A DNA stretch of 64,000 nucleotides, taken from the NCBI RefSeq assembly GCF_030996345.1, contig NZ_CP118747.1, positions 543,501-607,500 of the forward strand, in the 5' to 3' direction. Made by a program: the position numbers and the translations under genes. This DNA is from Acidithiobacillus sp. AMEEHan (GTDB lineage Bacteria; Pseudomonadota; Gammaproteobacteria; Acidithiobacillales; Acidithiobacillaceae). This document shows positions 1-64,000 of the stretch, one piece after another. Under the pieces are notes generated by a model. That model ran no database searches, had not been told where the DNA came from, and was given only the letters and a program-made list of their open reading frames with translations. Position 1 is the first letter of the stretch. Each line of letters starts with the position of its first letter.

Positions 1-150
1 CGTGATACCTTGACCGGCCTCAAGGAAATCCTCGCCGCGCATTTCGATCTCCACGCGGATTTCCCCCGCGATCTGCCCTTCGTCATCCGCGAGACGGCGC
101 GCAAGTATCAGCATAGCATTGCTCAAGTCAGCGTCTGGCGGCGCCGTTAG
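1..150 (+). CDS. C-terminal fragment, probable SAM-dependent methyltransferase
   Basis: An open frame enters from the left edge and ends at TAG 148-150, giving 49 residues. The tail contains LPFVIRETARKYQ and ends in QVSVWRRR. That resembles the last strand and helix of class I SAM-dependent methyltransferases as I remember them. No catalytic part is visible, so the substrate cannot be named. It converges on waaA, whose stop lies 22 bases away. Codon use is GC-rich like its neighbours. The family call is tentative, but the reading frame itself is convincing. Confidence 0.4.
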   Translation, partial: RDTLTGLKEILAAHFDLHADFPRDLPFVIRETARKYQHSIAQVSVWRRR

Positions 151-172
151 CCTGCAGGATCGCAGCCAGCTT

Positions 173-1423
173 TCATAGACGTTCTTCGATGGCCGCCAGG
201 GCGCGCGCGACGGGACCGCCCTGCTGCGCTTGCCAGGTGGCGGCACGTTCCCCCAAGGCGCGGGCCAGCTTGGGGGCGGCGAGATACTCGGCACTGTGGC
301 GCGTAGCTTCCTCGGCACTCGCCACTTGGCAGATGCCATCTGCCGCTTGCAGAGAACGCAGGGTGTCGAAAAAATTTTCCATGTGCGGTCCGACGATAAT
401 GGGCTTGCCCCAGGCAGCCGCTTCGATGGGATTGTGCCCCCCCCGCGCGACGAAACTTCCCCCTATCCACACCAGGTCCGCTGCGCCATAGAGGTCGATC
501 AGCTCGCCCAGGGTATCGACCAGATACACGGGATCGTCCGGTCCGGGAAACTGCCTCTGGCTGCGGCGCGACGCGGACAGCCCAATGCTGCGCAGTTGTT
601 CCGCCAAGGCGTCACCCCGCTCCGGATGGCGCGGAATCAGCACGAGCAGCAGCTGCGGTTCGATCTTGCGCAAGGTTGGCAACGAATTCCAAGCCAGCTC
701 CTCTTCGCCGGGATGGGTCGAGGCAAAGACCCAAACCCGCCTGCCGGCAAAGCGCTCCCGCCAGAGCGCGGCCCGCTCTCGCGAGCCGCTACCGATCTGC
801 AGGTCGAGCTTCATCTGCCCTTGTATGCGGACGTCGGTTGCGCCCAGCTCTGCGAAGCGCTGCGCGTCTTCCGAACTCTGCGCGCCAACCCAGTCCAGCC
901 CCGCGAGGGCCGGGGCAAAGAGTGAGGCAAAGCGGCGATACCCTGCCAACGAGCGCGCCGACAGGCGTCCGTTGAGAAGCATCATCGGAATCCCTCGTTG
1001 CCGCGCAGCACCAAGGAGACCAGGCCACAGTTCGGTCTCCATCAGTACCCCAAGGCGCGGCTGGCTACGTTCCAGGAAACGCTGCACCGCGCCGGGGAGG
1101 TCATAGGGGAGGTAGGCTTGTGCGACCATCCCCGACAACTCCCGTGCCAGCAACGTCCTCCCGGTCGGAGTCGTGCTAGTAACAAGGATCGGCAGATCGG
1201 GGTGCCGCTCACGCAACTGGCGGATCAACGGCAGGGCAGCCATCCCCTCCCCCACACTCACCGCATGGATCCAGAGGGGCCGATCCTGGCGCCGCGGCAC
1301 CCAGCCGAAGCGCTCCTGCCAATGGGCGCGATAGACCGGGCGGCGAAGAATCCGCTGCCAGGTGAAGAGCAAGAGCACCGGGGTGAGGAGCCAGGTGAGC
1401 AGGCGGTAGAGCTGCGGCATCAT
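173..1423 (-). CDS. waaA: 3-deoxy-D-manno-octulosonic acid (Kdo) transferase
   Basis: A protein of about 416 residues that transfers Kdo from CMP-Kdo onto the lipid A precursor at the inner membrane, the first step of core assembly. The N-terminus has one hydrophobic anchor (LYRLLTWLLTPVLLL). Next come the family segments HAVSVGE, TSTTPTG and ETELWPG, and the C-terminal nucleotide-sugar domain with GGSF and GGHNPIEAA. I start it at ATG 1423, whose ATGA overlaps the stop of the upstream phosphatase-like gene. The longer open frame adds 15 residues that lack family character. It is the last gene of the minus-strand LPS operon. Whether it adds one or two Kdo units cannot be read from the sequence. 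Confidence 0.93.
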   Translation of the reverse strand: MMPQLYRLLTWLLTPVLLLFTWQRILRRPVYRAHWQERFGWVPRRQDRPLWIHAVSVGEGMAALPLIRQLRERHPDLPILVTSTTPTGRTLLARELSGMVAQAYLPYDLPGAVQRFLERSQPRLGVLMETELWPGLLGAARQRGIPMMLLNGRLSARSLAGYRRFASLFAPALAGLDWVGAQSSEDAQRFAELGATDVRIQGQMKLDLQIGSGSRERAALWRERFAGRRVWVFASTHPGEEELAWNSLPTLRKIEPQLLLVLIPRHPERGDALAEQLRSIGLSASRRSQRQFPGPDDPVYLVDTLGELIDLYGAADLVWIGGSFVARGGHNPIEAAAWGKPIIVGPHMENFFDTLRSLQAADGICQVASAEEATRHSAEYLAAPKLARALGERAATWQAQQGGPVARALAAIEERL

Positions 1424-2100
1424 TCCCGGCGCAAGATCCGATCCGTCAACCAGTCGAGACGGTACCAAGGGCGAAAGCTAGCCAGGATTTCCTCTCGATC
1501 GTATTCCATCTCTACCCAGGAACGCAGACTCATCCCTGGCTTTTGTGTCAGTTCCGCCACGGCGCGCTCAAAAAACCAGTCCAGGATCCCGGTGTTGGCA
1601 TGGCGAATGTGTCCATAGGGCCAAAGGCGCAGCTGTGCGCGGGCTTCGGTGAGCGGCACGGCATAGCGCTGGTGCAGCAGCAAGGTGGCGATGAAGCCGG
1701 CCCGATCCGCTCCCGACTTGCAGTGCACGAGCAGACGGGGGGGAAGCGTGGGAATCTGGTCGAGGAAGCGCAGCAGTGGCTCGCGACGTGGCAAATCGCG
1801 GGAACCAAAACCGTGGATGGGTAGATGCTGAATACCAAGGGCATCGCAGGCATCCTGCTCGAGGCGAAAGTGCGGCTCCGATGGCGCGGGTGCACGAATG
1901 TTGAGGATGGCGTCGAAACGGTGCGCCTCCTGCCAGCGCCGTATCTGCCAGGGGGCAGGCTGGGCAGAGCGAAAGAGTCCGGGGGCCACCTCGTGCAGAT
2001 TGGCATAGAAGAGTTCGCGGAAGACGCCGTGATCGGTCCAGAACTGGTGGCGACGGAAGCGCCGGGTTTCTGCGCGGCTCAGGGCACTGCCAGAGTTCAT
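1420..2100 (-). CDS. Dual-specificity/tyrosine phosphatase-like protein in LPS operon
   Basis: A 226-residue protein. The cysteine phosphatase signature HCKSGADR lies at residues 126-133, with the Cys and Arg of the CX5R motif intact. An upstream FRSAQPAP segment is typical of the family that includes bacterial phosphatases such as those acting on lipid-linked or sugar phosphates. I see no signal peptide or membrane segment. The start at 2100 is chosen because its ATGA overlaps the waaC stop; the longer frame adds 21 low-complexity residues. It sits between waaC and waaA with overlaps on both sides, so it is translated together with the core enzymes. A role in LPS sugar-phosphate handling or its regulation is inferred. 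The substrate is unknown. Confidence 0.75.
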   Translation of the reverse strand: MNSGSALSRAETRRFRRHQFWTDHGVFRELFYANLHEVAPGLFRSAQPAPWQIRRWQEAHRFDAILNIRAPAPSEPHFRLEQDACDALGIQHLPIHGFGSRDLPRREPLLRFLDQIPTLPPRLLVHCKSGADRAGFIATLLLHQRYAVPLTEARAQLRLWPYGHIRHANTGILDWFFERAVAELTQKPGMSLRSWVEMEYDREEILASFRPWYRLDWLTDRILRRE

Positions 2101-3143
2101 GGGGCCGCCAGCAATGGGGCCAGAGCCGCCCAGACTCTCTCGGGTAACAGACTTTCCTGGCATGGAATCGGCTCTTCTGGCGTGGCGATGCGCCGGCAGC
2201 GGGTACTACCGCAAGGCGCGCAGGATTCCGCGGACTGCAAAACCGTGATCTGCCGCGATGCCTGCTCTGGCGCCGTCGGACCATAGAGGGTGACGCCCGG
2301 CAGCCCGAGGGCAGCGGCCAAGTAGGAAAGCCCCGTATCCATGCCTACAAAGGCCCGCGCCGCAACCATGATTCTGCCCAAATCCTCCAGGTTCAGTGTT
2401 GGCAGGGCTTGCACATTCGGCGCCGCCATGGTGATGGATTCTACGCGAAGCCTCTCCCGCTCGTCGACGGCGGGTAACAGCAGCCGATAGCCAATCTCCC
2501 CCAGACGCTGCGCCAGGCGGACCCAATGATTTGCGGGCCACTCCTTGTTCTGCCAGGCGCGGGAAGTGGCATGAAAGCCCAGTACAAAAGGGGTACTCTG
2601 GCGCAGGGTTTCGATGCCTGCGGCTGCCGGCCCACGCCAGCGCTCGATCTGGCTGGCCAAACCATAATCCGCCGCACCCGCCGGACGCGGATAGGCGAAA
2701 ACCTGGGCAAAGAGCTCGCGATTACGCTGGATTGCCGTCGGTCCCCAAGGGACGACATGACGCTGCCCATAGAGATAACTGGCCAAGGGCTCGCGGGCGC
2801 TGCGCGTCGAAAGGCCCGCCACCCTCGCCCCGGCAAGGTGGGCTAGAAATGCACTTTTGTAGAGGCCTTGGCTGTCCAGTGCCAGGTCATAGGCCTCGGC
2901 GCGCAGCTCCCGCCGCAGTCGCCCCACGGCGCGCAGCAGTTCCTTCCCTCCCCGCGGGCGCTGGCGCAGGGAAAATTCCCAGCTCCGGCGCACGACTGGG
3001 TGCCAGGAAGCCACTGGCGCAAAGGCCGGCTCGATGAGCCAGTCGAGCAACACATCCCCCCGCGCCGCCTGCAGATCCGTCAGCGCCGGCAGGGTATGCA
3101 GCACGTCGCCGAGGGAACTCAGGCGGACGAGGAGAACTTTCAT
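2097..3143 (-). CDS. waaC: ADP-heptose:LPS heptosyltransferase I
   Basis: A 348-residue GT9 enzyme that would add the first L-glycero-D-manno-heptose to Kdo of the inner core, in the cytoplasm. It begins MKVLLVRLSSLGDVLHTLPAL, the typical heptosyltransferase start with the SSLGD loop. The C-terminal donor domain has FVGMDTGLSYLAAALG and LYGPTAPEQ. ATG 3143 overlaps the stop of the upstream GT2 gene by ATGA. The longer in-frame extension is dense with Arg and Pro and looks non-coding. A CAPCG cysteine segment near the C-terminus also occurs in this family. WaaC fits better than WaaF because of the PTAPE motif and the direct link to waaA. Confidence 0.88.
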   Translation of the reverse strand: MKVLLVRLSSLGDVLHTLPALTDLQAARGDVLLDWLIEPAFAPVASWHPVVRRSWEFSLRQRPRGGKELLRAVGRLRRELRAEAYDLALDSQGLYKSAFLAHLAGARVAGLSTRSAREPLASYLYGQRHVVPWGPTAIQRNRELFAQVFAYPRPAGAADYGLASQIERWRGPAAAGIETLRQSTPFVLGFHATSRAWQNKEWPANHWVRLAQRLGEIGYRLLLPAVDERERLRVESITMAAPNVQALPTLNLEDLGRIMVAARAFVGMDTGLSYLAAALGLPGVTLYGPTAPEQASRQITVLQSAESCAPCGSTRCRRIATPEEPIPCQESLLPERVWAALAPLLAAP

Positions 3144-3907
3144 CTGCGCTCCGCCTGGAGCATTTCCCGGGCCATGGCATACTTCATGAACGCTCCCAGG
3201 GCGTTGGTCCCGGCGATGGCGGCACCATCCACACCATCGAGAAGGCCCAGGCGGAAGACATACCCGCGGAGAAACGCCGCCAGGCCGTGGGAGATCGGGG
3301 CGTGGGCGGCGATTGGCCGCCCTCGAGCTACCAATTTTTCTGCGCTCAACTGCGCGTAGCGCTGCATTTTTTGCAAAAGTTGCTGATACGTCTCGTAGGA
3401 GTAGTGATCCAGGGCCAAGACGCCCAGCTCTGCCGTCGGCCCAACGCAATGCCAGGACTCATGCACCGCCTCCGACAGATCATAGCTGCCGTGGCGACGA
3501 TCGAAGAGGCGCAGCACCCGATCCCCTGCCCAATCGCCGTGGCGGATGCGCTTGCCGTGGAAGTAGCTGCAGCGACGCAAGAAGTACGCGCCGGCATCCG
3601 GCCCTGTACGCAGGAGCTCGACAATGGCCTCCCGCCCCTGGGCGCGCAGAACTTCATCGGCATCGAGCATGAGAATCCAATCGTTGCCTGCCGCCTCCAC
3701 GGCAAACTGCCGCTGCGCCGCAAAACCGCACCAAGGATGTTGCAGAACCCGCGCCCCATGGCTTGCGGCCACCGTCGTCGTAGCGTCACGGGAACCGCCA
3801 TCCACCACCAGGATCTCGTCGGCAACAGCAACGCTGCTGCGCAGGGAGCGATCCAAGGCAGCGGCGCAATCTTGCGCCACATACACCAAGGACAGCTTTA
3901 TCGTCAT
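3140..3907 (-). CDS. GT2 glycosyltransferase, WaaE/KdtX-like
   Basis: A 255-residue family 2 glycosyltransferase. The N-terminal GT-A fold shows LSLVYVAQD, EILVVDGGSRD and the metal-binding LDADE. An internal FAAQRQFAVE stretch is characteristic of the WaaE-like LPS core glucosyltransferase group. The C-terminal part, with HAPISHGLAAFLRGY and a following hydrophobic stretch, resembles the membrane-associated tail of that group. ATG 3907 overlaps the end of the repaired waaL frame by ATGA. It likely adds a hexose to inner-core heptose; this is inferred from family and position. The sugar and linkage are unknown. Confidence 0.8.
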   Translation of the reverse strand: MTIKLSLVYVAQDCAAALDRSLRSSVAVADEILVVDGGSRDATTTVAASHGARVLQHPWCGFAAQRQFAVEAAGNDWILMLDADEVLRAQGREAIVELLRTGPDAGAYFLRRCSYFHGKRIRHGDWAGDRVLRLFDRRHGSYDLSEAVHESWHCVGPTAELGVLALDHYSYETYQQLLQKMQRYAQLSAEKLVARGRPIAAHAPISHGLAAFLRGYVFRLGLLDGVDGAAIAGTNALGAFMKYAMAREMLQAERR

Positions 3908-5096
3908 CCCTGCCCCCTTGCCGGCCAACGTGCCAGCAACGGCATGCCCGCGAAGAGGGCGATATTGACCGCATCGGCGTAGCCCCAGCTCAGGGAATCG
4001 AAAAGACCGCCAATCACGTAAATGGCAAAGTAACTCAAGACGAACCAACCCTGGGGGAGAAGCGCGCTCGCCAGGACTCTCGACCAATTGCCCACAGAAC
4101 CCATAGGAAAAGAGCTAGGCCGATGATACCCAGGCTTGCGGCCTCACTCAGAAAACTGTTGGCAGCGGTATTCATGATGAAGCCGGGAGTGGCAGGAAGG
4201 AGATGCTGCGCCTGCAGCTGTAGAACAGCGGGGTAGAAGTCGCCGGTACCCACTCCAAAGATCGGGTGCAGCCAGAACAGCAATGCGCCACCCCACATGG
4301 CAACGAGACGAATTCCCCAGCTCGTCTTCACGTCCGCCTGCGCCGGGGAAAAGCTCACCAGTTCGTGCACACCAACCATCAGATGTTGGCGGACTTCTGG
4401 AATCGCAAGCAACAGCATTGCACCCAGAAATCCGACGAGGGGCAAGGCCCAGCGCCAACGCCCGGGGTAAAGCAAAAACAGGGCAACGGGCAGCAGCAAG
4501 ACCAGAAGCACCTGACCCGAACGCCCCGGCGTCAACGCCATCTGCGTCAACAACAGAAAAATCAGCAGCCAATTGACTGAGCGCGAGAAGTTCCACTGCA
4601 TTTTCTGGTCATAGACGAGCCAGAGAACGGCATGGGCGATGACCAGAGACAGGAAAATATGATCGCAGAAGCCGGTATAGGGAATCCAATCGGTATTGTG
4701 CCAAGGCAGGATTTTCCAGGTCATGAGAAAGGCCAATGCTTCGTTTACCAGAATCCCCGCCAGAAACCAGCGAATCACCCACTTTACCCAGCGCTCCTGC
4801 CAAGGTAGCGTTGCACCGATGAAGGCAAAGATGGCATCGAAGGTGGAGACGAAGACCTTCTGTCCAAAGAACATATTGCTCGTCCATAGGAGACCAATGG
4901 CGGTCCAGGCCATCAGCAGCAGCCAGGGCAGCCACCAGCTGCGCTCCCCAATCGAGCGCCAGTTGCGCCAGTGACCACTGAACCCATAGGCAAGCAATAA
5001 CAAACCCATGGCAATGCCGGATCCCGCGGTACTTAGGGGGAAGAAGAACAGCGGTAAGGCGTAAAAGCTGAATAGCCAGGGATCGGGGATGCGCAT
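3904..5096 (-). CDS. waaL: O-antigen ligase, frameshifted (one base missing in a G/C run)
   Basis: A polytopic membrane protein of the Wzy/WaaL family that joins O-antigen from undecaprenyl diphosphate to the lipid A core on the periplasmic face. The first frame (5096 down to 4035) has many hydrophobic segments, with ALTPGRSG, HPIFGVGTGDF and AANSFLSEAASLG, and then stops after WRARFSPRVGSS. The last membrane segments and IGGLFDS lie one frame over, ending at 3904. Adding one base to the five-G run at 4053-4057 (five C in the coding sense) joins them into about 397 residues, a normal length for the family. The C-terminal end then overlaps the next gene by ATGA. This is either a true mutation or a homopolymer sequencing error. 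Confidence 0.8.
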
Positions 5097-5105
5097 AGTG
5101 TTCTC

Positions 5106-6188
5106 TCAAAGAATGGACAGCAATTTGCACGAGGCATCGAGCAGAATTTCCTGGGAGGGCTCGACCAGAATCTTCAACTTGTCAGACTGATGATAATGTG
5201 CAGGGTTAGGCCAGCGGAACAGGACGATGGTCGGCCGGCCAAGAGCGACACTCATGTGGTAGGGGCCAGAATCGCTGGAGACAAAAAGATCGCAGCTATC
5301 GATGATGCCGCTCAAAAGACCGAGGGATCCGGTACCAGCGAGATTCTCGATTGCTGATTCTCCCCAGCGTTGACGGTATCCGTGTACGAATTCTTCATTG
5401 ATGGCCCACTCGTTTGGGGCACCCGTGAGCAGCATCTGGAAGGGACGCAACTGCATCAGTTTTCCGAAGCTCTCGATCAGAAGATTAAGGGAAGGTCTTT
5501 TGGCCGCGGCGTCCGGGGTTCCGCAACCGATGTTCAAGCCCACCCTCGGCATCCCAGAAATCCGCGGATTCCGCTGCTGCCAGTCACGTCCTTCCGTGCC
5601 TACCTGCAAACAAATCTGCTGTCCCGCGCGCTCTATCCCCAGCGCCGAGAGCGCGGCAAAATCCCGCTCGGTGTAGTCCATTGGCCAAGACAAAGCGCGC
5701 TCCCGGGCATAGCGCTCTAAAGACGGACCGGCATAGTCATACAAGAGCCCACGTCCTGGTACTTGGGCCACCCCGACGGTCACCGCGTGTGAACTCCAAC
5801 GGCGCAGATACCGCGTCGCAATCGTGGTCTCGATACCATGCGGCTCATGGTCGATGATCAAGTCCGGCTGGATTTCCTGGCCAAGGCGACGCAATTCCGG
5901 CAGCAATGATCGCCAGCCTTTCGGCCCCACCCCCCGCATTCCGGCAAAGCGGCCCTCCCTGAGGGGTAAGAAATGGGCGCTACTGAGCAAGTGGTGTTCG
6001 GCAATCAGTTCCTCGCTGGGGTAGCCTGGCCAGCGAGTGAGAAAAAACAGATGCAGTTCTGCCTGTGGCCAATGCCTTTTGAGGGCCGCCCAAGCTGCAG
6101 AACTGCGCAGAATGTCGCCAATGCCGGCACTATGGGACTTGATGAGCAGGATACGCCGGGGATGGCTGGGAAGGGGGCGGCGCAACAT
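5106..6188 (-). CDS. GT9 heptosyltransferase-family glycosyltransferase
   Basis: A 360-residue family 9 glycosyltransferase. The N-terminal RILLIKSHSAGIGDILRSS resembles the acceptor-side loop of heptosyltransferases. The C-terminal donor domain has VGLNIGCGTPD, MLLTGAPNE and FVSSDSGPYHMSVALGRPT, matching the conserved DSG and GxPT positions. It probably adds heptose or another sugar to the outer part of the core, in the cytoplasm. It lies 9 bases before waaL and 1 base after the GT4 gene. The N-terminal KSHSAGIGD is unusual against the common SSLGD and suggests a diverged acceptor. I would not call it waaF without a search. Confidence 0.78.
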   Translation of the reverse strand: MLRRPLPSHPRRILLIKSHSAGIGDILRSSAAWAALKRHWPQAELHLFFLTRWPGYPSEELIAEHHLLSSAHFLPLREGRFAGMRGVGPKGWRSLLPELRRLGQEIQPDLIIDHEPHGIETTIATRYLRRWSSHAVTVGVAQVPGRGLLYDYAGPSLERYARERALSWPMDYTERDFAALSALGIERAGQQICLQVGTEGRDWQQRNPRISGMPRVGLNIGCGTPDAAAKRPSLNLLIESFGKLMQLRPFQMLLTGAPNEWAINEEFVHGYRQRWGESAIENLAGTGSLGLLSGIIDSCDLFVSSDSGPYHMSVALGRPTIVLFRWPNPAHYHQSDKLKILVEPSQEILLDASCKLLSIL

Positions 6189-6189
6189 A

Positions 6190-7275
6190 TCAGGCTATCG
6201 ACCTTGGGGCCTCAACAGAACGCAGAAATTCCTCGGCAACCCTCTGCGCGGCAAAACGCTGCACGAAGACCGGTCCCTCCTCGGCCAGACGGGTTCGCAT
6301 GGCAAGGTCTTGGGCGAGGGCGAGAATGGCCTCGCGCCATGCCCCAACTTCGCCGGGGGGCAGGAGGAGGCCAGATTTGCCCGGCGCAAAGGCCTCAGGG
6401 ATGCCGCCGATCTCAGCCCCGAGTACCGGCAAGCCAGCAGCCTGGGCCTCCACCAGCACCCGCCCAAAGGTATCGGGCTCAACGGAAGGAAGAGCCAAGG
6501 CATCCATGGCGCCGTACCAAGGCGTCACGGCATCAGTCCAACCCAGTAAATGCTGCCAAGGCTTTCCTGCCAGATACTGACGGAATTCCGCCTCGTGCGC
6601 GCCACCACCGATCCACAGACCATGGATGCGCGAGTCCTGCTCGTGGGCGGCATCGATGGCATCGGCCAGGGTAAAAATCCCTTTGCCGCGATGCCAGGCC
6701 CCCACATAGCCGAGCAGAAAAACCTCATCGCCGATGCCGAGCTCCGCCCGCCGCGCTTCCCGCGCCCCCGATGGCGGGACGAAATCCGCAAGCCGCACGG
6801 GGTTGGGTAGATATTCCACCCGTGCTGCAGGAATGCCCTGGGCCCGCAAGCGCTGCTGCAGGTACCGGGAGATGGCCACGAGGCGCAGCGGCCAATGGGA
6901 GAGGAGCCAGCGGGTACTGGGGCGTAGGCGCAGATCCATGTGCCGGAACAGCAGCAAGGGAATACGGTGCAGACGACTGAGCAGCGCCAAGGGCCAATAT
7001 TCCTTGCTGAAACTGCCCACCAGCAGCTGCGGCCGCAGCTGCCGCAAGGCTCGATCCAGGGCAGCGATACCGCGCGGATCGGCACTGTTGTGGAAGATAC
7101 CGGGATGCAACTGCACTGGCGAAGCCGCAAGCGCCGCCGCGATCTTGCCTTGGGGATGGACTAGTGCGTGGCATTCCACCCCCTGCCCGGCGAGGGCGCG
7201 CAGCAGGGTGATCATGTGGGTCTCGGTGCCACCGCCACCGGGGTTGGTTCCCACCCAGAGCAGTGGCCCCCTCAT
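6190..7275 (-). CDS. GT4-family glycosyltransferase
   Basis: A GT-B fold glycosyltransferase of about 361 residues. The N-terminal VGTNPGGGGTETHM is the glycine-rich acceptor loop. The C-terminal domain has LGYVGAWHRGKG, then LALPSVEPDTFGRVLVEA, the family's E-x7-E-like catalytic segment, and GGIPEAF. I prefer ATG 7275 because GAAGAGG lies 7-13 bases upstream. An ATG at 7299 would add eight residues, but its spacing to a ribosome site is poor. It is one of several sugar transferases in this minus-strand cluster and likely builds the outer core or O-unit. Donor and acceptor are unknown. Confidence 0.8.
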   Translation of the reverse strand: MRGPLLWVGTNPGGGGTETHMITLLRALAGQGVECHALVHPQGKIAAALAASPVQLHPGIFHNSADPRGIAALDRALRQLRPQLLVGSFSKEYWPLALLSRLHRIPLLLFRHMDLRLRPSTRWLLSHWPLRLVAISRYLQQRLRAQGIPAARVEYLPNPVRLADFVPPSGAREARRAELGIGDEVFLLGYVGAWHRGKGIFTLADAIDAAHEQDSRIHGLWIGGGAHEAEFRQYLAGKPWQHLLGWTDAVTPWYGAMDALALPSVEPDTFGRVLVEAQAAGLPVLGAEIGGIPEAFAPGKSGLLLPPGEVGAWREAILALAQDLAMRTRLAEEGPVFVQRFAAQRVAEEFLRSVEAPRSIA

Positions 7276-7302
7276 CCCGCTTGCCTCTTCACCCAGCATC
7301 CT

Positions 7303-8025
7303 TCAAGGCCGCGGGCGATCTTCATAGCGGGTCCAGAGCTGCAGTGGCAATACATGGGGAAGATGGTGTCCGCCCACGGTAATGCGCGGCAAGGTAAGGA
7401 GATCATCGCCAATCCGCGCCCGGCCCCGGCGCGTACTCACCGCCGCTCGGAACGCACTTTTGGCAACCAGATCCCTCTCCCGCGTACCCCATTCGCCATA
7501 GGGATAGCAAAAACTCCCCAGCTCCCGGCCCAACAAGTCTTCCAAGTCTTGCTTGCTACCAGCAATCTCCGTCTCGGCCTCGCGAGCAGACAGAGCAGGC
7601 AGATGGACATGCGCACGGGTATGAGCGCCGACTTCCATCCCGGCATCCGCCCATTGCCGCAGCTCCGCAATCGTCATCAAGGGCTTCTCGACCCCAAGCT
7701 CGGCAGCATCCCATCGATTGTGCGCACCCAAGGCACCAGACACCACAAAGCAGGTCGCGCTGAAGCCCCGCTGCTGCAGGACCGGCAGGGCATGCTCGAG
7801 ATTATCGCGATAGCCATCATCAAAGGTAATGACCGCGATTTTCCCCACGCGCTCGCCGCGCAGGTAGGGCATGGCATCTGCTAGGGACAGGCCACGATAC
7901 CCCGCCCAAGCCAAGAGGGCCATCTGCCGGGCAAAACGCCGCGGCGAAACGTAGAGACCGCGCAGGCGCACCCGTGGCGGCGCGTGCTTGATGTTGTGAT
8001 ACATCAGGATCGGGATGGCGGGCAT
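7303..8025 (-). CDS. Polysaccharide deacetylase (NodB/CE4 domain)
   Basis: A 240-residue CE4 domain protein. It starts ILMYHNI and has the metal-binding TFDDGYRDN (Asp 69-70), the histidine motif GAHTRAHVHL, and CYPYGEW for the third conserved block. These are the zinc and catalytic positions of NodB-type deacetylases. I see no signal peptide, so it may act in the cytoplasm or on a lipid-linked sugar at the membrane. The next gene is a GT2 enzyme resembling polyprenyl-phosphate sugar transferases, 1 base away. A pair that transfers and then N-deacylates a sugar, as ArnC and ArnD do, is possible. That link is inference only. Confidence 0.85.
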   Translation of the reverse strand: MPAIPILMYHNIKHAPPRVRLRGLYVSPRRFARQMALLAWAGYRGLSLADAMPYLRGERVGKIAVITFDDGYRDNLEHALPVLQQRGFSATCFVVSGALGAHNRWDAAELGVEKPLMTIAELRQWADAGMEVGAHTRAHVHLPALSAREAETEIAGSKQDLEDLLGRELGSFCYPYGEWGTRERDLVAKSAFRAAVSTRRGRARIGDDLLTLPRITVGGHHLPHVLPLQLWTRYEDRPRP

Positions 8026-8026
8026 C

Positions 8027-8983
8027 TCAGGGCTTTTCGGGCACCCGACGGCGTATCACGTAGGTCGTCTTCCCCTGCCCTTCGAAATAGATGCGCGACA
8101 GCATCTCGGCGACGATGCCGGTGTTGAGGAACTGCAGCCCGGCAAGGAAGAAGAGCACCCCGGCAATGAGCATGGGCCGCCCGGAAATGGCGGCACCTTC
8201 GGCAAATTTATCGATGAAAAGATAGACCAGCATGCCGCTACCGATGAACAGGGAAAACAGCCCAATCACCCCGAAGAAATGCATGGGCCGCTGGCTGTAA
8301 CCCAGGAAAAATTTGACGAAAAGCAGATCCACCAGGACCCGGAAAGTGCGCGTGATGCCGTACTTGCTCTTGCCGGCCCGCCGCGGATGGTGCCGCACCG
8401 GGACCTCGACGATGCGATCGGTATAGGTGAGGGTCGAGAGCCAGGCAGGAATGAAACGATGCATCTCCCCATACAGACGCACCCCCTGCAGGACGGAGGC
8501 GCGGTAGGCCTTGAGGGTACAGCCATAGTCGTGCAAATGCACACCGGTGAGGCGGCGGATGAGGCGGTTGGCGATGCGTGAAGGGATTTTGCGCAGCAGC
8601 AGACCATCCTGCCGGTTCTTGCGCCAGCCGGCTACCACATCGAGATTTTCCGCCAGCAAACGTTGTGCGAGGGGCAGGATATCTTGCGGGTCGTTCTGCA
8701 GATCGGCATCGAGGGTGACGATGACCTCGCCCCGCGCGGCGTCGATGCCCGCCTGCATCGCTGCCGTCTGGCCAAAATTGCGCTGCAGATGGATGATCGT
8801 CAGTACCTCTGGCCATTCCGCCTGGGCGCGATCGAGGGCGGCGGCGCTACCATCACGGCTGCCATCGTCGACAATGATGACCTCGACATTGGCATCAGCC
8901 AATGCGGCACGCAGGGCGGCTACCAAGGGCTCGACATTGTCGATTTCGTTGTAGAGCGGGATGACGACAGACAATTCAGGCAT
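8027..8983 (-). CDS. GT2 glycosyltransferase, polyprenyl-phosphate type (ArnC/DPM1-like)
   Basis: A 318-residue membrane-anchored family 2 glycosyltransferase. The GT-A domain has LSVVIPLYNE, VIIVDDGSRDGS, RNFGQTAAMQAG and the DXD motif TLDADLQNDP. Later come YGCTLKAYR and the basic RRAGKSKYG that precedes the membrane part. Two C-terminal hydrophobic hairpin segments follow (about residues 225-250 and 258-285). This arrangement is typical of enzymes that load a sugar onto undecaprenyl phosphate. ATG 8983 is chosen because it aligns with the family start (MPELSVVIPLYNE) and overlaps the upstream Nudix-TenI stop by 8 bases. The sugar is unknown. Confidence 0.85.
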   Translation of the reverse strand: MPELSVVIPLYNEIDNVEPLVAALRAALADANVEVIIVDDGSRDGSAAALDRAQAEWPEVLTIIHLQRNFGQTAAMQAGIDAARGEVIVTLDADLQNDPQDILPLAQRLLAENLDVVAGWRKNRQDGLLLRKIPSRIANRLIRRLTGVHLHDYGCTLKAYRASVLQGVRLYGEMHRFIPAWLSTLTYTDRIVEVPVRHHPRRAGKSKYGITRTFRVLVDLLFVKFFLGYSQRPMHFFGVIGLFSLFIGSGMLVYLFIDKFAEGAAISGRPMLIAGVLFFLAGLQFLNTGIVAEMLSRIYFEGQGKTTYVIRRRVPEKP

Positions 8984-9971
8984 TTTCGCTCCAGGCAGCG
9001 AGATAGGCGCGGGTGGCTTGGGCAGGATCGGCGGCTTCGAGGATCCCCGACAGTACGGCGACTCCCTGTGCACCTGCCTGTCGTGCCAGCGCAACCCGCT
9101 CCGGTGTCATTCCCCCGAGGGCAATCACTGGCAAGGCAGCCGGCGCCACCCATTCGGCAAAGCGCTCGGGACCCAGGGCCTCGGCGCCGGGGTGGGTGGC
9201 GGTAGCAAAAAGCGGCGAGAGAAAGGCATAGCGGGCGCCGAGACGGGCGGCCTGCTGCAGGCAAGCGGGACTGTGGCAGGAGACGCCAAAGGCTTGCTCG
9301 GGACGCAAGCCGTGTGCGAGCTGTGCCTCGGTCAGGTGACGACCGGCCACAGGCCAATTCGGCAGGGGGTCCGGGTGGTTCAGGTAGACCTGCACCCCCG
9401 CATCCTGCAGCTCGCCCAGAAAGGCCGGCAAGCGCTGCGCCAACTCCGCCGCGATAGGTGTCTTGCAGCGCAACACCAGGGCGCGCAGACCGGCATCAAT
9501 GGCGGCACCCAGGGCAGGCAGAAAACGCTCCGTTGCCACCCGCGCCGGGTCGGCAATGAGCCAAAGGGGGGGCTGGGGCAGCAGGTCATTCAGCAACTTG
9601 GCCACCACCGGCAGGTTGGGAGCGAGGCAGTCGAGAGCGGCAATCTCCCAGGGATGAACCCAACGAATCTGTTGGCCTTCGCGTCCGTAGGGTTCGCCCT
9701 CCCAGCGACGCAGCAAATAAAAGTGCAAGGCAACAGTGCGCTCCGGGTACGGATGATCCCGGCGCAGCAGGGGCTCCGCTACCTGTACCCGGACACCGAT
9801 TTCCTCGGCCAACTCGCGCGCCAGGGCCGCCTCTGGGGCCTCGCCGGGCTCGATCTTGCCACCGGGAAACTCCCAGAACCCCGGCCATGGCTTACCTTCC
9901 GGGCGCAGAGAAATCAGCACCTTCCCATCGGCGCGCTGCAAAACCCCTGTGGCCACGGGCACGACCGCCAT
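8976..9971 (-). CDS. Nudix hydrolase fused to TenI/ThiE-like domain
   Basis: A 331-residue two-domain protein. Residues 1-130 are a MutT-like Nudix domain with the box beginning GGKIEPGE and ending REL-EEIG (residues 38-60), expected to hydrolyse oxidised nucleotides such as 8-oxo-dGTP. Residues about 135-331 form a thiamine-phosphate-synthase/TenI-like barrel, with AFGVSCHS, FLSPLFAT, VIALGGMTPERV and GVAVLSGIL. This fusion is known in proteobacteria next to argJ and secA, as here. The role of the TenI half is not established; loss of a full ThiE substrate site is possible. It lies 3 bases downstream of argJ, so it is co-transcribed. Confidence 0.87.
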   Translation of the reverse strand: MAVVPVATGVLQRADGKVLISLRPEGKPWPGFWEFPGGKIEPGEAPEAALARELAEEIGVRVQVAEPLLRRDHPYPERTVALHFYLLRRWEGEPYGREGQQIRWVHPWEIAALDCLAPNLPVVAKLLNDLLPQPPLWLIADPARVATERFLPALGAAIDAGLRALVLRCKTPIAAELAQRLPAFLGELQDAGVQVYLNHPDPLPNWPVAGRHLTEAQLAHGLRPEQAFGVSCHSPACLQQAARLGARYAFLSPLFATATHPGAEALGPERFAEWVAPAALPVIALGGMTPERVALARQAGAQGVAVLSGILEAADPAQATRAYLAAWSENA

Positions 9972-9974
9972 GCA

Positions 9975-11192
9975 TCAGCTCCGGTAGTCGGCGTTGATGC
10001 GCACGTAGTCGTAGGAAAGATCACAGGTCCAGATCTGCTCTTCCGCCGACCCGCGTCCCAGATCGACATGGATGGGAATCTCCGCCCGAGCCATGACCGC
10101 CTGCCCTGCCTCCTCGCTGTACTCGGCCGCACGGGCGCCGTTGCGCACGATGCATAGATCGCCAAGATGAATCTGTACCCGTTCAACAAGGAGATCTTCC
10201 ACCCCCGCCGAACCGATAGCCGCCAACAAACGACCCCAGTTAGGATCCGACGCAAAAAACGCCGTTTTGATGAGCGGGCTATGGGCCATCCGGTAGGCCA
10301 CCTGCAGACACTCGGATTCGCTGCGTCCACCACTGACCCGGATAGGGATGAACTTGCTGGCCCCCTCACCGTCGCGAACGATAGCCTGCGCCAATTCCAT
10401 TGCCACCTCGGTGATTGCGCCAATCAAGGTGCCTGCCTCGCCCAGCGCCAGGGGCGCATTGCCCGCCTGACCGGTGGCGATGAGTATACAGGCATCATTG
10501 GTGGACATGTCGCCATCAACGGTGATGCGATTGAAGGAACGATTCACCGCCCGTTCCAAGATCGGCTGCAGCGCCTCCGGCGCAACGGCCGCGTCCGTGG
10601 CGATGTAGGCGAGCATGGTGGCCATGTCCGGGCGGATCATGCCCGAGCCCTTGGCGATGCCAGTGACAGTTATGCGCTTACCGGCGACTTCGAACTGGCG
10701 CGAGGCGCCCTTGGCTACCGTATCGGTGGTGCGGATCGCCTCGGCAGCCTCCAGCCAGCGGTCCTCGGCCAAGGCTGGCAGACAGCGTGGCAACGCTGCC
10801 GCGATCTTGCCCGCCAAATCGACCGGTTCCCCAATCACCCCGGTGGAAAAGGGCAAGACTTGCGAAGGAGCACAGCCCAGGGCCTCCGCCAGCACGCGAC
10901 AGGAATCCTGTGCCGCCGCCAGGCCGGCCTCCCCGGTTCCGGCATTGGCGTTGCCAGTATTGATGATCAGGGCACGGATGCCTTGGCCGGCGGCGAGGTG
11001 CGCCTCGGCCACCAAGACCGGCGCTGCACGAAAGCGGTTGCGGGTGAAGACCCCTACCACCTGCGTCCGCGGGGCGAGCTCCATCAAGGTGAGGTCGCGA
11101 CGTGCGGTATAGCGGATCTGCGCTTCGGCGACGGCAATACGCACGCCAGCAACCGGCAGAAGGGAACTGGGAGGATCGAGAGCAACGGGCAT
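9975..11192 (-). CDS. argJ: Bifunctional ornithine/glutamate N-acetyltransferase
   Basis: A 405-residue ArgJ. It transfers acetyl from N-acetylornithine to glutamate in the cyclic arginine pathway and may also make N-acetylglutamate from acetyl-CoA. The self-cleavage site MATMLAY is present with Thr 192 as the expected new N-terminal nucleophile. INTGNANAGTG and SDPNWGR are further family hallmarks. Length is normal. It starts 9 bases after the secA stop and is followed 3 bases later by the Nudix-TenI gene. Arginine synthesis would also feed the polyamine precursor pool, but no regulatory link is visible. Confidence 0.95.
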   Translation of the reverse strand: MPVALDPPSSLLPVAGVRIAVAEAQIRYTARRDLTLMELAPRTQVVGVFTRNRFRAAPVLVAEAHLAAGQGIRALIINTGNANAGTGEAGLAAAQDSCRVLAEALGCAPSQVLPFSTGVIGEPVDLAGKIAAALPRCLPALAEDRWLEAAEAIRTTDTVAKGASRQFEVAGKRITVTGIAKGSGMIRPDMATMLAYIATDAAVAPEALQPILERAVNRSFNRITVDGDMSTNDACILIATGQAGNAPLALGEAGTLIGAITEVAMELAQAIVRDGEGASKFIPIRVSGGRSESECLQVAYRMAHSPLIKTAFFASDPNWGRLLAAIGSAGVEDLLVERVQIHLGDLCIVRNGARAAEYSEEAGQAVMARAEIPIHVDLGRGSAEEQIWTCDLSYDYVRINADYRS

Positions 11193-11201
11193 GACAGGAT
11201 C

Positions 11202-13940
11202 TCAGGCGAGGCGACCGCAACAGTGTTTGTATTTTTTGCCGGAACCGCAAGGGCAAGGCTGGTTACGACCCACCTTTTGCGTGTGCACCGGCATCGCCGC
11301 CAACCCAGCCAAGGCAGCTACGGCGGGGAGGTCGCGGTCCTCGTCTTCACTGGAACCACCCGGCAGATCGGGATGCTGAAAGACCAAGCCCTGATTCGTC
11401 GGCCGACTCGGGAAGAGACTGCTCCAGTCCAGGGCCTCGGCAGGCGTCTCGCTGACCGGGCTGACCTGCACATGCGACAAGGTGCTCACAATTTCTTCGC
11501 GTACCCGCGCCAGCATGGCATTGAACAAGGTCAAGGATTCGCGCTTGTACTCCTGCTTGGGGTTCTTTTGCGCGTAGCCACGCAGGTGGATCCCTTCGCG
11601 CAGATGGTCCATGCTCGCCAGATGATCCTTCCACTGGCTATCGAGCACCTGCAGGGTGACGCTCTTTTCCAGATGCCGAGCCATCTCCTCGCCCATCAGT
11701 GCTTCGCGCTCCTGCCAGCGGGCATGCACCGCCGCCAGAATCCGCTCCTGCAACCCTTCATGGTTCAGGGTGCGATCGGCTGCTAGCCATTCCCCCACCG
11801 GGAATTTTTCGGCAAAAATCCGCTCCAGGGACATTTCCAGCCCCTCGATATCCCACTGCTCTTCCATGACGCCCGCCGGGGCATAGTCTTCGAGCAGGGC
11901 TTCCAGCACATCGACCCGCAAGGATTCCACTTCACTGTGCAAGTTGTCACTGTCCATGAAGGCATTACGCTGGGCGTAGATGATCTTGCGCTGCTCATTG
12001 GCGACATCGTCGTACTCGAGAAGCTGTTTGCGGATATCGAAGTTGCGTGCCTCGACCTTGCGCTGGGCATTTTCGATGGACTTGGTCACCCAGGGATGCT
12101 CGATGGCCTCTCCCGGCTGCATGCCGAGTTTCTGCATCAGGCCGCCGAGGCGATCGCTGCCGAAGATGCGCATCAACGGGTCTTCGAGGGAGAGATAAAA
12201 ACGGCTGCTGCCGACATCTCCCTGACGACCCGCACGACCGCGCAATTGGTTGTCGACGCGGCGCGACTCATGACGCTCAGTGCCAATGATGTGCAAGCCA
12301 CCGGCGGCCAGGGCCGCTTCGTGCTCCTGCTGCCAGCCATCGCGCAGGGCAGCTATCTGCTCTTCCTTGCTGGCCTCGTCGAGATCTTCCCGCGCCTTGA
12401 TCATCTCGATCTGATGCGCGACATTGCCGCCAAGGACGATGTCGGTGCCCCGCCCCGCCATGTTGGTGGCAATGGTCACCGCACGGGTTTTGCCCGCCTG
12501 GGCGATGATCTCGGCTTCGCGCTCATGTTGTTTGGCATTGAGTACCGCGTGCGCGATCTTGCGCTCGTGCAGGCGCCGTGACAGGTACTCATTGTGCTCG
12601 ATGGAGGTGGTACCGACCAGAACTGGTTGCCCCCGCTGCTGGCAATCGTTGATGTCATTGATGATGGCATCCCACTTCTCTTCCGCCGTGCGGTAGATCT
12701 GATCGGCAAGGTCCTTGCGCTGAATGGGGCGATGGGTAGGAATGACGACCACTTCGAGGCCATAGATCTGATTGAGCTCGAAGGCCTCGGTATCGGCGGT
12801 GCCGGTCATGCCCGACAGCTTTTCGTACATGCGGAAATAATTCTGGAAGGTGATGGAGGCCAGGGTCTGGCTTTCGTTCTGGATCTCCACCCCTTCCTTG
12901 GCTTCCACCGCCTGATGCAGCCCGTCGGACCAACGCCGGCCAGTCATCATACGGCCGGTAAACTCGTCGACGATGCAGACCTCGCCATCGCGGACGATAT
13001 AATCCGTCTCGCGGTGGTAGATATGATGCGCGCGCAAGCCCTGATTGAGATGATGTACCAGGCTCACATTCTGCACGTCGTAGAGGTTACCTTCGCGAAG
13101 CAGGCCATTGTCGATCATCAACTGCTCGGCCTTTTCGACCCCCTCTTCCGTGAGCAGCACCTGCTTCGCTTTTTCATCGATGGTGAAGTCTTCGTCGGCG
13201 ACGAACTGGGGGATGAGCGCATTCACCTTTTGATACAGATCGGTGTTTTCCTCAGTGGGTCCGCTGATGATCAGCGGCGTGCGCGCCTCGTCGATGAGGA
13301 TGGAATCTACCTCGTCGATGATGGCGTAGTGCAGACCACGCTGCACCCGCTCGGCGGGCGAGAAGGCCATGTTGTCGCGCAGATAGTCGAAGCCGAACTC
13401 GTTGTTGGTGCCATAGGTGATATCGGCGGCATAGGCCGCGCGGCGCTCCTCCGGCGAAAGATTGGCAACGATGGTCCCGACGGATAGGCCCAGAAAGCGG
13501 TGCACGCGCCCCATCCACTCCGCATCACGCCTGGCCAGATAGTCGTTGACCGTCACCACGTGCACGCCCTTGCCGGACAAGGCATTGAGATAGGCCGGAA
13601 GGGTGGCGACCAAGGTCTTACCCTCACCGGTCCGCATCTCGGCAATCTTGCCTTCGTGCAGCATGTAGCCGCCAATCAACTGCACATCATAGTGCGACAT
13701 GCCCATCACCCGGCTTGCCGCCTCGCGCACGGTAGCAAAGGCCTCGGGCAGGATGCCGTCCAGCGACTCCCCCTTTCCGACCCGCTCGCGCAGGCGCATC
13801 GTCTGCCCTTGTAGCTCCGCATCGCTCATGGCGCGATACTGCTCCTGCAGCCCATTGATCCTGGCGACAACGGCGCGGGCTTTCTTGATCAGGCGGTCGT
13901 TGCGACTGCCCACCACATGACGGATGATGGTTCCCAGCAT
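11202..13940 (-). CDS. secA: Preprotein translocase ATPase SecA
   Basis: A SecA of about 912 residues, the motor that drives unfolded proteins through Sec[12 protein letters not shown] (Walker A), the [17 protein letters not shown] segment, [13 protein letters not shown] and [11 protein letters not shown] are all clear. The C-terminal zinc-binding end [13 protein letters not shown] is intact and suggests SecB or ribosome contact. I use ATG 13940 ([16 protein letters not shown]) because it aligns with the usual SecA start; the ATG at 13949 adds only MAF. The divergent dciA gene begins nearby, so the secA promoter must lie inside dciA or in the short space between. Confidence 0.97.
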
Positions 13941-13968
13941 GAATGCCAAAACTCTAAGTCAAAAAAAT

Positions 13969-14484
13969 ATGCCCGAGGGTAGCACGAAGCCCGCGCGGAC
14001 GAAACGCCGCGCCCGCGACCAAATCGGGCCCGCTCTCGCTGCTGTGTTCCGTCATGGACAAGCGCTGCATGGTCGGCAGATGGATTGGAATGCCCTGCTG
14101 AGCCTGGAGGCCCAGGAACGCAGCTGGTTGCTGGACTGGCGGGAGGGAACTCTGCAGGTCCTGGTGGAGAGCAGCGTCTGGCTGGCCTGGTTGCGACGCA
14201 ACCAGAAACGCATCTGCCAGCAGTGGAATAGCCGTTTTCCCGATGAACCAGTGGAACGAATCGTTGCCGTGGTGCGACCGTGGCGGCCGCCGATGCTTAC
14301 GTCGCGTCCAGTCAACCGTACGCAGATCGCCGGACCCGCGCCGGACGCCCTGCGCAAGTTGGCAGAAAACAGCGACGGCGCCCTCGGCGCCGCCCTCCAA
14401 CGACTGGTACGGACCCTGGATCAGGCCGGGACCGTCGCCAGTGAATCAACAAAGGAAAACGGTGCTTTCTCCGGCGAGGAATAA
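13969..14484 (+). CDS. dciA: DciA-like helicase operator (DUF721)
   Basis: A protein of about 171 residues with a DUF721 core around residues 30-125 ([36 protein letters not shown]). DUF721/DciA proteins recruit the replicative helicase DnaB in bacteria that lack DnaC or DnaI loaders. The basic N-terminus ([11 protein letters not shown]) fits DNA or helicase contact. The start is uncertain: ATG 13969 and 13939 are both in frame and neither has a strong ribosome site. The gene sits between divergent secA and convergent lpxC, and its last 64 bases overlap the lpxC 3' end. The gene symbol is used on family grounds only. Confidence 0.7.
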
Positions 14485-15338
14485 TCCACATATTCCCAGG
14501 CATCTTCGCGCTGCAGCAGCAGGCGCAGAAGCTGATTGTTGAGGGCGTGCCCCGCCTTGTGACCAGAGAAATGCCCCAGCAACGGATGCCCCAGCAGGTA
14601 GAGATCACCAATGGAGTCGAGCACTTTGTGACGGACGAACTCGTTGGCGTAGCGCAGGCCATCTTCATTCAGCACGCGATAGTCATCGACAACGATGGCG
14701 TTGTCGAGATTTCCGCCCAATGCCAGCCCCATGCGTCGCAGGGTCTCCACTTCCCGCATGAAACCGAAGGTACGCGCTCGCGACACTTCCTTCAGATAGG
14801 AGGTGTGGGCAAAATCGACGCTGACTTCCTGGCCGCCATTGCGCACGACCGGATGATCGAAATCGATGGTAAAGCTGACCTTGAAGCCATCGAAAGGCTC
14901 GAGACGCACCCAACGGTCGCCATCGCGCATCTCCAGCGTCTTGATGATGCGGATGAAGCGTTTGGGAGCGTTCTGCTCCTCCACACCGGCACACTGGATG
15001 AGAAAGACGAAGGGCGCGGCACTACCGTCCATGATCGGCACCTCGGCACCGTCCAGGTCCACATACACATTGTCGATCCCGAGGCCAGCCAGGGCAGACA
15101 TCAGATGTTCGATGGTACCAACGCGCATTTCCCCATCGCCGATATTGGTGGACAAGCGCGTGTCGACCACATGCAAAGGATCGGCTTTGATGTAGGCTTT
15201 GCCGGGGAGATCACTACGATGGAAGACGATTCCCGTATTCACTGGCGCTGGGCGCAAACCGAGATACACCTTCTTGCCACTATGCAGACCAATCCCGGTG
15301 CCCCAGATCATGTTTTTCAGAGTGCGCTGTTGAATCAT
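14421..15338 (-). CDS. lpxC: UDP-3-O-acyl-N-acetylglucosamine deacetylase
   Basis: A 305-residue LpxC, the committed zinc-dependent step of lipid A synthesis in the cytoplasm. The zinc-site segments [22 protein letters not shown] and the catalytic-region [15 protein letters not shown] are present. Family landmarks [16 protein letters not shown] and VPIMDGSA are intact. Length is normal. In many proteobacteria lpxC follows ftsZ at the end of the dcw cluster. Here it lies about 20 kb away, facing dciA/secA. A promoter-like TTGTAA/TATCGT pair lies upstream. Its 3' end overlaps dciA on the other strand. Confidence 0.96.
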
Positions 15339-15388
15339 CTACCTTTTTGCGATCGCCGGGATCGCCCTCCCACGTTTCACTAGAGCTA

Positions 15389-15417
15389 ACGATACAACGA
15401 CTGTTGCGAAGTTACAA
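15389..15417 (-). promoter_or_regulatory. Candidate sigma-70 promoter for lpxC
   Basis: On the minus strand, TTGTAA (15417-15412) and TATCGT (15394-15389) are separated by 17 bases. The -10 lies about 50 bases before the lpxC ATG. Spacing is ideal; each box has two mismatches at most. It was found by eye and has not been scored against the background. Confidence 0.4.
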
Positions 15418-15576
15418 CTTTCTTCTGTCGCGCCAGTGTAACGCCACCCCTCAGGGCCGCGCAATCACATTTGACATCCATTCACGATTCCCCACCCATT
15501 CCTCCACACGTTCTGATACACTCATCATTCCAACACTGCGGCGAAACATTCCACTAGATATTTTGAGGACCCTTGC

Positions 15577-16197
15577 ATGGCAACACCGAGCAACAAGAAG
15601 ACCCTGATGACGCTGTATTCTGCGCAGGACTGCGTCTTTGCCCATCGCGTTCGCTTCGTACTGGAAGAGAAGGCCATGGAGTATCAGGTAGTCGATATCG
15701 ACTTCGCTGACAAGCCGGAAGACCTCTTCGCACTGAATCCCTACGGCGAGGTACCCACCCTGGTGGACCGTGACCTGGCCGTCATCGAATCCTTCTTGAT
15801 CATCGAATATCTCGACGAGCGCTTTCCCCACCCTCCCCTGATCCCCGTCGACCCCATCTCGCGCGCGCGCGTCCGGGTGGGACTGATGCAATTTGATCGC
15901 GACTGGTTCAACCCCTTATTCCGACCTGGATACAGCGAGCAGGACAAAGTCGCCGCCAAGGATTCCTTGCGTCGTTCCCTGGCTCAGCTCAGCACCCTGT
16001 TCAGCCAGCAACGCTACCTTTTTGGTGATGAGCTGTCCATCGCCGACTGCGCCTTGGCACCACTGCTGTGGCGCTTGCCAAGTCTCGGCATCGAGATTCC
16101 CAAGGGGGCCAAGGCTACCCGAGATTATGCGGAACAGATTTTTGCTCTGGAAAGCTTCCAGCGTAGCCTGACCCCGGCAGAAAAAGCGCTGCGCTGA
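15577..16197 (+). CDS. sspA: Stringent starvation protein A (GST fold)
   Basis: A 206-residue glutathione-S-transferase-fold protein of the SspA type. The N-terminal thioredoxin-like half has TLYSAQDCVFAHRVRFVLEEK, with NPYGEVPTLVDRDLAVIES as the cis-Pro loop. The C-terminal helical half has FGDELSIADCALAPLLWRL. SspA binds RNA polymerase during starvation and acid stress in enteric bacteria rather than acting as a transferase. The usual partner sspB is not next to it. Instead, an acyl-CoA synthetase gene overlaps its stop codon (TGATG), so the two are coupled. TTTTGAGGA upstream provides a ribosome site. Confidence 0.85.
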   Translation: MATPSNKKTLMTLYSAQDCVFAHRVRFVLEEKAMEYQVVDIDFADKPEDLFALNPYGEVPTLVDRDLAVIESFLIIEYLDERFPHPPLIPVDPISRARVRVGLMQFDRDWFNPLFRPGYSEQDKVAAKDSLRRSLAQLSTLFSQQRYLFGDELSIADCALAPLLWRLPSLGIEIPKGAKATRDYAEQIFALESFQRSLTPAEKALR

Positions 16198-17906
16198 TGG
16201 CACTTTCGGTAACCGGTCTCGATCACCTCGCGGCCGGGCTCTTCGCCCGTTGCCAGCGCGATCCCAGCGGAAATATCGCCTGGCAGCGGGTGGGGGAGCA
16301 GTTACTTCCCCTGCGCGCCGCCGACTTCGCGGAAACCGTGCGACGCCGGGCGCGGGCGCTATCCCGTCTGGGCATCCGCCGCGGGCACCGGGTTCTGCTC
16401 ATGGCTGCCAATTCCGTCGATTGGGCCATTCTCGATTTTGCCATTCTCAGCATTGGCGCGGTTACCGTGCCGCTCTATGCGAGCCTTGGGGCACGCGAAA
16501 TTCACTATGTTCTCGGTGACTGCAGCCCCAGCCTGATCCTGCTGCAGAATGGGGAGATCTATAACCGTCTGGAGCCCGCGGCCTGGGGGGTCGCGCCCAG
16601 CCATGTCTTTCTGCAGGAGCCCGCGATGGGGATGGCCACTTGGAAAGACTTGGACACCTTGGGAGGTGATGGGGAGGCGTCACCGGCGGTCCCTGCAGAG
16701 CCGTTGCGTCGGCAAGACCTCGCCAGCATCGTCTATACCTCGGGCACCACTGGCTGGCCCAAGGGCGTCATGCTGAGTCACGGAAACTTTCTCAGCAACA
16801 TCGAGGGCTTTTTGCACCTGGTACCGTTACGCGCTGGGCAACGACTCCTTTCCGTCTTACCCCTCAGTCATGTCTTTGAACGTGCCACCGGCCATTTTGG
16901 CGGTTATCTCCTGGGTCTGGAGACCGCCTATGCCGAACGGCCCGATACCGTGCTGCGCGATCTGGCCGTCACCCGTCCCGATCTGTTGATTGCCGTTCCA
17001 CGCATTTTTCAAGTGCTCTACGATCGCACTTTGCGGACCCTCAATGATCGACATGACTGGCTGGGGAAATTTCTGCGCCAAGGCATGGGGCTAGAAGGAC
17101 AGGCGCGGGCGAATTGGCAACAGGCGGTGAGCAGTTATCTGCTGCGCAAACGGCTGCGCAAGAAGCTTGGAGGACGGCTGCAATACTTCGTCTCCGGCGG
17201 CGCCGCTCTGGACCCGGCCATTGCCCGGTTTTTTCTGCAGCTCGGCTTACCCATTCTCGAAGGCTATGGCATGACGGAGGCGAGCCCGGTCATCGCCGCC
17301 AACCCACTGCACGCCATTCATCCGGGAAGCGTGGGTAAGCCCTTGCCCAATATCGAGCTGCGCATTGCCGAGGATGGCGAGATCCTCGTCCGTGGTCCTT
17401 CCATCATGCAGGGCTACTGGAACAACGACACCGCAACCCACGAGACCATCGTGGAGGGCTGGTTACACACCGGTGACGTGGGCGAACTGGATGCCGATGG
17501 ATATTTGCACCTCACCGAGCGCAAAAAAGAGATCATCGTCAACAGTGCCGGGGAAAACATCGCGCCACAAAAAATCGAGATGCGCCTGTGCAGCCAGCCG
17601 CTCATTTCCCAAGCAGTCGTCTTCGGCGATCATCTTCCCTACCTGATCGCGTTGCTCTACCCCGATCCGGAGATCGTGCGCGACACTTTGGGGGAAAATC
17701 CCGATGCACGGCAGCTCGAACAGGCCCTCCGCCAAGCCGTCGATCACGCCCTGCATGGCCTGCCGAGCTTTGAGCAGGTGCGGCGCTTCGCCATCTTGCG
17801 TGAACCTTTGAGTGAAAGCGCCGGCACCCTCACACCCACCCTGAAGGTGAAACGGCGCCGGGTCGCCGAACGCTACGCCGCAGAGCTCACCGCCCTGCAG
17901 CGCTGA
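16197..17906 (+). CDS. Long-chain acyl-CoA synthetase (AMP-binding)
   Basis: A 569-residue adenylate-forming enzyme that activates a fatty acid as acyl-AMP and then acyl-CoA. The P-loop motif YTSGTTGWPKG lies near residues 180-190. GYGMTEASPVI is motif II, and WLHTGDVGELD with ERKKEIIV forms the hinge. The lid-domain lysine region near TLKVKRRRV at the C-terminus is also seen. It resembles the FadD15-type synthetases found in many proteobacteria. It starts on the sspA stop and ends inside a perfect inverted repeat. The substrate chain length cannot be read; membrane lipid recycling is a reasonable inference. Confidence 0.88.
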   Translation: MALSVTGLDHLAAGLFARCQRDPSGNIAWQRVGEQLLPLRAADFAETVRRRARALSRLGIRRGHRVLLMAANSVDWAILDFAILSIGAVTVPLYASLGAREIHYVLGDCSPSLILLQNGEIYNRLEPAAWGVAPSHVFLQEPAMGMATWKDLDTLGGDGEASPAVPAEPLRRQDLASIVYTSGTTGWPKGVMLSHGNFLSNIEGFLHLVPLRAGQRLLSVLPLSHVFERATGHFGGYLLGLETAYAERPDTVLRDLAVTRPDLLIAVPRIFQVLYDRTLRTLNDRHDWLGKFLRQGMGLEGQARANWQQAVSSYLLRKRLRKKLGGRLQYFVSGGAALDPAIARFFLQLGLPILEGYGMTEASPVIAANPLHAIHPGSVGKPLPNIELRIAEDGEILVRGPSIMQGYWNNDTATHETIVEGWLHTGDVGELDADGYLHLTERKKEIIVNSAGENIAPQKIEMRLCSQPLISQAVVFGDHLPYLIALLYPDPEIVRDTLGENPDARQLEQALRQAVDHALHGLPSFEQVRRFAILREPLSESAGTLTPTLKVKRRRVAERYAAELTALQR

Positions 17907-17920
17907 TCCAGCGCTGCAGG
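17894..17920. terminator. Perfect 12-bp inverted repeat between convergent genes
   Basis: CCTGCAGCGCTG (17894-17905), loop ATC, then its exact reverse complement (17909-17920). It spans the stop of the acyl-CoA synthetase gene and touches the stop side of the small minus-strand gene. No T-run follows on either strand. A bidirectional terminator or 3' RNA-protecting hairpin is likely. Confidence 0.6.
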
Positions 17921-18187
17921 CTAGTCGCCCATGCGCCCATGTTTGTGTACTGAGGCGCTGTGGCCCCAGGCTTCCAAATTCTGCACCTGCACCCCTACCC
18001 ACCAATACTCCGCCACGCTGTCCTTGCCATGCCCGCCCACCAGCGCCTGACCTGGCGCCAGATGGACATGCTCCAGCAATTGTCGCGCCGCGTCCTTGCT
18101 GCGAAACACCGACCACGCCACCACCCGCTCTATGGGGGTCACCGACGGCAGTTCGCGCGCTTCATCCAGAAATTTGTCATCGATCAT
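17921..18187 (-). CDS. Small hypothetical protein, 88 residues
   Basis: An 88-residue protein that I do not recognise. I start it at ATG 18187, preceded by GAGGGACTGCC with a good ribosome site; a longer frame exists upstream but looks non-coding. The sequence is soluble, has MIDDKFLDEARELPSV at its start and YWWVGVQVQNLEAWGHS in the middle, and contains four histidines in the second half. There are no membrane segments or cysteines. It stands alone between the acyl-CoA synthetase and the RNase P RNA gene. No function is proposed. Confidence 0.6.
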   Translation of the reverse strand: MIDDKFLDEARELPSVTPIERVVAWSVFRSKDAARQLLEHVHLAPGQALVGGHGKDSVAEYWWVGVQVQNLEAWGHSASVHKHGRMGD

Positions 18188-18249
18188 GGCAGTCCCTCCT
18201 CGCATCAACTTGTGTTTTGAGTATAGTACCCGTCCAGTGGGACGCGGAG

Positions 18250-18277
18250 TTGTACCGCGCAGCAAAGTGCGTATAGT
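18250..18277 (+). promoter_or_regulatory. rnpB promoter
   Basis: TTGTAC at 18250-18255 and TATAGT at 18272-18277 are 16 bases apart. The -10 ends 5 bases before G18283, where the first paired base of the RNase P RNA lies. Position and match both support it. Confidence 0.65.
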
Positions 18278-18282
18278 GCGCC

Positions 18283-18628
18283 GTGGAGTGAGTCAGACGA
18301 CCGCCGCGGAGCGATCCGGGGAGGAAAGTCCGGGCTCCACAGGGCAGGACGCCGGCTAACGGCCGGGAGGCGTGAGTCTACGGAAAGTGCCACAGAAAAC
18401 ATACCGCCCAAGCGTGCAAACGCCGGTAAGGGTGAAAAGGTGCGGTAAGAGCGCACCGCGCTCCCGGTAACGGGAGTGGCAGGGTAAACCCCGTCCGGAG
18501 CAAGACCAAATAGGCGCACCAGGCTGTGGCCCGCAGCGTGCGCGGGTAGGTTGCTGGAGCCGGCTCGTAAGGGTCGGCCTAGAGGAATGGTCGTCCACGA
18601 CAGAACCCGGCTTATCGACTCACTCCAC
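18283..18628 (+). ncRNA. rnpB: RNase P RNA (class A)
   Basis: A stable RNA of about 346 bases, the catalytic subunit that trims tRNA 5' leaders. The P1 helix is perfect: GTGGAGTGAGTC at the start pairs with GACTCACTCCAC at 18617-18628. Conserved P4-side sequences GAGGAAAGTCCGGGC (18321 on) and GACAGAACCCGGCTTAT (near 18599) are present, as is AGAGGAATGG. The order and size match bacterial class A RNase P RNA. It has its own promoter just upstream and precedes mraZ by about 220 bases. No clear T-run terminator follows. Confidence 0.96.
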
Positions 18629-18767
18629 TTTTCCCCACTGACCAGTCGTTCTCGCCATCTAGGCAAAAAATCCACGTAAATTTAGATGCTTGTCGACTTT
18701 TCCTCAGAAGTCGCACGAAAATCACTTCAGGAATCGCTAAGATACAGAAAATATAAGTCTTTTTGCC

Positions 18768-18796
18768 TTGACACAAACAAGACCGATCCTTAACCT
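18768..18796 (+). promoter_or_regulatory. Candidate promoter of the dcw cluster
   Basis: A perfect TTGACA at 18768-18773 is followed after 17 bases by TAACCT (18791-18796), a weak -10. The region in front is AT-rich. It sits just before the MraZ boxes, the expected place for the mraZ promoter. The weak -10 keeps confidence moderate. Confidence 0.45.
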
Positions 18797-18803
18797 TGTC
18801 GAT

Positions 18804-18829
18804 GTGGGAAGAAGTGGGGCAAAGTGGTA
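18804..18829 (+). promoter_or_regulatory. Three MraZ-binding boxes
   Basis: GTGGGA (18804), GTGGGG (18814) and GTGGTA (18824) repeat every 10 bases with short AT- and G-rich spacers. This is the known MraZ operator pattern, direct TGGG repeats upstream of mraZ, which serves for self-repression and control of the dcw genes. The third box deviates in its last two positions. Confidence 0.8.
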
Positions 18830-18851
18830 AAAAACGGAGAGCCACCCGGTC

Positions 18852-19304
18852 ATGTTTCGCGGCACGCATTGTCATACTCTAGACAGCAAGGGACGTCTCA
18901 GCGTGCCGGCGCGCTTTCGTGACCAGCTCAACGCCCTGTGCGACGGGCAGATCGTGCTCACCATCAACCCCACCAACGAAGCTGCCGAGCGCTGCCTCTG
19001 GGCCTATCCCCTGCCCCGCTGGGAGGAAGTCGAACGGCAGGTAGCCGATCTTCCCAGCACCCAGGCCAGCACCCGCCGCTTCCAGCGCCTCTTCATCGGC
19101 CACTCGGAAGAACTCCGTCTCGACAATCAGTCCCGCATCCTCCTGTCCGCCAATCTGCGGCAATATGCGCAGATCGAGCGCGACGTCGTGCTAGTGGGGC
19201 AAGTCGGCAAGTTCGAGATCTGGGATGCAGAGCTCTGGCAGCAACAGCAGTCTCTGTCCCTTGACGAAGACCTGCTCGCCGGCCTTGGGGAGTTGCGGCT
19301 ATGA
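18852..19304 (+). CDS. mraZ: Transcriptional regulator MraZ
   Basis: A 150-residue protein of two SpoVT/AbrB-like halves. It begins MFRGTHCHTLDSKGRLSVPARFRD, with the DSKGRLSVP signature, and the second half has LRLDNQSRILLSANLR. MraZ represses its own promoter and the dcw operon by binding the TGGG repeats, which lie just upstream. The stop overlaps the rsmH start by ATGA. Length is normal. Confidence 0.95.
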   Translation: MFRGTHCHTLDSKGRLSVPARFRDQLNALCDGQIVLTINPTNEAAERCLWAYPLPRWEEVERQVADLPSTQASTRRFQRLFIGHSEELRLDNQSRILLSANLRQYAQIERDVVLVGQVGKFEIWDAELWQQQQSLSLDEDLLAGLGELRL

Positions 19305-20254
19305 GCGGCGCTCACCAGCCGGTACTGCCGAAGGAAGTGCTTGCGGCGCTGCAACCGGTCTGGCAGGCCCCAGGGCCGCGACGCCTGGTGGACGTCACCG
19401 GAGGACGGGGCGGCCACAGCGCCCTGCTCCTGGCACAACTGGAAGTCGATGATCGGCTCTGTATCTTCGATCGCGATCCGGCGGCCATTCAGTCGCTTGC
19501 CAAACGCTTTGCCGACGATCCGCGCGTGGATCTGGTGCAAGCACCCTTCGACGCCCTGGCGCAATTGCTGGTGGCACGCGGCTGGCTCGGACGGGTGGAC
19601 GCGATCCTCGCCGACCTGGGCGTATCATCGCCACAACTGGATGAGGCCGAGCGTGGCTTTAGTTTTTTGCGCGACGGTCCACTGGACATGCGCATGGACC
19701 CCAGTCAGGGGCTGTCTGCTGCCGAGTGGCTGGCGCAAGTGGAGTTTCGCGATTTGCGGCGCGTACTACAGGAGTATGGCGAGGAGCGGGCGGCAACGCG
19801 GATCGCCAAGGCGATCATCGCGCGACGCGCGGAAAGACCTCTGCTGCGCACGCGCGAGCTCGCGGAGCTGATCGCGGACCTGCTCCCCGTAGGCAAAGGC
19901 ATCCACCCCGCCACCCGCAGCTTCCAGGCGATTCGCATCCAGGTAAATGACGAACTCGGCCAACTGCAGCGTTTCCTGCCCCAGGCTTTGGTTGCCCTGC
20001 GCCCCGGTGGCAGACTGGCGATCATCAGCTTTCATTCCCTCGAAGACCGTCTGGTCAAGCATTTTTTCCGTGCGCAAGAAGCGCGTCCCGATCCTCGCCT
20101 GCCGTTGCGTGCGGCGGAGTTGCCCGCCCATCCGTGGGTGGAGATCAGCCCCGCCATACGCGCCCAAGAAGCCGAAATCGCTCACAACCCTCGTGCCCGC
20201 TCGGCGGTACTGCGTGCGGCGAGCAAGAATCCGGAGTTTCGCCATGCGTCGTAG
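19301..20254 (+). CDS. rsmH: 16S rRNA (cytosine-1402 N4) methyltransferase
   Basis: A 317-residue MraW/RsmH that methylates C1402 of 16S rRNA using SAM. HQPVLPKEVL at the start, the SAM site DVTGGRGGHSALLL, ADLGVSSPQLDEAERGFSF and LDMRMD are diagnostic. The later ATRSFQAIRIQVNDEL and IISFHSLEDRLVK are also intact. The SAM motif has VTGGRGGHS where DGTLGGGGHS-like sequences are common, a modest change. It overlaps mraZ by 4 bases and ftsL by 11 bases. Confidence 0.96.
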   Translation: MSGAHQPVLPKEVLAALQPVWQAPGPRRLVDVTGGRGGHSALLLAQLEVDDRLCIFDRDPAAIQSLAKRFADDPRVDLVQAPFDALAQLLVARGWLGRVDAILADLGVSSPQLDEAERGFSFLRDGPLDMRMDPSQGLSAAEWLAQVEFRDLRRVLQEYGEERAATRIAKAIIARRAERPLLRTRELAELIADLLPVGKGIHPATRSFQAIRIQVNDELGQLQRFLPQALVALRPGGRLAIISFHSLEDRLVKHFFRAQEARPDPRLPLRAAELPAHPWVEISPAIRAQEAEIAHNPRARSAVLRAASKNPEFRHAS

Positions 20255-20507
20255 TACGATCATTCTTGTCATCCTGATCACGCTGACCTTGTTTGGCATT
20301 GTCGCCGCCCGGGAAAGCAGCCGGGCGCAATTCATCCATCTGCAGGCACTGCAAAATCGTATCTTCAGCCTCAACAACCGTTGGGGGCAGTTGCAGCTGG
20401 AGCAGGCAACGTTGGCCTCCGATACTCGTGTTGGCGACATCGCCCACCAAAAGCTGGGGCTCGAGGCGCCGAAAAACAGCCAGATCATCATGGTGAAGTC
20501 ACAGTGA
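20244..20507 (+). CDS. ftsL: Cell division protein FtsL
   Basis: An 87-residue bitopic protein with one N-terminal membrane segment (STIILVILITLTLFGIVAA) and a periplasmic heptad-like coiled coil (FIHLQALQNRIFSLNNRW). It ends in a conserved LGLEAP stretch. FtsL joins FtsB and FtsQ to activate FtsWI at the septum. ATG 20244 lies inside the rsmH end. The stop overlaps the ftsI GTG (GTGA). Identity rests on position, length and topology, because FtsL sequences are poorly conserved. Confidence 0.9.
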   Translation: MRRSTIILVILITLTLFGIVAARESSRAQFIHLQALQNRIFSLNNRWGQLQLEQATLASDTRVGDIAHQKLGLEAPKNSQIIMVKSQ

Positions 20508-22246
20508 GCACGCTGGCACAAGCGCCCCTGCCGGTTTGGCGACCGCGTCTGATCTTCGGGATGCTGGGCGCTGGATTTTGCGCCATTCTCTACCAGTCCT
20601 GGCAGACCCAGGTGGAGCAGAGCGGTTTCCTGCGCGCCCAGGGTCAGCAGCGCTACCAGCGGCAACTGCCACTGCCAGCGCCAGCGCGCGGGGAGATCTT
20701 CGATCGCGATGGCCGAGCCCTGGCGTTGTCCGTGCCCAGCAGCACCCTCTGGGTAGACCCCAAGGTTTTTGCGCAACAGCAGGCGCGCTGGCCAGAGCTG
20801 GCCAAGGTCTTGGGAATATCGCCAGCAGAGATTGGTAAACGCCTGCAACACAGCGGTAGCGCCTTTGCCTATCTGCTTCGGCAGATCGACCCGCAACTGG
20901 CCGCACGGGCGCTCGCCTTGGGCATCCCCGGGCTGCATGAAATGCAGGAGTACCGACGCTTCTATCCCAGCGGGCAGATCACTGGTCCGTTGCTGGGTTT
21001 TACCAATATCGAAGGAGTTGGTAGTGAAGGCTTGGAACTGGCCTATGATCACGTCCTGCGCAGCCGAGCTGGCCAGCGCGAAGTTCTGCGCGACAATCAC
21101 GGCCACTTGCTGTCCAGCGCCCCGGAACATATCAGCCACTCCGGCCAGCCCCTGACCCTGACGATCGATCGCCGCCTGCAGTATGCCGCCTACACGGCGC
21201 TGGCGGCTGCCGTGCAGCGTTTTGCCGCGCGCTCCGGCTCAGCCGTCCTCCTCGATGCCCACAGTGGTGCCATACTGGCAATGGTCAACTATCCGGCGAG
21301 CAATCCCAACGATCGGGAGCACTATGATCCCGCCGGTGCCACGGATCGCGCCATCACCCATACCTTCGAACCCGGGTCCGTAATGAAACCCTTTGCCGTT
21401 GCCGCCGCTCTGGATAGCGGCAGTATTCAGGCCACTAGCCACTTCGATGTGAATACCAACTGCTTTCGTGTCGCCAATTATTGCATTCAGGACGACGCCC
21501 GGCACGGCACCCTCGACATCGGCCAAATTCTCAAATACTCCAGCAACATCGGTGCAGCAAAGATTGCGCTGCGTACCCCGGCGCCAGATCTCTATGGCTT
21601 GCTCAGCCGCGCTGGGTTCGGGCAATCCGTGGGCTTGGGGTTGCCCGGCGAGAGCGCGGGCCGCCTGCCTGCCGATCAACAATGGGGACCAGCAGCGCAT
21701 GCCGCGATCGCCTACGGCTATGGCATCTCGGTGAATACCCTGCAACTGGCCGCGGCCTATGCGGCAATCGCCAATGATGGCGTCTACGTCACACCGCATT
21801 TGCTGTTGGGACAGCGAAGCAACGAGCGGCAGGTAATGTCGGCCAGCACCGCCGCCGATCTGCGCAAGTGGCTGGCCGGGGTCGTCGCCCCGGGGGGTAC
21901 CGGCTTTCTCGCGGCCATCCCCGGCTACACGGTAGCCGGAAAGACCGGCACGGCGGCCATGGCCAACGGCAAGGGTGGTTTTCACCGGCATCAGGTCAAT
22001 ACCAGCTTCGTCGGCTTTGCGCCGGCGCAGAATCCGCGCTTCGTCATGGCCGTGACAGTGCGTGATCCTACCCAAGGGTGGCGCTATGGCGGTGTCGTCG
22101 CGGCACCCGTCTTTCGCAGCACCATGAGCGTGGCCTTGCGCAACGCCGGCATTCCGCCCCAGGGAGGGACTGCCCAGGCCATTCGCCCACGGAGCCTTGC
22201 CGAACAGCAGCGCTGGGCAGAAGGAGCGGGTGATGTCCAACATTGA
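20504..22246 (+). CDS. ftsI: Septal peptidoglycan transpeptidase FtsI (PBP3)
   Basis: A 580-residue class B penicillin-binding protein. A short cytoplasmic N-terminus and a membrane anchor (RLIFGMLGAGFCAILY) precede the pedestal domain (APARGEIFDRDGRALA). The transpeptidase domain has SVMK with catalytic Ser 292, YSSNIG as the SxN motif and AGKTGTA as the KTG motif. I use GTG 20504, overlapping the ftsL stop; the longer open frame runs through ftsL. The last 14 bases overlap murE. It crosslinks septal peptidoglycan with FtsW. Confidence 0.96.
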   Translation: MSTLAQAPLPVWRPRLIFGMLGAGFCAILYQSWQTQVEQSGFLRAQGQQRYQRQLPLPAPARGEIFDRDGRALALSVPSSTLWVDPKVFAQQQARWPELAKVLGISPAEIGKRLQHSGSAFAYLLRQIDPQLAARALALGIPGLHEMQEYRRFYPSGQITGPLLGFTNIEGVGSEGLELAYDHVLRSRAGQREVLRDNHGHLLSSAPEHISHSGQPLTLTIDRRLQYAAYTALAAAVQRFAARSGSAVLLDAHSGAILAMVNYPASNPNDREHYDPAGATDRAITHTFEPGSVMKPFAVAAALDSGSIQATSHFDVNTNCFRVANYCIQDDARHGTLDIGQILKYSSNIGAAKIALRTPAPDLYGLLSRAGFGQSVGLGLPGESAGRLPADQQWGPAAHAAIAYGYGISVNTLQLAAAYAAIANDGVYVTPHLLLGQRSNERQVMSASTAADLRKWLAGVVAPGGTGFLAAIPGYTVAGKTGTAAMANGKGGFHRHQVNTSFVGFAPAQNPRFVMAVTVRDPTQGWRYGGVVAAPVFRSTMSVALRNAGIPPQGGTAQAIRPRSLAEQQRWAEGAGDVQH

Positions 22247-23675
22247 CACCCTCGACCAGCTCCTCCCGGAATTGCAGCCTGCACGAGCCATTCCGATTAC
22301 CGGCATCGACAGCGACAGCCGCCGCCTGCGCGATGGTGGGCTCTTTGTCGCCCTGAACACGCGCCATGGATCCGCTGCGCATTTTCTGCCCGATGCCTGG
22401 CAGGCGGGTGCCGTCGCTGCCATCGTCGAAGCGGAGCAGGAAGGGTTTACAGCAACCGACGCCGGTCCGGTATGGTCGCGCCCCGATGCCCGCGCGCTCC
22501 TGGGGCTGGCCTTGCGCCGCCACCACCGCTGGGATGCGGACGCAAGCCCCCAGCTCATCGGGGTGACCGGGACCAATGGCAAGAGTAGTGTGACACGGCT
22601 GATCGCCCAACTGGCGCCGGCGCCGGCACAGATCATCGGCACCCTCGGCCATGGGCCGGTGGATGCGCTGCAGGCACTGCCCAACACCACCCCCGAGGCG
22701 GTCGAGTTGTGGCGCCTGCTGGTCGCAGCACGTGCCGCCGGGGCGCAGACGGTCAGTATGGAAGTCTCCTCCCACGCCCTTGCCCTGGGGCGGGTGGCCG
22801 CGGTCCCCTTCCACGTCGCCGTCTTCACCAACCTCACCCAGGATCACCTCGACTTTCACGGCGACATGGCCAGCTATGGCGCGGCCAAGGCGCAGCTCTT
22901 TCAGATGCCGGAACTGCAATATGCCATCCTCAACGCCAATGATCCCTTCACTGAGCAACTGCGACAAAAAATTGCCGCGCGGGTCGAGATTCTGGACTAT
23001 GGATTCGGCGCGGGTGCCATTGCCGTGCGCGACTACCATCCGGGTGCCAGCGGTACGCTGCTGGAGCTGGATACGCCCCAGGGCAGACGTCGGCTGCGCA
23101 GTCCTCTGCTCGGGCGCAGCAACACCTACAATCTGCTGGCGGCACTGGCCTGCGCGACGGCCCTCGGCTGGGAGCTCGATGACGAGCAGATTGCCCGCCT
23201 CGACCTGCCGGCCGGACGCTACCAGTGTCTGCCGGCAGTGCCAGGCAAGGGACGGGTGATGATCGACTACGCCCATACCCCCGATGCCCTGGATGCCGTC
23301 CTGCAAGACCTGCGTGCTATCGCCAAAGGGAAGATCACGGTGGTCTTTGGTTGCGGCGGTGACCGCGACCGCGGCAAGCGGTCGCAGATGGGCGCCATCG
23401 CCGCGCGTCTGGCGGATCGGGTGATCGTCACCGACGACAACCCACGCAGGGAAGACCCGGAGCAGATCACCACCGAGATTCTGGCCGGGATCCCGGCCGG
23501 TCGGGCGGTCGTAGAACATGATCGGGCGCGCGCCATCCGGCTGGCCATCGCCGAAGCGCAGCCCGGCGACTGGGTGCTGATCGCCGGGAAAGGCCACGAA
23601 AGCTATCAGGATCGCGGCGGGCAGAAACAGCCCTTTGCGGACGCACAGCACGCAGAGGAGGCATTACGCCAATGA
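22233..23675 (+). CDS. murE: UDP-MurNAc-tripeptide synthetase (meso-DAP adding)
   Basis: A 480-residue Mur ligase that adds the third residue to the peptidoglycan stem. GVTGTNGKSSVT is the ATP loop, and EVSSHAL and NLTQDHLDFHG are family blocks. The DNPR motif (residues 402-405) predicts meso-diaminopimelate rather than lysine. ATG 22233 sits after AAGGAGCGGG and overlaps ftsI by 14 bases. It ends with an ATGA overlap into murF. GSSVTR replaces the more common GKTTT pattern, but SSV is seen in some MurE proteins. Confidence 0.96.
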   Translation: MSNIDTLDQLLPELQPARAIPITGIDSDSRRLRDGGLFVALNTRHGSAAHFLPDAWQAGAVAAIVEAEQEGFTATDAGPVWSRPDARALLGLALRRHHRWDADASPQLIGVTGTNGKSSVTRLIAQLAPAPAQIIGTLGHGPVDALQALPNTTPEAVELWRLLVAARAAGAQTVSMEVSSHALALGRVAAVPFHVAVFTNLTQDHLDFHGDMASYGAAKAQLFQMPELQYAILNANDPFTEQLRQKIAARVEILDYGFGAGAIAVRDYHPGASGTLLELDTPQGRRRLRSPLLGRSNTYNLLAALACATALGWELDDEQIARLDLPAGRYQCLPAVPGKGRVMIDYAHTPDALDAVLQDLRAIAKGKITVVFGCGGDRDRGKRSQMGAIAARLADRVIVTDDNPRREDPEQITTEILAGIPAGRAVVEHDRARAIRLAIAEAQPGDWVLIAGKGHESYQDRGGQKQPFADAQHAEEALRQ

Positions 23676-25021
23676 TCGAGCTGAGTCTCCGGGAAGTCGC
23701 CAAGATCTGTCGCGGGAAAGTCCTTCCCGGTAGCCCGGCAGAGCTGCGCATTCGCGGGCTCAGCACCGATAGTCGCAGCACGCCAGCCGATTCGCTTTTC
23801 GTTGCGCTCTCCGGACCGCATTTCGATGCCCATGACTTTGTCGGCCAGGCACGCAGCAACGGTGCAGCGGCAGTACTCGTCAGCAGGGCGGTAGCCGAGC
23901 CCGGGGTCCTGGTCCCCGATACCCTGCAGGCGTTGCAAGACCTGGCCGCTGCCTGGCGCCAAGCTTGTCCTGCCAAGATCATCGGCGTCACCGGCTCCTG
24001 CGGTAAGACCACCGTCAAGGAAATCCTGGCGGCAATCCTGCAGGAGACCGGACCGGGCATCGCCACCCAGGGCAATCTCAACAACCACATCGGCGTGCCC
24101 TTGACTCTGGCGCGTCTCCGTCCGACGGATCGCTATGCGGTGGTGGAAATGGGCATGAACCACGCCGGCGAAATTCGGGCATTGAGCCGTATTGCGGCAC
24201 CCGACCTGGCGATCATCAACAATGCCGGCACGGCGCACCTGGAAAATCTGGGGACGGTGGAGGCCATTGCCGCGGCCAAGGGAGAAATCCTCGAAGGATT
24301 GGGCGCCCATGGCATCGCCGTGCTCAACGCTGATGACCGCTTTTGTGCGGACTGGGCGGCCCAAGCACCGGGTGAAGTTTGGCGTTTCAGCCTGGAAGAC
24401 CAGCCAGCGCGTGTGCGCGGCAGCTGGCGGGCGAGTGCGACGGGCGGGGAGATGCAGGTACGGGCGCCGCAGGGAAGCTTTGACCTGCAAATCCCCCTGC
24501 CTGGCCGGCATAACGGTGCCAATGTCCTGGCGGCGGTCACCGCGGCCCTGGCTCTCGACACTCCCATCGCCGCGATCGTGCGTAGCGTCGCCCAGCTGCG
24601 TGGCGTCTCCGGACGCCTGCAGTGGGTCGCGGGGCGGCAGGGCAGCCGTCTCCTGGACGATAGCTATAATGCGAACCCGGCGAGCCTGGAGGCGGCGATG
24701 CAGGTGCTGGCGCAACAGCCGGGCCGACGTTTTCTGGTGTTGGGGGATATGGCTGAACTGGGCCCGGAGGCACGCAGTTATCACGCCCAGGCAGGGAAAC
24801 GTCTGCGGGAGTTGGGCATCGACGGGCTCTTTGCCACCGGTCCCCTGAGCGCGGCAGCGGTGGACGCCTTCGGCAGCGGCGCCAGCCACTTTGCCGATAT
24901 CGGCGCCCTCGTTGCCGCCCTGCAGCCACGACTGGCGAGCGACGTCACGGTGCTGGTGAAGGGTTCTCGTGCCGCCCATATGGAACGGGCGGTCGCTGCC
25001 CTGCGGCAGGAGGCTAGCTGA
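23672..25021 (+). CDS. murF: UDP-MurNAc-tripeptide D-Ala-D-Ala ligase
   Basis: A 449-residue MurF that attaches D-alanyl-D-alanine to complete the pentapeptide precursor. GVTGSCGKTTVKE is the ATP loop. EMGMNHAGEI and INNAGTAHLENLG are family blocks, and DDSYNANPASLEAA is the diagnostic C-terminal motif. It overlaps murE by ATGA and ends directly before the mraY start codon. Length is normal and no defects are seen. Confidence 0.97.
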   Translation: MIELSLREVAKICRGKVLPGSPAELRIRGLSTDSRSTPADSLFVALSGPHFDAHDFVGQARSNGAAAVLVSRAVAEPGVLVPDTLQALQDLAAAWRQACPAKIIGVTGSCGKTTVKEILAAILQETGPGIATQGNLNNHIGVPLTLARLRPTDRYAVVEMGMNHAGEIRALSRIAAPDLAIINNAGTAHLENLGTVEAIAAAKGEILEGLGAHGIAVLNADDRFCADWAAQAPGEVWRFSLEDQPARVRGSWRASATGGEMQVRAPQGSFDLQIPLPGRHNGANVLAAVTAALALDTPIAAIVRSVAQLRGVSGRLQWVAGRQGSRLLDDSYNANPASLEAAMQVLAQQPGRRFLVLGDMAELGPEARSYHAQAGKRLRELGIDGLFATGPLSAAAVDAFGSGASHFADIGALVAALQPRLASDVTVLVKGSRAAHMERAVAALRQEAS

Positions 25022-26104
25022 ATGCTCTACTATCTTCTGCTCCAGCTACAGAGTGTCTACCACGGCTTTCACGTCTTCTCTTACCTGACCCTGCGCGGGG
25101 TCCTGAGCATCCTCACCGCCCTGGTCTTATCTCTGGGTCTGGGCCCCATCGTCATTTCCCGTCTGCGCCAGTACAAAATCGGACAGATGGTGCGCAGTGA
25201 TGGACCGGAGAGCCATCTGAGCAAGCAGGGCACCCCGACTATGGGCGGCGCCCTGATTCTGCTGGTCGTGCTCTTGACCACTCTGCTCTGGTCCGATCTC
25301 GGCAACCCCATGGTATGGATCGCCATGCTGACGACCCTTGCTTTTGGCACTGTGGGTTTCATCGATGATTGGCGCAAATTGCGCCGGAAGAACAGCAAGG
25401 GACTTTCAGCCCGCGGCAAATATGGCTTACAGTCGCTTTTCGCCATCGCCGCCGCCACCGCCCTGTACATCTGGGGCCAGGGGAGCGTACCCCACAGCCT
25501 GATCGTGCCTTTCGTCCCGCATGTGCTGATTCCGCTGGGCATCGGCTTCATCGTCTTCAGCTACTTCGTCATCGTCGGCACCTCCAATGCCGTCAACCTC
25601 ACCGATGGTCTCGACGGTCTCGCCATTGTGCCCACCGTGATGGTGGCTGGGGCGCTGGGCATCTTCAGTTATGTGGCAGGCAATGCCGTCTTTGCCAATT
25701 ATTTGGAGGTTCCCTTCGTCCCTGGCGCGGGCCAGTTGATCATCTTCTGTGGCGCCTTGGTCGGCGCGGGGCTGGGTTTTCTGTGGTTCAACACCTACCC
25801 CGCCGAGGTTTTCATGGGCGATACCGGCGCCCTGGCCCTGGGCGCGGCCCTGGCCATTGTCGCCATCGTCGCCCGGCAGGAGCTGGTGCTGGTGATCATG
25901 GGTGGAGTCTTCGTGGTCGAGACTCTCTCCGTGATGATCCAGGTCACATCCTTCCGCCTGACCGGCAAACGCGTTTTCCGCATGGCTCCCTTGCATCATC
26001 ACTACGAAAAGAAAGGATGGCCGGAACCACGGGTGGCAGTGCGTTTTTGGATCATTACCGTGATCCTGGTCTTGATTGGCCTTTCGAGCCTGAAAATCCG
26101 ATGA
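25022..26104 (+). CDS. mraY: Phospho-MurNAc-pentapeptide transferase MraY
   Basis: A 360-residue polytopic enzyme that makes lipid I from UDP-MurNAc-pentapeptide and undecaprenyl phosphate. About ten membrane segments are visible. The loop motifs [16 protein letters not shown] (metal binding), [13 protein letters not shown] and the C-terminal [12 protein letters not shown] are intact. It starts right after the murF stop and ends with an ATGA overlap into murD. Confidence 0.97.
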
Positions 26105-27458
26105 AGAAGATCGACTGGCGAGAACGCAGGGTGGCAATAGCCGGAGCCGGCAAGACCGGAGAGTCCCTGTTGCGCTTTGCCTTGGCACGGGGGGCCCAGT
26201 GCTCTTTGTGGGATACCCGTGCAACACTGGACGCCCAAGCCTGGCGGGAACGCTATCCGGGAGTCCATATCCATTTTGGCGACTGGCCAGAGGATGCCTT
26301 TTTGCCTTATGAGCGCGTGCTGTGCAGCCCGGGACTGTCGCCCATGACGCCGGCCCTGGCGGCTGCGCGGCGCGCGGGGATTCCGCTCTGGGGCGACATC
26401 GAACTCTTCGCCCAATGCGCAGAGGCGCCCGTCATTGCCATCACCGGCAGCAATGGCAAGAGCACCGTCACCACCCTGGTCGGCGAGATGGCGCAAGCGG
26501 CGGGGCTGCAGGTGGCGGTGGGGGGCAATCTCGGGACGCCGGCGTTGGACCTGCTGGCGGAGGAAGGAGATCCGGAACCCGAGCTCTACGTCCTCGAGTT
26601 GTCCAGCTTCCAACTGGAATACTGTGAGAGCCTGCGCCCACGCGCCGCGACCATCCTCAATATCAGCCCTGATCATCTCGACTGGCATGGCGATTTCGCC
26701 AGCTATGTCGCTGCTAAATGGCGCATCGCCCGGTGCATGGGCGCTGGGGACACCCTGGTGCTGCCCAGTCAGGATGCGGAGCTGCAAACGCCTCCCCCAA
26801 CCTTTCTTCGGAGCTCTCATTACGCCGCTTCGGCCCCGGTGCCGTAGGCGAGATCGTCGACGCGCAAATCGTCATCGATGGCAAGATGCTCCTGCCCGTC
26901 AGTGCGCTCCGTATTCCCGGACTCCATAATCAGGAGAACGCCTTAGCGGCGGCACTTCTGGCACAGGCGGCGGGGATTCCGCAGACGGCCATCCGGCAGG
27001 CTCTGCAGAATTTCACCGGTCTGCCGCATCGTTTGCAGTGGGTAGCATCGGTAGATGGGGTCGATTATTTCGATGATTCCAAGGGTACCAATCTCGGCGC
27101 GAGCCTGCGTGCCATCGAGGCGCTCGCCGGACCACTGGTGTTGATTCTGGGAGGCGACGCCAAGGGTGCTGACCTTACGCCACTGGCTGCGGCCTGCGTC
27201 GGGCAGCGCGGCGCCGTGCTTCTGGGCACGGCAGAAGAGGAACTGGCGGGAATCCTCGCTGGCAAGCTGCCCATCCGCCGTACCGGAAGAGGCGGCATGC
27301 AAGAATGCGTGCGTCAGGCCGCGGCCCTCGCCCGATCTGGCGATCAAGTACTGCTCTCCCCTGCCTGTGCCAGCCTCGACATGTTCCAGGACTATCATGA
27401 CCGCGGACAGCAATTTGCCGCTGCCGTCCATGCCCTGGCCGGAGCTGCCCATGCGTAG
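26101..27458 (+). CDS. murD: UDP-MurNAc-L-Ala D-Glu ligase, frameshifted (one base missing in C run)
   Basis: MurD adds D-glutamate to UDP-MurNAc-L-alanine. The first frame (from ATG 26101) carries [21 protein letters not shown] and [11 protein letters not shown] but runs into a stop at 26845-26847. The C-terminal domain, with [40 protein letters not shown] and [15 protein letters not shown], continues one frame over to 27458. Adding one C to the five-C run at 26794-26798 gives a continuous protein of about 452 residues, normal for MurD. No other murD is in the window and the gene is essential. A sequencing error is therefore likelier than a real mutation; programmed frameshifting is the other option. 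Confidence 0.88.
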
Positions 27459-28632
27459 GCCCAATTGGTGGTTGGCGGAAAACGGCAAGGCCGATACGTT
27501 GCTGTGGTGGATCCTGATCATCCTGATCTGTTTTGGCTTGGTAATGGTCTATTCCGCTAGCGCTCCGGTCGCCCAACAGGAAACCGGCAACCCCCTCTTT
27601 TTTGCCGAGCGACAGGTGCTCTACGCCATCCTCGGACTCGCAGGGATGTACTACATCAGCCGCATCGAGCTGGAATTCTGGGAACGAATGACCTTTCCGC
27701 TCATGGGCATCTCTCTCATCGCTCTTCTGATCGTCTTTGTGCCGATCATCGGCGTGGGAGTGAATGGCTCGCACCGCTGGATCAATTTTCTCATCGTCCG
27801 CCTGCAACCCTCAGAGCTACTGAAGTTTGCCTTGCTCCTGTTCATGGCCCGCTATGTGGTGCGGAAAGGAGCGTTGCTCGGCAGCTTCAAGGACGGTCTG
27901 TGGCCAATCTTCATCCTGCTTTTCATTTTGGGCGTGCTGCTACTTTTGCAGCCCGACTTTGGCTCCTTTTTCATGGTCGTGGCGATCACTGGCACATTAC
28001 TTTTCCTGGGTGGGTTGCCGATGCGCTACGTGCTCATTGCCGGCATCGCCTCCGGTACGGCTCTGGGGGTACTTGCCGTATCCGCTCCCTATCGCCTTGC
28101 CCGCATCACCTCTTTTTCCAACCCCTGGGCCGATCCCTACGGTAGCGGCTTTCAATTGGTGCAATCGCTGATCGCCTTCGGTCGCGGCGGTGTGTTTGGG
28201 GTGGGACTGGGCAACGGCATCATGAAGTATTTCTACCTGCCGGAGTCCTACACCGACTTCATTCCGGCGGTGATCGGCGAAGAACTGGGCATGATCGGTA
28301 TCTGGGCCCTGATCCTCCTCTATGCGGTGGCCTGTTGGCGCATCTATCGCATTGGCCGCCGCGCCGCGGCCGCCGGTGACGCCTTTTATGCCCTGTTCTG
28401 TTACGGCACCCTGGTCTGGTTTGGGGGCGAGGCAGTGATGTCCATGGGCGTCAACTTGGGGGCCCTGCCGACCAAAGGCTTTGCCCTGCCTCTGATCAGT
28501 TATGGCGGCAGCGCCCTGGTTTTCCTCTGCGCCACCCTGGGGGTGGTGCTCGCGGTAAGCCGTCGCTATCCGCCGCTTGCCAAACAGGCGAAGGTGCAGC
28601 AGGCAAAGGCAGAGGAGGTGGCGCATGGCTAG
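27451..28632 (+). CDS. ftsW: Septal peptidoglycan glycosyltransferase FtsW
   Basis: A 393-residue SEDS-family polymerase with about ten membrane segments. It works with FtsI to polymerise lipid II at the septum. MVYSAS, GSHRWI, PSELLKFALLLFMA, ARITSFSNPWADPYGSGFQ and EELGMIG match the family, as does the end LPLISYGGSALV. ATG 27451 overlaps the murD end by 8 bases; the in-frame ATG at 27430 is also possible. It overlaps murG by 8 bases. Confidence 0.94.
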   Translation: MRRPNWWLAENGKADTLLWWILIILICFGLVMVYSASAPVAQQETGNPLFFAERQVLYAILGLAGMYYISRIELEFWERMTFPLMGISLIALLIVFVPIIGVGVNGSHRWINFLIVRLQPSELLKFALLLFMARYVVRKGALLGSFKDGLWPIFILLFILGVLLLLQPDFGSFFMVVAITGTLLFLGGLPMRYVLIAGIASGTALGVLAVSAPYRLARITSFSNPWADPYGSGFQLVQSLIAFGRGGVFGVGLGNGIMKYFYLPESYTDFIPAVIGEELGMIGIWALILLYAVACWRIYRIGRRAAAAGDAFYALFCYGTLVWFGGEAVMSMGVNLGALPTKGFALPLISYGGSALVFLCATLGVVLAVSRRYPPLAKQAKVQQAKAEEVAHG

Positions 28633-29698
28633 GGGCGTCGTCATTGCTGCCGGCGGCACCGGCGGCCATATTTTCCCCGCCCTTTCCGTGGCGCGGGAGT
28701 TGCGTGCGCGAGGCGTCGCCGTCGACTGGATTGGCACGGCGCAAGGCATGGAACAGCATTTGGTTCCCGCCGCTGGCTATCCTCTACACCAACTGGACAT
28801 GCAGGGTCTGCGTGGCAAGGGTTGGAAACGCTGGCTCAGCGCTCCTTGGCGCCTGGGGCGAGCGACACTGCAGGCCCGGCGCATCTTGCGCGCGTGCGAT
28901 GCGCAAGCCGTGTTGGGCATGGGGGGCTACGTCTCGGCCCCTGCCGGGATTGCCGCCTGGAGCCTGGGTCGGCGCCTCTGCCTGCACGAACAAAATGCCA
29001 TTCCCGGACTGGCCAATCGCTTGCTGGCGCCATTCGCAGCCGAGGTCTTTGCCGGTTTTCCCGATACCGGGCTCAGGAAAGCCCGCTGGGTGGGCAATCC
29101 GGTGCGGGCGGAGATTGCCGCCCTGCCGGCACCAGATCTCCGCTTTGCGCGACGCACCGGGAAGGCGCGTGTCCTGGTCATGGGAGGTAGCCAGGGAGCT
29201 CAGGTCCTGAACGAGATCTGTTCTGCCGCCTTGGCCAAGTTATCGCCAGAGCAACGCCCGGAAATCTGGCATCAGTGTGGCAAAGCGCATCTGCAAAAGA
29301 CCCAGGCGGCCTACCGGGCCGCAGGCGTCAGCGCACGGGTCGATGCCTTCATCGACGATATGGCCGAGGCCCTCGGCTGGGCCGATCTGGCAATTTGCCG
29401 GGCCGGCGCAGCGACGGTGGCTGAGCTCTGCGCCGCCGGCCTCGGGAGTCTCCTGATCCCCTTTCCTTATGCCGTGGATGATCACCAGGCGGCCAATGCC
29501 CGCTTTCTGGAAGATGCCGGAGCCGGTCGCATGCTGCGTCAGGAGGGGCTCGACGCGGCGCAACTACACCGTATTCTGTTGCCGCTGCTCGAGGATCCGT
29601 CGCTACGACTACGCTGGGCCGAGGCGGCCCGCCGCCAGGCGCGGGTCAACGCCGCGGCGGATGTCGCCGATGCCTGCGGAGGAATGGCACATGCGTAA
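28625..29698 (+). CDS. murG: Lipid II synthase (undecaprenyl-PP-MurNAc GlcNAc transferase)
   Basis: A 357-residue GT28 enzyme that adds GlcNAc to lipid I on the inner face of the membrane. AAGGTGGHIFPAL is the N-terminal glycine loop. GMGGYVSAPAG, LHEQNAIPGLANR, VMGGSQGAQVLN and CRAGAATVAEL plus DDHQAANA cover both domains. ATG 28625 overlaps the ftsW end. The murC start overlaps its last 8 bases. Confidence 0.96.
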   Translation: MARGVVIAAGGTGGHIFPALSVARELRARGVAVDWIGTAQGMEQHLVPAAGYPLHQLDMQGLRGKGWKRWLSAPWRLGRATLQARRILRACDAQAVLGMGGYVSAPAGIAAWSLGRRLCLHEQNAIPGLANRLLAPFAAEVFAGFPDTGLRKARWVGNPVRAEIAALPAPDLRFARRTGKARVLVMGGSQGAQVLNEICSAALAKLSPEQRPEIWHQCGKAHLQKTQAAYRAAGVSARVDAFIDDMAEALGWADLAICRAGAATVAELCAAGLGSLLIPFPYAVDDHQAANARFLEDAGAGRMLRQEGLDAAQLHRILLPLLEDPSLRLRWAEAARRQARVNAAADVADACGGMAHA

Positions 29699-31088
29699 CT
29701 GGGTACGACAAATCCATCTGGTGGGCATCGGCGGTGCCGGTATGCGGGGGATTGCCGAGGTCTTGCTCAATCTGGGCTACGCCGTCTCCGGCTCCGATCT
29801 GCGTCCTGGTCCGGCAACCCTGCGCCTCAGTGATTTGGGCGCGAGCATCTTCAGTGGTCATGCAGCAGCCAATGTGCGCGGCGCAGATGTGGTGGTCGTC
29901 TCCTCTGCCATCCCCGCTGATAACCCCGAGATCGTCGCCGCCCGCGAACAGCGTATCCCCGTCATCCGCCGTGCGGAGATGCTGGCAGAACTGATGCGCT
30001 TCAAGCAGGGGATCGCCATCGCCGGTACCCACGGCAAGACCACCACCACCAGTCTGGTGGCAAGCATCCTCGGAGCGGCGGGCCTGGATCCCACTTTTGT
30101 CATTGGCGGGCGCCTGAAAAGCGCCGGGACCCACGCCGCCCTCGGCAGCGGTGAATATCTGGTGGCCGAGGCCGACGAATCCGATGCCTCGTTTCTGTAC
30201 CTGTCTCCGGTGATGGCGGTAGTCACCAATATCGACGCCGACCATATGGAAACCTACGGTAATACCATGGGGCAATTACGCGCCGCCTTTCTGCAATTCC
30301 TGCAACGCCTGCCGTTCTATGGCCTGGCGGTACTCTGTACCGATGAGCCCATGGTGCGCGGCCTGCTGCCGGAGTTACGCACTCCAGTACTCGGGTATGG
30401 GCTGGCCGAGGATAGTGACCTGCAGGCACGCAACATCCGCTATCGCGGTTTGGGCAGCGAGATAGAAATCTGGCGCCGGGTCGATGGCCAGGCGGTACAT
30501 TGGTTCGACCTGCAACTGAACATTCCCGGCGAACACAACGTCCTCAATGCCCTGGCCGCCATCGGTATCGCCAGCAAGGTCGGAGTCAACCAAGAGACCA
30601 TCGCCGAAGCTTTGGCCGAGTTCCGTGGCGTGGCGCGGCGCTTCGAGCTGCTCGGCGACTGGCAGGGCCACACCATTGTCGATGACTACGGTCACCATCC
30701 CCGGGAACTGGCCGCTACCATCGCCGCCGCGCGCCGGATCTGGCCGCAACGCCCCTTGGTACTCCTCTTTCAGCCGCATCGCTTTACCCGAACCCGGGAC
30801 CTTTTCACCGACTTTGTTGCGGTATTGGCGCAAGCCGACCGCAGCATTCTGCTCGATGTCTATCCCGCCGGTGAGTCTCCCATCAGCGGCGCCGACAGCG
30901 CCAGTCTGGTAGCAGCCCTAGAGCAGCAGGGAGTCGATGCAATACATCTCCCCAGCGCCCTGCAGCAGCCGGCACAGATCCCTGCCCAGCTACCGGAGAA
31001 TGCGGTGCTGCTCTGTATGGGAGCGGGCAATATCAGCCAGCTTGCCGGTCAGTGGGATGCCGTCTTTGCTGGGGGGAGGCAGGCATGA
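29691..31088 (+). CDS. murC: UDP-MurNAc L-alanine ligase
   Basis: A 465-residue Mur ligase that adds the first stem residue. It has the UDP-binding HLVGIGGAGMRGIAE, the ATP loop AGTHGKTTTTSL, EADESDASFL, NIDADHMETYG and the C-terminal DDYGHHPRE. I use ATG 29691, aligned with the family start (WVRQIHLVGIGG) and overlapping murG by 8 bases. It overlaps murB by ATGA. Confidence 0.96.
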   Translation: MRNWVRQIHLVGIGGAGMRGIAEVLLNLGYAVSGSDLRPGPATLRLSDLGASIFSGHAAANVRGADVVVVSSAIPADNPEIVAAREQRIPVIRRAEMLAELMRFKQGIAIAGTHGKTTTTSLVASILGAAGLDPTFVIGGRLKSAGTHAALGSGEYLVAEADESDASFLYLSPVMAVVTNIDADHMETYGNTMGQLRAAFLQFLQRLPFYGLAVLCTDEPMVRGLLPELRTPVLGYGLAEDSDLQARNIRYRGLGSEIEIWRRVDGQAVHWFDLQLNIPGEHNVLNALAAIGIASKVGVNQETIAEALAEFRGVARRFELLGDWQGHTIVDDYGHHPRELAATIAAARRIWPQRPLVLLFQPHRFTRTRDLFTDFVAVLAQADRSILLDVYPAGESPISGADSASLVAALEQQGVDAIHLPSALQQPAQIPAQLPENAVLLCMGAGNISQLAGQWDAVFAGGRQA

Positions 31089-31963
31089 TCGGGGGTCGTC
31101 TGCGCCTCGGTGAATCTCTGGCCCGGCACAGCAGCTGGCGGGTAGGGGGTGCAGCAGAGCGTTTCTATTTACCCGCCACCATAGAGGATCTGGTCGGCTT
31201 TTTGCGGAATTTTTCCTACGGGCCGATCACTTGGCTGGGCCTTGGCAGCAACGTCCTGGTACGCGATGGAGGAATCCCTGGGACGGTCGTCTGCCTCGCC
31301 CATGGTCTGGATCAGATGGCGACCGGCGAGCATGGCGAACTGGTTGTCGAGGCCGGAGTATCCGCGGTGAAACTGGCGCATTTTGCCGCCCGCGCTGGTC
31401 TGGCGGGCGCCGAATTTCTCGCTGGGATTCCGGGAACCCTGGGCGGCTGCTTGGCAATGAATGCCGGTGCCCATGGTGGAGAGACTTGGCCTCTGGTGGA
31501 ATGGGTCGAACTGCTCCACCCCAACGGTGAGCTGGAGCGTCGACCGGCAGCGGCATTTCAGGTGGGCTACCGGTCGGTACGCGGCCAGGGCGATGCCTGT
31601 TTTGTGCGCGCCGGCCTGCGTTTGCCCTCGGGAGAGCCCGAGGCACTGCGCGCGCAGCTGCGCGCCTGGCAAAATCAGCGGGCGGCAACGCAGCCTCTGG
31701 CCTGGCCCAGTTGTGGCTCGGTCTTCCGCAATCCTCCAGGCGACTACGCCGCGCGTCTGATCGAGGCGGCAGGACTCAAGGGACGCCGGATCGGCGATGC
31801 CGAGGTGAGCACGCAACACGCCAATTTCATTCTCAATCGCGGACAGGCGCGCGCGCGCGACATCGAGGCCCTCGTCGTGGAGGTGCAGGAAGCAGTACGG
31901 AAACGCTTCGACGTCGTGTTGCGGCCAGAAATGCGCGTGCTGGGGGAGGATTTTGATGACTGA
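31085..31963 (+). CDS. murB: UDP-N-acetylenolpyruvoylglucosamine reductase
   Basis: A 292-residue FAD enzyme that reduces UDP-GlcNAc-enolpyruvate to UDP-MurNAc. SSWRVGGAAERF, GLGSNVLVRDGG, GIPGTLGGCLAMNAGAHGG and YRSVRG are FAD and substrate blocks. CGSVFRNPPGDYAARLIEAAGLKG carries the catalytic Ser region, and STQHANFILN closes the domain. The length matches the shorter type II MurB. ATG 31085 overlaps murC (ATGA), and ddl begins within its last 8 bases. Confidence 0.95.
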   Translation: MIGGRLRLGESLARHSSWRVGGAAERFYLPATIEDLVGFLRNFSYGPITWLGLGSNVLVRDGGIPGTVVCLAHGLDQMATGEHGELVVEAGVSAVKLAHFAARAGLAGAEFLAGIPGTLGGCLAMNAGAHGGETWPLVEWVELLHPNGELERRPAAAFQVGYRSVRGQGDACFVRAGLRLPSGEPEALRAQLRAWQNQRAATQPLAWPSCGSVFRNPPGDYAARLIEAAGLKGRRIGDAEVSTQHANFILNRGQARARDIEALVVEVQEAVRKRFDVVLRPEMRVLGEDFDD

Positions 31964-32894
31964 GCACAGGATGTCGAAACCGCAGCGCATTGGCGTACTC
32001 TACGGCGGTCCCTCGGAGGAGCGAGAAGTCTCCCGGCTCAGTGGTGCGGCGGTACTCAGGGCGCTTCAGGATGCCGGGTTGGACGCCTGCGGCATCGACG
32101 TCGAGCCGCAAAACATTGCTGCGCAACTGCACGATGCGGCCATCGACATGGCCTTCAACGTCTGTCATGGCGCTTTCGGCGAAGACGGACATCTGCAGGC
32201 GAGTCTGGACAACCTGGGTATCCCCTACACCGGAAGCGGAGTACTCGCCAGTGCCCTGTCGATGGACAAGTGGCGCTGCAAACGTCTCTGGCAGAGCGCT
32301 GGCCTCCCCACCACCCGCGGCATCCTGCTGCATGCCGATGACGCCCTGCCCGACAGTCTGTCCGGCTGGGGCTGGCCGCTTTTCGTCAAGCCCAACCGCG
32401 GCGGATCCAGCATTGGCGTCAGTCGCGTGGGCAACGCGCAGGAGCTGGAAACTGCCCTCGGCGCGGCCTTCGCCCACGACAGCGAAGTGCTGGTGGAAGC
32501 CGCCATCAGTGGCAAGGAAGTGACCGTCGCCATCGTCCACGGACGTGCCCTGCCACCGATCGTCATCGAGGCCAGCGGTCAGTTTTACGATTACCACGCC
32601 AAATATATCGCCAACGACACCCGCTACCTCTTACCCTCGGGGCTCGGCGATGCGCTCGATCGCCGACTGCAGGATCTTGCCTTGCAGGCCTTTAGCGAAA
32701 TCGGTGGCAGCGGCTGGGGCCGGGTGGATTTCTTACTGGATACGAGCGGAGCGCCGGCGCTGCTCGAAATCAACAGTGTGCCAGGCATGACCAGCCACAG
32801 TCTGGTGCCCATGGCGGCACAGGCCATCGGCTGGAGTTTTGGCCAGTTATGCAGGCGTATCCTGGACGCAGGGGAGGGAGTTAAATCATGGTAA
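31956..32894 (+). CDS. ddlB: D-alanine--D-alanine ligase
   Basis: A 312-residue ATP-grasp enzyme that makes D-Ala-D-Ala for MurF. GVLYGGPSEEREVS is the N-terminal motif. VFNVCHGAFGEDG-like sequence, PLFVKPNRGGSSIGVS and LLEINSVPGMTSHSLVP cover the ATP and metal sites. ATG 31956 follows GGGGGAGGA with good spacing; a TTG lies one codon before it. It overlaps murB and ftsQ by 8 and 7 bases. Confidence 0.95.
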   Translation: MTEHRMSKPQRIGVLYGGPSEEREVSRLSGAAVLRALQDAGLDACGIDVEPQNIAAQLHDAAIDMAFNVCHGAFGEDGHLQASLDNLGIPYTGSGVLASALSMDKWRCKRLWQSAGLPTTRGILLHADDALPDSLSGWGWPLFVKPNRGGSSIGVSRVGNAQELETALGAAFAHDSEVLVEAAISGKEVTVAIVHGRALPPIVIEASGQFYDYHAKYIANDTRYLLPSGLGDALDRRLQDLALQAFSEIGGSGWGRVDFLLDTSGAPALLEINSVPGMTSHSLVPMAAQAIGWSFGQLCRRILDAGEGVKSW

Positions 32895-33757
32895 GTGCCA
32901 TTCGCGATTTGCAAGGATACCGGCGGGAACCGGTCGCCAAGGCGCCGCCACCGCAAGAGAGGCAAAAACCGGCCGCGGCCAGTGCTCCCAGTCGCCCCTT
33001 CCCCTGGGGCAAAACCATACGCGGAACCCTCGCGGGGGGGCTGTTGCTCGCCCTCGGCCTCGGCGCCTGGCAGGCCTGGAACTGGGTACGCCAACCCTCG
33101 CTGATGCCCATCGATAGCATCCACATCGAAGGACTTTCGCCCAAGATCCCGGTGTATCGAATCAATCGCGCCATTGCTCCATTCCTGGGGCAGGGGTTTC
33201 TCTGGTTGAATCTCACCCAGGTGCGCGACGCCCTGCAGCAAGTGCCCTGGGTGGCCAGTGCCGATGTGCGCCGGGTCTGGCCCGATCGCATCGACATCGA
33301 CCTGCAGGCGGTGCTGCCGGCAGCCCGCTGGCTGGGGAGCGCCGGCGAGGTCCTGGGGAAAGACGGTAAAGTCTATCCAGTACCCGCAGACGAGATCCCG
33401 CAGCAGCTCCCCGCCCTCATTGGTCCGGCTGATGCAGGGCTAGAGATGCTGCAGGAGCGGCAAAAGCTGGACCAAGCCCTGGCGCCCGTGCATCTGCAGG
33501 TTCACGCTCTGGAGCTCGATCCGCGCGGTGGCTGGCGTTGCATCCTCAGTAACGGGGTCCGCTTGGTCCTCGGTCGAGAAAAGATCATGGAGGGTGTGCA
33601 ACGCTGGGTCAGCGTCGTCCCGGAGATCCAACAATATATGGTGCCCGGCGCCAGCATGGATTTGCGCTACAACAACGGTTTCGCGGTCGCCTTGCCTGAG
33701 GCGCCTTCTACGAGTGTCAGTGAGGGGCCGGCAGCCCCAAGGAGTGAAAGAAAATGA
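32888..33757 (+). CDS. ftsQ: Cell division protein FtsQ
   Basis: A 289-residue bitopic divisome protein. A proline- and basic-rich cytoplasmic N-terminus precedes one membrane segment (GTLAGGLLLALGLGAWQAW). The periplasmic POTRA domain starts at IDSIHIEGL and includes VPWVASADVRRVWPDRIDI, the conserved FtsQ signature. It links FtsA/FtsZ to FtsL-FtsB-FtsWI. It overlaps ddlB and ends with an ATGA overlap into ftsA. Confidence 0.94.
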   Translation: MVSAIRDLQGYRREPVAKAPPPQERQKPAAASAPSRPFPWGKTIRGTLAGGLLLALGLGAWQAWNWVRQPSLMPIDSIHIEGLSPKIPVYRINRAIAPFLGQGFLWLNLTQVRDALQQVPWVASADVRRVWPDRIDIDLQAVLPAARWLGSAGEVLGKDGKVYPVPADEIPQQLPALIGPADAGLEMLQERQKLDQALAPVHLQVHALELDPRGGWRCILSNGVRLVLGREKIMEGVQRWVSVVPEIQQYMVPGASMDLRYNNGFAVALPEAPSTSVSEGPAAPRSERK

Positions 33758-35034
33758 AACGCGGCAATCAGGAACTCATCGTTGGCTTGGACATCGGTAC
33801 CTCCAAGGTCGCCTGCATCGTGGCGCAAGCACGCTCCACGGGCGAGGCGGAAATCATCGGCGTTGGCCAGCATCCCTCCCGTGGCCTGAAAAAAGGGGTG
33901 GTCGTCGACATTGAATCCACCGTGCAGGCCATCAACCGCGCGGTGCAGGAAGCCGAGCTCATGGCCGGGGTACAGATCCACGGCGCGGTCGTGGGCATTG
34001 CCGGTGGGCACATCCGCGGCTACAACAGCCATGGCATCGTTGCCATCAAGAACAAGGAAGTCAGCAATGACGACCTCGGTCGGGTCATGGATGCCGCACG
34101 CGCCATCGTCATTCCGCAGGACCAGAATGTGATCCACGTGCTACCCCAGGAATTCACCATCGACAGCCAAGAGGGGGTGCGCGAGCCGATCGGCATGTCG
34201 GGGGTCCGACTGGAAGCTCAGGTGCACATCGTCACCGGCGCCATCAGCGCCACCCAAAATATTGCCAAGTGCGTGGAACGCTGCGGATTGCAGGTGCAGG
34301 GGCTGGTACTCGAACAGCTGGCCTCGGCCGATGCCGTGCTGACAGCGGATGAAAAAGAACTGGGTGTCTGCCTGGTCGATATCGGTGGCGGTACCACCGA
34401 CATCGCCATCTTCCGCGATGGCGCCGTGCGCCATACGGCGGTCATTCCCATTGCCGGCGACCAGATCACCAACGACATCGCCCTGGGCTTGCGTACCCCA
34501 CCCGTCGAGGCAGAGCAGATCAAGAAGCTCTATGGTTGCGCCCTCGGCGACCTGATTGAACAGGATGACGACATCCCCGTGCCGAGTGTCGGCGCCCGTC
34601 CCCCGCGTACCATCTCGCGTCGCGTGCTCAATGACATCATCGAGCCGCGTGTGCGAGAACTCTTTGAACTCATTCAGGCCGAACTACGTCGCACCGGCTT
34701 CGAAGACCTCGTCGCCGCCGGCGTCGTGCTCACTGGAGGCTCCAGCCGACTGCAGGGCATGGCCGAACTGGCCGAAGAGATCCTGCACCTGCCGGTGCGC
34801 ACCGGCGAACCCATGCATCTGGCGGGGATGGAAACCGTAGTTCGCGCCCCCTGGCATGCCACCGGGGTCGGCCTGGTCATGTACGGCATGCACAACGGGC
34901 TGGCCGGCCAGGCCGAGCCGGTGCAACAACCCGCTGCCGCCACCAGCACGGTGCGAGACGAAGGCCATCGCGCCGCGGCCATAGGCGGCGTCTTCGGCAA
35001 ACTGCGCAACTGGGTACAGACCAGCTTCGGCTGA
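33754..35034 (+). CDS. ftsA: Cell division protein FtsA
   Basis: A 426-residue actin-like ATPase that tethers FtsZ to the membrane. [16 protein letters not shown] and [13 protein letters not shown] are the phosphate motifs, and [10 protein letters not shown] is the adenosine motif. The C-terminal amphipathic tail ([13 protein letters not shown]) is the membrane-targeting helix. It starts in the ftsQ stop and is followed after 38 bases by ftsZ. Confidence 0.97.
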
Positions 35035-35072
35035 GTCCCCCCGTCCCACAGATCCAGCGAGAGGAATCGACA

Positions 35073-36245
35073 ATGTTTGAACTGAACGAAATGCAGCAGG
35101 AAGGAGCCGTCATCAAGGTCATCGGGGTAGGCGGCGGTGGCGGCAACGCAATCAACAACATGGCCCTGACCGGCCTGGAAGGCGTGGAGTTCATCAGCGC
35201 CAATACCGATGCCCAGGCCTTACGCAACTCCCATGCCCAGCGCACCCTGCAGCTTGGCAGCGAACTGACCCGGGGTCTGGGCGCGGGGGCCAACCCCGAG
35301 ATCGGTCGCAAGGCGGCGGAGGAATGCCGGGAAGAGATCCGGGGCGTTCTCGAAAACACCGACATGCTGTTCATCACCACGGGCATGGGTGGGGGGACGG
35401 GTACTGGTGCCGCACCAGTGGTCGCCGCCATCGCCCGCGACATGGGCATTCTGACCGTCGGCGTGGTCACCAAACCCTTCAATTTTGAAGGCAAGAAGCG
35501 TCAGCAATACGCCTTGTCGGGCATCGATGAACTGGCCCAGCACGTCGATTCGCTGGTGATCATCCCCAACGAAAAACTGCTGGCAGTGCTGGGCAAGCAG
35601 ATCAGCCTGCGCGATGCCTATCTCGCTGCCGACAACGTCTTGATGGGTGCGGTGCAGGGGATTTCCGAGCTGATCACTCGTCCAGGCCTGATGAACCTCG
35701 ACTTTGCCGACGTCCGCACGGTGATGTCGGGTATGGGCCTGGCGATGATGGGTACTGCCGCCGCCCGCGGTGAGAGTCGCGCCCGCGATGCCGCCAATCG
35801 TGCCGCCAGCAGCCCTCTGCTCGACGACATCAACCTCTCCGGTGCCCGCGGCATCCTCGTCAACATCACTGCCGGCAACGACCTGTCCCTGGGCGAATTC
35901 GAGGAAGTCGGTGAGCTGATCCGCAGCTACGCCTCGGACGACGCCAACGTCAAGGTAGGCACCGTGATCGACGAAAACCTGGAAGGGGAAATGCGCGTCA
36001 CCGTCGTCGCCACGGGTCTGCAGCGCGAACCCGTGCGGCTGGCGGTAGAAAACAACCGTCTGCGTCCGGAGGTAACCACGCCCGCCAATGCCGTCGATTG
36101 GCGTCAGCTGGATCGTCCCGCAGCCCTGCGCCAGCAGGCTATGCGATCTGCCGCAACCGGCACCGACCAGCGCAGCGCCCCACGCCCCGTGGCAGATTAC
36201 GCCGACCTCGACATTCCGGCCTTCCTGCGCCGACAGGCGGACTGA
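35073..36245 (+). CDS. ftsZ: Cell division GTPase FtsZ
   Basis: A 390-residue tubulin homologue that forms the Z ring. [14 protein letters not shown] and the tubulin signature [13 protein letters not shown] bind GTP, and [11 protein letters not shown] is the T7-loop region that completes hydrolysis. The C-terminal DIPAFLRRQ peptide is the FtsA/ZipA-binding tail. GAGAGGAATCGAC precedes ATG 35073. It is the last dcw gene and is followed by a strong terminator. lpxC, often next in other proteobacteria, is elsewhere (14421-15338). Confidence 0.98.
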
Positions 36246-36260
36246 TCCGCCCTATCCATC

Positions 36261-36283
36261 GCCCCGCCTCGGCGGGGCTTTTT
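36261..36283 (+). terminator. Rho-independent terminator after ftsZ
   Basis: A stem GCCCCGC / GCGGGGC with a CTCG loop (36261-36278) is followed by a run of five T. It lies 15 bases after the ftsZ stop and closes the dcw transcription unit. Confidence 0.88.
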
Positions 36284-36416
36284 ACCCTCCCCTCACAGAT
36301 TTCTGGAAAGGGTATTCCCTTCTCCCAACTTTGCCGTAGAATGAGAAGTAGTCCTGTTCTACAGGAAGGTAGTCCCGCGACGCATATGCGCCCTGTTTTG
36401 TGGAGAGAGTGGCAAC

Positions 36417-37247
36417 ATGTTATACCCGGAGTTGTTCCGTGCCCTGGAGGCCGCCCGCTGGAACATGGAGAAGGACATCCCGTGGGATCAGTTCGACGCC
36501 AGCAAGGTCACCCCGGAGCATCTGCAAACCATCAAGATGAACGCCATTACCGAGTGGTCTGCCCTGCCTGCCACCGAGATGTTTCTGCGCGACAACCGCG
36601 ACGACTCGGATTTTTCGGCCTTCATGTCGATCTGGTTCTATGAAGAGCAGAAACACGCATTAGTCCTCATGGAGTACCTGCGCCGCTTCGCGCCCGAATA
36701 CCTGCCTACCGAGGAAGAACTGCACCAAGTGCGCTTCGAGTTCGATCCAGCGCCAGCAATGGAGACCTTGATGCTGCATTTCTGTGGTGAAATTCGTCTT
36801 ACGCATTGGTACAAGGCCGCCTCCGAGTGGCATCAAGAGCCAGTCATCAAGTTCATTTACGAGACGCTCTCGCGGGATGAGGCGCGTCACGCCGGCATCT
36901 ATCTCAAGTACATGCGCCGTGCGGTAGAGCGTCTGGGGGATTCTGCCCGCTTGGCCTTTGCCAAGATCGGCGTGTTGATGGCCAATACCAAGACCGCAAA
37001 GGCCCTGCACCCCACTAACCTACACGTCAACAAGGAAATGTATCCCCAAGACAGCGTGCAGAGTCACCTGCCCGATCCCGGCTGGCTGGAACGTTGGCTA
37101 GATACCCAAATTCATTTCGATAGTATCTGGGAGGGCAAGGTGGTCAACGGCATCTTACGCAATCTGTCGGCGCTCCTTGAGGTACCAATCCGCAGCGCCA
37201 AGGATCTGAGCCAGTATCGCAAGCGAATGGCGGCGTCGGCAGGCTGA
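36417..37247 (+). CDS. Ferritin-like diiron protein (acyl-ACP desaturase-like)
   Basis: A 276-residue all-helical protein with two diiron half-sites. The first is EEQKH (residues 76-80), the second DEARH (154-158), with extra candidate ligands Glu 46 and Glu 125 (GEIRLTHWY). The pattern fits the ferritin-like superfamily that includes acyl-ACP desaturases and related oxygenases. It is shorter than plant-type stearoyl-ACP desaturases. TGTGGAGAGAGT precedes the ATG. The gene stands alone after ftsZ. Membrane lipid desaturation is a reasonable guess, but hydroxylase or oxygen-scavenging roles fit too. Confidence 0.7.
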   Translation: MLYPELFRALEAARWNMEKDIPWDQFDASKVTPEHLQTIKMNAITEWSALPATEMFLRDNRDDSDFSAFMSIWFYEEQKHALVLMEYLRRFAPEYLPTEEELHQVRFEFDPAPAMETLMLHFCGEIRLTHWYKAASEWHQEPVIKFIYETLSRDEARHAGIYLKYMRRAVERLGDSARLAFAKIGVLMANTKTAKALHPTNLHVNKEMYPQDSVQSHLPDPGWLERWLDTQIHFDSIWEGKVVNGILRNLSALLEVPIRSAKDLSQYRKRMAASAG

Positions 37248-37379
37248 TGTCGCCAGGTCCCGACAGGGGATTGCTGCGGTGCTGGCAACACCCTGATTTT
37301 CCGAAGTTGCTGTGGTCGGCATGGTTCCTGCTATCTGGCTTAGGGTTACTCTGCGACCGAGAGAACGAGAAGAAGGACA

Positions 37380-37730
37380 ATGAAAAAATGGTTGGGCATG
37401 ATGCTGGCAACGCTGTTGCTGGCCGGCTGTGCGAACAATCCCTATGGCAACCCCTATGGGTACAACAGCAGCCCTCTGGGCAACAGTAAAACCACCACTG
37501 ATACTGCCGCAGGCGCCGCTTTGGGTGCCGTTGCCGGTGCCGTGGTTGGCAATCAGTCTGGCAGCCCCCTGACGGGAGCGGCGATTGGTGCGGGGCTGGG
37601 AGGGCTGGCAGGCTATGCAATCTCCAAAAGCCAACAGCAGCAGCCGGCCAACTGCCCGCCGGGATACAATTGTATCCAAAACACCCCACCGCCCAGCTGC
37701 CCGCCAGGCTATACCTGCACCCCGCAGTAG
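37380..37730 (+). CDS. Glycine-zipper lipoprotein
   Basis: A 116-residue predicted lipoprotein. The signal peptide MKKWLGMMLATLLLAGC ends in a clear lipobox (LLAGC). Next comes a Tyr/Asn/Pro-rich linker, then a glycine-zipper region (GAALGAVAGAVVGN and GAAIGAGLGGLAGYA) like the 2TM zipper of 17-kDa surface antigens. The tail has two CPPGY-C repeats with four cysteines. AGAAGGACA precedes the ATG. An outer-membrane or periplasmic structural role is inferred. The interrupted LRV-type gene follows after 3 bases. Confidence 0.85.
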   Translation: MKKWLGMMLATLLLAGCANNPYGNPYGYNSSPLGNSKTTTDTAAGAALGAVAGAVVGNQSGSPLTGAAIGAGLGGLAGYAISKSQQQQPANCPPGYNCIQNTPPPSCPPGYTCTPQ

Positions 37731-37928
37731 CGGATGACGGAAGACAGCGAGCTACCCGACTGGCGCAGCCTGGATCTCGAGACCCGTTTGCGCTGGGCCC
37801 TGAGCCCGGAAATTCCTACCGTCTACCGGCACGCCTTGGCCCAGGAGCAATGGGTACAAACGCGCTGTTATTTTGCCCGTCGCCAAGACCTGCGGCCCGA
37901 AGAAGTCGCGCGATTCGCCAACGACGAC

Positions 37929-37936
37929 GATTACGT
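37929..37936. repeat. Target site duplication, left copy
   Basis: GATTACGT directly precedes the left inverted repeat of the IS66 element. The same eight bases recur at 40327-40334, right after the right end. Eight bases is the usual IS66 duplication length. Confidence 0.95.
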
Positions 37937-38023
37937 GTAAGCGATCGCTCCGCGGCGTTCTTTCGTTGAGGGTATTGTGTTGCCAGCATGATGGCTCCTT
38001 GGGACGCTTGGAGAAGTAAGATC

Positions 38024-38323
38024 ATGCGCAGCTCGGAAGAAAAGACGCGGTATTGGCAGGAGATGGTGACGGCACAAGAGACCAGCGGGCTGTCAACGCC
38101 GCAGTTTTGCCAAGGGCAGGGTCTGGTTCTTTCGCAATTTTACTACTGGCGGCAGCGGCTGCGGGGTGGGGCCAGCCAAAAGACGGCGGCATCTTCCAGC
38201 GTTGCCCCCTTGCCCGAGTTCCTGAAGCTGGGATTGCCAAGCGAGCGGGAGACAGGGATTTCTTCCTTGGAGATTCGTCTGGACTTGGGCGCCGGCTGCA
38301 CCCTTACCATTCGCCGCGGCTGA
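38024..38323 (+). CDS. tnpA: IS66 accessory protein TnpA
   Basis: About 99 residues. The helix-turn-helix-like N-terminus has RYWQEMVTAQETSGLSTPQF and FYYWRQRLR, typical of IS66 first open frames. I start at ATG 38024, after GGAGAAGTAAGATC; an ATG at 37988 is also in frame. It is needed with TnpB for IS66 transposition in studied members. It ends 1 base before tnpB. Confidence 0.85.
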   Translation: MRSSEEKTRYWQEMVTAQETSGLSTPQFCQGQGLVLSQFYYWRQRLRGGASQKTAASSSVAPLPEFLKLGLPSERETGISSLEIRLDLGAGCTLTIRRG

Positions 38324-38324
38324 G

Positions 38325-38690
38325 ATGTTTTTTCCCGAGGGGCGCATCCGGGTCTTCGTCTGCCGGGTACCGGTAGACATGCGCAAGTCTTTTGACGGGC
38401 TGTCGGCTTTGGTGCGGCAGTTCCTGGGGCAGGATCCCTTGTCTGGGCACTGTTTCGTCTTCGTGAACCGCCGCGCCACGCAGATGAAGGTGATCTACTG
38501 GGATCGCACAGGGTATTGCCTCTGGGCCAAGCGCCTGGAGCGCGGCCAATTCTGGAGCTGGCAGCGACCTCCAGCGGGGGAGTTGGATTGGACCGGTTTG
38601 AAACTCCTGCTCGAGGGCCTCGAAGTGGCCAAAACACGCCGTCGCTATCAGCGCCAAGTCCCCGAAAAACTGGCGGAAACTGGGAGTTAG
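38325..38690 (+). CDS. tnpB: IS66 accessory protein TnpB
   Basis: A 121-residue protein with the highly conserved IS66 Orf2 pattern: VPVDMRKSFDGLSALV, HCFVFVNRRATQMKVIYWD and GYCLWAKRLERGQF. Its exact role in transposition is not known. Length is normal for the family. It lies between tnpA and tnpC with very short gaps, consistent with coupled translation. Confidence 0.95.
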   Translation: MFFPEGRIRVFVCRVPVDMRKSFDGLSALVRQFLGQDPLSGHCFVFVNRRATQMKVIYWDRTGYCLWAKRLERGQFWSWQRPPAGELDWTGLKLLLEGLEVAKTRRRYQRQVPEKLAETGS

Positions 38691-38705
38691 CGCTATGATT
38701 CTGCA

Positions 38706-40301
38706 ATGGAAACAGAGACTTCCTCGCTCCCACGCAACTACCCCGAAGCCCTCGCCGCTTGGCAATTGCAGGTGCTCCTCAACCAGTCCCTGCGGGAAGA
38801 ATTTCAGGCACAGATCCAAGGTCTTCAAGCCCAGCTGGATTGGTTTCGCCGCCAGCTCTTCGGACCCAAGAGCGAGCGCCGTCTTCCGCCTCCTCCCATA
38901 GAGCAGCTCAGTCTCGGCGAGATCTTCGAGGCGCAGGAAAAACAGCCGGTTCCTACCCGTACCGTCGCTGCCCATACCCGCACGGTGGCCAAGCGCCCCG
39001 AGGAGAAGGCAGAGAGCCTGCCCTTCTTCGACGAATCGCGCCTGCCGGTCGAAACCATCGTGCTGCCGGCTCCCGAGACCCAGGGGCTGGACCCTTCGGC
39101 CTATGAGATCATCGACACCAAGATCAGCTATCGCTTGGCCCAAGAGCCCGCCAGCTATGTAGTTCTCAAATACGAGCGGCCCGTAGTGAAACTGCGCGAC
39201 TCCGGAAAGATCACCCAGGCCCCGGCGCCTGCCGCGGTCTTGGAGGGTGGTCGGGCTGACGTCAGTCTCCTGGCGGGAATCCTGATCGACAAATTCCTCT
39301 ACCATCTGCCCTTGTATCGGCAACATCAGCGCATGACCCAGCAGGGGCTGCGGGTGAGCCGCTCCTGGCTCACGGACTTGGTGCAACGCTCCATCTTCCT
39401 GCTTGCACCGATTTATGCGGCGCAGTTCGAGAGCATTCGCCAATCGCGGGTGCTGACCATGGATGAAACCCCCATCAAGGCCGGATTGTCAGGGAAGGGC
39501 AAGATGCACCGAGGGTATTTCTGGCCCGTCTTTGGCGATGCCCAGGAGATCTGCTTTCCCTATGCCGCCACCCGGGGCACGGTCCACATCGAAGAGCTAC
39601 TCGGCAAGCTGCCGCCGGGCACCGTACTCCTGAGCGATGGCTATGCCGCCTATGCCCGGTTCCAGAAAGAGAACGAAGGGCTAGTCCATGCCCAGTGCTG
39701 GGCGCATAGCCGCAGAGAATTCGTCAAGGCCGAGGCCCATGAGCCCGAGCGGGTGGCCGAAGCCCTCCGGCAGATCCGGGAGTTCTATCGCATCGAGGAA
39801 GAAATCCAGGAGAAACAACTCACCGGGCAGGCCAAGCGGGAATACCGCAGACGACATACCCTGCCGCTGGTGACAGCCTTCTTCCACTGGGTAGAGCAAC
39901 AGCTCCAGGACATCGCCCTGCTACCGAGCAACCTCTTCACCAAGGCCTTGGCCTATGTCCATAGCCGCAAAGGTCCGCTCCAAGTCTTTCTGGAAGATCC
40001 CGACGTACCCATAGACAGCAACCACATCGAACGACAGATCCGACCGATTCCCCTGGGCCGGAAGAACTGGCTCTTTTGCTGGACCGAGTTGGGCGCCGAG
40101 TATCTCGGGATCATCCAGAGCCTGCTCAGTACCTGCCGGCTTCAGGGGGTGGACCCGTACGACTACCTCGTCGATGTCCTGCAACGGGTGGCCACCCACC
40201 CCGCCAAGGACGTGGCGCAGCTCACCCCAAGACTCTGGAAAGAGCACTTCGCCGCCAACCCCCTGCGTTCTCCGCTGTATCACGTCCGCAAGCCCGCATA
40301 A
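38706..40301 (+). CDS. tnpC: IS66 transposase TnpC
   Basis: A 531-residue DDE transposase. An N-terminal coiled coil (EEFQAQIQGLQAQLDWFRRQ) precedes FGPKSERR. The catalytic core shows TMDETPIK, LLSDGYAAYARF and NHIERQIRPIPLGRKNW with the final Glu. The end overlaps the right inverted repeat by two bases. The frame is open throughout, so the element may be active. Confidence 0.96.
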   Translation: METETSSLPRNYPEALAAWQLQVLLNQSLREEFQAQIQGLQAQLDWFRRQLFGPKSERRLPPPPIEQLSLGEIFEAQEKQPVPTRTVAAHTRTVAKRPEEKAESLPFFDESRLPVETIVLPAPETQGLDPSAYEIIDTKISYRLAQEPASYVVLKYERPVVKLRDSGKITQAPAPAAVLEGGRADVSLLAGILIDKFLYHLPLYRQHQRMTQQGLRVSRSWLTDLVQRSIFLLAPIYAAQFESIRQSRVLTMDETPIKAGLSGKGKMHRGYFWPVFGDAQEICFPYAATRGTVHIEELLGKLPPGTVLLSDGYAAYARFQKENEGLVHAQCWAHSRREFVKAEAHEPERVAEALRQIREFYRIEEEIQEKQLTGQAKREYRRRHTLPLVTAFFHWVEQQLQDIALLPSNLFTKALAYVHSRKGPLQVFLEDPDVPIDSNHIERQIRPIPLGRKNWLFCWTELGAEYLGIIQSLLSTCRLQGVDPYDYLVDVLQRVATHPAKDVAQLTPRLWKEHFAANPLRSPLYHVRKPA

Positions 40302-40326
40302 AGAACGCCGCGGGGAGACCGGTTAC

Positions 40327-40334
40327 GATTACGT
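40327..40334. repeat. Target site duplication, right copy
   Basis: GATTACGT follows the right end of IS66 and matches 37929-37936 exactly. Confidence 0.95.
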
Positions 40335-40600
40335 GATCCGTCTGTGCATCGCCAAGCGGCCTGACCTCAGTCCCGGTCAAGTCGCTGCCTTCTGCCAAGA
40401 TCGCGATCCCAACGTGCGTTACGCCATCGCCCGCAACCCACTGCTCAGCGAGGCGCAACGGCAGTTACTCCTGAACGATATCGATGAGGTGGTGCGACAG
40501 GCAGCCGCCAAAGGCGCGCGCCCGAGCCAAATCCGGCAGCGTCCGGGGCAGGCAAACCTGTACCGCTGAAAAGCAGGTTTTCGCGAGGGAAGGGGTACAC

Positions 40601-41185
40601 ATGGGTAGAACTCGCCTAGAGGCATTCAGTGATGCCGTTATCGCCATCATCATTACGATCATGGTTCTGGATCTACGCCCGCCGGAGAGCACATCCCTGA
40701 GTGCCCTGATCCCGATTCTTCCGGTTTTCTTCAGCTACATTCTCAGTTTTATCTACATCGGGATTTACTGGAATAACCACCACCATCTCTTGCATCTTTG
40801 CCCCAAGGTCAATGGCAGCATCCTCTGGGCTAATCTGCACTTGTTGTTCTGGTTGTCTCTTTTTCCCTTTGTCACCGGCTGGCTGGGAGAAAATCATTTT
40901 GCCGCGCTTCCGGGCCTACTCTATGGGATGGTCTTGCTGGCCGCGGCCCTGGCATATTGGCTGCTGCAATCGCGGATCATCGCCTTCCAAGGTCCGCGAT
41001 CACCGCTGGCCGCGGCCGTAAGACGAAATTGGAAGGAAAAAATTTCCCCACTACTCTACCTATTAGGTATTGCTGCCGCTGCTCTTGGTCATCCCTGGCC
41101 GGCCTTGCCAGCATATGTACTCGTAGCCCTACTCTGGCTGGTCCCCGATCGCCGTATTGAACGCGCTGTACGAGCGGCGGAATGA
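40601..41185 (+). CDS. TMEM175-family potassium channel (DUF1211)
   Basis: A 194-residue membrane protein with about six hydrophobic segments. The N-terminal GRTRLEAFSDAVIAIIITIMV carries the FSDAV signature of TMEM175/DUF1211 channels, where it lines the pore. YWNNHHHLLHL and LLFWLSLFPFVTGW are further family positions. Bacterial members conduct K+ with modest selectivity. GCGAGGGAAGGGG precedes ATG 40601. It lies 31 bases after the interrupted LRV-like gene. In an acidophile, K+ flux could support the inside-positive membrane potential; that is inference. Confidence 0.82.
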   Translation: MGRTRLEAFSDAVIAIIITIMVLDLRPPESTSLSALIPILPVFFSYILSFIYIGIYWNNHHHLLHLCPKVNGSILWANLHLLFWLSLFPFVTGWLGENHFAALPGLLYGMVLLAAALAYWLLQSRIIAFQGPRSPLAAAVRRNWKEKISPLLYLLGIAAAALGHPWPALPAYVLVALLWLVPDRRIERAVRAAE

Positions 41186-41189
41186 ACGC

Positions 41190-41528
41190 TCAGCAACTTC
41201 CCCCACGGCACAGCCAGGCGTCGCGCACCACCCCGTCGCTGCCCAGGACCACGTGCAGCTCACCCTGCTGACGCAGGCGTTGCCGCTCGGCAGCACCGAA
41301 GCCCACTTCTTCCTCGAAATCGACCAGACAGCTTAGAAGGTTCTGGTCCTGGCCGGCTTCTACCAATCGACACTGGCAGTGTGCCCCGTCCCGCACGGCC
41401 ACCCCACCAATACCGGTAAAGCTTGCCAGCATTTGGTGTGCATCAAGATAATCCAGGATTTTCTCCTGTACCTGCGGCTCATCCCACAGCGCCATCACCA
41501 TCTCCTTGGGACGAAAGCCCCCGTTCAA
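41190..41528 (-). CDS. Hypothetical protein, 112 residues
   Basis: I do not recognise it. The sequence has MVMALWDEPQVQEKILDYLD near its start, DGAHCQCRLV and NLLSCLVDFEEEVGFG in the middle, and ends VRDAWLCRGGSC. It has five cysteines and no membrane segment or signal. ATG 41528 or 41501 could start it. It faces the channel gene with 4 bases between stops. Codon use matches the GC-rich part of the window, so it is probably real. Confidence 0.5.
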   Translation of the reverse strand: MNGGFRPKEMVMALWDEPQVQEKILDYLDAHQMLASFTGIGGVAVRDGAHCQCRLVEAGQDQNLLSCLVDFEEEVGFGAAERQRLRQQGELHVVLGSDGVVRDAWLCRGGSC

Positions 41529-41646
41529 TTTTCCGCTACTTTCAGGATAGTGCAGCTGCGCCTATTTTTCTTTGTCGATGTGATCTCACGGGCCAACACG
41601 AAAATTCTCCCTAGTCGACAGCAGTAGCCGCTCTATCTCCAGCGGC

Positions 41647-41914
41647 ATGACGCAATCCCCAGAAGCACGCAGTCGCCAAGCCATCGAGGGCGAGCAGACT
41701 TACACGGAATTCCTGGCGCTCTTGCTCCAGGACGAAATCAGCTGCGCAATCGGGTGGCTGCTCATCATCGACGATTTTGGCCTCAAGCCTCTCTACGTCA
41801 TATCCGGACGAGGGTATCCACGACCGCATTGCTGCGTGCTATGAGCAGGTGAGTATCACGGTGACCAGCAATCTGGACTACAGCAAGTAGGGCGACGTAT
41901 TTCCGACCAACTGG
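41647..41914 (+). pseudogene. Remnant of IS21-family istB ATPase
   Basis: Fragments of IstB can be read in order but in different frames. First come ARSRQAIEGEQTYTEF and LALLLQDE (N-terminal region), then after a deletion of the ATP loop IIDDFGLKPL. From 41813, in another frame, HDRIAACYEQVSITVTSNLD follows, then an in-frame stop at 41888-41890, then GDVFPTNW. These match IstB blocks as I know them. istA and the element ends are not visible. It lies 30 bases from the end of puuR and so marks the edge of the polyamine island. Confidence 0.7.
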
Positions 41915-41944
41915 ACTTGCGAACCTAGACGGTGCGGAGCTTTC

Positions 41945-42502
41945 CTAAAATGTCGGCGGGCTATTAGCGCTGATTATTTCACATACTTCTTCTCCTATAT
42001 TGTTAAATCTATGCGGAATCTGGCTCGAAAAGTAATATCCATCGCCAGCATTCAGAACTTTCTTTTTGTCACCAACAGTGATTTCAATAGACCCTTTTAT
42101 GACTATACCACCCTCCTCTCCATGATGGCGCAGCATGGTTTCGCCGGTGTCGGATCCCGGTTGGTAATATTCATGAAGTATTTGTATTGCGCGGCCCTTT
42201 GTTGAACCGCCCAGCAGGCACATCATTATTTTCTTGTCGAGAGAGATGTCAGGCATTTCTTGCGCGGAGAAAAAAATGCTATCACTTGCAACCAAGTCGA
42301 TAGTAAAAAAGTCGGAAATCGACATGGGAATTGCGTCAAGAATTTTTTTGAGTGAACTAATTGATGGGCTTACCCTGCCTTGTTCAATTAGTGAGATCGC
42401 TCCATTAGTAACCCCGGCACGCCGCGATAACTCTCTTTGTGTTAACCCATAGATTTTGCGTACAAGTTGCAGTCTCTTGCCGATATCTTCATCGATTTTC
42501 AT
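41945..42502 (-). CDS. puuR: PuuR-like transcriptional repressor (XRE HTH + cupin)
   Basis: A 185-residue protein, the same length as Escherichia coli PuuR. The N-terminal helix-turn-helix (LRQ-type GLTQRELSRRAGVTNGAISL, then IEQGRVSPSISSLKKIL) binds DNA. The C-terminal cupin (about residues 110-180) has EEGGIVIKGS, AGDGYYFSSQIPHRF and a conserved His pair that would sense ligand. I use ATG 42502, which aligns with the family start; the longer frame adds 19 residues. It is the last gene of the minus-strand polyamine set. Putrescine-responsive repression of the puu genes is inferred from family and context. Confidence 0.83.
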   Translation of the reverse strand: MKIDEDIGKRLQLVRKIYGLTQRELSRRAGVTNGAISLIEQGRVSPSISSLKKILDAIPMSISDFFTIDLVASDSIFFSAQEMPDISLDKKIMMCLLGGSTKGRAIQILHEYYQPGSDTGETMLRHHGEEGGIVIKGSIEITVGDKKKVLNAGDGYYFSSQIPHRFNNIGEEVCEIISANSPPTF

Positions 42503-42579
42503 TGCTTGTGAGGTGTCCGTGGGCTCCCAGATCGAAGAGAAGTATAACGGGAGCGTCACGGAGGAGGCAATCTCTAGTA

Positions 42580-44088
42580 CTACCCTTCTACGTCCAGATG
42601 AATCCAGGTGGTTTTCAGGTCACAGTACTTATCCATCGAATGCAGCGATTTATCCCGCCCAAATCCAGACTGTTTAAAGCCACCAAAGGGAACCGTGGCG
42701 TCACCTTCTTCGTAGCTATTGATCCACACCGTCCCGGCATGAATCTTCTTGGCCATACGATGGGCGCGGTCAATATTGCTCGTCCAAACTGCTGCCCCTA
42801 GCCCGTAAATGCTATCGTTGGCAATCATGAGTGCCTCGTCCTCTCTATCGAAGCCAATGACCGCCAGTACGGGGCCAAAAATTTCTTCCTGGGCGATAGT
42901 CATGTCGCTGGTGACGCCGTCGAATACGGTGGGAGCCAGATAGTAACCACCGGTTTCGGTGCGTAATTGATTTCCACCCATGCGCAGGCGCGCGCCCTGG
43001 CGCGTAGCGGTGGCTACATAACCCATGACTCGTTGGAGCTGTTCATCGCTTACAATCGCGCCAATTCGCGTCGCTGGATCAAGGGGATCGCCAGGCTGGA
43101 GGTCTTTGCTTGCTGCAATGAGTTTTTCGAGAAACTCTTCGCGTATAGAGTTTTCTACCAGAAGTCTCGATCCAGCGCTACAAACCTCTCCTTGGTTAAA
43201 AAAGATTGCAACAGCGGCAGCTTGAGCCGCTTCCTCGAGATTCGGACAGTCGGCAAAGACGATGTTGGGACTTTTGCCACCGCATTCCAGCCACACACGC
43301 TTCATGTTCGACTGACCAGAATATTGCAAGAAATATTTTCCGACTTCGGTAGAACCTGTAAAGGCAATACAATCGACATCCTGATGCAGGCCCAATGCCT
43401 TGCCAGCCGTCGGACCATAGCCTGGTAGCACGTTGAGCACTCCGGCTGGTATTCCAGCTTCGAGTGCCAGTTCCCCGAGACGCAGTGCGGTGAGGGGGGA
43501 TTGCTCTGCGGGTTTGAGAATAACACTATTGCCCATTGCCAGCGCTGGCGCGACCTTCCAAGCGGCCATTTCCAGAGGAAAGTTCCACGGTACGACGGCA
43601 GCGACAACGCCCAGAGGCTCTCTGGTAATCATGCCAATGGAACCTTTATCGGTCGGTGCGATTTGATCATACACCTTATCGACGGCTTCTCCATGCCAGG
43701 CGAAAGTGCGCACCACTCCCGGCAGATCGACCAAGAAACTGTCCCGTATTGGTTTTCCCACGTCGAGTGTCTCTAGCAATGCAAGCTCTTCCCGGTGATT
43801 TTCGATGAGCGATGCGAGCGCGATCAATCGCCGACCCCGCTCACGTGGCGGCAAGCCGGACCAACGACCGTCAGCAAAAGCCTGACGCGCGATGTTGACG
43901 GCGCGATCAACATCGGCGGTATCCGCCTCGGCGATCAACTCCAGCACTGCACCAGTGGCAGGGTTGATAGTGGGGAAGCGTTTCCCTGATTGCGCGTCAC
44001 ACCATTTGCCATCAATCAGTAGTTGATTCGGAAAACGTATTTTTTCCGCTAGATTGCACCAATAGGCTCGTTCGGGAATGCTGTGCAT
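42580..44088 (-). CDS. puuC: Gamma-glutamyl-gamma-aminobutyraldehyde dehydrogenase
   Basis: A 502-residue NAD(P)+ aldehyde dehydrogenase. VPWNFPLEMAAWK and FTGSTEVGK bind cofactor, LECGGKSPNIVFADCP holds the catalytic Glu, and FNQGEVCSAGSR the catalytic Cys. The C-terminal VPFGGFKQSGFGRDKS is typical. Residues such as KRVWLECGGKS and YEEGDATVPFGG match PuuC more than other families. In the Puu pathway it oxidises gamma-glutamyl-gamma-aminobutyraldehyde to gamma-Glu-GABA. ATG 44088 has GGAGG at good spacing. It lies 11 bases after ald. Confidence 0.87.
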   Translation of the reverse strand: MHSIPERAYWCNLAEKIRFPNQLLIDGKWCDAQSGKRFPTINPATGAVLELIAEADTADVDRAVNIARQAFADGRWSGLPPRERGRRLIALASLIENHREELALLETLDVGKPIRDSFLVDLPGVVRTFAWHGEAVDKVYDQIAPTDKGSIGMITREPLGVVAAVVPWNFPLEMAAWKVAPALAMGNSVILKPAEQSPLTALRLGELALEAGIPAGVLNVLPGYGPTAGKALGLHQDVDCIAFTGSTEVGKYFLQYSGQSNMKRVWLECGGKSPNIVFADCPNLEEAAQAAAVAIFFNQGEVCSAGSRLLVENSIREEFLEKLIAASKDLQPGDPLDPATRIGAIVSDEQLQRVMGYVATATRQGARLRMGGNQLRTETGGYYLAPTVFDGVTSDMTIAQEEIFGPVLAVIGFDREDEALMIANDSIYGLGAAVWTSNIDRAHRMAKKIHAGTVWINSYEEGDATVPFGGFKQSGFGRDKSLHSMDKYCDLKTTWIHLDVEG

Positions 44089-44099
44089 AGTGACCTCCC

Positions 44100-45212
44100 T
44101 CAAAAAAGTTGATGTATTTCAAACAACGTTTCCCCAAGCGCCGAGGCAACCGAGGGATGCGCGATATGGCCATCCACGACATTCAGTCCAGCGCGCAGAT
44201 GTGGGTTGCTCGCCAGCGCCCCACGCCAACCGAGATCTGCCAGCTGCTTGACGAAAGGCAGGGTGGCATTGGTCAAAGCGTAAGTAGAGCTGCGCGCGAC
44301 ACCGCCAGGCATGTTGGCAACGCAGTAATGCACGATACCGTCGACCACATAGGTTGGATCGGCGTGGGTAGTGGGATGACTGGTTTCGAAACACCCTCCC
44401 TGATCAATGGCCACATCGACCAGAACGGAGCCGGGACGCATTTGTTTCAACATGGCTCTGCTGACCAGCTTGGGAGCGTTGGCGCCGGGAACCAGGACGG
44501 CGCCGATGACCAGATCGGCGTCAAACACCGCCTTTTCGATGGCTTCTGTCGTGGCATACAAGGTCTTGATACGGGGACCATAGAGTGCATCGATTTCCGC
44601 CAATCTTGGCAAGGATTTGTCGAGAATGGTGACATCGGCCCCGAGTCCTGCCGCCATACGTGCACTGTTCAAACCGACGACGCCGCCGCCAAGAACGGCC
44701 ACCTTGCCAGCGGCGACACCAGGCACACCAGCCAAGAGAATCCCTGCGCCACCTTGTGCTTTCTCCAGACAGTAAGCCCCCACCTGCACTGCCATGCGGC
44801 CGGCGACCTCGCTCATTGGTGCGAGGAGCGGCAAGCGGCCATTTGCATCCGTAACCGTCTCATAGGCAATGGCGACTGCGCCTGATTCCATCAAGAGTTT
44901 CGCCTGTTTTGGATCGGGGGCCAAATGTAAGTACGTGAACAATATTTGCTCTGCGCGCAGTAGTTGGCACTCCTGCGGCTGTGGCTCCTTGACCTTTACA
45001 ATCATGTCTGCGGCAGCAAACACTGCCTCCGCATCCGGCAAAATTTCTGCGCCGGCCTTGCGATAGTCTTCATCGCTCAGTCCGATGCCTGCGCCGGCAA
45101 GCCGTTCAACAAACACATGATGCCCGCTCGCGCAAAGCTCACGTACACCTGCAGGTGTCATACCCACCCGATATTCATGGTTTTTGATTTCCTTAGGAAC
45201 ACCGATTTTCAT
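44100..45212 (-). CDS. ald: Alanine dehydrogenase
   Basis: A 370-residue enzyme that interconverts L-alanine and pyruvate plus ammonium with [23 protein letters not shown], then [10 protein letters not shown] and the dinucleotide loop [20 protein letters not shown] are clear. [14 protein letters not shown] and [17 protein letters not shown] are diagnostic of Ald. It lies directly between two polyamine-pathway genes, puuC and a BauA-like aminotransferase. If the aminotransferases use pyruvate, Ald regenerates it and releases ammonium. This recycling is inferred, but the gene order supports it. Confidence 0.95.
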
Positions 45213-45221
45213 AAAATGTCC

Positions 45222-46535
45222 TCACGAGATAGAGCGCAATACATCACGCAGAGTTTGATAGATCCGGTCCAAATGTTTGAGTTCGATGATTAGGGGAGGA
45301 GATAGCGCAATCGTATCCCCTGTGGCACGAATTAGAAGCCCACGATAAAATGCTTCAACCATTGCCGCGTAACCGCGGGCACCAATGGCATCAGAACGGG
45401 GTTCGAGTTCGATGGCAGCCATTAGGCCAAGATTGCGGATATCCCGCACATTTGGGCTGTCGCGCAGGCTATGCACCATCTCGGCAAAGGGAGCAGCCAT
45501 CTCTGCGCCGCGCGTCAGCAGTCCCTCGCCCTCATAAATATCCAGAGTCGCGAGCCCGGCTGCGCAGGCCAAGGGGTGCCCAGAGTACGTATAGCCATGG
45601 AAAAATTCGATTTGATTTTCCGGAGCAAGCATGAAAGCGTCGTGGATTGCTGTGCTAGCAAAGACGGCACCCATTGGCACGGCGGCGTTAGTCAACGCTT
45701 TAGCTGTCGTTAAGATGTCCGGAACGACATCAAAGAACTGACTCGCGAAAGGAGTGCCAAGGCGTCCAAAACCGGTAATGACTTCATCAAAAATCAGCAG
45801 AATACCGTGTTCGTCGCAGATTTTACGTAATCGCTGCAGGTATCCCTCCGGCGGTACTATTACCCCTGCTGATCCCGCCACCGGCTCGACGATGACGGCT
45901 GCTATGCGCTGCGCACCATGTTTGCTAATCAGCGTTTCAAGAGCATCTGCGCGTGAGGTGTCATAGGGGGGTAAGCCTGCATGGAAACGATTGTGCTCTT
46001 GGTCCAAGGTATGTGGTAAGTGGTCGGCGGGGATGAGGTTCCCGGCAAAGGCACGACGATTATTTGGCAAACCGCCCACAGAGATGCCACCAAAACCAAC
46101 ACCGTGATATGCCTTTTCCCGCCCGATAAATAGGTTTCGCTCCGTCTCTCCTCGCACATAGTGGTAGGCGAGCGCAATTTTCAGGGCGGTATCGGCAGAC
46201 TCCGATCCGGAGTTGGTAAAAAAAACATGGTCCAATCCAGCGGGCGTGTGTCGGATCAGCCGGTCGGCGAACTGGAAGGGAAGAGGATGCCCCATCTGAA
46301 AGGTCGGCGCAAAATCCATTTTTTGGCTTTGTTCGGTAATCGCGCTGTGGATCTCTGGCCGGCAATGCCCGGCATTCACACACCAGAGCCCAGCGGTGGC
46401 ATCCAGAATCTCGCATCCCTGATCGTCCCAATAGAACATACCCTGGGCGCGTTCCAAAAGACGTGGTGCGGACTTGAACTGACGGTTCGCGGTAAAGGGC
46501 ATCCAAAAGGCTTCGAGGGCTGCTGTTGTGGACAT
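45222..46535 (-). CDS. Class III omega-amino acid:pyruvate aminotransferase (BauA-like)
   Basis: A 437-residue PLP enzyme. FWMPFTANRQFKSAPRLL and DATAGLWCVNAGHCRPEI resemble beta-alanine:pyruvate transaminases. VFFTNSGSESADTALK binds phosphate, IFDEVITGFGRLG is the cofactor Asp region, and TAKALTNAAVPMG carries the Schiff-base Lys. ATG 46535 follows AAGGAGATCCTC; the longer frame is not supported. Likely substrates are GABA, beta-alanine or 5-aminovalerate with pyruvate as acceptor. It is next to ald, which could recycle the alanine made. Confidence 0.86.
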   Translation of the reverse strand: MSTTAALEAFWMPFTANRQFKSAPRLLERAQGMFYWDDQGCEILDATAGLWCVNAGHCRPEIHSAITEQSQKMDFAPTFQMGHPLPFQFADRLIRHTPAGLDHVFFTNSGSESADTALKIALAYHYVRGETERNLFIGREKAYHGVGFGGISVGGLPNNRRAFAGNLIPADHLPHTLDQEHNRFHAGLPPYDTSRADALETLISKHGAQRIAAVIVEPVAGSAGVIVPPEGYLQRLRKICDEHGILLIFDEVITGFGRLGTPFASQFFDVVPDILTTAKALTNAAVPMGAVFASTAIHDAFMLAPENQIEFFHGYTYSGHPLACAAGLATLDIYEGEGLLTRGAEMAAPFAEMVHSLRDSPNVRDIRNLGLMAAIELEPRSDAIGARGYAAMVEAFYRGLLIRATGDTIALSPPLIIELKHLDRIYQTLRDVLRSIS

Positions 46536-46545
46536 GAGGATCTCC

Positions 46546-47814
46546 TTACACAAGGTCGAGCAAACGATAGGCAGTAGTAGCGAGGAGGAGGGCCGGGGTA
46601 CGCAACCATCGTCCACCCGGAAACTTGCGATGCGGAATACGGGTAAAAACGTCAAAATCTGTCGACTGTTTGGCGATCAATTCCGCCATCAGCTTGCCTG
46701 CCCAACCGGTCAGCGCGACACCATGACCAGAAAAGCCCTGGGCAAAAAATAGGTTATCGCGTAAGCGCCCAAGGTGGGGAGCGCGGTTGCGCGTTATCGC
46801 CACATTCCCACCCCAGGCGTACTCTGCTTGCACGCCGATAAGTTGAGGAAAAACCTTGTGCATGCGTCGTAACATGGCGCTACCTAATTGCGGTGGCGGT
46901 ACAGTGGAATAACTTACGCGGCCGCCAAATAAGAGACGGTAGTCAGCAGACAAGCGAAAATAATCCAAAACGAAATTCAGATCAGCTACAGCCGCGAGAC
47001 TCGGGATCAGCGCCCGAGCGCGATCTTCACCGAGTGGTTCGGTAGCTGCGATATAGGTACCGACGGGCATAACATAGGGAGAAATGCTGGGCAGTAATTG
47101 CCCGAGATAGGCGTTCCCACAGACGAGCAAAAACCCTGAGCGTATCGCGCCTTTCGGTGTCTCTACGACGATCTCTGTTCCGGGTTTGATCTGTCGTACT
47201 GGGCTACGTACAAAAAGCTGTGCCCCTGCTTCTTGCGCAGCCTGAGCTAAACCCAGAGTGTAATTCAATGGATGCAGATGCCCGCCAGCAGGGTCGGACA
47301 AAGCTGCGAGGTAGCGAGGACTATCCAGCGCGCCACGGAGCGCGGCACCGCGCAGCAGTTTTGTTGGTGGATGGCCAAAACGATCTAACGCAGTTTGCCA
47401 GGAGAGAAGATCCTCCACCTGACGTTTTTTTATTGCTGCGTGGAGATAGCCAGAGCGCAAATCGCAGTCAATTTGATGTTTCTGAACACGCGAGTGAATC
47501 GACTCGATGGCGCCCAAAGAAAAGTCCCAAAGTATCTTTGCCGTTTCCGTCCCCACCAATTTCTCTAGCACCCGAATATCAGTTGCAAGCCCCGGAACAA
47601 TCTGACCACCATTCCGGCCAGACGCACCCCAACCAATGTCCTGAGCCTCCACTAGAGCGACTTTGTAGCCTTTTTCAGCAAGTTCTAAAGCTGCTGATAC
47701 ACCCGTTAGACCGCCACCGATGATACAAACATCGGCCCGTACGTCCTCCGCCAACTCTGCGGTAGAAAGAGAGCGATTTCGGGTCGCCTGATAATAATTG
47801 GTAGTGTCTATCAT
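46546..47814 (-). CDS. puuB: Gamma-glutamylputrescine oxidase
   Basis: A 422-residue FAD-dependent DAO-family oxidase. The Rossmann motif IIGGGLTGVSAALELA (residues 31-46) is followed by GWGASGRNGGQIVPG, which marks the PuuB-like group and holds FAD. The C-terminal ALTGWAGKLMAELI closes the FAD domain. It oxidises gamma-glutamylputrescine to the aldehyde with release of ammonium and peroxide. It is 8 bases downstream of puuA (47823) and 10 bases before the BauA-like gene. Length matches E. coli PuuB. Confidence 0.9.
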   Translation of the reverse strand: MIDTTNYYQATRNRSLSTAELAEDVRADVCIIGGGLTGVSAALELAEKGYKVALVEAQDIGWGASGRNGGQIVPGLATDIRVLEKLVGTETAKILWDFSLGAIESIHSRVQKHQIDCDLRSGYLHAAIKKRQVEDLLSWQTALDRFGHPPTKLLRGAALRGALDSPRYLAALSDPAGGHLHPLNYTLGLAQAAQEAGAQLFVRSPVRQIKPGTEIVVETPKGAIRSGFLLVCGNAYLGQLLPSISPYVMPVGTYIAATEPLGEDRARALIPSLAAVADLNFVLDYFRLSADYRLLFGGRVSYSTVPPPQLGSAMLRRMHKVFPQLIGVQAEYAWGGNVAITRNRAPHLGRLRDNLFFAQGFSGHGVALTGWAGKLMAELIAKQSTDFDVFTRIPHRKFPGGRWLRTPALLLATTAYRLLDLV

Positions 47815-47822
47815 CGGGTTCC

Positions 47823-49175
47823 CTAGCTACGCTCGAAATACCATTGATATTCGAGGGGGTGATAATTACTTTGTAAGGTCTGTAGCTCGTGGCGTTTTAC
47901 TGTTGTGTAAAGGTGGATGAAGGGGTCGCCAAACATGGCTGCCAAATGCGACCCAGTAAGCAAAAAATCCAGTGCCGACTGCCAGTCGCGCGGAAGCATG
48001 GTGCCACGGTCGCTGCTGGCGACGCCATTTGCGTAGGCATTGCCAGAGATTGCAGAGGGTGCGGGCAGACGCTCACGCAAGCCGTGCAAAATTCCTGCGA
48101 GGACTGCGGCAAGGACGAGATAGGGATTGGCGTCGGCACCGGCAAAGCGGTGTTCGATACGTCGGGCGTCTGCCTCGGAGCGAGGAATACGTAATGCTGC
48201 AGTACGATTGTTTTCCCCCCAGCACGCCAGAGTTGGCGCATAAGAGCCCTCCTGAAAACGGCGGTAGGAATTCGCATGGGGGGCAAATAGGGCCACTGAT
48301 TCGGGCAGCATTTGTAGCAGCCCTGCCAAAGCATGGTGCAAGTGCTCCGGACTACGCGAGAATACGTTGTCTCCTGCCTCGTCTACCAGACTGACGTGGA
48401 CGTGCTGACCCGATCCCGCATCTTGCGCGTAAGGTTTGGCCATGAAGGTCGCCGTGTAACCACAGGACGCAGCCACCCCCTTCACTACTCTCTTTAGAAA
48501 CCAGGCGTCATCAGCTGCTCGCAAAGCATTTTTTTGGTAGTGAAGGTTTACCTCGAATTGACCGTGGGCATTTTCCGAAACGATCGCCTCGAGAGGCAGG
48601 CCATATTTTGCGCAGGTGCTCTCAAGTAGGGAAAAGAAGGGTCCGTATGCGTCAATGCTATCGAGATCGTAAACTTGGATGTCTCCTGGCGCGCTCAACG
48701 TATCTGGCGCAACAGACGCTCCATCGCGCCGTGGGAGAAGATAAAACTCCAGCTCGAATGCGACCTGTGGCGTGAGGCCTAAGGCCGCGAGCGCCGCAAT
48801 CATGCGCTGTGCAAGAGCACGAGGCTCACCAAAAAAGCTGGCGTCTGATGGTGTCGACATGGTCAGCAACAGATCCGCGGCTGACGGGCCTCGCCAAGGA
48901 GCAGCATGCAGGCTATCCGCCACTGGAAAACAAAGATGGTCGGCATCCCCGCACTCCCAGACCAAGCCCGTCGCTTCGACGGTATTTCCCGTAATGTCAA
49001 TGGCAAAGATGGATGCAGGTAAACTGACACCATCGCGTAAGACCTTATCTAGCATGCTTGCAGGGATTCTTTTCCCACGAGGAATACCATTCAGATCAGG
49101 CAGGAGCAAATCTACGGTTTGGCTACTAATCCTTGTCTCTTCTGCAACGCCCGAGGGATCAGGATATTGGCGCAT
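47823..49175 (-). CDS. puuA: Gamma-glutamylpolyamine synthetase, second copy (PuuA-like)
   Basis: A 450-residue glutamine-synthetase-family enzyme. The N-terminal DLLLPDLNGIPRGKRIPA and the catalytic blocks AFELEFYLL, ENAHGQFEVNLHY, GSGQHVHVSL and NSYRRFQEGS are present. EHRFAGADANPYLVLAAVLAG is characteristic of the PuuA/SpuI group rather than GlnA. It ligates glutamate to an amine with ATP. It differs clearly from the other copy at 50580-51923 and may prefer another amine. The upstream aminotransferase overlaps its start by 17 bases. Confidence 0.87.
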   Translation of the reverse strand: MRQYPDPSGVAEETRISSQTVDLLLPDLNGIPRGKRIPASMLDKVLRDGVSLPASIFAIDITGNTVEATGLVWECGDADHLCFPVADSLHAAPWRGPSAADLLLTMSTPSDASFFGEPRALAQRMIAALAALGLTPQVAFELEFYLLPRRDGASVAPDTLSAPGDIQVYDLDSIDAYGPFFSLLESTCAKYGLPLEAIVSENAHGQFEVNLHYQKNALRAADDAWFLKRVVKGVAASCGYTATFMAKPYAQDAGSGQHVHVSLVDEAGDNVFSRSPEHLHHALAGLLQMLPESVALFAPHANSYRRFQEGSYAPTLACWGENNRTAALRIPRSEADARRIEHRFAGADANPYLVLAAVLAGILHGLRERLPAPSAISGNAYANGVASSDRGTMLPRDWQSALDFLLTGSHLAAMFGDPFIHLYTTVKRHELQTLQSNYHPLEYQWYFERS

Positions 49176-50555
49176 GATTGATGTCCTTTGGAGATGTTGC
49201 CTCCAAATCCGCCAAGGTCAGATCAAGGGCGATACGCGCCTTACTGATCAATTCGTCGACATGCGCTCGGGTAAAAATGAGCGGCGGCGAAATGATCATG
49301 GTGTCACGCACAGCGCGCATGACCAGTCCATTGGCAAAGCAATGGTTGCGGCAGCGCGTCCCAACTTCGCCGAGAGGAGAGAAAAACTGACGAGGCGACT
49401 TGCATTGCACAAGCTCAATCGCTCCAAGCAGCCCGACCCCGCGTACCTCACCAACCAGAGGGTGATCCTCCAGGTGGTGCAGACATGCTTGTAAATATGC
49501 CCCGACGTTGCCTGCGTTTTCGATCAAGTGTTCCTCATCAATGATGCGCAAATTTTCTAGGGCGACCGCTGCAGAAACGGGATGGCCGGAGTAGGTAAAC
49601 CCGTGCGCAAACTCCCCCCTTTGTGGATAATCGTGTCGGCAACGCGATCGCCGACCATGACGGCAGATATTGGGAGGTAGCCTGAGGAAAGCCCTTTCGC
49701 AAGGGTCATGAGGTCGGGTTGGATATCGTAGAGCTCCGAAGCAAACCAACGTCCGGTGCGGCCAAATCCAGTGATCACCTCGTCTACAACGAGAAGCACG
49801 CCATATTTTTTACAAATTCGCTGGATTTCGGGCCAGTAAGACGATGGCGGGACAATCATGCCACCAGAGCCTTGCACAGGTTCACCATAAAAGGCAGCCA
49901 CGCGCTCAGCGCCAAGCTCGAGAATTTTTTCTTCCAATGCTTGTGCCGCGGCACGTCCAAATGCTTCGGCGTCCTGACCGGGGTCTTCGGCGCCAAAGCG
50001 ATAAGGTGCGCGAATATGAGAAAATCCCGGCAAAGGCACGCCACCTTGGCCGTGCATGTGAGGCCCAGAAATACTCGCGGCAAGGGTAGTGCTGCCATGG
50101 TAGCCAAATTGTCGCCCGATGATGATTTGCCGCTGCGCTTGCCCCTCTAGTTCCCAGTAATAGCGCACCATCCGCGCAATGGTGTCATTGGCTTCGGAAC
50201 CAGAATTGGCAAAAAAGACGTGGTTGAGACCTGCAGGAGTCAGGTCTACTAGGCGTTCAGCGAGCTTGATACTTGGAACCGTCGCTGTCTTAAAAAAAGT
50301 GTTGTAATATGGCAACGTTTGCATTTGCGCACTGGCTACTTCAGCCAGTTCTTTTCGACCATAACCAATGTTGACGCACCAGAGCCCAGCCATACCATCG
50401 AGGATTTTGTTCCCCGCAATATCCCAGATGTAGGCACCCTCGGCACGACTGATAATGCGCGACCCCCCTTCTGCAGCCAACGCAGCGAAGTCAGTAAAAG
50501 GGTGTAAATGATGTTCGAGGTCACAATTGCGTAAATGGCTTGCAGATAGGTCCAT
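49159..50555 (-). CDS. Putrescine:pyruvate aminotransferase (SpuC-like), frameshifted
   Basis: A class III PLP aminotransferase. The first frame from ATG 50555 holds HHLHPFTDF, DGMAGLWCVNIGYGR, VFFANSGSEANDT, VDEVITGFGRTG and TLAKGLSSGYLPIS (Schiff-base Lys), then stops at 49557 after a shifted tail. The rest (EFAHGFTYSGHPVSAAVALENL to the end) lies in the next frame and ends at 49159. Adding one base to the six-C run at 49614-49619 joins HKGG to EFAHGFTY and gives about 465 residues. That matches SpuC-type enzymes, which transfer the putrescine amino group to pyruvate. It is a homopolymer error or a real frameshift. Confidence 0.83.
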
Positions 50556-50579
50556 GGAAGTCCCCTTCGTCCTATGAAT

Positions 50580-51923
50580 TTAGACGTTAAGCAGTAAGTG
50601 TTCCCGCTCCCAAGAGCTGATTACGTGCAGGTACGTTTCGTATTCCAAGCGTTTTACGGCGGAAAAGACTCTGACAAAACGCTCCCCCAAGACTCGCTGT
50701 AGCTCTGCGCTGTTCTCCATGATTTTGATTGCATGGGAAAGCTCACGTGGAAGAGCATACGGCAGATCATACGCGGAACCACGATAAGGCGGCGTCGCAC
50801 TCAATCCTTCAATCATACCGAGGTAACCGCACGCGAGTGATGCAGCGATTGCTAGATAGGGATTGGCGTCGGCACCCGGCACACGGTTCTCAACTCGCGT
50901 ATTAGCTAAATCAGAATATGGGACGCGCAAACCACAGGTACGGTTGTCATATCCCCACTGCAAATTTATGGGCGCATCGGAATGACGTGTAAGCCGCCTA
51001 TAGGAGTTGACATTTGGCGCGAAAATAGCCATTGCTGCTGGCAGATATTTCTGCAATCCACCAATAAAGGAAAGAAACGCGTTGCTGGTCTCTCCGTCTC
51101 TATCGCCAAAGAGATTTTCGCCAGTTTTTGCGTCTACGACACTTTGGTGCAAATGCATCGAACTGCCAGGTTCATTCTCCATGGGTTTGGCCATAAAAGT
51201 CGCAAAGATCTCATGACGCAATGCAACCTCCCGCATGGTCCGTTTGAAAAGAAAGATCTGATCCGCTAGTTGAAGGGGATCGCCGTGCAAAAAGTTGATC
51301 TCAACTTGCCCGGCGCCCTCCTCGTGAATCAACGCATCAATGTCTAGACCCTGCAGCTCACAAAAGTCGTACATCTCTTCGAACACCGGATCAAATTCGT
51401 TCACCGCATCAATGCTATACGACTGACGCCCTGACTCTTGCCGGCCGCACCTACCTATTGGCGTCGCCAATGGATAGTCGGGATCAGTATTGCGAGCGAC
51501 CAAATAAAACTCCAATTCAGGTGCGATGACCGGCCGCCAACCCTGCGCGGCATAAAGTTCAAGCACTGCGCGAAGCATAGCCCGTGGGGCGATGGAGACA
51601 ATGCCACCTTTGATGTACTGACAATCATGGATGACCTGGGCTGTGGGTTCCTTCGCCCAAGGCACCACTCTTAGCGTACTTTCATCAGGAAGGAGAAACA
51701 TGTCGATGCCGGCAGGATCAGAGCCTGTCTCTTCGTCCTCGGGATACTCCCCCGTGACGGTCTGCGAAAATATCGATTCGGGTAAGCGCAGGGTGCCACC
51801 GGACAGATATTTGCCAGCCGGAACAATTTTGCCGCGCGGGATACCGGTAAGGTCGGGCACTAAACATTCGACCTCAGTGATGCCGTTTTGCGTGAACCAT
51901 GCTGTGAAGCCCTGGGAGCTCAT
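50580..51923 (-). CDS. puuA: Gamma-glutamylputrescine synthetase, first copy (PuuA-like)
   Basis: A 447-residue glutamine-synthetase-family enzyme that joins glutamate to putrescine, the first Puu step. VECLVPDLTGIPRGKIVPA, APELEFYLVARN, EEGAGQVEINFLHGDPL, PGSSMHLHQSV and NSYRRLTRHSDAP are present. NRVPGADANPYLAIAASLACG is the PuuA-type C-terminal block. It is the first puuA downstream of puuD and the SDR gene, 24 bases before the SpuC-like gene. A GTATA/TATAC dyad lies just upstream. It resembles SpuB/PuuA more than the second copy does. Confidence 0.9.
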   Translation of the reverse strand: MSSQGFTAWFTQNGITEVECLVPDLTGIPRGKIVPAGKYLSGGTLRLPESIFSQTVTGEYPEDEETGSDPAGIDMFLLPDESTLRVVPWAKEPTAQVIHDCQYIKGGIVSIAPRAMLRAVLELYAAQGWRPVIAPELEFYLVARNTDPDYPLATPIGRCGRQESGRQSYSIDAVNEFDPVFEEMYDFCELQGLDIDALIHEEGAGQVEINFLHGDPLQLADQIFLFKRTMREVALRHEIFATFMAKPMENEPGSSMHLHQSVVDAKTGENLFGDRDGETSNAFLSFIGGLQKYLPAAMAIFAPNVNSYRRLTRHSDAPINLQWGYDNRTCGLRVPYSDLANTRVENRVPGADANPYLAIAASLACGYLGMIEGLSATPPYRGSAYDLPYALPRELSHAIKIMENSAELQRVLGERFVRVFSAVKRLEYETYLHVISSWEREHLLLNV

Positions 51924-51942
51924 GGTTTTGCCCTCTCGTAGA

Positions 51943-51960
51943 GTATATTAAACACTATAC
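51943..51960. promoter_or_regulatory. AT-rich partial dyad upstream of puuA, possible operator
   Basis: GTATATTAAACACTATAC has 5-bp outer arms (GTATA/TATAC) and lies 20 bases before the puuA start. Position and base content would suit a PuuR-type site or a promoter -10. Only the outer arms pair, so this is a weak candidate. Confidence 0.25.
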
Positions 51961-51986
51961 GTCATTGATGATACTTCCGTCAATGG

Positions 51987-52730
51987 TTATTCGATATTAT
52001 GTCTATTATAATGTTCGCACGCGGAGACAAAGCCCAACCAAAGGGCCTCCTGGCATCGGTTACCGGCACTGGGAAGTTCTGGATGCCACTGAACCGCTAC
52101 ACACCAGCGATGTTGGGCAAGTTCTATGGCCTCCACCACCCCGTCACTCGCCCATGCAGCTACTGTCAGCCCGGAACCAATGCGATCAACTGCTTGATGA
52201 TGCCAAGAGGCAACCTCGAACTCGCTTTCACCCAATATGCCCCCAAGCCGGCTTCGCGGGTCGCAAGAGACCGGATGCAAGATTGGCCCAGGCTTATCAC
52301 TGCGATGGGGCAGTTGTTCCCCAAAAATGTCTGGTAGGTGTTCATGCAGCGTACCGCCCAGATACACGTTGAGCAGTTGCATACCGCGGCAAATACCTAG
52401 GAGTGGGATGTCATAGGCGAGAATGGAATCAATCAGGCGCCATTCGAACTCATCGCGCACGGCACTCTGCCCGTAGAGCGCGATATGCCTCTCATTGCCG
52501 CCATATAGCTTGGGCGAGACATCTCCTCCCCCGGTGAGGATTACCCCGTCCAGCCGACACAAAAGATTCCTGCTGGCCACCTCAGTCGGGGGTAAAAGCA
52601 CCGGCATACCCCCCGCATTGCATACCGCTTGGACATACTCGGCCGGCAAGGTGTAGCGTCCATTTTCATCCATGGCATAACTACTTAGGCCAATGAGAGG
52701 TTGTTTGTGGTAATCGGATTTTGCCGCCAT
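51987..52730 (-). CDS. puuD: Gamma-glutamyl-GABA hydrolase
   Basis: A 247-residue class I glutamine-amidotransferase-like hydrolase that splits gamma-Glu-GABA into glutamate and GABA, the last Puu step. GLSSYAMDENGRYTLP at the start, ILTGGGDVSPKLYG and the nucleophile GICRGMQLLNVYLGG (Cys 114) are diagnostic. CVAVQWHPEL supplies the catalytic His and Glu. Its ATG overlaps the SDR gene stop (TAATG). A 63-base gap leads to puuA. Confidence 0.92.
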   Translation of the reverse strand: MAAKSDYHKQPLIGLSSYAMDENGRYTLPAEYVQAVCNAGGMPVLLPPTEVASRNLLCRLDGVILTGGGDVSPKLYGGNERHIALYGQSAVRDEFEWRLIDSILAYDIPLLGICRGMQLLNVYLGGTLHEHLPDIFGEQLPHRSDKPGPILHPVSCDPRSRLGGILGESEFEVASWHHQAVDRIGSGLTVAAWASDGVVEAIELAQHRWCVAVQWHPELPSAGNRCQEALWLGFVSACEHYNRHNIE

Positions 52731-53476
52731 TATGCCTCTCTATGGATTTTGTCGATGCGGGCTTGATCTAAAGGTCGCACAACCATGACATCGATATTGA
52801 CGTGCGGTGGCCGCGAAATGGACCAGAGAATGGTTTCGGCGATGTCGGTTGCCGTCAGTGGCACCATTCCGGCATAAACGCTGCTTGCCCGAGCGACATC
52901 GCCGCCAAAGCGCACCAAACTGAACTCGGTCTCAACAAAACCGGGGTCGATTTCAGTAACACGAATAGGCTTGCCCAGCCACTCTAAACGCATAGTCTCA
53001 CTAATGGCACGAACGGCATGCTTACATGCAGTGTAGCCGGCTCCCCCAGGATAGGTCTCAAAACTCGCAACGCTACCAATGTTGAAGACATGAGAAACTG
53101 GGTTGGGACGGCTCAGTAGGCGCGGATATAAGGCCTTGGTCATGCGTGCCAAGCCCAGAACATTGGACTGATACATTTCTAGCCAGTGGGCTTCATCAAA
53201 CTCGGCAACTTGCTCCAGACCAAGGGCTCCGCCGGCATTGTTAACGAGTACTTGGACACTGTCTGGCAATTCTTCCGTAAATCTGTGGACAGATTCTGCA
53301 GAACTGACGTCAAGGACGATTGGGATGGCAGAATATTTCTCCGCCAATGCCTGTAGCCGATCAAGACGCCGAGCGCCCATGAATACTAAATAACCGTTTT
53401 CGCAAAGCAGCCGAACTGTCTCTGCGCCGATGCCCGATGATGCCCCGGTGACGACGGCGACGGGTTTGTTATGCAT
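52730..53476 (-). CDS. Short-chain dehydrogenase/reductase
   Basis: A 248-residue classical SDR, likely NADP dependent. VTGASSGIGAETVRLL is the cofactor loop, LVNNAGGALG the structural NNAG motif, and the catalytic Ser, Tyr and Lys lie in NIGSVASFETYPGGAGYTACK (YTACK). ARRLDR after the second strand suggests NADP preference. It resembles YdfG-type 3-hydroxy acid or semialdehyde reductases. Its stop overlaps puuD, so it belongs to the polyamine set. Reduction or oxidation of an aldehyde intermediate is possible; the substrate is unknown. Confidence 0.85.
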   Translation of the reverse strand: MHNKPVAVVTGASSGIGAETVRLLCENGYLVFMGARRLDRLQALAEKYSAIPIVLDVSSAESVHRFTEELPDSVQVLVNNAGGALGLEQVAEFDEAHWLEMYQSNVLGLARMTKALYPRLLSRPNPVSHVFNIGSVASFETYPGGAGYTACKHAVRAISETMRLEWLGKPIRVTEIDPGFVETEFSLVRFGGDVARASSVYAGMVPLTATDIAETILWSISRPPHVNIDVMVVRPLDQARIDKIHREA

Positions 53477-53565
53477 AACGAAGATCTCCAGAAGAGTGAC
53501 CAGAAATCAGGGTAATTGCCCCAGTTTTCTCGACCACGGTTACCAAAACGATCATCAAAAGTAGA

Positions 53566-54951
53566 CTATTCTGCTACGAAAACAGGTTCGGCAGGACTGG
53601 TCGTGCCTCTCTTTTGGCGCCGGAAAAACAGGAGGCCAATGACTAAACCGCCAACGCCAACGAGGTTGGTTACAAGGCCGAAGGTGGTGACGGCGTAGGC
53701 GGCCATTACGAAGAGGAAAATCCCGCTAAGCCCAGGAAAGGCGCTGAATGCCAACCCATGAAGCCAAGAGGAGCGAAAGCTGCCACGCATAAGCCACGCG
53801 GCAGCCAGACCAGCTAGCCCGTAATAATAGGCGACCTGTATGCCGATAGCGTTGACGGAATCATTGATGATCATGCTGATAGAAGGCATAAAAGAGGACG
53901 CCCAGAGGGTTGCGACACCAAGCCCAATCAGCACGTACATGGCGCGGACGGGGGTTTGGGTACGAGGATCTACGACCCCCAAAAAGCGCGAAAGCCCGCC
54001 GTCACGTCCCATGGCGAACAAGGTGCGGGAAAATTGTAGCATGGTGGTTTCTAACGTCGCTATGGAAGATAAGATCACCGCGATGGAGGCCAACAGTCCG
54101 CCGCTTCTCCCTAACCCGGATGCCATGGCGATATTATAGACAATGTTATCGCTAAGCCCAGAGGCGTCCTTCACGGAAAACAGGAATAGCGCCGCGAGAG
54201 TGAATGCCACGTAAAACGTGATGGTGACAAAAACGCTGCCAAAACCGCCATTTCCAGCATTTCTTTTCGCATCCTTCGTTTCTTCACTCAGATTAGAGGT
54301 GACATCCCATCCCCAGTAGAAGAAAATCACCACCAAAGCAGATTCAGCAAAAGTAGCGGCAGAATAATTGAAGCCGAACCATGACCAGGAAAAAGAGTTA
54401 ACCGCGCCATGTATAGAAACATGAGCAAATGCTGCGATTCCGACGATGGCTAGTATGACCAGCTCAATTGTGCTCATGATCATCTGCAATTTGCTAGTCA
54501 GCTTGATACCGGTAATCAGCACAAGGGCAATAGCAAGAAACCAGAGCGTCGCAACCGATGTCGTGACAACGACGTTATTGCTGAGATGGGGCGCAACATA
54601 ATCGAGCGTAGATGTGGCTATAGGCATGCTTCCGGTGACCATAAACACCAGTGATGCGACTATCAAGGCCCAGCCAGATAAAAAGCCAGTTAGGCGCCCA
54701 AATAGCTTGCTGGTCCACTCATAAGCCGCACCAGCATTGGGCATGCGTTGATTGAGCAGCTTGTATGCAAGGGCGATCCCAAGCATGGGAATTGCAAAAA
54801 TTAACAGGCTCCCAGGCGCCAGAACACCCGCCGTGCCTACGAGCGCAGCCGTGGTAGCGGCAATCGTATAGGCCGGCGCGCTGCCAGCAATGCCCATAAC
54901 AATGGATTCCAGAAACGAAAGACTATCTTTACGTAAATTGTTTCCCATGTT
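53566..54951 (-). CDS. APC-superfamily amino acid/polyamine permease
   Basis: A 461-residue transporter with about twelve membrane segments. SFLESIVMGIAGSAPAYTIAA is the first helix with the broken G-S/A-P substrate motif of APC proteins. GAAYEWTSKLFGRLTGFLSGW and FFYWGWDVTSNLSEETKD are further family blocks. ATG 54951 has GGAG upstream; the longer frame adds five residues. Position suggests putrescine or a pathway intermediate as substrate, as for PuuP, but the protein is not specifically PuuP-like by eye. A hairpin separates it from potF upstream. Confidence 0.85.
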   Translation of the reverse strand, partial: NMGNNLRKDSLSFLESIVMGIAGSAPAYTIAATTAALVGTAGVLAPGSLLIFAIPMLGIALAYKLLNQRMPNAGAAYEWTSKLFGRLTGFLSGWALIVASLVFMVTGSMPIATSTLDYVAPHLSNNVVVTTSVATLWFLAIALVLITGIKLTSKLQMIMSTIELVILAIVGIAAFAHVSIHGAVNSFSWSWFGFNYSAATFAESALVVIFFYWGWDVTSNLSEETKDAKRNAGNGGFGSVFVTITFYVAFTLAALFLFSVKDASGLSDNIVYNIAMASGLGRSGGLLASIAVILSSIATLETTMLQFSRTLFAMGRDGGLSRFLGVVDPRTQTPVRAMYVLIGLGVATLWASSFMPSISMIINDSVNAIGIQVAYYYGLAGLAAAWLMRGSFRSSWLHGLAFSAFPGLSGIFLFVMAAYAVTTFGLVTNLVGVGGLVIGLLFFRRQKRGTTSPAEPVFVAE

Positions 54952-55017
54952 AATTCTCCAGAGCACAGCGCTTGAGCGCCGGAATACGTGATCAAATAAT
55001 AAATAATATCGACATGC

Positions 55018-55046
55018 GTCCCACCAGGCCCTAAACCCGGTGGGAC
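55018..55046 (-). terminator. Hairpin between the potF-like gene and the APC permease
   Basis: GTCCCACC (55018-55025) and GGTGGGAC (55039-55046) form an 8-bp stem with a 13-base loop, 13 bases after the potF stop. No clean T-run follows on the minus strand, but the next bases are AT-rich. It may be a partial terminator or an RNA-stabilising hairpin, which would set binding protein above downstream genes. Confidence 0.5.
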
Positions 55047-55058
55047 ACGCCGTTGTTA

Positions 55059-56138
55059 TTACTGACTTCGAATTGCCGTCCAGATTTGGTTGTATTCCTG
55101 CAATTGTTTACCAGACAACTCTGGTAGATACCGTAGGTGTGCCAATACGGATTTTGGAGGAAGGTAGTAAGGCGTTTTCAAGAGCGGCTTCAAATAAGGA
55201 ATAGAAGCCTGATTAGGAGATGCGTAGTTGTTGTAGTTAGATAGTTCTGCGCCTATTTTGGGGCTCAAAATGAAATTGATAAAGTCGTACGCTAGGGCCT
55301 TGTCTGGCGCATTCTTGGGAATGCACATGTTATCTACCCAGATCTCTGCACCGGATTTAGGTAACTCGTAACGAATATGTGCAAATTTTTTTGGATGTTT
55401 AAGTATATCGTAGGAAATGGTTCCACTAAACATAATGCCGGCAGCAATGACTCCTTTCGTTAGGGCGTGTCGTGCTGGCGTGCCATCAAGAAACCCGCTA
55501 AAGTTATGCCGTTTTTCTGTAGCCACTATAAGTTTTGCCGCCGCTTCCCAATCTTTGGTTCCCGTACAGTTGAACCCGTATCCCAGGTACGCGCAGGCAG
55601 CTCCAATGGTGTCCTGTCCACTCCCCCCCATTAACGCAAAGGGATACTTGTCGTTAAGCTTGGGATCGAAAAGTATTGCCCAGCCATCGACGTTCTTCGG
55701 AAGAGTAATTTTACTACTATCATAGCCGATGCCAGTCATCCCCCATTGATAGGGAACACTATAGGCATTAAGCGGGTCGTATTCAGGGTTTTTGAACTGT
55801 GGTAGAAGATTCTTTAAGTTGGGAATTTTCTTAGGGTCGAGCTTGCTCAGCAGCCCCGCATCTACCATGCGTTTGATAAAATAGTTTGACGGCACCACGA
55901 TATCATATTGAGAGTCGCCTCCCGCTTCTAGCTTAGCCTCCATTTGCCCGAGCGAATTGTAGTAATTTTGCACTACCTTACAGTGATATTTCGCCTCGAA
56001 CTTTTTAATGATATTTGGCGACATATAGTCTGTCCAGTTGAATAAGTATAACGTCGGCTCCGCCATGGCGAAAGCTGGGACACATACCCCGCAAACCGCG
56101 GCTGCAACGATAGTGTTGCGAATCTTATTCGTCTTCAT
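55059..56138 (-). CDS. potF: Polyamine ABC transporter substrate-binding protein (PotF/PotD-like)
   Basis: A periplasmic binding protein of about 359 residues. The signal peptide NTIVAAAVCGVCVPAFAMA precedes LYLFNWTDYMSPNIIKKFE, the family start with the polyamine-site Trp. YDIVVPSNYFIKRM and PYQWGMTGIGYDSSKI are typical, and IWVDNMCIPKNAPDK precedes the C-terminal lobe. ATG 56138 is chosen because AGGAG lies nine bases upstream; the ATG at 56147 touches that site. It delivers putrescine or spermidine to PotHI. Confidence 0.92.
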   Translation of the reverse strand: MKTNKIRNTIVAAAVCGVCVPAFAMAEPTLYLFNWTDYMSPNIIKKFEAKYHCKVVQNYYNSLGQMEAKLEAGGDSQYDIVVPSNYFIKRMVDAGLLSKLDPKKIPNLKNLLPQFKNPEYDPLNAYSVPYQWGMTGIGYDSSKITLPKNVDGWAILFDPKLNDKYPFALMGGSGQDTIGAACAYLGYGFNCTGTKDWEAAAKLIVATEKRHNFSGFLDGTPARHALTKGVIAAGIMFSGTISYDILKHPKKFAHIRYELPKSGAEIWVDNMCIPKNAPDKALAYDFINFILSPKIGAELSNYNNYASPNQASIPYLKPLLKTPYYLPPKSVLAHLRYLPELSGKQLQEYNQIWTAIRSQ

Positions 56139-56178
56139 TTGAATCATCTCCTGTGCTGTTGCCGTTGGCTAAAAGTGT

Positions 56179-56985
56179 TTACGATGCTTGTCTGGTCTCT
56201 CGTCGAATGATTGTGCCGGCAAGAGAAATAGCGATGCTCGCGAGTACCAGGATAGACGCTATCGCGTTGATCTCTGGAGTCACTCCTTTTTTTGCAATTG
56301 CTCCATATAAATAAATAGGGATTGTTACACTCTCGGGCCCCGCAGTGAAAAAGCTAATTACCAGGTCGTCCAAGGAAAGCGTGAAAACCAATAAAAAACT
56401 GCCAATTAACGTCGGCGTAAGAATGGGAATAAATAAATGCAGGAGCGCCTTCCGGCCGTTGCCATACAGATCATTGACAGCGAGCAGTAGATCTGGATCT
56501 AGGCTACGTAGCTTGCTGTACACCAGCAGCGCGACGTATGGAAGCTCAAAAGTGACATGCGCAATTACCATGGTCCAAAGCCCGGCCTGTAATAGGCCGG
56601 TACCAAGGTAGATAAAATGAAAGAAGATCATGTCGGCAATTCCGAAAATGATGCTCGGCATAATGATCGGTAGGTATATCAAATAGCTCGCTCCGGCGCG
56701 CGCTCGTTCGCTCCCACGCTGGAGTCCATAGGCGAGAACTGTGCCTAATACAGTTGCGATGATTGCCGATCCACAGGCGAGTGTTATGGAGTTTAGGAAA
56801 GCTTCGCGAACGGTGGCCGAGTCGACTGCTGCAGTGTACCAATGTGCCGTAAAACCGCTATTAATACCAGCGGTCCCAGAGCGCAAAAAAGAATACCAAA
56901 AAACAAGAATAAGGGGGCCATACAAGAAAATATATGTTAGCCAAGCCACTCCCATGGCGCTGCGATGTATGTTTATGCTTCTCAC
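56179..56985 (-). CDS. potI: Polyamine ABC transporter permease (PotI/PotC-like)
   Basis: A 268-residue inner-membrane permease with about six hydrophobic segments. ILVFWYSFLRSG at the N-terminus and the EAA-type loop with DLYGNGRKALLHLFIPIL mark the coupling site for the ATPase. TLSLDDLVISFFTAGP is strongly typical of PotC/PotI. Its start overlaps the potH stop by ATGA-type overlap, and it is followed by potF after 40 bases. Confidence 0.92.
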   Translation of the reverse strand: MRSINIHRSAMGVAWLTYIFLYGPLILVFWYSFLRSGTAGINSGFTAHWYTAAVDSATVREAFLNSITLACGSAIIATVLGTVLAYGLQRGSERARAGASYLIYLPIIMPSIIFGIADMIFFHFIYLGTGLLQAGLWTMVIAHVTFELPYVALLVYSKLRSLDPDLLLAVNDLYGNGRKALLHLFIPILTPTLIGSFLLVFTLSLDDLVISFFTAGPESVTIPIYLYGAIAKKGVTPEINAIASILVLASIAISLAGTIIRRETRQAS

Positions 56986-57896
56986 AACATAGCCCCGGAT
57001 GTCATGGTCGCACTCTTCGTCAGTAGTTTTATACTGGCCAAGAGAATGAATGAAATAAAAATCATCGTGATTGAAAGTGCTGCACCATAAGGCCAGTCCG
57101 GCGTGGTAGAAAACTGTCCAGCAATCAAATTGCCCAACATTAGAGATTTATTACCACCCATTAGTTCTGGAATTATGTAGTTACTAAAGGAAGGGATCAG
57201 GACCAGAATTACGCCCACCAAGATTCCACCCAATGTTTGCGGGAGAATAACATACACGAATACCCGGGATGGCTTCGCATATAAGTCTGATGCAGCTTCT
57301 ACTAGAGACCAATCAAGGCCATCTAAGCTTGCGAAAATCGGTATGACCATATATGGCAAATAGCTATATACTAAGCCAATGAATACTGCTACGGCGCTGG
57401 GATATAATCCCATATCCTGATCAATCCAGCCGAGAGCTACCGCAAAATGTGAAATAAACGTATTCGGCCCCAATAGCTCCATCCATGCGTAGGCACGCAC
57501 TACTTGGTTGGTCCAAGAGGGTAAAATCAGCAGAACTAGCAATAACGGTTTTATGTAATCTCTTGACTTTGCGATAAAAAAAGCGACGGGGTAAGCGATA
57601 ACCAAGCATACCACGGTGGTTACTAGGCCCTGCCACAGAGAGCGGAATATGATCTGCAGGTTAGCCGCGGACCATCCGAGAAAATTGAATCCCATGACTT
57701 CCCGGAAGGCATGCATGGTTATTGGTAGTGCCGGCAGGCCGTAGGGGTTGGTAGAAGTGAATGCGATTGGGAGGAAAAGAAAGGTTGGCAATACTAAAAA
57801 AAGGGTAATCCAGAGAAGGCCAGGAACTAACGCGTGTCTCCCTTTAGATGAGGCTCGGCCGTCAGTGTTTGTGGTTAGTCTGCGTATTGACGATCT
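56982..57896 (-). CDS. potH: Polyamine ABC transporter permease (PotH/PotB-like)
   Basis: A 304-residue permease with about six membrane segments. LVPGLLWITLFLVLPTFLFLP is the first, followed by a periplasmic loop with FTSTNPYG. LPSWTNQVVRAYAWMELLG is a PotB/PotH hallmark. The EAA loop (EAASDLYAKPSRVFVYVILP) contacts the ATPase. I use ATG 57896, four bases after the potG stop with GAAGGATAGG upstream; the longer frame overlaps potG. Confidence 0.91.
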   Translation of the reverse strand, partial: RSSIRRLTTNTDGRASSKGRHALVPGLLWITLFLVLPTFLFLPIAFTSTNPYGLPALPITMHAFREVMGFNFLGWSAANLQIIFRSLWQGLVTTVVCLVIAYPVAFFIAKSRDYIKPLLLVLLILPSWTNQVVRAYAWMELLGPNTFISHFAVALGWIDQDMGLYPSAVAVFIGLVYSYLPYMVIPIFASLDGLDWSLVEAASDLYAKPSRVFVYVILPQTLGGILVGVILVLIPSFSNYIIPELMGGNKSLMLGNLIAGQFSTTPDWPYGAALSITMIFISFILLASIKLLTKSATMTSGAML

Positions 57897-57900
57897 CATC

Positions 57901-58986
57901 CTATCCTTCCAGCGGCACAATATCGTCAGCAGAGATCGACAGAGTAACCTCGCTGCCTACGTCCCTCGAACGGTGGCCTGCGCTGCTGTCCGCAACCAGA
58001 AGATCCGGGTGATCGGCTATCGCCACGACGTAATCAGTCCGCGCACCCTGGTAAAGGCGCTCCTTGATTACGCCGTTTAGGTTAATATGTTTTTCTCTCT
58101 GGGAGATAGAAACGGAGAACTTGATATTTTCCGGATGCATCATTACGTGGTGCGCGGGTCTGGATGTTTTAAGCCAATCGCCTAGATCCTCTTGTCGGAG
58201 GATATTAGGCAAGCCAAGGAAGCGCGCGACGAAGACGCTTTTCGGACGCTCATAAACCTCATGGACCTGTCCAACCTGCCGCAGTCTACCTTGTTGCATA
58301 ATGCCCACATGGTCGCTCATGATCATTGCCTCACTCTGATCATGAGTTACAAATATGAATGTCGTACCTAGACTTTTTTGAAGGCGCAGCAATTCTACCT
58401 GCAACTCGCGGCGCAGCTTAGCGTCTAGCGCCGAGAGCGGCTCGTCTAGTAGTAGAACTTCAGGCTCGTTGATCAACGCACGTGCAAGCGCGACCCGCTG
58501 TTTCTGTCCCCCGGACAATTGTGCTGGCATATATTGAGCGAAAGATCCGAGTTGCATTGATTCGAGTATGGCATTGACCAGGTGGGCTCTTTTAGCAGAT
58601 TTAATAGCGCGCATGCGCAGGCCAAACTCGACATTTTGATATACCGTTAGATGTGGAAATAAAACATACGACTGAAAAACCGTATTTATTGGCCTTCTAA
58701 ATGCCGGAACGTCAACGATTGATTGACCGTTGAGGAATATATCGCCGGCGCTTGGTTTCTCAAATCCAGCGATCATCCGTAAAAGGGTGGTCTTTCCGCA
58801 TCCTGATGGACCGAGTAGGGTGAAAAACGAACCGGCAGGTATGTGCAACGTCACGTCTTCAGTTGCCACGTAACCATTCGCATAAGTCTTCTGTAGGTCC
58901 CGCAAGTATATGCTGCCATGCGCATCTTGAGCATTGCGAAGGTGTGTGATCAGAGTATCGTTTGACTTGGTAGCTAGTTCCAGCAC
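57901..58986 (-). CDS. potG: Polyamine ABC transporter ATPase (PotG/PotA-like)
   Basis: A 361-residue ABC ATPase. LLGPSGCGKTTLLRMIAG is Walker A. QLSGGQKQRVALARAL is the signature, LLLDEPLSALDAKLR Walker B, and FVTHDQSEAM the switch His. A C-terminal regulatory TOBE-like domain follows (residues about 250-361). The frame starts with GTG 58986, with AGGAA a short way upstream. It is the first gene of the minus-strand island and has a sigma-54-like motif about 40 bases upstream. Confidence 0.93.
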   Translation of the reverse strand: MLELATKSNDTLITHLRNAQDAHGSIYLRDLQKTYANGYVATEDVTLHIPAGSFFTLLGPSGCGKTTLLRMIAGFEKPSAGDIFLNGQSIVDVPAFRRPINTVFQSYVLFPHLTVYQNVEFGLRMRAIKSAKRAHLVNAILESMQLGSFAQYMPAQLSGGQKQRVALARALINEPEVLLLDEPLSALDAKLRRELQVELLRLQKSLGTTFIFVTHDQSEAMIMSDHVGIMQQGRLRQVGQVHEVYERPKSVFVARFLGLPNILRQEDLGDWLKTSRPAHHVMMHPENIKFSVSISQREKHINLNGVIKERLYQGARTDYVVAIADHPDLLVADSSAGHRSRDVGSEVTLSISADDIVPLEG

Positions 58987-59022
58987 AACTCATTCCTGCA
59001 ATCGTCGTCTGTCTAATATTCT

Positions 59023-59040
59023 AAGCATAACCTATGCCAA
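59023..59040 (-). promoter_or_regulatory. Sigma-54-like promoter upstream of potG
   Basis: On the minus strand, TTGGCATAGGTTATGCTT has GG and GC separated by exactly 10 bases, with the TGGC and TGC cores of the -24/-12 consensus. The expected start point leaves a leader of about 27 bases before the potG GTG. Confidence 0.55.
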
Positions 59041-59059
59041 GTGCCGCGTGCTGTTTAGC

Positions 59060-59555
59060 TTCTGATTTGGGTGGTTTGCAGAACGGTAAGCCTCGTAGTG
59101 GTGCAGGAATGCCTTCTAATGGTGCGATTTGCCCCGAAACGGAACAACGGATGTGGGTCTAGTGGTTGGCAGTGAATGTGTTCCAACGGATCGATCAGGT
59201 GACACTGGCGCTTGTTCCTGCGCAATCAAGGCGTGTTTGGAACTGACGATTCCTCGTCGGTAGGACTGTCTGATCGGACGAGGCTGAGCGGCGAAAGTGG
59301 CGTGGCGTGTCTCGACGCTGTCGCGGGCGGATAGCGTGCTTCTGGTGATAGCTGAAGCCAAGGGGATAGAGCCCCCGCTTACGATGCCCTCACCGTTGCT
59401 TTTTCCTCAGCACGGTGCGATGATCGCGCTTTCTTGCGCAAGGTATCTGCCTATTGCTTCCTGCTCCACCCACAGCCCGCGACATGAGCACGCGCACCTC
59501 CAGCAGGCGCTGGCGTCCTCGCGTAATCATGAGCATCTGCGATAAGGGGCCGTCG
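59060..59555. other. About 500 bases with no recognised gene
   Basis: The stretch between the potG promoter and the davA promoter holds only short open frames of about 80 residues on each strand, rich in Arg, Ser and His. None resembles a known family to me, and none has a good ribosome site. It could hold a binding region for a sigma-54 activator or a worn-out mobile element. I saw no RNA gene, array or clear repeat. Confidence 0.4.
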
Positions 59556-59558
59556 CGC

Positions 59559-59576
59559 GTGGCCTGATATATGCTT
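59559..59576 (+). promoter_or_regulatory. Sigma-54-like promoter upstream of the DavA-like gene
   Basis: GTGGCCTGATATATGCTT has GG (59561-59562) and GC (59573-59574) 10 bases apart, matching the TGGC/TGC cores. The predicted leader to ATG 59623 is about 37 bases. Confidence 0.5.
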
Positions 59577-59622
59577 GGTTGGCCAGATGATGACTATTGA
59601 CTCGGCCAGGGGAACAAGCGCG

Positions 59623-60459
59623 ATGATGAACCAGGACATGTCGGCAAACGTGCGGCGACGGAGTCCGAGAGTGGCGGCGTACCAATGTGCCCCATCTGTA
59701 ACGTGCAATAAACAAGAACGTGTCGATCTCATCAAGAGAGTTTGCGAAAAAGCCCGTGCGGATGCCGTCGACATATTGGTATTTCCGGAAATGTTTACAA
59801 CTGGTTACGCTATCGGGAGCGAGCAGGTGCGTTCGCATGCCGAAGAAAGTGATGGAGAGACTGCGGAGCGTGTGTTTACATTAGCCTCCGAATATCGAAT
59901 AACTATCGTCTACGGGTACCCAGAGTTGGATAAGTTCGGAAATGTGTATAATTCTGCGAACCTGATCTCGCCAGCTATCGGAATAGATACGTATCGTAAA
60001 TATATGCTGTTTGGAGACGTTGATAGGACACAATTTGTAGCAGGCAGGAAGATCCATAAGCCGATAGAGATAAACGGTGTAAAATATGGACTTGCGATCT
60101 GTTATGACATTGAGTTTCCTGAGTTGACGCGGGCCCTCGCTCGGGCAGGTGCAGAGATCATTTTGGTGCCAACAGCAAATATGCGGCCTTACGATTTTGT
60201 TTCGGACATACTAATCCCAGCTCGTGCCGTGGAGAATGGGGTATTTATTGTGTATGCTAATTATTATGGAGATGATGACAGTTTTGAATACTTCGGGAAA
60301 AGTATCATCTGTGATCCATTGGGCAACGTCTTAAGTAAATCAGGTGCGGGAGAAAATCTACTAATGGCTGATGCTGATATAGAACAAATCAAGGAAACTC
60401 GCTTAATGAATAATTATGTCAATGATTCCTCAGTGTTTCCCGAAGCCATCGCAGGATAG
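59623..60459 (+). CDS. davA: Carbon-nitrogen hydrolase, 5-aminovaleramidase (DavA)-like
   Basis: A nitrilase-superfamily amidase of about 278 residues. The catalytic triad is visible: Glu 56 in LVFPEMFTTGY, Lys 126 in TYRKYMLFGD and Cys 160 in LAICYDIEFPE. ITIVYGYPE, LVPTANMRPYDF and VYANYYG agree with Pseudomonas DavA as I remember it. DavA hydrolyses 5-aminovaleramide to 5-aminovalerate. ATG 59623 has AGGGGAA eight bases upstream; earlier in-frame ATGs lack this. A DavB-like gene in the same region supports the assignment. The base composition is AT-richer than that of the chromosomal genes to the left. Confidence 0.8.
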   Translation: MMNQDMSANVRRRSPRVAAYQCAPSVTCNKQERVDLIKRVCEKARADAVDILVFPEMFTTGYAIGSEQVRSHAEESDGETAERVFTLASEYRITIVYGYPELDKFGNVYNSANLISPAIGIDTYRKYMLFGDVDRTQFVAGRKIHKPIEINGVKYGLAICYDIEFPELTRALARAGAEIILVPTANMRPYDFVSDILIPARAVENGVFIVYANYYGDDDSFEYFGKSIICDPLGNVLSKSGAGENLLMADADIEQIKETRLMNNYVNDSSVFPEAIAG

Positions 60460-60467
60460 GGTAAGGG

Positions 60468-60959
60468 ATGCAGAACCTGAGGTTTGCCGAGGTAAATTAT
60501 GATTCTGATGTCGACAAGCGACATCTACTTACCCTTCTGAATGAATATGCCACTCTGCCAATAGGCCAAGGAAAACCTATTGCGGAAGATAGGCTTAGTA
60601 GCTTGTGGGAAAATCTCGGGCGACGTCGGCTCTGGGTGCACGCGTTCTTGGGATACATTGATGTCGAAGCCGTCGCCATGGCGATAACAATTGAGGGATT
60701 TTCAACCTTTCAAGGAGAACCGTTACTGAACATACATGATTTTTTTGTCTCTGAACCATGGCAAGGAAGAGCGGTTGGAACAACCTTTCTAACACACGTG
60801 ATCGAATATGCCAAGAACTCTGGTTTCGGCAAGATAACCCTCGAGGTGCTCTCGGAGAATGTTCGTGCGAAACATTTGTATCGTCGGCTCGGCTTTTCGC
60901 CATACAGTAATCCCATTGGCGGCTCAGCAGAATTTTGGCAAAAGTGGCTCGGCAAGTAG
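60468..60959 (+). CDS. GNAT-family N-acetyltransferase
   Basis: A 163-residue acetyltransferase. The core has PLLNIHDFFVSEPWQGRAVGT, where the W-x-G-R-A-V-G-T segment is the acetyl-CoA loop. ITLEVLSENVRAKHLYRRLGF is the C-terminal motif B. It lies 8 bases after the DavA-like gene and is probably co-transcribed. It could acetylate lysine, 5-aminovalerate or a polyamine; nothing in the sequence decides this. The family call is firm. Confidence 0.85.
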   Translation: MQNLRFAEVNYDSDVDKRHLLTLLNEYATLPIGQGKPIAEDRLSSLWENLGRRRLWVHAFLGYIDVEAVAMAITIEGFSTFQGEPLLNIHDFFVSEPWQGRAVGTTFLTHVIEYAKNSGFGKITLEVLSENVRAKHLYRRLGFSPYSNPIGGSAEFWQKWLGK

Positions 60960-61027
60960 CTAGCGACGGGTGTGAGCCAGCGCACCAAAGCCGTGCATGT
61001 TTTTTAGTCGGCTGTGCATGCCGCGAA

Positions 61028-61052
61028 GCGCTGCACTAACATAGTGCAGCGC
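61028..61052. repeat. Perfect 11-bp inverted repeat
   Basis: GCGCTGCACTA (61028-61038), loop ACA, then TAGTGCAGCGC (61042-61052). It lies 69 bases after the GNAT gene and about 130 bases before the sigma-54-like -24 box of the permease gene. No T-run follows. It may be a terminator for the davA unit or a binding site for an activator upstream of the promoter. Confidence 0.6.
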
Positions 61053-61182
61053 AGGTTTGCGTTGTTCTGGCCGGTATTCAGGGTATTCTAAAAATCATGG
61101 AGTGGCTCCCCAAAGGGGGCGTAACTTATTGATTACATGATCTTGAGTTGAGTGTTGGGACGTTATCGATGGGTGTTGGTAT

Positions 61183-61200
61183 GCGGCACGACCTTTGCTT
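61183..61200 (+). promoter_or_regulatory. Sigma-54-like promoter upstream of the permease gene
   Basis: GCGGCACGACCTTTGCTT has GG (61185-61186) and GC (61197-61198) 10 bases apart. GGCACG and TTGC equal the consensus cores except for the first T. The leader to ATG 61233 would be about 23 bases, with AAGGAG as ribosome site. Confidence 0.6.
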
Positions 61201-61232
61201 CGCGGTGTCGTAATTACTAAGGAGATTCCGCA

Positions 61233-62888
61233 ATGGCTACGACAGACAACATGATTCCTGAAACTTCAGTAAAACTCTCGCTTGCACGCGGGCTTAGACG
61301 GGATGGGACAACGATAGGTCTCCTCTTTGCGAGTTTGACAGGTATCGTCGGCTCAGGGTGGCTTCTCGGTCCAATGGAAACAGCGCAGGTAGCTGGACCA
61401 TACGGCGTTTGGTCGTGGGCCATAGGTGGGATATTGATTCTCTCCCTCGCGCTCTGTTATGCAGAGCTTGGGCCTCTCATTCCGCGCAGTGGATCGGCAG
61501 TACACATAAGCCGGGTAGGTAACGGTCCGATGCTGGCAATGGTGTGGACGTGGATATTGTTTTTGGGGTATGTCACCACCGCGCCCACTGAAGTGGTGGC
61601 AATAGTTACTTATGCGAATAACTACATTCCTGGCTTGCTCGCCGTGCATAGTTCATTGCTGAGCGGACTCGGCTTCATTGTAAGTGCAGGACTTATGATG
61701 CTGTTGGCGGCCATCAACCTGTTAAGGATTGGAACCATTCTTAATGTGAGTCGAGCGCTGATGGTGGTAAAGTTAATAATTCCATTGTTGACGATCGTTT
61801 TGTTTCTGAGCTTTGCGTTTCATCCAGAAAACTTGCACGTCGCCGCGGATCATCATGCTACGTACATGCAAGGCATGTTTTCAAGCATTGCGACCACAGG
61901 AATCGTGTTCAGCTACCTCGGCTTCCGACAAGCGGTCGAACTTGGTGGGGAGGCGAAACGGCCACAGGTAAGCGTTCCCGTGGGCGTTATTTTTTCAGTG
62001 GTTACGGCAATAATAATATATGTCGCATTGCAATATGCTTTTTTGCTTGGTGTAGATCCGAAATATGTTGCCCAAAAGGGGTGGGAAAACATCTCCTTCC
62101 CTGGTATTAATGGTCCTTTTGCTGCTATAGCCGGTATGATCGGTTTGGGATGGTTAGGATACCTGCTCTACGCGGATGCTTTGGTTTCTCCAGCCGGTAC
62201 TGCCATGATGTACACCACAACAAGTTCTAGAATCACGATGGCAATTGGCGAATTGTATCCCAAAAAACCAACTGGAAACCTTAGAACGATCAATAAAACT
62301 GGAACTCCGTTTATCGCTGTGCTTGCCGTTGTTGCCGTGGGGTTATTATTCTTGATACCGTTTCCATCCTGGCAAAAAATGACGACCTATGTCGCATCCG
62401 TAACGTCCCTATCGTACGGTCTCGGCCCTGTGGTACTTCTACAGATGCGCCGCGCAGCGCCGGACGTACATCGACCATTTCGCCTTTGGGGCGCCTCTAT
62501 AATCGCACCATTCGCGTTTATTGCAGCTAACCTAATTATCTTTTGGTCTGGCGTGCAAACATTGGATTTCTTGTTTGGGATGTTGCTATTATTCCTTTTG
62601 CTCGCCATCGCCTGGTTCTATATCACCAAGAGAAATCGCGAATTATCATTTGGCTGGAAATATGGGTGGTGGTTAGTTCCTTATTTTGGTGGAATGTGGG
62701 TTTTGACTAAGCTCGGACCATCATCGGCAGTCGGCGGGATCGGCTGGATTTCCTTCTACTGGGATATGGCATTCGTTGCGTTGTATAGTTTATTTATCCT
62801 TTGGCTGGCACTTCGTTGCGCGGTGCCTCATGAGGAATCGCGCGCCTATCTCGAGCAGCTTGGAAAAATGCCAGATCTAGGCGTTTGA
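61233..62888 (+). CDS. APC-superfamily amino acid permease
   Basis: A 551-residue transporter with about 12-14 membrane segments. The first helix carries LFASLTGIVGSGWLLGP, the glycine-broken APC substrate site. ALCYAELGPLIPRSGSAVHIS is a typical following loop, and FSYLGFRQAVELGGEAKRP a conserved middle region. The AAGGAG ribosome site is strong. It is followed after 1 base by the DavB-like gene, so import and first oxidation are coupled. Lysine or a related basic amino acid is the likely cargo by context. It differs from the permease at 53566. Confidence 0.86.
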   Translation: MATTDNMIPETSVKLSLARGLRRDGTTIGLLFASLTGIVGSGWLLGPMETAQVAGPYGVWSWAIGGILILSLALCYAELGPLIPRSGSAVHISRVGNGPMLAMVWTWILFLGYVTTAPTEVVAIVTYANNYIPGLLAVHSSLLSGLGFIVSAGLMMLLAAINLLRIGTILNVSRALMVVKLIIPLLTIVLFLSFAFHPENLHVAADHHATYMQGMFSSIATTGIVFSYLGFRQAVELGGEAKRPQVSVPVGVIFSVVTAIIIYVALQYAFLLGVDPKYVAQKGWENISFPGINGPFAAIAGMIGLGWLGYLLYADALVSPAGTAMMYTTTSSRITMAIGELYPKKPTGNLRTINKTGTPFIAVLAVVAVGLLFLIPFPSWQKMTTYVASVTSLSYGLGPVVLLQMRRAAPDVHRPFRLWGASIIAPFAFIAANLIIFWSGVQTLDFLFGMLLLFLLLAIAWFYITKRNRELSFGWKYGWWLVPYFGGMWVLTKLGPSSAVGGIGWISFYWDMAFVALYSLFILWLALRCAVPHEESRAYLEQLGKMPDLGV

Positions 62889-62889
62889 C

Positions 62890-64000
62890 ATGCGACGCGA
62901 AATAAATGAACGTAAGTACAATACGATATGCCCCGATTTTCCGTTCGACTACCTGCGCTGGATAACTTCGCCAGAAGGAGTTGTGAGTCTCCCAGCCGCC
63001 ACCTCTCGAGAGCGTGTTGCCGTTATAGGTGCTGGCTTGGCGGGTACCGTAGCTGCGTATGAGCTAGCGAAAGCAGGGCTTCGCCCGGTCGTGTACGAGG
63101 CCGGATGGATAGGCGGACGCCTACGTTCACACCGATTCGATGGCGTAGATGAAGACGTCATTGCGGAACTGGGGGGTATGCGCTTTCCGGCCTCAGCCTT
63201 ATTGTTTTGGCATTACGCTAGCATACTCGATTTATCTCGCAAGCCATTTCCCAATCCCATGTGCCCTGCTAGTGGAGCAACAATGATTGAGCTAATGGGA
63301 AACTTACATTATGGAAGTAAACTGGATGATTTCCCGGACCATTTTCGTCAGATAATGGATGCGTGGAGATTGTCCTTAAACCAACAAGGGTCGTTGGCCG
63401 AGATTAAACAGGCATGGAAAGATGGTGATGTCGCCAAAGTGAAGGATATATGGAATCGTGTGGTACAGGAATGGGATGATAGATCTTTCTACGATTTTCT
63501 TTGCGCATCACCCGCGTTCCAGGCGCTTCCATATGATTACAAAGAGATTTTTGGGCAGATCGGATTTGGAACTGGTGGATGGGATTCGGACTTTCAAAAT
63601 ACCATGCTAGAAATCCTTCGCGTTATCTACGCGGATTTTGATAGTGATCAATACTTGGTGCTTGGGGGCGCGCAACAGATAGCCCTAGGCTTGTGGAAAA
63701 AACCATGTAGCCCAGAGGGTCTATCGGTCTCTGATCTAAATCAAGGTGCCCCGCAGGGCAAGGTGAGAAAAATTTTTAGAGCGCGCGACAGTTCCAATAT
63801 CGTCGTGGAAAATGAATGGGGGAATTGTCAAAGTTTTGCTGCCGTCCTGGTTACCTGCCAGAGTTGGTTGCTGACTACATCCATTGATGTCGAGGAGAGC
63901 CTTTTTTCTGATCGTTTATGGATGGCATTGGATAGAACACGCTACATGCAGTCATCAAAAACATTTGTTCTTGTCGATAGACCATTCTGGCTAAATGATG
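62890..64000 (+). CDS. davB: Flavin monooxygenase, lysine 2-monooxygenase (DavB)-like, partial
   Basis: The frame begins at ATG 62890 and is open to the window end, giving 370 residues without a stop. The FAD motif VAVIGAGLAGTVAAYELA (GAGLAG at 47-52) is followed by GGRLRSHRF and ELGGMRFP, the amine-oxidase hallmark of the tryptophan/lysine 2-monooxygenase group. GFGTGGWDSDFQNTMLEI and ALDRTRYMQSSKTFV agree with Pseudomonas DavB as I recall it. The enzyme would turn lysine into 5-aminovaleramide with O2. Arginine is an alternative substrate. The C-terminal part is outside the window. Confidence 0.82.
   Translation, partial: MRREINERKYNTICPDFPFDYLRWITSPEGVVSLPAATSRERVAVIGAGLAGTVAAYELAKAGLRPVVYEAGWIGGRLRSHRFDGVDEDVIAELGGMRFPASALLFWHYASILDLSRKPFPNPMCPASGATMIELMGNLHYGSKLDDFPDHFRQIMDAWRLSLNQQGSLAEIKQAWKDGDVAKVKDIWNRVVQEWDDRSFYDFLCASPAFQALPYDYKEIFGQIGFGTGGWDSDFQNTMLEILRVIYADFDSDQYLVLGGAQQIALGLWKKPCSPEGLSVSDLNQGAPQGKVRKIFRARDSSNIVVENEWGNCQSFAAVLVTCQSWLLTTSIDVEESLFSDRLWMALDRTRYMQSSKTFVLVDRPFWLND

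Follow-up and report, generated by a model that had tools for sequence, protein, structure and literature searches.

A predicted NtrC enhancer upstream of a putative nitrogen-scavenging operon in Acidithiobacillus sp. AMEEHan

The binding sites of NtrC (NR-I) are well described in enteric bacteria, where they precede glnALG, glnK-amtB and astCABDE (PMC8743547, PMC4987338). The consensus of the box in Escherichia coli is TGCACCAnnnTGGTGCA (PMC8743547), and the enhancers of Salmonella are given as TGCACC(A/T)4TGGTGCA (PMC4987338). Closer to the present locus, an NtrC regulon of the Acidithiobacillia has been predicted by scanning, with NtrC boxes before nitrogen genes accompanied by sigma-54 sites (PMC12194929). 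The main text of that article does not contain the terms arginine, urease, glnA or amino acid permease.

Here, we analyzed a window of 64,000 nucleotides (the whole stretch under study) from Acidithiobacillus sp. AMEEHan. It contains a perfect dyad in the 273-bp gap between a GNAT acetyltransferase gene and an amino-acid permease gene (Table 1). This dyad is very probably an NtrC enhancer that drives a predicted nitrogen-scavenging operon, a reading drawn from the sequence and from the genomic company that the site keeps.

The dyad and the predicted sigma-54 promoter that follows it

Table 1. Features in and around the intergenic gap, in window positions.
Feature	Position	Strand	Remarks
Carbon-nitrogen hydrolase (amidase) gene	59575-60459	+	upstream of the enhancer; start codon uncertain
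GNAT acetyltransferase gene	60468-60959	+	
Weaker NtrC-like box CGCACCAAAGCCGTGCA	60981-60997	.	two mismatches; GCAC-N7-GTGC exact; 51 bp upstream of the main box
Dyad GCGCTGCACTA-ACA-TAGTGCAGCGC	61028-61052	.	arms of 11 bp, 100% complementary; loop of 3 nt
Predicted NtrC box TGCACTAACATAGTGCA, main enhancer site	61032-61048	.	12 of 14 fixed positions of TGCACCAnnnTGGTGCA
IHF-like site AATCAATAAGTTA	61122-61134	-	fits the IHF consensus WATCAANNNNTTR; between enhancer and promoter
Sigma-54 -24/-12 box CGGCACGACCTTTGC	61184-61198	+	GG 61185-61186, GC 61197-61198; one mismatch to TGGCACGNNNNTTGC
Ribosome-binding site AGGAG	61220-61224	+	before the permease start; seen in the sequence
Amino-acid permease (APC type) gene	61233-62888	+	first gene of the predicted operon
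L-amino-acid oxidase/monooxygenase gene	62890-64000	+	runs past the window

A preliminary description of this DNA had pointed to the perfect 11-bp dyad as an activator site lying some 130 bases upstream of a -24 box. Its sequence and coordinates proved exact, and we measured 131 bp between the dyad and the -24/-12 box, or 135 bp when counting from the 17-bp box within the dyad. That description was silent on the name of the activator, on the second box and on the IHF-like site. A search for the dyad at up to 3 mismatches gave a single site in the window and no site in 100 shuffles. The window has two perfect inverted repeats whose arms reach 11 bp or more and whose loops span 3-8 nt, for an average of 0.1 in 10 shuffled windows. 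The other of these two, at 17894-17920 (arms of 12 bp, loop of 3 nt, no T-run), spans the stop codon of an ORF of 569 aa (16197-17906).

The core of the dyad departs from the E. coli consensus at only two fixed positions, where T replaces C and, at the pairing position, A replaces G, such that the symmetry is kept. The pattern TGCACYN5RGTGCA, which describes this core, was found in 0 of 3000 dinucleotide shuffles of the intergenic stretch, which argues against a chance palindrome. Across the 57 genomes searched, this one included, the full 25-bp dyad has no further copy at up to 3 mismatches; what recurs is the type of the 17-bp core. A full form seen once in 57 genomes could be expected of a palindrome without regulatory role, and the same uniqueness led us to reject a dispersed repeat. 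We regard either of these origins, chance or repeat, as extremely improbable.

The promoter box has its GG and GC 10 bases apart, in a TGGCACG-N4-TTGC context with one mismatch. Among 3000 shuffled versions of the intergenic stretch, 12 had a box of equal quality on the + strand, and the whole genome has 128 sigma-54 sites with at most one mismatch, compared with 43 for the reversed pattern. The spacing of 135 bp places the promoter at a distance typical of NtrC enhancers (about 30-250 bp downstream).

The gap contains a second, weaker box, with two mismatches, whose distance of 51 bp from the main one amounts to about 5 helix turns. The motif GCAC-N7-GTGC is present twice in the window, both times in this gap. 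Since 1.4 occurrences are expected per shuffled window, it is their joint placement, not their number, that is notable: 31 of 3000 intergenic shuffles held at least one such motif and 0 of 3000 held two. The IHF-like site was matched, on either strand, in 20 of 3000 shuffles of the same stretch. The genome encodes both IHF subunits, each scoring over at least one curated cut-off.

The location of the dyad, which starts 68 bp past the stop codon of the GNAT gene, would also suit a hairpin that terminates the amidase-GNAT transcript or stabilizes the RNA at its end. The corresponding RNA stretches of 51 nt fold at around -25 kcal/mol on either strand, a value equaled by 1 of 200 and 0 of 200 shuffles. 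However, a Rho-independent terminator is recognized by a GC-rich stem with a T-run directly after it, and the T-run is absent on both strands. The preliminary description, which had noted that the three-base loop allows a terminator, had also seen no T-run after the dyad. We therefore rejected the terminator despite its stable RNA stem; the terminator scan made no call at the dyad either. The larger region of 141 nt folds no better than shuffles (z -0.42), and Rfam has no match within 58000-64000 at E values up to 5. Furthermore, a hairpin accounts neither for the fit of the core to the NtrC box nor for the sigma-54 boxes that accompany boxes of this type, as described below. A terminator or stabilizing hairpin as the function of the dyad is thus very unlikely.

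Regulators and similar boxes in this and related genomes

The regulators that an NtrC enhancer calls for, namely NtrB, RpoN and an NtrC with the NtrC-type helix-turn-helix, are all encoded in the genome. RpoN was identified by PF04552 (235 bits), NtrC by TIGR01818 (710.2 bits, for a cut-off of 558.6), and NtrB scored 302.5 for a cut-off of 240. The C-terminal 85 residues of NtrC match the solved DNA-binding domain of NtrC (1ntc), in an alignment of 80 residues (E 1.2e-12), and the end of the protein has the sequence GHKQLAAERLGWGRNTIARKMRSLGME. The genes ntrC and ntrB are found in one stretch with glnA and glnK-amtB. The genome encodes GlnA, two ammonium transporters, and a GlnK that exceeds the cut-off for one P-II model out of two. 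The earlier proposal of an activator site for a sigma-54 promoter is thereby given a name, since the core fits the NtrC box and rpoN, ntrC and ntrB are present.

The detailed scan for boxes in this genome covered selected stretches. Between glnA and the divergent porin-glnK-amtB genes there are two boxes with one mismatch each (212038 and 212069), 31 bp apart, and sigma-54 boxes face both ways. The box at 216286 (one mismatch), with a sigma-54 box at 216233, precedes ntrBC if ntrB starts some 30-40 codons past its first possible start. Such a later start is suggested by the match to the family, which begins at residue 49, and this box probably serves ntrBC. An exact box at 227144 stands by a sigma-54 box before the second amt gene, and a box with one mismatch at 225607 precedes a porin gene. 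Further genes follow the boxes at 223420 and 223463. Past the operon, on its downstream side, two boxes (621752, two mismatches; 621802, one mismatch) are placed between divergent genes. The exact boxes at 625451 and 2397853, two of the four in this genome, have no sigma-54 box within 260 bp. Among the observations that the preliminary description named as refuting it was the lack of any other copy near promoters. This applies to the full 25-bp dyad, which is unique in the genomes searched, but not to its core, which is repeated with one mismatch at most at the promoters of glnA, glnK-amtB and amt, and probably of ntrBC.

The same sites bear on whether another activator of sigma-54 (an NtrX-like protein, for example, or a regulator specific to the pathway) could use the dyad as its enhancer. 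The genome has 15 strong matches to the sigma-54 activator domain, two of which are apparent duplicates, and this provides other candidates. Yet, the box conforms to the NtrC type and boxes like it stand at glnA and glnK-amtB, and the 17.6 kb downstream, where part of the ORFs were scanned against family libraries, showed no obvious regulator. We thus consider an activator other than NtrC highly improbable. Two activator domains are doubled, with equal scores and the same offset, at 14729-17842 and 2550814-2553927, near both ends of the 2.55-Mb contig, which suggests redundant contig ends or a duplication.

The association of the box with sigma-54 promoters extends beyond this genome. Across 29 genomes of the family, we counted 72 matches to TGCACYN5RGTGCA, four of them in the present genome, and 3 matches to the reversed control; in 28 more distant genomes the counts are 29 and 7. 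The looser GCACYN5RGTGC with one mismatch gives 448 matches genome-wide vs 221 for its reversed control and is therefore little informative at this scale. We gathered 81 distinct TGCACYN5RGTGCA boxes in loci L001-L180 and searched within 260 bp for sigma-54 boxes with exact GG and GC and at most two mismatches. A correctly facing one, pointing away from the NtrC box, was found for 58 of the 81 boxes, and for 84 of 1721 random positions in the same loci. For comparison, the sigma-54 pattern read backwards was found at 3 of the 81, and wrongly facing boxes at another count of 3/81. At most one mismatch leaves 25 of 81 boxes, 32 of 1721 random positions, one of 81 for the backwards pattern and 3 of 81 for the wrongly facing boxes. 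A slightly wider bound brings the number of boxes with a sigma-54 box to 59 of 81 (56 of 72 in the family and 3 of the 9 others, from more distant genomes), and 23 of the 81 have none within 260 bp. The 81 boxes are not independent events, because orthologous promoters are counted more than once. These results show a strong link between the NtrC-type boxes and sigma-54 boxes of the correct orientation, in line with the activator site of the preliminary description.

The collection also puts the geometry of the present site in context. The spacing of 135 bp is inside the range of the others, as 58 of 59 intervals between enhancer and promoter measure 30 to 172 bp and 11 of 59 are of at least 130 bp. 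Where there is a second site, 22 of 36 spacings are at most 1.25 bp from a multiple of 10.4, for about a quarter expected, both figures having been picked post hoc with related promoters kept in. IHF-like sites are found in 2 of the 59 intervals, the present one included, while the background density (11 in 363,815 bp) predicts about 0.2. With so few intervals concerned, IHF as a general trait of these promoters is unsupported and the IHF step is weak; at this locus, the predicted site would possibly bend the DNA between enhancer and promoter.

The sixth position of the half-site is a C in 85 and a T in 77 of the 162 half-sites, in a search pattern that permitted C or T only. The 11-bp arms of the dyad are longer than NtrC requires, which counts against its reading as an NtrC site. 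Of the 81 boxes, 7, including this one, have outer arms lengthened by at least 4 pairs, when about 0.3 would be expected with random bases, and at least one of the seven owes its extension to overlapping repeats of the motif. Given this excess, selection may have favored arms that are extended symmetrically. One could also imagine a double role, in which the 17-bp core would be an NtrC enhancer and the extra 4-bp arms would form a hairpin to terminate or protect the amidase-GNAT message. Such an arrangement, which we deem unlikely, would couple the end of the upstream transcript to the downstream enhancer.

The predicted target operon

Starting at 61233, the genes encode, in order, the permease, the oxidase/monooxygenase, a ureohydrolase (agmatinase family), a second permease, and the urease proteins ureD, A, B, C, E, F and G, where the ureohydrolase, the second permease and ureDABCEFG are outside the window. 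They are tightly packed on one strand. The best solved relative of the oxidase/monooxygenase is 3we0 (E 3.2e-216). Arginine can be degraded through 4-guanidinobutyramide and 4-guanidinobutyrate to GABA and urea, the latter yielding ammonia. The upstream amidase and the genes of the operon fit this route, with candidate substrates. The label davA (lysine route), previously given to the amidase, is also possible. The operon likely serves to release nitrogen from a basic amino acid, and probably from urea as well, judging by its gene content. We infer its extent, its substrate and its response to nitrogen.

Past the urease genes, there are two divergent gene pairs with sigma-54 boxes in both directions (L066 8027-11238 and 13242-14908, that is, genome 615426-618637 and 620641-622307). 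One of them has NtrC-like boxes 50 bp apart, with two and one mismatches, and the other a box with two mismatches. The neighborhood of the urease genes looks like a nitrogen-scavenging island. Three porin-like genes, all on the minus strand (L128 6725-7786, L129 5834-7006, L066 8027-9181), adjoin ammonium transporter, glnK or urease genes together with NtrC-like and sigma-54 sites. Two of them were scanned and are both BBP2 (Pfam), the third being assigned by resemblance only. Their location suggests that these porins are nitrogen-regulated.

The oxidase has no match at E values up to 1e-20 in the other 28 genomes of the family, some of which are incomplete, so that one of 29 carries it. In the class, it was found in 3 of 274 genomes, this one included (E up to 1e-40). 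The best relative (57% identity, in genome G136) lies beside an amidase-like gene, as judged by eye. We also searched the 500 bp upstream (195 in L018) of 19 related permeases of the family genomes (46-53% identical, one per locus, L004-L022), and both an NtrC-like box and a sigma-54 box in the same direction, at up to two mismatches, were absent. The predicted control thus belongs to the present operon and not to the permease family generally. The lack of the oxidase in these 28 genomes and of the boxes at these 19 permeases makes cross-species footprinting of the site impossible. As the oxidase is unmatched in the rest of the family genomes searched, the genes of the operon may have been acquired, and then either placed under NtrC control or have arrived with it.

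Proposed mechanism and comparison with known systems

What the analysis shows is the set of sequence elements, their co-occurrence in related genomes and the existence of the regulator genes. Phosphorylation, binding, assembly into an oligomer and looping of the DNA are established NtrC biology, from which we infer the same steps at this site. At low glutamine, NtrB would phosphorylate NtrC, whose dimers would bind the strong box and, cooperatively, the weaker one. The bound NtrC would then assemble into an AAA+ oligomer, and the DNA in between would loop back, possibly with a bend by IHF at its predicted site. NtrC could in this way contact the sigma-54 polymerase at the -24/-12 box and open the promoter, which would switch on the genes for the permease, the oxidase/monooxygenase, the ureohydrolase, the second permease and the urease.

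While the mechanism itself is textbook, the analysis gives a name to an anonymous palindrome, as a regulatory site that can be tested. A further prediction is that general nitrogen control extends to an operon in which amino-acid oxidation, a ureohydrolase and urease are combined. NtrC control of such an operon is not described in the titles and opening abstract lines of the literature searched.

The site is most likely a new instance of a textbook element, a canonical predicted NtrC enhancer. Like the enteric sites, it has the 17-bp box core, lies upstream of a sigma-54 promoter with a nitrogen-related target, and possibly has boxes in tandem (PMC8743547, PMC4987338). It differs from them by the substitutions at the sixth position of the two half-sites (T replacing C, A replacing G), by arms that are symmetrically 4 bp longer, by the spacing of 51 bp between main and second box, and by its target operon. 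The promoter shares with those of sigma-54 (RpoN) the GG-N10-GC core and, with one mismatch, TGGCACG-N4-TTGC; a C replaces the T of the consensus as the first base of the -24 element. As in the predicted regulon of the Acidithiobacillia (PMC12194929), NtrC boxes here stand alongside sigma-54 sites before nitrogen genes.
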